From a virus, in the IMG/VR virus record IMGVR_UViG_3300015263_001697, positions 1-22,312 of that record: DNA of 22,312 bases; one strand, given 5' to 3'. This document shows positions 1 to 22,312 of the stretch, piece by piece. Both the position numbers and the translations under genes were made by a program. The notes under the pieces are model-generated. The model was not told the origin of the DNA and searched no databases. It saw only the letters and a program-made list of their open reading frames with translations. Positions within the stretch are counted from its first letter, which is position 1; the number at the start of each line of letters is the position of its first letter.

Positions 1-1014
1 TGCCGTGGTCGGCGAGGGAGGGGGCTCCGGGGTATCGACCGATGGCACGCTCACCAGCGTGCCCAGCCGCCCCTTCTCCCCCTCGCACAGATCGTATGTC
101 GATGCCTTCGCGATGTCGGCTTCGCTCATCTCGCGAGCCGCGTATTCGTGCCCTGTGGCGAGCACGCCGGCAGTCGTCGGGCTGATGCCAGCCGTGAACA
201 GGGCCCGCGCTTCTTCGGTGTCCACGGTGTCCAGCGGGCCGTTGACCGCGATGACCAGTCGCACGGCGGCCGTGGGAGCGTTCCACGCGTTCGACTCGGT
301 GGACACAAACGTCGGGGCGGCCGGGGTGTCCCCACCAGCGTAGGGCCCCGGAGCCGACGGTGTGGACGGCGCCGCCACGGCCTCCAGTTTGGCTTTCTTG
401 GGGCGCTTGGCTTTCTTGGCGGGTTCACTCCCGGCCTCCGTGTCATCGTCGGCGGTGGCGTCATTCCCGGCGCCGGAAGGGGCATCGAGGAGTTCATCGA
501 GCGGCCCGACCACTTTGAGCAGCGCTTCGAGCGCTGCATCGGGCTCGAGGGCGCCGAGGTACTCATCGAGGTTGCCTGGGTCCTGCGACTCGAGCTCGGG
601 GATGGCGGGGGCTGGCACGTCGGGGGCGGCGTCGACACCGGGGAGAGGCGTCTGCGCGCGCCGCCGGAGCCACTCCGACTCTTTCGATGTGATGCGGCGT
701 GGCTCGCCCACCACCTCGTTCGTGTCCTCGCGAACGACGTAGACCATGCCCGCATCGGTGTCGATCTCGACACGGCAGTCGACTCCGACGAAAATGGTCT
801 TCGCTTCCCATCGCGGAAGCAAGCCGAAGATGTCCTCGTCGATCCGCTTCACCTTGTCGCCAAGGACTTTGGTGGCGGCGGCCTTCAGCGCTTTGACCTC
901 TTTGTGGCGCCGCAGCAGCCTTTTTACCGCTTGCCCAATGCGGAGATCCTCCTCCGCCGTCATCTTCGTCTCGACCGTGCGGCGTGCGGTCCCCATCAAG
1001 ATCCGATCTGCCAT
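1..1014 (-). CDS. Hypothetical phage protein, C-terminus cut by window edge
   Basis: I do not recognise a function. The reading frame is open from an ATG at 1014 to the window edge, giving 338 residues without a stop. A GAGGAG ribosome site lies about 6 bases upstream of the ATG. The N-terminal third (residues about 15-60) is Lys/Arg-rich and probably helical. It is followed by a likely beta hairpin around residues 75-105 with the pattern C-R-V-E-I-D-T-D-A-G, then R-E-D-T-N-E-V-V, then I-T-S-K-E, a pattern I associate with unassigned phage proteins. Residues about 120-230 are Pro/Ala/Asp-rich with a Lys-rich patch (KKAKRPKKAK), probably a flexible linker to a second domain starting near residue 240. 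It is the only long leftward gene here and diverges from the next gene across paired promoters. Forward-strand frames here lack the GC3 bias that this frame shows. Confidence 0.8.
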   Translation of the reverse strand, partial: MADRILMGTARRTVETKMTAEEDLRIGQAVKRLLRRHKEVKALKAAATKVLGDKVKRIDEDIFGLLPRWEAKTIFVGVDCRVEIDTDAGMVYVVREDTNEVVGEPRRITSKESEWLRRRAQTPLPGVDAAPDVPAPAIPELESQDPGNLDEYLGALEPDAALEALLKVVGPLDELLDAPSGAGNDATADDDTEAGSEPAKKAKRPKKAKLEAVAAPSTPSAPGPYAGGDTPAAPTFVSTESNAWNAPTAAVRLVIAVNGPLDTVDTEEARALFTAGISPTTAGVLATGHEYAAREMSEADIAKASTYDLCEGEKGRLGTLVSVPSVDTPEPPPSPTTA

Positions 1015-1068
1015 GTAATCTCCTCGTTTTGCGTGGCGCCCACGAGCGGCGCACCCTCGTGATGCGGC

Positions 1069-1097
1069 AGGCTAACCACTCTGTCGGCTCTCCGCAA
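1069..1097 (-). promoter_or_regulatory. Leftward promoter of the gene at 1-1014, TGGT|TA class
   Basis: Read on the minus strand: TTGCGG (1092-1097), 17-base spacer, TAGCCT (1069-1074). The last four spacer bases are TGGT. Predicted start near 1062 gives a leader of about 48 bases containing the GAGGAG ribosome site. It shares TGGT|TA with the forward promoter 14 bases away. Both hexamers are poor sigma-70 matches, so support comes mainly from the shared motif and position. Confidence 0.5.
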
Positions 1098-1110
1098 GTC
1101 GACAATGCCC

Positions 1111-1139
1111 TTGACACGTCGCCGCGGCATGGTTAGGGT
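1111..1139 (+). promoter_or_regulatory. Rightward promoter, perfect TTGACA -35, TGGT|TA class
   Basis: TTGACA (1111-1116), 17-base spacer ending ATGGT, then TAGGGT (1134-1139). The predicted start near 1146 precedes the ATG at 1153. The block from ATGCCC through TGGTTA closely resembles the promoter at 16670-16698. It implies that the upstream in-frame ATG at 1105 is not the start of the next gene. Confidence 0.65.
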
Positions 1140-1152
1140 CAAACCGGAAGCA

Positions 1153-1602
1153 ATGACCACCTATTTCGACCAAATGGAGGAGGCGCTCCGGGCGGTGGAC
1201 ACTGGGTCCACCGAGGCGATGGACATGCTCTGGGACATCGACGCGCGCATCGTCCGCGACGTCTCCTTGGCTGCGGTCTTTCCGCCTGTACCGGCACGCG
1301 GCGCGAGCCCCGCTCGTGGTGGATGTCCACCCGCGTTCGCACGTGCGATCCATCGCATGGTGGCGGAGCATAGCCTTGTGGCGTGGGACGGGCGGCCGAA
1401 TGGGCCAGACTATCCCGACGAGCGCGCCCACCGAGACGCGCTGCTTCAGATGGCGTGGAATTTGCATCTTCTTTTTCACGACCTTGCCCACGACCCGGAT
1501 TGGCCCTACGGTGACAACCCCATCGTACCCCTGGACTACCTGTTGGGCGACGCCGCCGAGGGGTGGGACGAGTTCATCCCAACACCGGAACTCCTGCCCT
1601 GA
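1153..1602 (+). CDS. Hypothetical protein, about 149 residues
   Basis: Function not recognised. The protein is acidic and Trp/Asp-rich, predicted soluble, with no signal peptide, membrane segment or cysteine cluster. Readable stretches are a helical N-terminus (MTTYFDQMEEALRAVD), a Pro/Arg-rich turn near residues 47-60, and an aromatic C-terminal half (MAWNLHLLFHDLAHDPDW). The frame is open from an ATG at 1105, but that codon lies upstream of the promoter -35 at 1111. I therefore choose the ATG at 1153, preceded by GGAAG at an unusually short 2-base spacing; an ATG at 1129 is also in frame. The stop is followed 2 bases later by the HAD phosphatase start, so the two are probably cotranscribed. 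Confidence 0.75.
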   Translation: MTTYFDQMEEALRAVDTGSTEAMDMLWDIDARIVRDVSLAAVFPPVPARGASPARGGCPPAFARAIHRMVAEHSLVAWDGRPNGPDYPDERAHRDALLQMAWNLHLLFHDLAHDPDWPYGDNPIVPLDYLLGDAAEGWDEFIPTPELLP

Positions 1603-1604
1603 AC

Positions 1605-2141
1605 ATGCTCTATATTTTTGACGCAGACGGGACGCTTCGGCGATGCCTGGTTCCGACACAGCCGTGTCCTCACACCCAGGCAGAGTGGGCGCTCATGCCC
1701 GGGGTACTACAGCGGATGGCGCAGATCGACTGGACAGCCAACAACTTCGGCATAGCGAGCAACCAAGCCGGTGTCGGGAAGGGCCTGCTGTCCGAAGTGG
1801 TGGCGCTGGAGTTGTTGGTGTCCCTCGCGCACACGGTGACTGGCCAGTGGCCGCCCGTCGGCGCCGTGCGGATGTGCCCTCACAACCACCACGTAGACAC
1901 ATGTTGGTGTCGCAAACCGTCGCCGTGGATGCTTTGGGAGATCATGCGTTGCTATGGTGTCCCTCGCGCGGCGGACGGGACGGTGAGGAGCGATGTCATG
2001 TTTGTCGGTGACATGGACACCGACCGTCAAGCTGCCCTTGGGGCGCGGGTGATGTTCACGTGGGCCTGGGACTTTTTCGGGTCAACCAAGGAGGCGTGGG
2101 AGCGCGCCATCGGCTACGTGCCGACTTCGGGCCCGTCGTGA
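1605..2141 (+). CDS. HAD-superfamily phosphatase, GmhB/HisB-N-like
   Basis: This is a predicted phosphomonoesterase using an aspartyl-phosphate intermediate. Motif I is FDADGT (nucleophile D6, acid D8), motif II is the Ser of SNQAG (S52), motif III is K104 in CRKP, and motif IV is GDMDTD (D136, D140). Between them C91, H93, C100 and C102 form the structural zinc site typical of the GmhB/histidinol-phosphatase branch. At 178 residues it is close to the usual size (about 190) and looks intact. Related phage enzymes may act on nucleotides, DNA 3' ends or sugars; the substrate cannot be told from sequence. The start is the ATG beginning MLYIFDADGT, placed 2 bases after the preceding stop; an upstream in-frame ATG at 1563 would lie inside the previous gene. 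The stop overlaps the next gene's GTG by 4 bases. Confidence 0.85.
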   Translation: MLYIFDADGTLRRCLVPTQPCPHTQAEWALMPGVLQRMAQIDWTANNFGIASNQAGVGKGLLSEVVALELLVSLAHTVTGQWPPVGAVRMCPHNHHVDTCWCRKPSPWMLWEIMRCYGVPRAADGTVRSDVMFVGDMDTDRQAALGARVMFTWAWDFFGSTKEAWERAIGYVPTSGPS

Positions 2142-2515
2142 CCACATCCATCCACGCTCGCTCGCGATCCGTGGACCTATGGCGCATCATGTACGCTGCG
2201 CGCGGGGCCGCTCCGGGGCGATGGTCGGCGGAGCAGACCGCGGCGCATCAGGAGTGGGAGCGGCGGGTTGAGATGGCCGACCACGAGCACGGCGCGGGGG
2301 CAAGCGCCGGCAAGGCGGCGCGGTACGACGCGTACGCGGCTGGGCGCGAGGACGAGGAGGCTGTCCGATGCGAGGACATCCGAATCGCGCGCGAGCTTTA
2401 CCACGCGCTCGAGTCGGCGCTTGCGCGGCCCGACCGGGCAATTGACATATTGCGTGACGCCCTGCGCAGCATGACTTTGCGGGACGTCATGCGCTTGCGA
2501 CCGGGGACACGGTGA
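2138..2515 (+). CDS. Hypothetical helical protein, about 125 residues
   Basis: Function not recognised. The chosen start is a GTG overlapping the HAD gene stop (GTGA), the same coupling used at its own 3' end with the next gene; an ATG at 2189 (MYAARG) is a plausible alternative. The product is Ala/Arg/Glu-rich and mostly helical, with WSAEQTAAHQEWERRVEMADHEHG in the middle and RELYHALESALARPDRAIDILRDALRS near the end. It has no cysteine motif or membrane segment. It lies between the phosphatase and the JAMM protease and is presumably translated with them. Confidence 0.65.
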   Translation: MTTSIHARSRSVDLWRIMYAARGAAPGRWSAEQTAAHQEWERRVEMADHEHGAGASAGKAARYDAYAAGREDEEAVRCEDIRIARELYHALESALARPDRAIDILRDALRSMTLRDVMRLRPGTR

Positions 2516-3075
2516 GGGTTCACAGCACGTGGCTGGGCGACAGCGCGTGTGCAGGACGTCCACTGCCGTCCTTTACGGTTCGCATCGGCCTCGGTGCCTA
2601 CCGGGCCATGGTCGCCTTCGCGCGACGGGCGTGGCCCAACGAGACGGGCAGCGCGCTTGTGGGCACGTGCTCGGACGACGGCTTGGTTGCCACCGTGGTG
2701 CGCGTCATGCCCCGCGAGTTCGTGGCGATCGGCGGCCCGCGGGACTGCCTGGTGGGAAACATGCCCGGGGAGCGCGATTACTTTGCCCGGCTGTTCCAGC
2801 GCAGCCGTGGTCGGGTGTTTTTCGCCGGGGCATGGCATAGCCACCCCGGTGGCGCCGCCCGGTTGAGCGAGGTGGACTGGTACGCGGCGCAACGGATCGC
2901 GGAGACCCCCGCCGCGGAATGCCCGGTGGTGATTCTCGCGGTGCTTGCGCTCGCCACAAACGGAGAGGCGTCGCTCGGGGTGAACGTGTATTCGCGGAAA
3001 GATGGTCGAATACCACTGCTGCGCGTAGAGCTGCGCGTAGACGGGGCGCCGGAGGAGTGTCATGGGCATCGATGA
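2512..3075 (+). CDS. Stand-alone JAB/MPN (JAMM) metalloprotease-like protein
   Basis: The signature is complete: E44 in NETGSALVG, then HSHP (H109, H111), six residues, S119 and D122, i.e. HxHPx6SxxD. These residues hold the catalytic zinc in JAMM isopeptidases. The arrangement resembles the prokaryotic JAB branch seen beside E1/E2-like ubiquitin-type systems and in integrative elements, rather than tail-tip peptidases, because there is no NlpC/P60 part. At 187 residues it is a single domain. No ThiF/E1, E2 or ubiquitin-like gene is visible in this window, so the substrate may be a host conjugate. Removing a host defence conjugate (as CBASS Cap3 does) is one possibility, which is inference only. 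The start is a GTG overlapping the previous stop by 4 bases; the 3' end overlaps the methylase start by 14 bases. Confidence 0.8.
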   Translation: MRVHSTWLGDSACAGRPLPSFTVRIGLGAYRAMVAFARRAWPNETGSALVGTCSDDGLVATVVRVMPREFVAIGGPRDCLVGNMPGERDYFARLFQRSRGRVFFAGAWHSHPGGAARLSEVDWYAAQRIAETPAAECPVVILAVLALATNGEASLGVNVYSRKDGRIPLLRVELRVDGAPEECHGHR

Positions 3076-4342
3076 CCTGGTGGGGTGTTATCCGGCGTTT
3101 GGCGGCAAGCGCGACCCAGCGCCGGAGGTGTGGCGCAGGTTTGGCCGGGTCAGGCAGTACATCGAGCCCTGTTGCTTTTCGGCGGCGGTCTTGCTGCTCG
3201 CTCCCGAGCCAGCGTCGCTCGAGGTGATTGGTGACGTAAACGGATTTGTCGCCAATTTCTGGAGGGCGGTCAAGCACCAGCCGGGAGAGGTGGCGCGGTG
3301 GGCGGACTACCCCGTGTCGCACATCGACCTTGGGGCGCGGCATGTGTGGCTCATGGCGCAGCGCGACCGGCTCGGGGCGAGTCTACAGGACCCCGACTGG
3401 CCGGGTGATGCCAAGGTCGCCGGTTGGTGGTTGTGGGGTCAGTGCTGCTGGATCGGGTCCGGGTGGTGCGAGTGGACGGGGGAGGTGCCTCACGTCGCGG
3501 ATGCTGGGCTCGGCGTGCAAGCGATCGGGAAGGTGCCTCACGTGACCGACGGCGGGCAGGGTGTACAGCCTGTACACCCTGCGTCGATGAGCATCCAGGC
3601 GCTGGGTAAGATCCCACTGGTGGGCAATGCCGGCCGGGGGATACAGCCTGTATCCCCCGGCGAGGACGTGGAACAATCCACTGCTGGCTGTGTACAGGCG
3701 CTCGGCAAGACACCACTGGTCACCACCGGCAAGGGGGTTCAGGCCATGGGGCAGATCCCGTTCCTAAGCACTCCGGGGATGGGTGTGCAGGCCAGCGGCC
3801 ACGTCACCCATCCCCGGAGTGTCGACAGCATCCAAGCGATGGGCCAGATCCCGCTCGTTGGCAACGCTGGCAGGGGCGTGCAGCCTGCACGCCCCTCATC
3901 CCTTGTGGACGCGGTGCTCGACATCCCGGGCGACTTGCTCACGTCGGCGGGACGCGTCGCGTGGGTATGGCTTCATCGCCTCGCTGCTCGGCTCGAGCGG
4001 GTGCGCGTCATCCACGGCGACTGGACGCGTACGCTCAACCATCACTACGGTGGTGACGACACGGCGGTATTCCTCGATCCGCCCTACGAGGGCTACGAGG
4101 GGCTGTACCGGGCGGGATCAATCGCACAGGCTATGGCCGAGTGGGCGCGTGCCAACGCAAACCTAAAGGTCGCGCTTTGTGGCCACGGGGGCGACTACGA
4201 CATGCCCGGCTGGGACGTGTACAAGTGGAGCCGTAGGCGGAACACCTACGGTGGTGCCGGCACGAAGGACGCTGAGTGCATCTGGTTCTCGCCAGCGTGC
4301 CTTAAGCCGAGGACGGCGGGAAGGCAGACGAGTCTGTTTTGA
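3062..4342 (+). CDS. D12-class DNA adenine methylase-like protein with repeat-filled insert
   Basis: The N-terminus FGGKR (residues 13-17) and VIGDVNGFVANFWRAV (55-70), motif IV DPPY (339-342) and the C-terminal IWFSPACL identify the Dam/D12 family, which transfers a methyl group from SAM to adenine N6. Motif I is odd: relatives usually read EPFFGSGAVLL, whereas this protein reads EPCCFSAAVLL (35-45), losing both glycines of the SAM-binding loop; activity is therefore uncertain. Residues 139-280, after GWWLWGQCCWIGSGWC, are a repeat array built on K/Q-I-P-L-V-x3-G-x-G-V-Q-A-M/L-G in the target-recognition region. I recall similar repeats in other phage methylases. The DNA of this insert holds four perfect inverted repeats. 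A plausible role is self-protection of phage DNA or competition with restriction. The start ATG at 3062 lies inside the JAMM gene. Confidence 0.85.
   Translation: MGIDDLVGCYPAFGGKRDPAPEVWRRFGRVRQYIEPCCFSAAVLLLAPEPASLEVIGDVNGFVANFWRAVKHQPGEVARWADYPVSHIDLGARHVWLMAQRDRLGASLQDPDWPGDAKVAGWWLWGQCCWIGSGWCEWTGEVPHVADAGLGVQAIGKVPHVTDGGQGVQPVHPASMSIQALGKIPLVGNAGRGIQPVSPGEDVEQSTAGCVQALGKTPLVTTGKGVQAMGQIPFLSTPGMGVQASGHVTHPRSVDSIQAMGQIPLVGNAGRGVQPARPSSLVDAVLDIPGDLLTSAGRVAWVWLHRLAARLERVRVIHGDWTRTLNHHYGGDDTAVFLDPPYEGYEGLYRAGSIAQAMAEWARANANLKVALCGHGGDYDMPGWDVYKWSRRRNTYGGAGTKDAECIWFSPACLKPRTAGRQTSLF
3556..3582. repeat. Perfect palindrome 1 in the methylase gene
   Basis: The 13-base arm GCAGGGTGTACAG (3556-3568) is followed by a single C (3569) and its exact inverse complement (3570-3582). 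It encodes the G-V-Q-P-V-H-P region. The centre CAG-C-CTG is shared with palindromes 2 and 4, while the outer arm differs. Confidence 0.95.
3633..3661. repeat. Perfect palindrome 2 in the methylase gene
   Basis: The 14-base arm GCCGGGGGATACAG (3633-3646), single centre C (3647) and exact inverse complement (3648-3661). It encodes the G-R-G-I-Q-P-V-S-P-G region. Against palindrome 1 the arms differ, yet both sides changed together so pairing is kept. Confidence 0.95.
3769..3821. repeat. 17-bp inverted repeat 3 in the methylase gene
   Basis: The arm CACTCCGGGGATGGGTG (3769-3785) is perfectly repeated in inverse at 3805-3821. The 19-base loop itself contains a GGCC-AGC-GGCC hairpin (3790-3800). 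It is the longest perfect arm seen in the window. It encodes the P-G-M-G-V-Q-A-S-G-H-V-T-H-P-R-S region. Confidence 0.95.
3872..3896. repeat. Perfect palindrome 4 in the methylase gene
   Basis: The 12-base arm AGGGGCGTGCAG (3872-3883), centre C (3884), exact inverse complement (3885-3896). It encodes the G-R-G-V-Q-P-A-R-P region and shares the CAG-C-CTG centre. Confidence 0.95.
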
Positions 4343-4743
4343 TTGGCGCGCGGTCGAGCACTGGCATGTTGAGCAACACGGTGTTGCCGCAATTCGTGCA
4401 GATGAGTGCCACACACGAAAGCGCCATCGCTTTGCCCCCCTGCGGGATCGTAGCGCCCGTTGAACGCGGCGCGTGCTGCCTCCCAGTCGTGGCCTGCGTA
4501 CACCAACTCGGCGTGGGCCCGGATGCGGCGGTACGCCTCACGGCTGCCGAATGGCGCGTCACCGCGCGCGCTGTCCGCCTCGGTGCTGCCGGTGCCGACG
4601 GGCCAGCGGTAGACTTCGAGACGGGCGGGGCGGCCGAGCCCCCAGACCAGCAGCAGTTGGTGGTGCTGGTGGAAGTTTTCTTGGGCGTAGCCGAACAGCG
4701 CGAGGCCGCGGCGACGCCGCCATCGGGTGACGGTGGATGTCAT
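4246..4743 (-). CDS. Leftward hypothetical gene, probably frame-broken near 4435-4440
   Basis: Function not recognised. Starting from the ATG at 4743 the frame reads MTSTVTRWRRRRGLALFGYAQ and onward with strong GC3 bias for about 97-100 codons, as far as the RYDPAGG region near 4440. Beyond that the bias vanishes and the residues become Gln/His-rich, while the frame one base over begins coding convincingly (see 4302-4427). The break falls on a run of six G on the coding strand (4435-4440). The likely native product therefore joins this N-terminus to the CTNCGN C-terminus. The stated 3' end at 4246 is simply where this frame stops, overlapping the methylase 3' end in antisense; I doubt that tail is used. 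The predicted promoter puts the transcript start on the ATG. Confidence 0.5.
   Translation of the reverse strand: MTSTVTRWRRRRGLALFGYAQENFHQHHQLLLVWGLGRPARLEVYRWPVGTGSTEADSARGDAPFGSREAYRRIRAHAELVYAGHDWEAARAAFNGRYDPAGGQSDGAFVCGTHLHELRQHRVAQHASARPRANQNRLVCLPAVLGLRHAGENQMHSASFVPAPP
4302..4427 (-). CDS. Small zinc-ribbon-like protein or C-terminal exon-like part of the preceding frame
   Basis: Read from an ATG at 4427 this gives 41 residues starting MALSCVALICTNCGNTVLLN. The segment C-V-A-L-I-C-T-N-C-G-N-T followed by a hydrophobic L-L-N-M-P-V-L is typical of the C-terminal end of a widespread small phage/bacterial zinc-ribbon family. Members normally carry an N-terminal CPxCG half that is missing here. 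A purine-rich GGGGGG stretch lies about 8 bases upstream and could serve as ribosome site, so it may be translated alone. More likely it is the C-terminus of the gene starting at 4743, displaced by one base. It runs convergent with the methylase and overlaps its last 41 bases. Confidence 0.6.
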   Translation of the reverse strand: MALSCVALICTNCGNTVLLNMPVLDRAPIKTDSSAFPPSSA

Positions 4744-4749
4744 GTCAAC

Positions 4750-4778
4750 AACGTAACCACCGAGCCATGAGGGGGCAA
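4750..4778 (-). promoter_or_regulatory. Leftward promoter, TGGT|TA class, apparently leaderless
   Basis: On the minus strand: TTGCCC (4773-4778), 17-base spacer ending GGTGGT, TACGTT (4750-4755). Seven bases after the -10 is position 4743, the A of the start codon, and there is no room for a ribosome site. Confidence 0.5.
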
Positions 4779-4802
4779 CGGGCACCAGTGCGGGCTTGCG
4801 CG

Positions 4803-4835
4803 TTGCGCATGTCGTGCGCATGTTACGCGCATGGC
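4803..4835. repeat. Three contiguous 11-bp direct repeats over a gene start, likely operator
   Basis: TTGCGCATGTC (4803-4813), GTGCGCATGTT (4814-4824) and ACGCGCATGGC (4825-4835) share GCGCATG at exactly 11-base spacing, about one helical turn. The last copy contains the start codon of the HPDD gene. This layout suits cooperative binding by a small dimeric regulator, and autoregulation by the adjacent gene is a natural guess. The repeats also overlap the most likely promoter region. Confidence 0.7.
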
Positions 4836-5061
4836 AATGAGCAAGGCCGGTGGCAACTTGGCTCGGGGTCGACCCGCACGTGGTCAGCGCGTGGGCCGCG
4901 CGGTGGTCAACCTCACGATGCACCCCGACGACAAGGCGCTGCTAGGACCACGGGGCAAGCGTGGTCGACGCGTGGCGCTCGCGCTCATGGTGCTACGGAT
5001 CGCGCCGCCCGACTTGGTGGACCGAGCACGGGTGATGGTAGCGGAAAGGGATGAGGCATAG
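4831..5061 (+). CDS. Small HPDD-motif protein, possible ribbon-helix-helix regulator (copy 1)
   Basis: The protein has 76 residues: a basic Gly/Arg-rich N-terminal tail, then RAVVNLTMHPDD, LLGPRGKRGRRVALALMVLRIAP and DLVDRARVMVAERDEA. A short strand followed by two helices suggests a ribbon-helix-helix fold; this is inference, not a database match. It is clearly paralogous to the protein at 10067-10261, which aligns over VxLTxHPDD, GxxxRxVALALxVLxxAPxxLxDxARxxVAxRD. There is no good ribosome site, and ATGs at 4831 and 4837 are both possible starts. The gene start is embedded in three 11-bp direct repeats, consistent with autoregulation. The next gene follows after 3 bases. Confidence 0.75.
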   Translation: MAMSKAGGNLARGRPARGQRVGRAVVNLTMHPDDKALLGPRGKRGRRVALALMVLRIAPPDLVDRARVMVAERDEA

Positions 5062-5064
5062 GCC

Positions 5065-5436
5065 ATGGCTGACGACGCCGGTCACGATCAGATCGTCGAC
5101 GAAACATTGGCCGAACTGGGGCTGACTCGAACGGTGGTCGAGCCCGAAGTCGAGTTCCCCATCGAGCACGCCTGCCCTGGCCCGTTCTGCCCGCACAACC
5201 ACTTCACGGTCGACAAATTCGCTCGTAAAGTCCTCTGTGGCCTTTGCGGCGTCGCGCTTGACCCGATCGACGTGCTCTTTGAGCTTTCGCTCAATCCGAC
5301 ATGGATCAAGCAGGCGTACGTCGAGCGTCGGCGCGTCGATGAAGAGGTGAGGGCGCTCCGTGTTGAAGTGTCCAAACTGCGGGCGGCGAGGCGTGCCGTT
5401 CTCAACAAGTCCAAACCTCCCCAAGGCGCACCATGA
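5065..5436 (+). CDS. Zinc-binding protein with C-terminal coiled coil, 123 residues
   Basis: Function not recognised. The cysteine pattern C-P-G-P-F-C-P-H-N-H (near residues 37-46) followed by C-G-L-C-G (near 58-62) predicts a zinc ribbon or treble clef. The Gly-Val-Ala-Leu-Asp-Pro after the second knuckle is common in such phage proteins. Residues about 80-112 (YVERRRVDEEVRALRVEVSKLRAARRAV) form a charged helix likely to be a coiled coil, so it may dimerise or bind a partner. A GGATGAGG ribosome site precedes the ATG. Its last codons overlap the ATG of a tiny ORF. The position between a putative regulator and the sigma factor hints at a transcriptional role, but that is only context. Confidence 0.75.
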   Translation: MADDAGHDQIVDETLAELGLTRTVVEPEVEFPIEHACPGPFCPHNHFTVDKFARKVLCGLCGVALDPIDVLFELSLNPTWIKQAYVERRRVDEEVRALRVEVSKLRAARRAVLNKSKPPQGAP

Positions 5437-5501
5437 CCGAGGAAAGACCGCTTAGCCGCGGCGAGCTCCTTGACGTCGCGTTGGGCGGACGGCATATCTG
5501 A
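5433..5501 (+). CDS. Tiny 22-codon ORF coupled to the sigma factor gene
   Basis: ATG at 5433 overlaps the preceding stop (ATGA) and its TGA overlaps the sigma factor ATG (TGATG), so it bridges the two genes with no gap. It encodes MTEERPLSRGELLDVALGGRHI. It could be a genuine small protein, or a translated leader that carries ribosomes into the sigma gene, which has no clear ribosome site of its own. I cannot separate these. Confidence 0.45.
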   Translation: MTEERPLSRGELLDVALGGRHI

Positions 5502-6553
5502 TGGACACGCTTCGTCAAGACATGCGTCTGCCTCAGCTTCTAGCGGAGAAGGCGGCGATGTTTGCGGCGTTGCGCAGGGAGGCAGGCATCGCGGCCAAAG
5601 CGCCTGTGATCCATGTCACCCGCCGAGCGCCGGTCGCGCCGACGCCGCTCCGCCAGGTTGTACGTCCGCACTTGGCCTCGGCGACCACCAACGTGGGGGA
5701 GTGCCGGTCGCCGAGGCCCGTGTCGCGTGCGGACCTACCTGCGACCTACCGTGACGTGACTACGGCCATGATTCGGATGGCGCAGGCGGGTGACACCGTG
5801 ATGGCGGGGGCGATTGTGCGGGCGAACGAGATGCTGATCTCGCGGGGGTGTGGAATCTACATACGAAAAAATCCTCACCTACGCGATGACATCCTGCAAG
5901 CTGGTCGAATGGGCTTCCTCCATGGAATTGTCAAGTTCGACACCGACCGCGGGTATGAGTTGTCCACCTACGCGCTGCCGTGGGTGCGTAGCTACGCGCA
6001 GCGGCATGTATTGAACGAGGGGCGCACCATCCGGGTGCCGGTGTATGCTCAGGGACTTGTTTCCCAGGCGCTCAACGCGGGGGCGACGACAGTCGATGAT
6101 GTTCGCGAGATGAAGGGACAGTTCGCAGTGGACGCGTGGTCGCTCATGCGCGGCTCTGTCAGCACCGAGGCGGCTCTGAGGTGCGACGGTCATGAGGATG
6201 ATAACGTGCTCGGTGGAACGCTGGCCGACCCGGATGCGGTGGACCCCGAGCAGGCGGCGTTGAGTGGGGCGGACCGCGAGCGGGTGCGCAAGGCACTCAA
6301 CGCCCTACCCGCCCGCGACCGCGAGGTGCTCGAGCTGAAGTACTTTGGAGGCGACCCATCCGCGGGCGTGCCAGCCGACCCTACGCTCGAGGAGATCGGT
6401 GAGCTGTATGGGCTCGGCCGGGAGCGGATCCGGCAGATTATCGCGGGTGCGCACGCAAAAATGGCAACCATGCTGCGGCGGCTTGACCGCGGCGAAACGT
6501 TGCCTCCGCCACAGGCTGAGGACAAGCGCCACCGCCGTGTGCGACGAAGGTAA
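5501..6553 (+). CDS. Phage-encoded sigma-70 family RNA polymerase sigma factor
   Basis: The protein directs core RNA polymerase to promoters. Region 2 spans residues about 105-180: ANEMLISRGCGIYIRKNP, then DDILQAGRMGFLHGIVKFD, then YELSTYALPWVRSYAQRHV and the conserved NEGRTIRVP. Region 4 spans about 258-327: ALNALPARDREVLELKYFGG and a helix-turn-helix TLEEIGELYGLGRERIRQI. The spacer between them is shorter than a normal region 3. The N-terminal 85 residues are unrelated and Pro/Arg-rich; the C-terminus is very basic. At 350 residues it looks like a compact primary-type sigma rather than an ECF, since it has the long region 2 and region 3 remnants. It is adjacent to an SF2 helicase gene. It may serve middle or late phage promoters, or the TGGT|TA promoters found in this window; neither is shown. 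Confidence 0.88.
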   Translation: MDTLRQDMRLPQLLAEKAAMFAALRREAGIAAKAPVIHVTRRAPVAPTPLRQVVRPHLASATTNVGECRSPRPVSRADLPATYRDVTTAMIRMAQAGDTVMAGAIVRANEMLISRGCGIYIRKNPHLRDDILQAGRMGFLHGIVKFDTDRGYELSTYALPWVRSYAQRHVLNEGRTIRVPVYAQGLVSQALNAGATTVDDVREMKGQFAVDAWSLMRGSVSTEAALRCDGHEDDNVLGGTLADPDAVDPEQAALSGADRERVRKALNALPARDREVLELKYFGGDPSAGVPADPTLEEIGELYGLGRERIRQIIAGAHAKMATMLRRLDRGETLPPPQAEDKRHRRVRRR

Positions 6554-6572
6554 CCACACGAGAGGACTGGGC

Positions 6573-8030
6573 ATGATTACATTCAAGACCGACGCACAAC
6601 GAGTACCGCGCGTGTTAGTCCCCAGACCATACCAAGAGAAGGCCATCGCAGCGTGCATCGACTTCGCGCTCGACCACCACGATGGAGGCTCAATCCTCAT
6701 ATCATGCCCCCCGGGTGGCGGGAAAACGGTGATCGCCGCCTTCGTGTTGAGGATCCTCGCTGCCGACCAAGGGCTTCGGGGGCTCGCATGGGCGCACAGG
6801 CGGGAAATCGTGTTCCAGATCTACGATCACCTGATCGCATGCGGCGTGCCGCGCGATCTGCTCGGGGTCATCGTGTCGGGCGACGCCGGGCACGAAGAAG
6901 ACGATGAGTCTCGGCCGGCGCGTCGCGTGGATCCCGCCGCCCTGATCCAGGTAGGGACGATCCAGATGATCACCCGGCGACGCCCACCCGCTGACGTCGT
7001 ATGGTCGGACGAGGCGCACCTTGACGCTGCTGAAGGGCGCAAGCGGCTCCGCCGCGCTTATCCGACAGCCGTTCACATAGGGACCACGGGCAGCCCTTGT
7101 CGTCTTGACGGACGCGGGCTGAGGTTTGAGTACGACTCCTTGCTCCAGGTGTCATCCCCGGCAGAGCTCATCGCCCTTGGGTACTTGGCCGAGCCGCGGG
7201 TATGGACCGTCCCGCCTGAGCTGCTCCCGGATCTTCGAAGGGTTCGCAAGACATGCGGCGACTATGCGCCTGGGGAGCTAAGCGATGCCGCGAACCGTCG
7301 ACCCATCATCGGTGGCATCGTTGAACATTGGAAGCGCCACGCCGACGGTCTGAGGACGTTCGCCTTCGCTGTCACGATCGCGCACAGCCGTCACATCACC
7401 AAGGCGTTCAAAGAGGCCAACGTCCCCTGGGAGCACGTCGATGGTGGTACGCCTCTTGCGACGCGCCGTCAGATCCTTGACCGCGTGACCACCGGCGACC
7501 TAATGGGCGTGTCCTGCGCGGAGTTGTTGACTGCCGGCGTCGACCGTCCCCCGATCAAGTGCGTGATCCAGGCGCGGCCGACGCTCTCCCTGGTCCTACA
7601 TCTTCAGCAGACGGGGCGGTGCATGCGTCCGTGGAACGGGGCCACGCCAGTCATCCTCGACCACGCCGGCAACAACGTCCAGCACGGGCTACCCCAAGAC
7701 GAACGGGATTGGGAGGCCGTGTTTGAGGGCAGCAACGCGCGTCAAGGCCCGTCTGGGGCGCGCCCGCGCCCACGGGCATGCGGGGCGTGCTACGTGGTCA
7801 TCACACCGGAACTGACCGCTTGTCCGAGCTGCGGCATGAACGTGCCCCCGACTCCTCTGCTCGCTCCTCTGGCGCCGGAACGCGATGGGGCGTTGGTCGA
7901 ACTGAAGTTCCCAGCGGAAAACCGCGCCGACCATTGGCTGATCATCCAACACGTCGCCAAGGACATCGGGGCATCGCCTGCATGGGCTGCCGACGTCTAC
8001 AAGCGCCGCTATGGGGTGCTCCCTCCATGA
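6573..8030 (+). CDS. SF2 DNA/RNA helicase, RadD-like, with C-terminal zinc ribbon
   Basis: This ATP-dependent helicase has RPYQEKAI (Q-motif-like, residues 18-25), Walker A PPGGGKT (46-52), LAWAHRREIV (Ia), SDEAH (motif II, 145-149), TTGSPCRLDG (III, 171-180), SCAELLTAGVDRP (V) and QQTGRCMRP (VI, 345-353). The C-terminus adds CGAC and CPSCG (C403, C406, C417, C420), a zinc ribbon, which matches the RadD type involved in repair of stalled replication and recombination intermediates. At 485 residues it is within the family range. The start is the ATG at 6573 with AGAGGA 7 bases upstream; the longer open frame would begin inside the sigma gene. The stop overlaps the next ATG (ATGA). Confidence 0.88.
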   Translation: MITFKTDAQRVPRVLVPRPYQEKAIAACIDFALDHHDGGSILISCPPGGGKTVIAAFVLRILAADQGLRGLAWAHRREIVFQIYDHLIACGVPRDLLGVIVSGDAGHEEDDESRPARRVDPAALIQVGTIQMITRRRPPADVVWSDEAHLDAAEGRKRLRRAYPTAVHIGTTGSPCRLDGRGLRFEYDSLLQVSSPAELIALGYLAEPRVWTVPPELLPDLRRVRKTCGDYAPGELSDAANRRPIIGGIVEHWKRHADGLRTFAFAVTIAHSRHITKAFKEANVPWEHVDGGTPLATRRQILDRVTTGDLMGVSCAELLTAGVDRPPIKCVIQARPTLSLVLHLQQTGRCMRPWNGATPVILDHAGNNVQHGLPQDERDWEAVFEGSNARQGPSGARPRPRACGACYVVITPELTACPSCGMNVPPTPLLAPLAPERDGALVELKFPAENRADHWLIIQHVAKDIGASPAWAADVYKRRYGVLPP

Positions 8031-8998
8031 ACAGGCTCAGTCTTGAACGCAGAGCGGCCGTCCTGCAAGCCTTCACCCGCCATCCCATCCGCGCGGTGGC
8101 TGTGGTTGCTGGCGCCGATACGACGACGTGCCTGTCCACCCTGAGACTTCTTGCTACCGTGGTGGCGTCTTGGCAGATTGGGTTGTTCGGCATAGTGGTC
8201 GAACAAGCTCGCTGTTACATAGGTCGTGTCAAGCTCGGGGCCGGGGTGGTAGGCTGTGTCTTGATCGACGACTCTACGCGCCTGATCGTCGGGTACGGAG
8301 TGGGAACGTCCGTAGAAACCGCCGAATCCGATGCGCTCGCAATGGCGTCGGTTACTACCCGGCGGATCGAACTTCTGGGCCGTGCGCCATGGGACTTCCC
8401 CCTTCCGCGATCGAATAAGCGCCCTCGCGCCGACGTGGCTGGCGCCAAGACCGCATTCGTTCTCCTGTTGACCGCATGGAATCTCTTGATTGATCACGAC
8501 GGTTCTTCTCCGGCCTATCGCGCGGGGCTACAGCCGTGCTCTTGGACGGCCATCCAACTTGTCGCCGAGGCGACCGGCGAGAAGGCCGAGAGCGCCAACG
8601 TGGAAACTCCTCCCCCTTCTCCGCCCACTCCGCATCCTCGCCCCATGTCCGTCGAAGAGCGAGAAGCGCGCTGGCTTGGTCACCGGTATGCGCTTCTCGT
8701 CGTTGTCGCCCGGGTGCTCAAGGGCACCGCAACATCGCTGCGCCTGGTGCGGTGCGACTGTGGCGGCTTCAGGGTCTGCAATCTGACGCATCTTCGTTCG
8801 GGAGCGACGACGAGCTGTGGCTGTCGTCGCTTGGTTCCGCTGTTTGGGAGCCGTGTTCCCGCGGTCGTCCGCGCCCTGGGCTATGACTTGTCCATCGGCC
8901 AGCTTGCGGCTCTCGCTGGGATGACCCCAACGCAACTTATGGCCCGGATCGCGCGGGGCATGGACCCGGAAGCGGCGGCCTCGCTCGGGGTCACCTAG
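8027..8998 (+). CDS. Decayed IS1-like transposase fused to a CGC zinc finger and a C-terminal HTH
   Basis: Residues 1-43 (MNRLSLERRAAVLQAF, then IRAVAVVAGAD) resemble the N-terminal HTH of IS1-family transposases (typically MNRLSLEKRAQI). Residues 60-118 resemble the RNase-H-like core, with LIDDSTRLIVGYGVG standing for the second Asp region. The first catalytic motif (usually VDEIW) reads VVEQARCYIG here, and the segment that should hold the final acidic residue appears deleted. Residues 137-182 (AWNLLIDHDGSSPAYRAGL, then W) match the IS1 C-terminus (HxTLRxTPAxxAGL). After a Pro-rich linker (194-206) comes CDCGG...LRSGATTSCGC (243-266), a finger common in phage homing-type proteins, then an HTH-like LSIGQLAALAGMTPTQLMARIARG. 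It is probably not a transposase any more but a DNA-binding protein. Family calls are from memory. Confidence 0.6.
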   Translation: MNRLSLERRAAVLQAFTRHPIRAVAVVAGADTTTCLSTLRLLATVVASWQIGLFGIVVEQARCYIGRVKLGAGVVGCVLIDDSTRLIVGYGVGTSVETAESDALAMASVTTRRIELLGRAPWDFPLPRSNKRPRADVAGAKTAFVLLLTAWNLLIDHDGSSPAYRAGLQPCSWTAIQLVAEATGEKAESANVETPPPSPPTPHPRPMSVEEREARWLGHRYALLVVVARVLKGTATSLRLVRCDCGGFRVCNLTHLRSGATTSCGCRRLVPLFGSRVPAVVRALGYDLSIGQLAALAGMTPTQLMARIARGMDPEAAASLGVT

Positions 8999-9043
8999 AG
9001 CGGCTTCAGCGTCACCGGATGGCAAAGCAAGGGTGTTTTTACC

Positions 9044-9050
9044 AGGAGGA
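9044..9050 (+). promoter_or_regulatory. Strong ribosome binding site that decides a GTG start
   Basis: AGGAGGA lies 5 bases before the GTG at 9055 and downstream of the in-frame ATG at 9019. It favours the GTG over that longer start. Confidence 0.8.
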
Positions 9051-9054
9051 CACA

Positions 9055-9894
9055 GTGATCGAATTTCAGGACGACTTCGTGGCGACGCAGGACATCGGAG
9101 GGGCCGCGCTCTTCCGAGTCACCTACGTGAGTGAGGAGACGGCACGCAAGGCTGCAGCGGAGGCCGAGCCGGCGCCGGTCACGTCGTTCGATGCCCGGAA
9201 GTGGTTCGGCGATCGTGAGCAGCCGAAGAGCGGCGGTTCAACCTTCTGGGATGAGCCCATGAGCGGGCGGGGCACCCCATGGGAGGCGTACTTCCGCTCG
9301 GTCGCCGACGGCATCGAGACGGGCGTCATGGCGGTATGCCCGCCATCCGGTCCGAGTAACCGCTATGAGATTCAGGATGTGTGTCGTACGCTCCTTGACG
9401 CAGCCGACGAAGGGGTCAGCGACATCGCCGCCGCCGAGCGCGTGGTCGCGACGTTGCCTCGGTGGCTGTCCACGGACATGAGCGTGGGGCTGCTGTCCCT
9501 CGAGCGCGTGGCACCACCGCCCCCACACGACACGCGGTGGGCACGTCGCCTCGCGCAATATGCCAACAACACCGATCCCGGCCGGGCCGAGCCCATCCGC
9601 AACGCGCTCAGGTGGGGCGTGCGGTCGCTGCACGAGGCCATGTTGGTGCTGATCGCGCAGGGCGCCCCGCCGACCACGTGCGGCAACCTCGTCGGACGCG
9701 TGCTGTTCGACGAGGAGCCAGTCGACGGCGGCGAAACCGATGGCGACTCCGGGGCCACCGGCGGTGTGGCGACCCGGTGCCCGACGTGCGGCTCACCCGA
9801 TTCTGCGCGGGACCGCCGCGTGCTGCTGAACTACGCGGGCGATGCCCAGCAGTGCCCCGACCCGTGGCACTCGGCGGCGGCGGACACGGCATAG
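9055..9894 (+). CDS. Hypothetical protein with C-terminal zinc-binding motif, 279 residues
   Basis: Function not recognised. The GTG start at 9055 is set by the AGGAGGA ribosome site. The N-terminal half is acidic with no motif I can name (VIEFQDDFVATQDIGGAALFRV). The middle is helical (LDAADEGVSDIAAAERVVATLPRWL; then RWARRLAQYANNTDPGR and LRWGVRSLHEAMLVLIAQG). The last 35 residues hold CPTCGSPDSARDRRVLLN and CPDPWHS, a C-x2-C ... C-x3-WH pattern I have seen as a small stand-alone domain in phage proteins, so this may be a fusion. It ends the rightward block; a 172-base gap follows. Confidence 0.7.
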   Translation: MIEFQDDFVATQDIGGAALFRVTYVSEETARKAAAEAEPAPVTSFDARKWFGDREQPKSGGSTFWDEPMSGRGTPWEAYFRSVADGIETGVMAVCPPSGPSNRYEIQDVCRTLLDAADEGVSDIAAAERVVATLPRWLSTDMSVGLLSLERVAPPPPHDTRWARRLAQYANNTDPGRAEPIRNALRWGVRSLHEAMLVLIAQGAPPTTCGNLVGRVLFDEEPVDGGETDGDSGATGGVATRCPTCGSPDSARDRRVLLNYAGDAQQCPDPWHSAAADTA

Positions 9895-10066
9895 CGTACG
9901 TAAGCCGACCAGGCGCGCCCGCCGACGTCCGACGCGCCATAGGGGGCGACTCAACCGCTGCGCACCGACGTGTTATGTGTAAGCGTTTTGCTGTCAAAAT
10001 GACTACACCGTGTGCGCTCTGTGCGCAAGACTTGCTGTTTCATGGTTGTGGGTTATACTCACCGCC
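9895..10066. other. Intergenic gap holding a promoter, no gene seen
   Basis: This 172-base gap has no convincing ORF or GC3-biased frame. Its left part is featureless. It holds TGTGCGC twice (10011-10017 and 10020-10026), just upstream of the promoter at 10032-10059. The GTGCGC core also occurs in the repeats before the paralogous gene at 4831. A weak TTTTG/CAAAA hairpin near 9986-9999 is the only terminator-like feature. Confidence 0.5.
10032..10059 (+). promoter_or_regulatory. Strong promoter with TATACT -10, leaderless
   Basis: TTGCTG (10032-10037), 16-base spacer, TATACT (10054-10059; five of six consensus). The expected start is 10066-10067 and the ATG is at 10067, so the transcript would be leaderless or nearly so. 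No Shine-Dalgarno sequence fits between. Confidence 0.75.
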
Positions 10067-10261
10067 ATGACCCAGACACAGCCTCCGTCCTCAAAAAAGG
10101 TGATGGTTTGCCTGACGTTGCACCCCGATGACTACAAGCGACTCGGGATCAAAGGGCGACAGAGTAGGATGGTGGCACTCGCGCTGGCGGTGCTCGAACT
10201 CGCCCCAGAGCAGCTCATCGACAAGGCGCGCGCCATCGTCGCCAAGCGAGACCTCGCATGA
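10067..10261 (+). CDS. Small HPDD-motif protein, possible ribbon-helix-helix regulator (copy 2)
   Basis: The protein has 64 residues and lacks the long basic tail of copy 1 (4831-5061). The two align without gaps from KVMVCLTLHPDDYKRLGIKG to the end, sharing LTxHPDD, GxxxRMVALAL/GRRVALAL, the APxxLxDxAR helix and the terminal AxRDxA. The strand-helix-helix outline is compatible with ribbon-helix-helix DNA binding, but this is inference. The start is chosen at the ATG directly after the TATACT promoter; an earlier in-frame ATG at 10010 would lie upstream of that promoter. The stop overlaps the next start (ATGA). Having one copy ahead of the sigma block and one ahead of the replication block suggests paired regulation of the two. 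Confidence 0.8.
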   Translation: MTQTQPPSSKKVMVCLTLHPDDYKRLGIKGRQSRMVALALAVLELAPEQLIDKARAIVAKRDLA

Positions 10262-10854
10262 GCGGCCATGGCACCAGCATGCCATGGCGCAAGTTGGCCA
10301 GGTTCGAAGAAGGCCAGTTGTGGGGTGCCCCGTTTTTTACGCGTGCGGTGGCCTCTGCTCTAATCAAGGTGTGCAACGATGCTGGTCGCATTCCCGTGGG
10401 GACAGCGGGCAACATCATGAACGTGCTGACATGCCGATGTCGTGTTGAGCGGGGCGAGGAGCGGTCGTTCGAGAAGCACGTGCAACGGCTGTTTTCCGCC
10501 GGCTATTTGTCGTTAGACGACGACGGATGGGTCACCATTCACGGCTTCATCCCGGACGACCACCCCCCGGTGACCAACCACCCCGCCTCGCTCGTGTATT
10601 TCATCACAGCAGGCGGGGATGCACCGATCAAAATCGGCTGCTCAACCAACGTTTTCGGACGGCTGGCTACCTTGCAAACCGCTAGCCCGGCCCCACTCGG
10701 GGTGGTGTGCACACTGCCTGGTGACAGAACGACAGAAGCGACGTTGCACCGGCGGTTTAAGGACTACCGTCTCAAGGGTGAGTGGTTCAGCCCGGCGCCA
10801 CCCATTCTCGACTACATCCGCGAGGTGCAGTCGTCGCGTCCGGTGGGGTGGTGA
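10258..10854 (+). CDS. Winged-helix protein fused to a T5orf172/GIY-YIG-like domain
   Basis: Residues about 8-98 (WRKLARFEEGQLW, then FEKHVQRLFSAGYLSLDDDGWVTIHGF) have the outline of a winged helix as in phage replication or regulatory proteins. Residues 112-181 match the T5orf172/Mug113 branch of the GIY-YIG fold: LVYFITAG (Y114), then PIKIGCSTNVFGRLATLQTA (G127, R135), then TTEATLHRRFKDY (E160, H164) and KGEWFS. GIY-YIG enzymes cut DNA with the Tyr, Arg and Glu residues seen here, though many T5orf172 members have no shown activity. Position between a putative regulator and the initiator suggests a role at or near the origin. The ATG at 10258 overlaps the previous stop; a 9-bp-arm hairpin lies over codons 3-11. 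Confidence 0.75.
   Translation: MSGHGTSMPWRKLARFEEGQLWGAPFFTRAVASALIKVCNDAGRIPVGTAGNIMNVLTCRCRVERGEERSFEKHVQRLFSAGYLSLDDDGWVTIHGFIPDDHPPVTNHPASLVYFITAGGDAPIKIGCSTNVFGRLATLQTASPAPLGVVCTLPGDRTTEATLHRRFKDYRLKGEWFSPAPPILDYIREVQSSRPVGW
10265..10288. repeat. Hairpin in the first codons of the winged-helix/GIY-YIG gene
   Basis: GCCATGGCA (10265-10273) and its inverse complement TGCCATGGC (10280-10288) flank a 6-base loop. It begins 7 bases after the ATG, where it could lower translation initiation. Confidence 0.8.
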
Positions 10855-10855
10855 C

Positions 10856-12319
10856 ATGGTGTGGGTCCGGTTCCACGAGGAGATCACCATGGGCACCAAG
10901 CGAGGCATCCCGCGCGCGCAGCGGTTCGTGCTGATGGAGCTCTCCCTCAAGGCTCGTCGCCTCGGAGGTCGTGTCGAGCTGCCCTCCGGCATGTCCTACA
11001 TCGACGCCGTGCATGACCTGCTCGGCGGCAACCGAAAAGAGATCGCTGATGCGCTGGCGACGTTCGGTGCGGAGGTCGAGCCGGTCATCACGTTCGCCAC
11101 CGAGGGGACGCGACGGTACTTGGTCCTCACGTCGTGGCAGAAATGGAACCCCGGCGGGGAGGCCCCGGGAGCCAGCACCGAGCGAAGCCGTCGCAGCCGC
11201 GAGGCGATGCGCGCGGCTGCAACGGTCGAGCAACGGTCGAGCGACGGTCGAGCAACGGTCGACGCATCGCCCCCGCCTCCCGCGTTGCCTAGCCGTTGCG
11301 ACGAGCCTGCAACGGTCTCTAGACGGAGAGAGAGAGGAAGAGCAGAGGGAGATCCAGATGGAGAAGCGCTGAAGACCAGTACCGTTGATCCCCCCGTTGC
11401 GCGCGTGGACCGCCATAAATCGCGCGCGCGTGATATAAAGGACTCTTCCGCCCCCTCGCCGACGAGCGAGCAGCCCGTCGCGGCGGCGGAGGACCATCCG
11501 GTCGTTGCAGCCCACCCCTCGCAGCCCGGAGCGCCGCCAGTCGCCGAGCGGCTCGCGCCTCCCCCAGCCGCACCGGCTGCGCCCCCCGAGCCGTGCCCTG
11601 GGTTGCCGGCCATCGCGGACGCGGAGTTCCTCGCTGGGTTGTTCCGGTCGGTGCCGGCGTTGTCGCGGCTTGCTGGCCGTGAGCGCGAGTTGGATGGCAT
11701 CGCGGGGCGGTGCGCGACCGGGGCGGTGACGTGCGAGCTCGTCCGGGGGGCGTTCGACGAGTTCTGTGACGCCCACGCCCATGAGCTCGCGTCGATGGAC
11801 GAGTCGGCGGTGTTTTCCAAGTTCAACCGCTTCGTCATGCAGGCCAGGAAGAACGCTCGGCGAGGCGATGGGCGTTTGCCGGCGCAGGAAGGCGGCAAGG
11901 CGGCGGTTTCGTTGCCGGGGGTAGGTAGGGTGCCAGGACCAGACGGTGCGGCCGTTTGCGCCTACGCCGAGGGGCAGGAACGGGCAAGCGGGAAGCCGTA
12001 CCCCCGGGTGCAGGGCGACAGGCGGGAGCGCGAGGCGTTGGCGGTCGCCATCGATACGTTCGGGCCTGGTCCGGATGTGTCGGACGAAGCGAAGTGTGAG
12101 TGGATTCGGGAGACCAGCGCGGCGTACCGGGCGGCGCAGCCCGATCCGACCTACGAGAAGGGCTACAACCCGAGCGCGTTTTTGCGGTGGCTTCAAGGGG
12201 GGCAGCCGTCGGCGCTGGCGGCTCTTCGGCGTCGGCAGGGCTTGCCGATGACGTTGGACGATGAGAGGCTGGCGCGCGGCGAACGGCTTCACTGGATGCC
12301 AGCGGAGGGGTCGGCGTGA
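10856..12319 (+). CDS. Replication initiator / replisome organiser, lambda O-like arrangement
   Basis: Residues 1-98 (WVRFHEEITMGTKRGIPRAQRFVLMELSLKARR, ending WQKWN) look like the N-terminal winged helix of phage replisome organisers that bind origin DNA. Residues about 100-250 are a low-complexity Ser/Arg/Pro/Ala linker. The C-terminal part (about 252-487) is helical (FLAGLFRSVPALSRLAGRERELDGIA; FNRFVMQARKNARR; YNPSAFLRWLQGG) and would contact loader or helicase. The linker DNA carries four 11-bp iterons, a purine-rich tract and an A/T-richer stretch, the plan of the lambda origin within gene O. The next genes are the loader and DnaB. The ATG at 10856 is 1 base after the previous stop; the upstream open frame lies inside that gene. 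Function rests on architecture and neighbours more than on sequence identity. Confidence 0.72.
   Translation: MVWVRFHEEITMGTKRGIPRAQRFVLMELSLKARRLGGRVELPSGMSYIDAVHDLLGGNRKEIADALATFGAEVEPVITFATEGTRRYLVLTSWQKWNPGGEAPGASTERSRRSREAMRAAATVEQRSSDGRATVDASPPPPALPSRCDEPATVSRRRERGRAEGDPDGEALKTSTVDPPVARVDRHKSRARDIKDSSAPSPTSEQPVAAAEDHPVVAAHPSQPGAPPVAERLAPPPAAPAAPPEPCPGLPAIADAEFLAGLFRSVPALSRLAGRERELDGIAGRCATGAVTCELVRGAFDEFCDAHAHELASMDESAVFSKFNRFVMQARKNARRGDGRLPAQEGGKAAVSLPGVGRVPGPDGAAVCAYAEGQERASGKPYPRVQGDRREREALAVAIDTFGPGPDVSDEAKCEWIRETSAAYRAAQPDPTYEKGYNPSAFLRWLQGGQPSALAALRRRQGLPMTLDDERLARGERLHWMPAEGSA
11219..11262. repeat. Four tandem 11-bp iterons, GCAACGGTCGA
   Basis: Copies at 11219-11229, 11230-11240 and 11252-11262 are identical; the third, 11241-11251, is GCGACGGTCGA. 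They are contiguous with no spacer. Eleven bases is not a multiple of three, so the repeat encodes different residues in each copy (ATVEQRSSDGRATVD), which argues for selection on the DNA rather than the protein. Confidence 0.95.
11219..11440. other. Putative phage replication origin inside the initiator gene
   Basis: In order: four iterons (11219-11262); an inverted pair of the same core, CCGTTGC (11293-11299) and GCAACGG (11309-11315), with a 9-base loop; a purine-rich tract (11321-11375); two more inverted cores, CCGTTGA (11382) and CCGTTGC (11394); and an A/T-richer segment at 11411-11440 (CCATAAAT, TGATATAAAG) in a very GC-rich background, a candidate unwinding element. Lambda places iterons and an A/T-rich region in the O gene in the same way. 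Assignment is by architecture only. Confidence 0.68.
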
Positions 12320-13170
12320 TCAGAACGGGTGGCCTGACGAGTCTCGCGGCGGACGTGGAGACGGCGGTGCCACGGCGTCACCCGCCGGGTAAGTGCACGA
12401 TGTGTGGGTGCGACACGGGGCCTGGGGTGTGGTTGTGTGGGCCGTGCGCGGTGGAGGATGCGCGGCAGCTCCAGGCGCGGGCGGACGAGGCGTGGCTGCG
12501 GGAGTACCGGCAGAGCATCGAGCGGGCGCGGCAGAGCATCCCGGAGCGGTTTCGCGGGCTCACGCCGAGCAACCCGCGTGTGCATGCGCTGCCGGCGGGG
12601 TCGCTCGCGGCGGTTCAGCGGGCGGTTGCCTCCGGGGATGTGACCATCACGGGCGAGAGTGGGCGGGGCAAGACCACGGCGGCGGCGGCGATGCTGTGGG
12701 GGTTGTTCGAGGCGGGGCTCGCGGCGCCGCGCTCGGCGGTGGGGGCGCTGGCGCGTGGGGCCCGGCTCATCCACGCGCGCGATCTCGCCAAGTCGCGTGC
12801 GTTCGGCGACGGGGGGCGGGGTTATGGCGAGGAATCGGCGGAGATGCTCATGGCGCACCACGCGACGGTGTTGGTGCTCGACAACGTGGGCGGCGAGGGG
12901 AATCAGCCGGGGCGCGCGGACATGATCGCGGAGGTGCTCCACGACCGATACCAGCGCGCGGCTCGTACGGTGGTGACCACCACGTTGCCGCTTCGTGTGG
13001 CGGTGGATCGGTATGGGCCGGAGATCGGGCGGCGGCTGTTCGACACGGCGCAAGTCACGGTGGTGTCGCTCGACCCGGTGCGGGGGGACGCGGGCGGTGG
13101 TGGGAGTACGCCGGCGCCGAAACGTGGGCGGGCGGTGCTCATGGGCGGAGGTGGTTCGGGTGGCTGGTAA
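12316..13170 (+). CDS. DnaC/IstB-like AAA+ helicase loader with N-terminal zinc finger
   Basis: This ATPase would load the DnaB helicase at the origin. Residues 27-44 hold C-T-M-C-G-C and C-G-P-C, a four-cysteine finger. After a helical linker, Walker A is GESGRGKT (113-120), Walker B is VLVLDNVG (185-192) with Asn where DnaC usually has a second Asp, sensor I is VVTTTLP (219-225) and a likely arginine finger lies in GRRLFDTA (238-245). The family call follows from this order and from the position directly before dnaB. At 284 residues it is a little longer than DnaC (245) because of the finger. The GTG start overlaps the initiator stop by 4 bases, and its 3' end overlaps the helicase start by 11 bases. 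The C-terminus is Gly-rich. Confidence 0.85.
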   Translation: MIRTGGLTSLAADVETAVPRRHPPGKCTMCGCDTGPGVWLCGPCAVEDARQLQARADEAWLREYRQSIERARQSIPERFRGLTPSNPRVHALPAGSLAAVQRAVASGDVTITGESGRGKTTAAAAMLWGLFEAGLAAPRSAVGALARGARLIHARDLAKSRAFGDGGRGYGEESAEMLMAHHATVLVLDNVGGEGNQPGRADMIAEVLHDRYQRAARTVVTTTLPLRVAVDRYGPEIGRRLFDTAQVTVVSLDPVRGDAGGGGSTPAPKRGRAVLMGGGGSGGW

Positions 13171-14770
13171 GCACGGCAAGGGCTACTCCGATGCGTATCC
13201 GGCTCGGCTCGAGCCCCCGATGGTGGCGGGGCGCGTGCCCCCGCACGACCTCGAGGCGGAGGCGGCTTCGCTTAGCGCGGCGATGCTTGACCGTGGGGCC
13301 ATGGCCACTGTGCTGGCGCTGTTGAAGCCGGTGCATCCCTACAGCGAAGCGAATGGGCGGATTCTGGCCGCTATCACGGACCTCGCGTCCACGGGGATCC
13401 CGGTGGACATCGTGTCGGTGGCTTCGTGGCTTCGTGACCGGGGGTGGCTGACGAGCGTGGGGGGGCCTGGTTACCTCGCGCAGATCGCCGACGCGACCCC
13501 GGCGGTTCACCACGTACGCGACCATGCCCGGACGGTGGTGGAAAAGTGGCTTGTACGGCAGGTGATCGCGACGTGCCAGCGCATCGCGGCGGAGGGGTAC
13601 GGCGACGTTGGGCCGGCGCGTGATTTCGTGAACCGGGCGGCGGCGGCGCTCGCTGGACTGGCGCAGGACGGGTTCCGGGACGGGCGACCGATTGAGGTGG
13701 CCTCGGTGCTGAAGGCGGAAGTCGACCGATTGAGTCGGCAAGCCGACCACCCCGAGGAATTCGGGGGCATCGCGACGCGGTACGCGAAGCTCGATGCGAA
13801 GCTGTCGGGCTTGCACGGGGGGGAATTGCTCATCTTGGCGGCACGACCGGGTATGGGCAAGACCAGCCTGGCGCTGGGGATTGCCCTGAACGTGGCGGCG
13901 CCGGTGCGCGAGGAAGCGCCCCTGAGCGTGCCGCAGACGGGGGTTGTGTTCTTCTCGCACGAAATGCCGCGCGAACAGCTTCTAATGCGGTTGATTTGCT
14001 CGGAGGCGCGAGTAGAGCTTGGGCGCTACAGGCAGGCGGAGCGGCTCACCGGCGGCGATTGGGGGAGGATCTACCAGGCGGTGGACTTCCTTGTTGCTGC
14101 TGGGCGCAACCTGTGGATCGATGACACCCCGGCGCAGACGGTTGCGGCGATATCGGCCAAGGTGCGTGCGCTGCAGACGGAATACAACGTCGAGCCAAAA
14201 TGGCAAGCATGCCCCACGTGCGGTGGCGTCATCACGCAGGTCGAGATCGGCGTGCGGGCGTGGACGTGCCGGGCGTGCACGCCGGACGTGAGCGTCCCGG
14301 CGGCGGTGTGGTGGGACCAGCCCCCAGCGCAGTTGGTGCGCGAGCGCAAGGTGGGGCTGGTCGTGATCGATTATCTCCAGCTTATGAAGGGGCGCGAGGG
14401 GGTAGCGAGCCGCGAGCAAGAGATCGGGGAGATATCGAGGGGGTTGAAGCAAATGGCGAAGGAACTCGGCGTGCCGGTGCTCGCGCTCGCCCAACTCAGC
14501 CGCGCCGTCGAACGCCGACCCGACAAGCGCCCGCTGCTGTCCGACCTTCGAGAATCGGGGAGCCTCGAGCAAGACGCCGACACCGTGATTTTTATCTACG
14601 TCGACGAGTACTACAACCCCGACACGGGGGCGAAAGGGCTGGCCGAGTTGCTCGTCGGCAAGCAGCGAAACGGCTCGACGGGCAAGGTGGTGGTGCGGTT
14701 TGAACGGGCATGCACGCGCTTTGACAACCTGGCAGAGGGTGATTACCCTGAGTGGGCAACCGATGGGTGA
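13160..14770 (+). CDS. dnaB: Replicative DNA helicase, DnaB family, with zinc-ribbon insert
   Basis: This is the hexameric 5'-3' helicase of the replication fork. The N-terminal domain spans residues about 25-170 (VPPHDLEAEAASLSAAMLD; FVNRAAAALAGL). The RecA-like domain follows: LDAKLSGLHGGELLILAARPGMGKT with Walker A at 228-235, FFSHEMP (265-270), Walker B LVVIDYLQLM (400-409), ALAQLSRAVERRPDKRP (443-457), SDLRESGSLEQDAD (461-474) and the arginine-finger region KQRNG (501-505). Between the DTPAQTVAAISAKVRAL segment and Walker B there is an insert of about 50 residues with C351, C354, C370 and C373, a zinc ribbon absent from cellular DnaB. At 536 residues it exceeds the usual 450-470 largely because of it. 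I see no intein. The GTG start at 13160 has GGAGG 8 bases upstream and overlaps the loader gene. Confidence 0.95.
   Translation: MAGKHGKGYSDAYPARLEPPMVAGRVPPHDLEAEAASLSAAMLDRGAMATVLALLKPVHPYSEANGRILAAITDLASTGIPVDIVSVASWLRDRGWLTSVGGPGYLAQIADATPAVHHVRDHARTVVEKWLVRQVIATCQRIAAEGYGDVGPARDFVNRAAAALAGLAQDGFRDGRPIEVASVLKAEVDRLSRQADHPEEFGGIATRYAKLDAKLSGLHGGELLILAARPGMGKTSLALGIALNVAAPVREEAPLSVPQTGVVFFSHEMPREQLLMRLICSEARVELGRYRQAERLTGGDWGRIYQAVDFLVAAGRNLWIDDTPAQTVAAISAKVRALQTEYNVEPKWQACPTCGGVITQVEIGVRAWTCRACTPDVSVPAAVWWDQPPAQLVRERKVGLVVIDYLQLMKGREGVASREQEIGEISRGLKQMAKELGVPVLALAQLSRAVERRPDKRPLLSDLRESGSLEQDADTVIFIYVDEYYNPDTGAKGLAELLVGKQRNGSTGKVVVRFERACTRFDNLAEGDYPEWATDG
14721..14749 (+). promoter_or_regulatory. 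Possible promoter inside the 3' end of dnaB
   Basis: TTGACA (14721-14726), 17-base spacer, TACCCT (14744-14749). A start near 14756 would serve the small genes that follow. It lies in coding sequence and the -10 is poor, so it may be chance. Confidence 0.3.
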
Positions 14771-14849
14771 TCCGATACAAGCGCCCGTCCCGTCCCGGTG
14801 CGGGGACATGGTGAAGAGGTGTGCGGCCTGCCTGCGGATGAGGTGGTGA
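14763..14849 (+). CDS. Tiny 28-residue Cys-containing ORF
   Basis: The ATG overlaps the end of dnaB and the TGA overlaps the next ATG (TGATG), giving a gap-free bridge as at 5433-5501. The product MGDPIQAPVPSRCGDMVKRC...CLRMRW has a C-A-A-C pair and a further Cys, reminiscent of tiny phage zinc-knuckle proteins. It may be a real small protein or a translational relay. Confidence 0.45.
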   Translation: MGDPIQAPVPSRCGDMVKRCAACLRMRW

Positions 14850-15124
14850 TGACAAGGTTCCGGGCGTTGATCGCTGTCAGCATCGGCAACCGTGTGCTCG
14901 GCGTCGCGTGTTTTTGCGGTGCCGCATACCTGGCCATCCGGGAAGGCCAGGTATACAGGGCGCTCTTGGGGGTGTTTTTGGCAGGGCTTACGTGTGCCGT
15001 CGGTGTGTTTGATACGATTGGAATTTGGAGGTGCGCACGTGGAGTCCCAGGGCGCGCTCCGAGTCGTGCGGCGGTGGCTGGATGGACTACCCGTTCCCCC
15101 ACGGTGCGGTCACGCCGTGCATAG
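14849..15124 (+). CDS. Small membrane protein with two predicted transmembrane segments
   Basis: The ATG at 14849 begins MTRFRALIAVSIGNRVLG. Two hydrophobic stretches, about residues 14-30 (VLGVACFCGAAYLAI) and 37-58 (ALLGVFLAGLTCAVGVFDTIGI), are separated by a charged turn (REGQVYR), predicting a two-pass inner-membrane protein. The remaining tail is basic and overlaps the next gene by 86 bases, so a shorter form is possible. No family recognised; lysis or superinfection roles are common for such proteins but nothing here shows it. A 10-bp-arm hairpin lies over the turn codons. Start choice follows TGATG coupling with the preceding tiny ORF; an in-frame ATG at 14798 is less likely. Confidence 0.65.
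   Translation: MTRFRALIAVSIGNRVLGVACFCGAAYLAIREGQVYRALLGVFLAGLTCAVGVFDTIGIWRCARGVPGRAPSRAAVAGWTTRSPTVRSRRA
14926..14954. repeat. 10-bp inverted repeat within the small membrane protein gene
   Basis: ATACCTGGCC (14926-14935) and GGCCAGGTAT (14945-14954) flank a 9-base loop. The pairing is perfect. It lies wholly in coding sequence between the two membrane segments. Confidence 0.85.
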
Positions 15125-15260
15125 CGGCCGGGCGACCGTCATGCGCGGCTGGCCATGCATGAAATCGGCGACCCGGATCGTGGGAATGGACATCGGTCAC
15201 ATGGACGTGCTGTGCGACACGGCGCACCCCGAGATCGAACCGCGGGGCGAATGGATGTGA
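15039..15260 (+). CDS. Hypothetical protein, 73 residues
   Basis: Function not recognised. The start is a GTG at 15039 with GGAGG 7 bases upstream. The product (VESQGALRVVRRWLDGLPVP, then CMKSATRIVGMDIGHMDVLCD) contains three cysteines (residues about 23, 41 and 59) without a clear zinc pattern, several Met/His residues and a short acidic end. It overlaps the membrane protein's tail in another frame; the ribosome site and GC3 pattern favour this frame from 15039 on. Confidence 0.6.
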   Translation: MESQGALRVVRRWLDGLPVPPRCGHAVHSGRATVMRGWPCMKSATRIVGMDIGHMDVLCDTAHPEIEPRGEWM

Positions 15261-15314
15261 GTGGTGGCCGATCGTGATGGAGCCGTGGGACGGAGGCGAG
15301 GAGCAGAAAGACTA

Positions 15315-16145
15315 ATGAGACATGGCACATATGTGGGGATCAGCGGGTTTACGGCGGCGGCTGAGGCGCGGGCCGCGCTCGCGCACTTCCGTGGGGTCGG
15401 CCTGGCGGCAGCGGGGTGGTTGCTCGGCGTTGGGGTGCTGACGTCGACCAAGACGCTCCTCGGGCGGTCGAACAGGTGGCCCCTGCGCTACCCACGGTCA
15501 GTGTCGGACGTCGAAACGATATTTTTGGACGAGCCCGAAGTGCTTAACGTGGTGCACGTCTCCCACGACCCAACCCTCGGGGTGCCGGTCTTGGTCGACC
15601 TCCAACGGGGGCTCTCCGCCGGGGGGTCGCTGTGTCACGGGCTGCAAATCAACGGTCTCGCTCTTTGGGACGCACCAACACCGCGACAGCGGCTGGACGA
15701 GATGTGGGGCCTGGCCATGTTCCGCGAGCGGCACCCGGACATCCGTGTCGTCCTGCAGGTGCGGCCGGGCGAGACCGCGGCTCACGACGCGGGGGGGATC
15801 CGCATGGTAGCCGGCCTGGTGACGGACGTGCTGCTCGACCCGAGCGGGGGGCAAGGGCGTCAGAGTGCCTTTGACGGCGTCGGGTTGGCAGCGCGATGCG
15901 TCGAGATCCGTGAGGCTTGCCCGTCGGTGAGGGTCGGCGTCGCCGGCGGCTTGGACGCGGCACTGGTTGAGCAATATGAGCCGACGCCTCTCGGCTACCT
16001 GTGGCGCAACCGAGAGGCGAGTAGCGACGCCGAGGGTCGGTTGCGTGACGATGAGCCGGGTGGCGGACGCCTTGTCGCCGAGAATGTGCGAGCCTACCTG
16101 GAGGCGATGGCAAGATGTGGAGGGGCGGCCGGTGTGCCGGTGTGA
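15315..16145 (+). CDS. TrpF-like TIM-barrel protein of unknown function
   Basis: The sequence reads as a beta/alpha barrel: YVGISGFTAAAEARAAL, LGVGVLTSTKTLLG, NRWPLRYP, VLNVVHVSHDP, LCHGLQINGLALW, IRVVLQVRPGE, VTDVLLDPSGGQGRQSAFDG (resembling the phosphate-binding LLDxxxGGxG of phosphoribosylanthranilate isomerase) and VRVGVAGGLD. The C-terminus carries SDAEGRLRDDEPGG and a terminal helix, a signature I associate with a TrpF-like family found in phages and bacteria. No other tryptophan genes are present, so a biosynthetic role is unlikely; a base- or nucleotide-modifying role is conceivable but unsupported. The ATG at 15315 gives the barrel's natural first strand. A GAGGAG lies about 11 bases upstream; the open frame extends to a GTG at 15261, which I reject. 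Confidence 0.7.
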   Translation: MRHGTYVGISGFTAAAEARAALAHFRGVGLAAAGWLLGVGVLTSTKTLLGRSNRWPLRYPRSVSDVETIFLDEPEVLNVVHVSHDPTLGVPVLVDLQRGLSAGGSLCHGLQINGLALWDAPTPRQRLDEMWGLAMFRERHPDIRVVLQVRPGETAAHDAGGIRMVAGLVTDVLLDPSGGQGRQSAFDGVGLAARCVEIREACPSVRVGVAGGLDAALVEQYEPTPLGYLWRNREASSDAEGRLRDDEPGGGRLVAENVRAYLEAMARCGGAAGVPV

Positions 16146-16148
16146 GAG

Positions 16149-16580
16149 ATGACGCGCGATGATGTTCTCAGACCGGGGTGGTGGGGGCTCCCGGGCCCCG
16201 ACGGTAACCAGTTGGTGCGGCTTTCTGCTCAGGAAATTGCGGTTAAGTCGGATGAGCCGGGGTGCGAGCAGGAGTCGTCGTGGCAGTTCGTGGTGGACCC
16301 CCAATTGCCATGGGAGTATCTGGGCGACGGCGACTACCCCGAACCGACCGAGTGGCTTTTGGGGATATGCACCGAAGTGGCGCTGATAATGGTGTATGGC
16401 CAACAGGCGGCGCGCGGCGAGATGGCCAGCTACGCGGCGGCAGGCTACATGCGCGCGACGCGAGCGCTGCTCATGGGGGAGCCGATCGGCGACGAGGAGC
16501 ACGCCGCGCTGGATGATCCCGCGGTCAAGGCGGTGATTCGGCTTTTTCGGGATCGGCTGCTCATGACCAGCACGTGGTGA
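16149..16580 (+). CDS. Hypothetical acidic protein, 143 residues
   Basis: Function not recognised. The start follows the previous stop after 3 bases and is probably coupled. The first half is Trp- and Pro-rich (LRPGWWGLPGPDGNQLVRLS; SWQFVVDPQLPWEYLGDGD). The second half is helical (EWLLGICTEVALIMVYGQQAARGEMASYAAAGYMRATRALLMG), moderately hydrophobic but broken by charged residues, so I do not call a membrane segment. There are two isolated cysteines. It ends the transcriptional block; a promoter follows in the next gap. Confidence 0.7.
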   Translation: MTRDDVLRPGWWGLPGPDGNQLVRLSAQEIAVKSDEPGCEQESSWQFVVDPQLPWEYLGDGDYPEPTEWLLGICTEVALIMVYGQQAARGEMASYAAAGYMRATRALLMGEPIGDEEHAALDDPAVKAVIRLFRDRLLMTSTW

Positions 16581-16717
16581 CGCCGATCGCGGCGATCAAA
16601 GAAATGTAGGTGTGGTGGGACGGCCCCGGCGCGCCCGGACGCCATGGGGGAAGGCGGGGCCCATGCCCCTTGACACACGCGCTGCGGATGGTTATGCCTC
16701 ATCGCAAGGAGCGAGTC
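16581..16717. other. Intergenic gap with promoter and weak hairpins
   Basis: The gap of 137 bases has no credible gene. The left part contains GC-rich inverted repeats, such as CGCCG/CGGCG near 16581 and GGGGC/GCCCC near 16656-16669. Neither is followed by a T run, so a terminator is not demonstrated. The right part is the promoter at 16670-16698 and its leader. Confidence 0.5.
16670..16698 (+). promoter_or_regulatory. Rightward promoter, perfect TTGACA -35, TGGT|TA class
   Basis: TTGACA (16670-16675), 17-base spacer ending GATGGT, TATGCC (16693-16698). The predicted start near 16705 is followed at once by AAGGAG (16706-16711) and the ATG at 16718. The block from ATGCCCC through TGGTTA matches the promoter at 1111-1139 at most positions, including GCGG before ATGGT. 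Confidence 0.68.
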
Positions 16718-16942
16718 ATGACGACCCATCGCAAACAGCGCATTGCGCCTCGCACGTGCCCTTTCATCGAGGGAGCCGACCAAGAGATCATGGACTTTAT
16801 GCCCGCCGGCTTTGGCGCCTTCATGGCGGCTCGCGGCGAAGATGAGCCGGGGGGGGTATCCGCTGCCGCTGAGCTGATGCTGGGATCGATGGCTGGGGAC
16901 GAGGACGAGGCGGACTCCGACGGTGGGGGAATTGCCCCGTGA
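16718..16942 (+). CDS. Hypothetical small acidic protein, 74 residues
   Basis: Function not recognised. AAGGAG sits 6 bases before the ATG, one of the clearest ribosome sites in the window, and together with the upstream promoter fixes the start. The N-terminus is basic (MTTHRKQRIAPRTCPF), the middle hydrophobic (FMPAGFGAFMAARG) and the C-terminus very acidic (GDEDEADSDGG). The stop overlaps the next GTG by 4 bases, so it probably leads expression of the DUF7666-like gene. Confidence 0.7.
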   Translation: MTTHRKQRIAPRTCPFIEGADQEIMDFMPAGFGAFMAARGEDEPGGVSAAAELMLGSMAGDEDEADSDGGGIAP

Positions 16943-18291
16943 CCGTGAAACTGTACAAACTCACCCGTGATGGGTGTAGCCCGCATACAGGTTACGAGTG
17001 GTCGCTTCCGACGCGCTCGGCGCCGGGTGGTTGGCACACGGTGGACGCGGGGCCACTCGTACCCCACAAAAACGCGTTCCACCTCACATCGAAGCCGAAG
17101 GCCCACTGGAGCGCCGGGCTCGAGGTGTGGGAGGTCGAGGCCGTGGGCACTAAGCGGCTCGTCAACTGCAGCGAGGCGGAGTACATCGCTCGCAAGGTGC
17201 GGTTCGTTCGGCGGCTGACGCCGCGTGAACTCGACGCTTTGGATGTTGGCGTTGAGCGAACATATCGAACATCGCATCGAGCCGGCGTTCGGCGCCGCGT
17301 TCCCAAGGGGATGAGCCCCGTGATGCAGGTGTTGACGGTGGTGCGTGATCACGCGCTCACGGCCGGTAACCGTCGGGGCGACAACATGTTTGCCTACGTG
17401 ATGCGTCGCCTGTTCGACGTGGTGGTCGAGGCGCGAATGGACTTCGCGCCGGCGGACTTCGCCGAGATCGCTAAGCTGGGGGGCTTGGGAGTCGGGAGCG
17501 AGGCGGTTTATGCGGCACTGGTGCAGAGCGGCAACGCGTCGGCGTTGAAAGCGTGGGAGGCGTGGCAGGGGCGCACGCCGTGGATGTGGCAGGGGCGGCG
17601 CCTCTACGTCGGCGCGCCGCTGAGATGGCGAGGCCGTGAGTGCAAGGTCACGGCCATTGACGACGCCACAGGCACAATCCGTGCCTGTGCCTACCACCAA
17701 CGCCAATACAACGATCGAGGATACCCGATAGACGACTTGCGGGTGTCCCAAAGGCACCGGATCACGAAGGCGGCGCTTGCGGACGCGGACAAGGCGCAAA
17801 AGTTGGCGGACGCGTGGCTTGAGAAGAGCGCTGCGCTCGCCAAGTTGATCTACGGGAAGCAAACGTCCCGTCCGCGCCGCCATCGCTCTGCCGCACACGC
17901 GGCGTTTTGGATGGGCGATCACGCCATCATGATCGCGATGTGGTCGGCGGAGGAGCGTGCGGAGGCCGAGGAGTGGGCGCGGCTTCGCGACGCCGACCGC
18001 GGGAAGACGCGCGTCAGGGTAGCCGCCCCCCCGGTGTGTGTGCTGGCCACGGCCGATGCCATAAAGCTCCACAAGGACGCTGAGACGGCGGCCTCTCGGG
18101 CGTTTGGAGACGCGTTGGCGGCCCGCGGAACGAGCGCGGCTTCTCCGGTGTATGAGCCTGTGACTGGGACGCCCGTGTGTGCGGCGAGCGAGGCGCTGGG
18201 GCGTTGGGCGGAGGCGGCATGCGCCGGCTTCCCGGCGCAACACCTTGCCCCATCGACGAAGGTGCCCGCTAGGAAGGCAAGGGCGGCGTGA
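16939..18291 (+). CDS. Large protein with DUF7666-like N-terminal domain, 450 residues
   Basis: Residues 1-75 (YKLTRDGCSPHTGYEW, GGWHTVDAGPLVPHKNAFHLTS, GLEVWEVEAVG) resemble a domain of unknown function (DUF7666-like, by memory) often found in phage and actinobacterial or myxobacterial proteins, with a possible sugar- or nucleotide-binding beta fold. No catalytic motif is evident. The central part (about 130-200) is helical. Around residues 215-260 a beta-rich stretch (RLYVGAPLRWRGRECKVTAIDD) resembles a small barrel. The C-terminal 170 residues are Ala/Arg-rich and helical (ADADKAQKLADAWLEKSAALAKL; MWSAEERAEAEEWARLRDADRGK). A 9-bp-arm hairpin lies over residues 243-250. The GTG start overlaps the previous stop by 4 bases. 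Its role is unknown. Confidence 0.7.
   Translation: MTVKLYKLTRDGCSPHTGYEWSLPTRSAPGGWHTVDAGPLVPHKNAFHLTSKPKAHWSAGLEVWEVEAVGTKRLVNCSEAEYIARKVRFVRRLTPRELDALDVGVERTYRTSHRAGVRRRVPKGMSPVMQVLTVVRDHALTAGNRRGDNMFAYVMRRLFDVVVEARMDFAPADFAEIAKLGGLGVGSEAVYAALVQSGNASALKAWEAWQGRTPWMWQGRRLYVGAPLRWRGRECKVTAIDDATGTIRACAYHQRQYNDRGYPIDDLRVSQRHRITKAALADADKAQKLADAWLEKSAALAKLIYGKQTSRPRRHRSAAHAAFWMGDHAIMIAMWSAEERAEAEEWARLRDADRGKTRVRVAAPPVCVLATADAIKLHKDAETAASRAFGDALAARGTSAASPVYEPVTGTPVCAASEALGRWAEAACAGFPAQHLAPSTKVPARKARAA
17667..17689. repeat. 9-bp inverted repeat inside the DUF7666-like gene
   Basis: CACAGGCAC (17667-17675) and GTGCCTGTG (17681-17689) flank a 5-base loop. Pairing is perfect and the feature lies wholly in coding sequence. 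Confidence 0.8.
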
Positions 18292-18404
18292 GCGGGGTCT
18301 GGCTTCTTGCGGTCACGGCTTGCACGGCCTACCAGCGGACGAGACCGACCACGGGGTGTGCGCGTGGCTGTGGACATCCGGCCATGACGTCGGCCGCGCG
18401 ATAG
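18288..18404 (+). CDS. Small ORF, probably frame-broken at a G run
   Basis: A GTG overlapping the previous stop starts VSGVWLLAVTACTAYQRTRP, which has a short hydrophobic N-terminus, and ends at a TAG after 38 residues. From the GGGG at 18353-18356 another frame reads GVCAWLWTSGHDVGRAIARRTC up to a TAA at 18419-18421 with better GC3 bias. One extra G in that run would join the two into a 44-residue protein ending over the next gene's start. Either a sequence error or a real lesion is possible. Confidence 0.4.
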   Translation: MSGVWLLAVTACTAYQRTRPTTGCARGCGHPAMTSAAR

Positions 18405-18414
18405 CGAGGCGGAC

Positions 18415-18603
18415 GTGCTAAGCCTTTCAACTCGCCTGCTCGTGGTCGGTGTGGTCTGGGGGTTGATGGTGGCATGGGGTTTTGTCGCTGGCGTCGTCGA
18501 CGGGTATAGAGGCGTAGTCGGTGACCTGAATCACCCGCTGGCCGTCGTTTGGATGCCTGGCAGGAAGGTCGGCGCGTGGTTGCGTCGGCACGGTCGGAGG
18601 TAA
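18415..18603 (+). CDS. Small single-pass membrane protein, 62 residues
   Basis: The GTG start at 18415 gives MLSLSTRLLVVGVVWGLM and a hydrophobic segment of about 22 residues (8-29), followed by a short linker and a basic C-terminus (GRKVGAWLRRHGRR). This predicts a one-pass inner-membrane protein with a positive tail. No family recognised. It overlaps the end of the possible extended form of the preceding ORF. Its last codons contain GGAGG, which doubles as the ribosome site of the next gene. Confidence 0.6.
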   Translation: MLSLSTRLLVVGVVWGLMVAWGFVAGVVDGYRGVVGDLNHPLAVVWMPGRKVGAWLRRHGRR

Positions 18604-18605
18604 GC

Positions 18606-18968
18606 ATGGGAACGTTTTACGGCTTGTTTACGCAGAGCGGTGAGGGGTGTGACTACACGATCGGCTGTGGTATGGTGTGGCGAAAGCTGAGGGCCACCAC
18701 GCCGGAGGAGGCAGTGACCGAGGCGATGGGTGCGTTCTCGCTCGAGGTGTCGGACGTCCACAACATCGAGGTCATTCGTGTCGTCGAGGTCGCGGCTGAG
18801 ATTGACCTGGCTGATGAGATAAAGGCGGCACGGCAGGTCATCAAAGAAGAGCGTGCCGCGTCGGCGCGGGCCGCGAAGCGTGCCCAGATCGAGCGACTGC
18901 AACGAGAGTTGGATGGCGTCGAGGGGGAGGCGGCGAGCATCGCACGGTGCGATCACCGCCACGGTTAG
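18606..18968 (+). CDS. Hypothetical protein with C-terminal coiled coil, 120 residues
   Basis: Function not recognised. GGAGG sits 5 bases before the ATG at 18606. The first 60 residues are mixed alpha/beta (MGTFYGLFTQSGEGCDYTIGCG; RATTPEEAVTEAMGAFSLEV; VHNIEVIRVVEVA), resembling small proteins that present a modified-residue or ligand-binding sheet. Residues 65-107 form a long charged helix (ADEIKAARQVIKEERAASARAAKRAQIERLQRELDGV), a probable coiled coil. Two nearby cysteines and a C-terminal C-D-H-R-H could bind metal weakly. Confidence 0.7.
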   Translation: MGTFYGLFTQSGEGCDYTIGCGMVWRKLRATTPEEAVTEAMGAFSLEVSDVHNIEVIRVVEVAAEIDLADEIKAARQVIKEERAASARAAKRAQIERLQRELDGVEGEAASIARCDHRHG

Positions 18969-18987
18969 TGGCCAAAGGAGGAGAACG

Positions 18988-19308
18988 ATGAGCAGAGGTG
19001 CGTGGGTCGTATCCATGGTAATGGTCGTGGTGCTCGGGATGATTTCGCCCTTGGGTGCGGTCGAGTGCGCCACAGGCGACAAGATACGGAGCGCCGCCGA
19101 GGACGAGGCGCGAACGTTCGCGCAGACCCTCGGCTTGGATGACGTCGGCGTGTCGTGCGCCGACGTAGACAGCGACGGCGACGGGTACGTGAGCTGCGCG
19201 ATCAACGCGGGGGCAGCCGGATTTCGTGCGGTTGAGTGCCGCAGTCGGTGGGCGATTGGGCATGGGTGCCGCGTTCCGAAGTTGCGCGCGGTCAGCCAAG
19301 AGCCGTAA
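18988..19308 (+). CDS. Predicted secreted Cys-rich protein with Asp-rich loop, 106-107 residues
   Basis: GGAGGAG lies 5 bases before the ATG. The N-terminus MSRGAWVVSMVMVVVLGMI is a classical signal peptide with probable cleavage after LGA (near residue 24). The mature part has five cysteines and the loop DVDSDGDGYVSC (about residues 60-71), which resembles a calcium-binding EF-hand or dockerin-type loop. The export signal places it in the periplasm or outside. It has no lipobox. A surface role such as superinfection exclusion is possible but not shown. It is flanked by small membrane or zinc proteins. Confidence 0.72.
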   Translation: MSRGAWVVSMVMVVVLGMISPLGAVECATGDKIRSAAEDEARTFAQTLGLDDVGVSCADVDSDGDGYVSCAINAGAAGFRAVECRSRWAIGHGCRVPKLRAVSQEP

Positions 19309-19328
19309 CGACCACGCCGATCGAGGCG

Positions 19329-19357
19329 TCGACAACGGCGCCGGGGCGACTTATACT
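19329..19357 (+). promoter_or_regulatory. Strong promoter TCGACA-17-TATACT
   Basis: TCGACA (19329-19334) and TATACT (19352-19357) each match five of six sigma-70 consensus bases at ideal 17-base spacing. The predicted start near 19364 precedes ATGs at 19377 and 19383. It lies in the 68-base gap after the secreted protein gene. Confidence 0.75.
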
Positions 19358-19376
19358 GCTGACCGAGCGGACAGCC

Positions 19377-19637
19377 ATGGCGATGTGTCGGAAGTGCAAC
19401 AGGGGTGGGACAAAGAGGCACGCACGTGGCTGTCCGCGTCGGGGGGCGTGCCACAAGAAGGGAGCCGCCGCGCGAGCGGCGTACGAGCAGCGGATGGTCG
19501 CCGCGAACGCGGAACTCGAGGCGGCAAACCAGGTGCTCGCAGAGCTGCAGCGGTTGCAGCGCGGGAAGGCGGGCGACTTCCGCGTGGTGTCGTTTGCCGT
19601 GCCAGTCCGGTGGACAGAGCACCCGCTTCCGCCGTGA
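19377..19637 (+). CDS. Small zinc-finger/coiled-coil protein, 86 residues
   Basis: The start at 19377 follows the TATACT promoter; ATG 19383 is also possible. The basic N-terminus has C-R-K-C, then C-P-R-R-G-A-C-H (residues 4-26), a likely zinc finger among many Arg/Lys, suggesting nucleic-acid binding. Residues 28-65 (AAARAAYEQRMVAANAELEAANQVLAELQRLQ) form a helix with heptad-like Leu/Ala spacing. The stop overlaps the next GTG (GTGA). The function is unknown. Confidence 0.68.
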   Translation: MAMCRKCNRGGTKRHARGCPRRGACHKKGAAARAAYEQRMVAANAELEAANQVLAELQRLQRGKAGDFRVVSFAVPVRWTEHPLPP

Positions 19638-19915
19638 GCACGATGCGGTTGGCGTGCCGGTGCTGTGGCGACGAGGCTTGTTTGCCGACGTTGCCGGATG
19701 TTGGCGAGGACGCGTTCTGCGACCATTGCCGCAGCGTGGTAGAACGAACCCCGCCGCCCAAACGAGCGGCGTGCTCACGTGATGAGCACGTGGGTGACGT
19801 GTGGCGAACCACGTTGGACGTGCTGGCCGAGGACGCCGCCGATGCGGCGTGGAGCGAAGAGGAGTGGTGGAGCGAACCACCACGAAGGGACACCTATGGG
19901 TATCATCACGGTTGA
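19634..19915 (+). CDS. Small zinc-ribbon protein with acidic tail, 93 residues
   Basis: The GTG at 19634 overlaps the previous stop. C-R-C-C-G-D-E-A-C near residues 8-16 and F-C-D-H-C (28-32) suggest a zinc ribbon; the rest is acidic and Trp-rich (WSEEEWWSEPP). An ATG at 19643 is an alternative start. It overlaps the following small gene by 20 bases. No family recognised. Confidence 0.62.
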   Translation: MSTMRLACRCCGDEACLPTLPDVGEDAFCDHCRSVVERTPPPKRAACSRDEHVGDVWRTTLDVLAEDAADAAWSEEEWWSEPPRRDTYGYHHG

Positions 19916-20069
19916 GTGGGTCGCGCGCTACCTGTTGACGGCGGAGGTGTGGGCCGAGGTCGGGTGGCTCGCGGCGGGGGACACGGCTGGGCCCCACGCG
20001 GTTGGGTACGCGTCTGCTCTCGCAGAGGGGGAACGCCGCTTGCGCGCGGCGGTGGGTGGGTCGGCGTGA
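19896..20069 (+). CDS. Hypothetical small protein, 57 residues
   Basis: The ATG at 19896, with GAAGGGA about 6 bases upstream, begins MGIITVEWVARYLLTAEVWAE. The product is amphipathic and Ala/Trp-rich with no recognised motif. It starts inside the preceding gene and its TGA overlaps the GTG of the RusA-like gene, giving tight coupling. Confidence 0.55.
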   Translation: MGIITVEWVARYLLTAEVWAEVGWLAAGDTAGPHAVGYASALAEGERRLRAAVGGSA

Positions 20070-20740
20070 TCCTTGGTCCGACCGAGATCGATGTCGTACG
20101 CCGGGTACTACTCCGTGGCGTGGTAGACATGGCCGCCGCGGACGTTGCGGCGGCGCGCGCGTTGCTTGCACGCATTGAGCGCGAGCACGTCGTGCGGGGC
20201 GCGCGCGTGTTCTCCTTGGAGTTGGGCATCGGGTCCGAGGCGACCAAGCAAGTGAAGAAGTGGGTGGCGGCGCGAAGGGAATTCAGAAAGAAACTGGGCG
20301 TCAAAAGGCTAAAAAAAGGCGAGGGCCCCGCGATAAGCGTGTTGGTATGGGCACCTACGCTTAACGAGTACAACGGACTGGACAGTCGGCAAAAGGAGCA
20401 ACTCCGTAAGGCCATCGACGCGAGGATCGTCGAGACGCGGGAGGGGTGGCCGGACTGGCACGCCGGGTTTCGAGAGGGAGCATCCGTGGCACGCGGCAAA
20501 GTTCGGGTGGCTCGCGAAGGGGGGCGCCGCCGAGCGGTGGTGGTAACGAGATACTCGAGCCGGCGTGTGGACGAGGTGAGCGTCGATGTGTGTGGGGGAA
20601 AGATGCCGATCGACAGGCTGGTGTTGGCGGGCGTGCTCCGTGGCGACACCGATGAGTGGCTCGTGCGCGAGGCGGCATGGGTGCCAGTGGCGCCGGGGCA
20701 TGGCAAGGTCGTAGTGGATGTGTACGAGATTGGAGGATAG
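20066..20740 (+). CDS. RusA-like Holliday junction resolvase
   Basis: The C-terminal half resembles RusA, the metal-dependent endonuclease that resolves four-way junctions in phages: VLVWAPTLNEY (near residue 92) in place of the usual PPSxN strand, a basic stretch with VARGKVRVAREGGRRRAVVV, then RRVDEVSVDVCGGKMPIDRLVLAGVLRGDTDEWLV (167-200), which parallels the RusA D-x-D ... K-x2-D-x-L ... GV-x2-D-D core (acidic D169, D174, D183, D194 and D196), and a closing strand GKVVVDVYEI. The N-terminal 85 residues are extra and helical. The match is by pattern and the acidic residues are not all in canonical spacing, so the call is moderate. The GTG start overlaps the preceding stop. It fits the recombination and replication context. 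Confidence 0.62.
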   Translation: MILGPTEIDVVRRVLLRGVVDMAAADVAAARALLARIEREHVVRGARVFSLELGIGSEATKQVKKWVAARREFRKKLGVKRLKKGEGPAISVLVWAPTLNEYNGLDSRQKEQLRKAIDARIVETREGWPDWHAGFREGASVARGKVRVAREGGRRRAVVVTRYSSRRVDEVSVDVCGGKMPIDRLVLAGVLRGDTDEWLVREAAWVPVAPGHGKVVVDVYEIGG

Positions 20741-20742
20741 CC

Positions 20743-21126
20743 GTGGGTTCGTTCCGCATCGCTCCGTACACCGGGAGAACGCAGTCAACCATCGGCCGCC
20801 GAAACGCGGTGCTTATCCGGAGCGAGGCCGGGGCATGTAGGGTCGTCGCGGCAGACGTAGACTCGTACGTCGGCGAGGTTTTGCACAAAACCTACGGCGC
20901 GAGCGACGGGTTTGACCTCGAGTTGGGGGTGGATGTCGAGGACTTGGAGCCCGGACTTTGGGTGGCGGACATCGCCATTCGAGGGCTCGGGCCGCCAGCC
21001 TGGTTCGGTGTCGAGCGCGACTGGCGGGTCGACTTGACGGGAGCGCGGCGGGCGACATCAGAAGACGTGTCCTCGTTCGGGCCGGGTGGTGACGAAGCCC
21101 AGATCGCCACGCTGGTTGATGCGTAG
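20743..21126 (+). CDS. Hypothetical protein, 127 residues
   Basis: Function not recognised. The GTG at 20743 has GGAGGA 5 bases upstream; the open frame begins earlier, inside the RusA-like gene. The product is beta-rich and acidic: FRIAPYTGRTQSTIGRRNAV, GACRVVAADVDSYVGEVLHK, FDLELGVDVEDLEPGLWVADIAIRG, WFGVERDWRVDLTGA. It is soluble with one Cys. Its last codons contain the -35 of the next promoter. Confidence 0.68.
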   Translation: MGSFRIAPYTGRTQSTIGRRNAVLIRSEAGACRVVAADVDSYVGEVLHKTYGASDGFDLELGVDVEDLEPGLWVADIAIRGLGPPAWFGVERDWRVDLTGARRATSEDVSSFGPGGDEAQIATLVDA

Positions 21127-21144
21127 CGTTTTGGTGGTTATGGG
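21116..21144 (+). promoter_or_regulatory. Rightward promoter, TGGT|TA class
   Basis: TTGATG (21116-21121), 17-base spacer ending GGTGGT, TATGGG (21139-21144). The predicted start near 21151 is followed by GGAAGG (21153-21158). This is 9 bases before the ATG at 21168, so I prefer that ATG to the one at 21159. Confidence 0.5.
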
Positions 21145-21167
21145 TAGGATGTGGAAGGATGGTCGAT

Positions 21168-21551
21168 ATGAGCCCGGGCGACCTTGTAGAACTCCTGGCG
21201 GCGGTCAGCGGGGTGTTCGCGGCATGCCTACGCGATGGCGGTGATGTGCCGACGTGTGTGCGTTGTGGCGGCATCGGGGCGATGCTGTGCGAGGAAACCG
21301 CGGGCCATGTTATCGGGACGGTGTGCCCTGAGTGTGAGCGCCCGACGGACCACGCCGTCTACGGTGGCCGGCGTGTTAACCGGGCGGTCAAGCGCCTGGA
21401 CCGACTCCTCCGGCGGCTTGAACGACAGCGAAATGTGGCGAAGGGCGTGCGAGCTGTGGCACCGTTCCTGGACAGTGACCCCGCGCGAGCAGCAGCGGTG
21501 CGTCCACAAGACATCGACTGGCACCTCGAACCAGACGAGATGAAGCCGTAG
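21168..21551 (+). CDS. Zinc-ribbon protein with helical C-terminus, 127 residues
   Basis: Function not recognised. C-V-R-C-G-G and C-P-E-C-E (near residues 30-60) predict a zinc ribbon split by about 25 residues (IGAMLCEETAGHVIGTV). Residues 70-98 (RRVNRAVKRLDRLLRRLERQRNVAKGV) form a strongly basic helix that could bind nucleic acid or coil. The ATG at 21168 is chosen for correct ribosome-site spacing; ATG 21159 is in frame three codons earlier. Two genes with their own TGGT|TA promoters follow each other here. Confidence 0.68.
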   Translation: MSPGDLVELLAAVSGVFAACLRDGGDVPTCVRCGGIGAMLCEETAGHVIGTVCPECERPTDHAVYGGRRVNRAVKRLDRLLRRLERQRNVAKGVRAVAPFLDSDPARAAAVRPQDIDWHLEPDEMKP

Positions 21552-21560
21552 GCCCCTCAG

Positions 21561-21588
21561 TCGACTTTGTGGGTATCGTGGTTATCCA
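21561..21588 (+). promoter_or_regulatory. Candidate promoter, TGGT|TA class, leaderless
   Basis: TCGACT (21561-21566), 16-base spacer ending CGTGGT, TATCCA (21583-21588). Seven bases after the -10 is 21595, the A of the next ATG. The -35 is weak. Confidence 0.42.
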
Positions 21589-21594
21589 AGGGGC

Positions 21595-22041
21595 ATGAAG
21601 AGATGGTCGACTACTAGTGACTCACGGGTCGAGTCCCCGCGCGCCGATGCGTTTTTGGCCGACCTCGAGGCTGTGTTTGCGAGGCACGGCCTGTCGATTG
21701 GACACGAGGACAGCCAGGGGGCTTTCATCATCGAGCCCTTCGACGAGTACAACGTGCGGTGGCTTCGCTCTGCTCATGTCGGTGACATCGGGCCTGACCC
21801 GGGCATTGCAGCGCTTGTCGATGGCCATGGCGACCTCGCCCGCGCGGCGATGACGGCCGAGCGTCGCGCGCTGCTTACGGGCATCGCGGCGGCAGCCTTG
21901 TGGGTTCCAGTCAGTGACGTGGTCGTCGACGACGACGGCCGAGTCTCGCTCGGCTGTGCTCTCACCTCGTCGGAGAACGACGCGCTCGCGATTGTGATGC
22001 GCCACGCCATGGGAGAGAACGATGGTAGCGCTAGTCGTTGA
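21595..22041 (+). CDS. Hypothetical phage protein, 148 residues
   Basis: The segment ADAFLADLEAVFARHGLSIGHEDSQGAFIIEPF (residues about 17-49) is a pattern I have seen in many phage hypothetical proteins, where a helix precedes S-I-x-H-E-D-x-x-G-A-F. Its function is unknown. The middle has a short helical stretch (AMTAERRALLTGIAAAALWVPV), too mixed for a confident membrane call. The C-terminus is beta-rich (DVVVDDDGRVSLGCALTS). The ATG at 21595 coincides with the predicted transcription start; AAGGGG directly before it is too close for a normal ribosome site. Its stop overlaps the next gene. Confidence 0.68.
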   Translation: MKRWSTTSDSRVESPRADAFLADLEAVFARHGLSIGHEDSQGAFIIEPFDEYNVRWLRSAHVGDIGPDPGIAALVDGHGDLARAAMTAERRALLTGIAAAALWVPVSDVVVDDDGRVSLGCALTSSENDALAIVMRHAMGENDGSASR

Positions 22042-22312
22042 CGGGACGGAACACCACATCGGTCAGATAGACCACGCCGAAATCCGGCGTCATGATGTCA
22101 TCATGCTTGGGGACGGTGAGCGGTGGCGAGTCCTTCGCAAGGAGTGGAGGAGCGGTCTGCGGGTTGAGCGGCACTCTGCCACTCCTGTCACATCCTGTGT
22201 GGCAGTTGTCGTGGTGCCGGAAAATCAGAAAGCACGAGAGATGGTGGCCACGGGGGGGGGGCGGCGCCCTGGTCTCCGCGAGATCACCGCACCCGTTGCC
22301 GGGTGCACCCGG
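22022..22312 (+). CDS. Partial hypothetical gene running off the right edge
   Basis: An ATG at 22022, overlapping the preceding gene by 20 bases, opens a frame that stays open to the last base (97 codons). It starts MVALVVDGTEHHIGQIDHAE and continues with a beta-rich pattern (IMLGDGERWRVLRKEWRSGLRVER). A run of ten G at 22252-22261 encodes part of ATGGGR. An indel there would shift the frame, so the part after it is uncertain. No family recognised. Confidence 0.6.
   Translation, partial: MVALVVDGTEHHIGQIDHAEIRRHDVIMLGDGERWRVLRKEWRSGLRVERHSATPVTSCVAVVVVPENQKAREMVATGGGRRPGLREITAPVAGCTR
22252..22261. repeat. Homopolymer run of ten G inside a coding frame
   Basis: The run (22252-22261) lies in the partial last gene. 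Such runs cause polymerase slippage in cells and indels in sequencing. Just beyond it GCACCCG (22289-22295) and CGGGTGC (22300-22306) form a 7-bp-arm hairpin with a 4-base loop. Confidence 0.9.

Follow-up and report, generated by a model that had tools for sequence, protein, structure and literature searches.

The adenine methylase gene of this virus carries four perfect inverted repeats inside a tandem-repeat array, and we consider them quite probably the footprints of DNA-polymerase template switching within that array. The window, a stretch of 22,312 nucleotides (IMG/VR record IMGVR_UViG_3300015263_001697), corresponds to positions 72056-94366 of a 198,045-base IMG/VR contig of the same virus, with five substitutions and one extra G distinguishing the two; the methylase region 3500-3920 is identical in both records. 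Template switching fits best because perfect inverted copies arise beside existing sequence in many places without imperfect ones. Covarying arms are usually taken as proof of functional structure; at the methylase locus, a copying error explains them better.

Palindromes and inserts in the methylase repeat array

The methylase gene, its array, the palindromes and the inserts are positioned in the window as follows.

3062..4342, + strand: Dam-like (D12 class) N6-adenine DNA methylase gene, 426 aa, from ORF calls, profile searches and the model
3479..3934, + strand: repeat array, six diverged 16-residue (48-nt) repeats with the family consensus GxIPHxxDAGxGVQAx
3556..3582, + strand: palindrome 1, 13-bp perfect arms (3556-3568 and 3570-3582), centre C (1 nt)
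3569..3598, + strand: insert after repeat 2, 30 nt, PVHPASMSIQ, containing the right arm of palindrome 1
3633..3661, + strand: palindrome 2, 14-bp perfect arms (3633-3646 and 3648-3661), centre C (1 nt)
3647..3697, + strand: insert after repeat 3, 51 nt, PVSPGEDVEQSTAGCVQ, containing the right arm of palindrome 2
3769..3821, + strand: palindrome 3, 17-bp perfect arms (3769-3785 and 3805-3821), 19 nt spacer
3791..3835, + strand: insert after repeat 5, 45 nt, ASGHVTHPRSVDSIQ, containing the right arm of palindrome 3
3872..3896, + strand: palindrome 4, 12-bp perfect arms (3872-3883 and 3885-3896), centre C (1 nt)
3884..3940, + strand: extra sequence at the array end, after repeat 6, PARPSSLVDAVLDIPGDLL, starting with the right arm of palindrome 4 and lacking a sharp right border

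The array is interposed between the AdoMet-binding half and the DPPY half of the methylase, in the place where, by class order, we take this methylase class to carry its target-recognition region. PHROG 56 (DNA methyltransferase) matches the product at E=2.6e-17. In profile searches neither curated cut-off is passed (Pfam MethyltransfD12, E=0.0029, 17.8 bits against 22; the NCBIfam model, 23.5 bits against 114.85); the array splits the domain. An AlphaFold model using 36 sequences (mean pLDDT 58.9) gives the two halves mostly fair-to-good confidence and leaves the array region shapeless, with residues 128-276 below pLDDT 50 and mostly in the 20s. The top solved-structure match of the model is E. 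coli Dam (E 8.5e-4), DpnM and T4 Dam ranking lower, and all three matches with E of at most 0.001 are E. coli Dam. The modelled Dam fold and the DPPY motif place the product in the Dam / D12 class. Since AlphaFold gives the array no structure, the placement of the inserts within the fold cannot be judged from it; the array is modelled with low confidence and is probably a flexible insert that tolerates extra in-frame residues. This apparent tolerance of in-frame additions makes the loose insert a likely place to see switching.

All four in-frame inverted repeats that the earlier note had picked out, with perfect arms of 13, 14, 17 and 12 bp, are present, and a whole-gene scan (arms of at least 10, spacer up to 20) finds these four and no others. 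Palindromes 1, 2 and 4 share the centre CAG-C-CTG. Palindrome 3 has a different centre and a different switch point from the three alike ones, and an inner GGCC/GGCC stem extends it into a longer near-palindrome. In the 16-residue register, the inserts after repeats 2, 3 and 5 end where the next repeat opens with AL or AM. The inverse copy of the GVQ/GIQ codons begins directly after those codons in repeats 2, 3 and 6, while about five further repeat-like residues precede it in repeat 5. The right arms are confined to the extra sequence beyond the repeat, which makes the left arm the older, repeat-derived part and the right arm the addition. The claim that each right arm is extra in-frame sequence inversely copying the preceding repeat, as a snap-back or strand switch would make it, is thus borne out by the inserts of 30, 51 and 45 nt and by the array end.

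The tail of insert 1, GTCGATGAGCATCCAG, resembles the tail of insert 3, GTCGACAGCATCCAA, though the arms of the two differ and each arm fits its own neighbour. Because the tails are alike while the arms differ, the two inserts probably share an origin, with an arm re-copied afterwards. Beyond the arms, the insert tails lack a clear duplicate in local sequence, and the return point of a template switch is therefore not reconstructed.

Each of the three bounded inserts is flanked directly by a Gln codon on either side (CAG to CAG in two, CAG to CAA in one), an arrangement that also suits ribosome bypassing, in which each insert would be a hairpin skipped from Gln codon to Gln codon to yield a regular 16-residue repeat. 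The hairpin covers the take-off codon in two of the three, and removing the inserts restores a regular array. Hairpin elements skipped by ribosomes are described for yeast mitochondria (cited in the relevant passage of PMC6649704) and for T4 gene 60 (in a passage of PMC11194080). If bypassing were true here, a regular repeat protein would come from a gene interspersed with palindromes that are skipped in translation and that spread by template switching. However, array duplication yields like codons anyway; bypassing would not need the three inserts to be stop-free multiples of three, as they are; a landing Gln is missing from the fourth insert; and no such insert turned up in homologues. We hold bypassing to be highly improbable.

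Chance might produce palindromes through the codon usage of a GC-rich repeat protein, since GC-rich repeats are prone to partial complementarity. The stretch 3479-3934 was randomised 3 x 3,000 times, by synonymous shuffle, codon-usage resampling of the same protein and codon permutation, with spacers up to 20. One arm of at least 12 bp appeared in 7 of the 9,000 randomised arrays and two in none, against four observed. The chance reading is refuted, with a probability next to nil, and the outcome that the earlier note had named as fatal to its own reading, codon-level shuffles giving such arms equally often, did not occur.

Among the three equal-centred palindromes, five of the 12 paired positions vary and all stay Watson-Crick, with no mismatch and no G-T pair, which upholds the claim that arms with the shared CAG-C-CTG centre change on both sides together. 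That pairing rather than sequence is kept holds as a description, but wobble-free perfect arms fit copying better than selection on an RNA hairpin. The mRNA of the region, compared with codon-shuffled controls as the earlier note had proposed, folds 6 SD below 100 synonymous shuffles, and this extra stability is a consequence of the palindromes being present.

Homologous methylases

A conserved role at the DNA or RNA level, which the earlier note had suggested, finds no support in the homologues, which give the outcome named there as refuting: the protein repeats are shared and the DNA palindromes are not. An IMG/VR scan yielded 41 loci, one being the same virus, and three annotated phages and one MAG bring the set to 44 non-self loci with 39 distinct reading frames. 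Between array start and DPPY motif, none of the 44 has a perfect palindrome with arms of at least 9 and a spacer of up to 40, and the seven such arms found, in six loci, all lie outside that stretch. The same protein repeat is nevertheless present in 41 of the 44 (40 IMG/VR loci and the MAG); the motif occurs in all 40 IMG/VR loci, mostly at 48-nt spacing where there are at least two copies. These homologues are distant, with 60-70% identity in the alignment. In the phage methylase MW584155, NAGxGVN-type repeats occupy the corresponding place. The repeat region as a separate query returns the virus itself and five contigs already in the IMG/VR scan; bacterial genomes give one relative, in a Hydrogenedentota MAG, whose array has no palindrome, and plasmids give none. 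With array palindromes of arm at least 9 in 0/44 loci, the palindromes are, by this sequence comparison, a lineage-specific gain and not a conserved device, a feature of one virus within the homologues reached.

Selected hairpins would act as stem-loops in the mRNA or cruciforms in the DNA, either pausing ribosomes or polymerase or regulating the methylase, and selection would have fixed their compensatory changes. The great stability of the mRNA hairpins, down to the 6 SD noted above, and the covariation of arms with pairing intact speak for them. Their absence from 44/44 homologous loci and the lack of wobble pairs in the arms speak against, as does the presence of perfect arms with 0-1 spacers in unrelated genes and at intergenic sites of the contig, which suits no single function. 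Weighing these, we find selected hairpins unlikely, though the least so among the alternatives to template switching.

Several homologous loci have peculiarities of their own. A single motif copy, most often the first, is out of frame in 11 of the 41 loci (L016, L017, L019, L034, L036, L037, L040, L041, L042, L043 and L045). Its spacing to the next copy is 47 nt in seven of the 11, and by eye its DNA is near-identical to that of the in-frame copies in the phage concerned. In L039, a stop lies in the old frame of a shifted repeat copy, so the shifted reading seems the translated one. By eye, an ORF at 1827-3593 in L025 and L026 runs from an adenine-methylase N-terminal half and array into an apparent cytosine-C5 methylase, and an ORF at 16-1632 in L021 places a ParB-like domain ahead of the methylase in one frame.

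Palindromes across the 198-kb contig

The contig contains 12 perfect palindromes with arms of at least 12 bp and a spacer of 0-1 nt, three of them in the methylase; the count includes intergenic sites, among which there may be operators or terminators. For the same class, order-2 Markov simulations average 0.1 (8 runs) or 0.8 (5 runs). As controls we used 20 sets totalling 1,528,001 bases, made up of parts of 14 virus contigs with related methylases together with parts of CcrColossus, phiCbK, 201phi2-1, phiKZ, S4-7 and phage G. They hold seven such palindromes in 1.53 Mb, giving a Fisher value of 1e-7, or 2e-5 without the methylase, where the rate is still ~10x that of the controls; these sets are modest in number and differ in base composition, and the genome-wide result covers one virus. 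Four of the seven lie in 100 kb of phage G, so an excess of zero- or one-spacer palindromes is not unique to this virus.

With spacers of 2-6 nt and arms of at least 12, the contig has 6 palindromes in 198 kb and the controls 33 in 1.53 Mb, mostly in CcrColossus, phiCbK and phage G. An excess over controls is not clear for this class and is confined to spacer 0-1. The Caulobacter phages are rich in palindromes of 2-6-nt spacer, where predicted terminators are annotated, and have one with spacer 0-1; for this reason the genome-wide claim is rested on the 0-1 class. Direct repeats of at least 12 bp show no excess in the 198-kb contig, making the effect specific to inverted repeats.

Among contig palindromes with spacer 0-1 and at least 12 pairs, 12 are perfect and one has a single mismatch, against 0.8 single-mismatch ones in simulations. 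Decayed palindromes are missing, as if the arms were recent or corrected, and arm identity is all-or-none. A second scoring finds 18/18 perfect in the contig and says little alone, because the controls score alike (15/17). The longest arm at spacer 0-6 is at most 15 bp, a ceiling that may reflect hairpin nucleases removing longer palindromes.

Called genes of the contig (128 kb) contain 24 palindromes with arms of 10 or more and spacers up to 8, where synonymous shuffles yield 3.7, and those of 16 control sets (616 kb) contain 9 against 15.3; these counts rest on a home-made gene caller, and several called ORFs are spurious. Other supported genes with an arm of at least 12 encode the sliding clamp (spacer 4) and a GmrSD_N protein (spacer 0), and a spacer-1 palindrome lies in a protein with a sub-threshold DHHA1 match (E 0.00062, 20.6 bits against 25.9). 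Two individual sites may be recorded. At contig positions 108967-108992 (L066:8967-8992), a 26-bp perfect palindrome stands at the start of a gene that is helix-turn-helix-like by eye, and may be an operator. Positions 22292-22312, the last 21 of the window record, are the first part of a 28-bp perfect palindrome, which the contig contains in full (94346-94373).

Snap-back chimaeras from amplification or assembly would produce inverted copies as well. Chimaeric by-products are known from strand-displacement amplification, as a passage of PMC9484634 relates, and the window record itself ends within a palindrome. Against an artefact, the stretch 3500-3920 is identical in two records that differ elsewhere by the five substitutions and one G (possibly from one sample), the reading frame is kept, and the arms of 12-17 bp are not of read length. 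We judge it very unlikely.

A mobile palindromic element tolerating coding sequence, of the Rickettsia palindromic element or REP/RAYT type, would have inserted several times. It could account for in-frame inserts at an identical codon, for the like tails of inserts 1 and 3 and for a 10-nt word common to palindrome 4 and a palindrome in another contig gene. Within the 198-kb contig, however, no insert recurs at a significant level (matches other than to itself span 11-16 nt, with E of at least 0.08), and the palindrome-spreading element envisaged in the earlier note is, as one of fixed sequence, not supported; moreover, the arms mirror their local neighbour and not each other, and the contig has no Y1 transposase match. 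Among the matches listed, the longest words common to the 18 palindromes are 11 nt (methylase palindromes 1 and 2), 10 nt (methylase palindrome 4 and one at 153386) and then 8 nt, so that outside the methylase pairs no word longer than 8 nt is shared. Judged by these words, no common element links the 18, though the 10-nt word is unexplained, and insertion of a mobile element has, in our estimate, only a slight probability.

The contig encodes a Mu-type portal and protease, RecD2, an SbcD-like phosphoesterase with a weak ABC match and a sliding clamp, and DnaB lies in the window. Polymerase families A, B and C-alpha, reverse transcriptase families and Y1 transposase have no match in the 198-kb contig; a Y1 transposase could lie outside the record. 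Viral contigs queried with the JAB-domain gene, DnaB and the portal protein return only the 198-kb record itself and one distant DnaB match. The JAB-domain gene lies immediately upstream of the methylase, at window positions 2512-3075 (Pfam Prok-JAB, E=2.4e-11). It also matches the NCBIfam model of the anti-phage 6A-MBL cap2_3 protein at E=2.1e-15, far below the cut-off, and has no relative in viral contigs except in the same virus. A large gene at contig 51065-54559 (L063:11065-14559) combines a phosphoesterase start with the weak ABC ATPase match and may encode a fused SbcD-SbcC-like nuclease, in a virus rich in palindromes.

Known systems were also considered as candidates and rejected. A Rickettsia-type element has the same sequence in several genes, and this was not found within the 198-kb contig; nor does the contig hold the shared palindrome sequence and Y1 transposase of REP/RAYT, or the reverse transcriptase of a diversity-generating retroelement.

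Template switching and known systems

In the template switching that we favour, the polymerase, having passed the GxGVQ codons, would move to the opposite or nascent strand, copy back 12-17 nt to produce the inverse right arm, and return close to the boundary of the repeat, so that 30-51 nt are added in frame. The unit thus lengthened would then be duplicated inside the array; after the left arm diverged, the same process would re-copy the right arm from the left, so that both change together. The same process is probably active across the virus genome.

Some points weigh against template switching or add to what it must assume. No before-and-after pair shows an event, because the three gene queries of viral contigs found no close relative. 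A centre of 1 nt is too short to serve as the loop of a self-primed hairpin, which makes it necessary to postulate either a strand switch or trimming afterwards. All three bounded inserts are in frame, which needs selection besides mutation. No phage polymerase that might explain the palindrome excess turned up, families A, B and C-alpha having no match in the contig.

The locus offers a natural case for watching template switching add residues to proteins, in a methylase region that presumably reads DNA, and a warning to structure searches that rely on compensatory changes. A search of one open-access library gave, among the matches listed, no account of such palindromes in methylases or other genes of phages. 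The repeat-bearing Dam-family adenine methylases of phages, MW584155 for example, are the same kind of gene, but palindromic inserts occur in 0/44 of the loci examined.

The closest likeness is with the coding palindromes of Nematomorpha (hairworm) mitochondria, which, in the passages of PMC6649704 that describe them, are likewise perfect inverted repeats in translated genes with all-or-none arm identity, are gained and lost between relatives, and have template switching or arm conversion among the mechanisms proposed. The phage palindromes share the traits of such coding palindromes: Watson-Crick-only arms in an ORF, beyond chance, with one arm inversely copying adjacent sequence and absent in (distant) relatives. 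The same passages give the mitochondrial palindromes lengths of up to 284 bp, with both arms encoding conserved protein, whereas the phage arms measure 10-17 bp and the methylase right arms are sequence added in a tandem array.

Template-switch mutations provide the mechanism. Passages of PMC8794818 and PMC8604942 describe reverse-complement copies of a neighbour, multi-base compensation and arm homogenisation in genes, the former with perfect stems formed in one event and changes compensated, the latter with arms homogenised in yeast genes. The quasipalindrome mutations of E. coli, as part of PMC7202029 presents them, are of the same kind, with inverted repeats created or repaired by template switching. 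Unlike these studies, the phage case is without an ancestor-descendant pair; its palindromes lie in duplicated units and its 0-1-spacer class is in genome-wide excess. A short inverted-repeat excess in prokaryote genes was ascribed to template-switching mutagenesis by Ladoukakis and Eyre-Walker (cited in a passage of PMC4060949), where it is called small and concerns 6-9 bp, against phage arms of 12-15 bp at a spacer of 0-1 nt. The template-switch mechanism is thus already known, and what is new here is the genome-wide excess of perfect 0-1-spacer palindromes in a phage.
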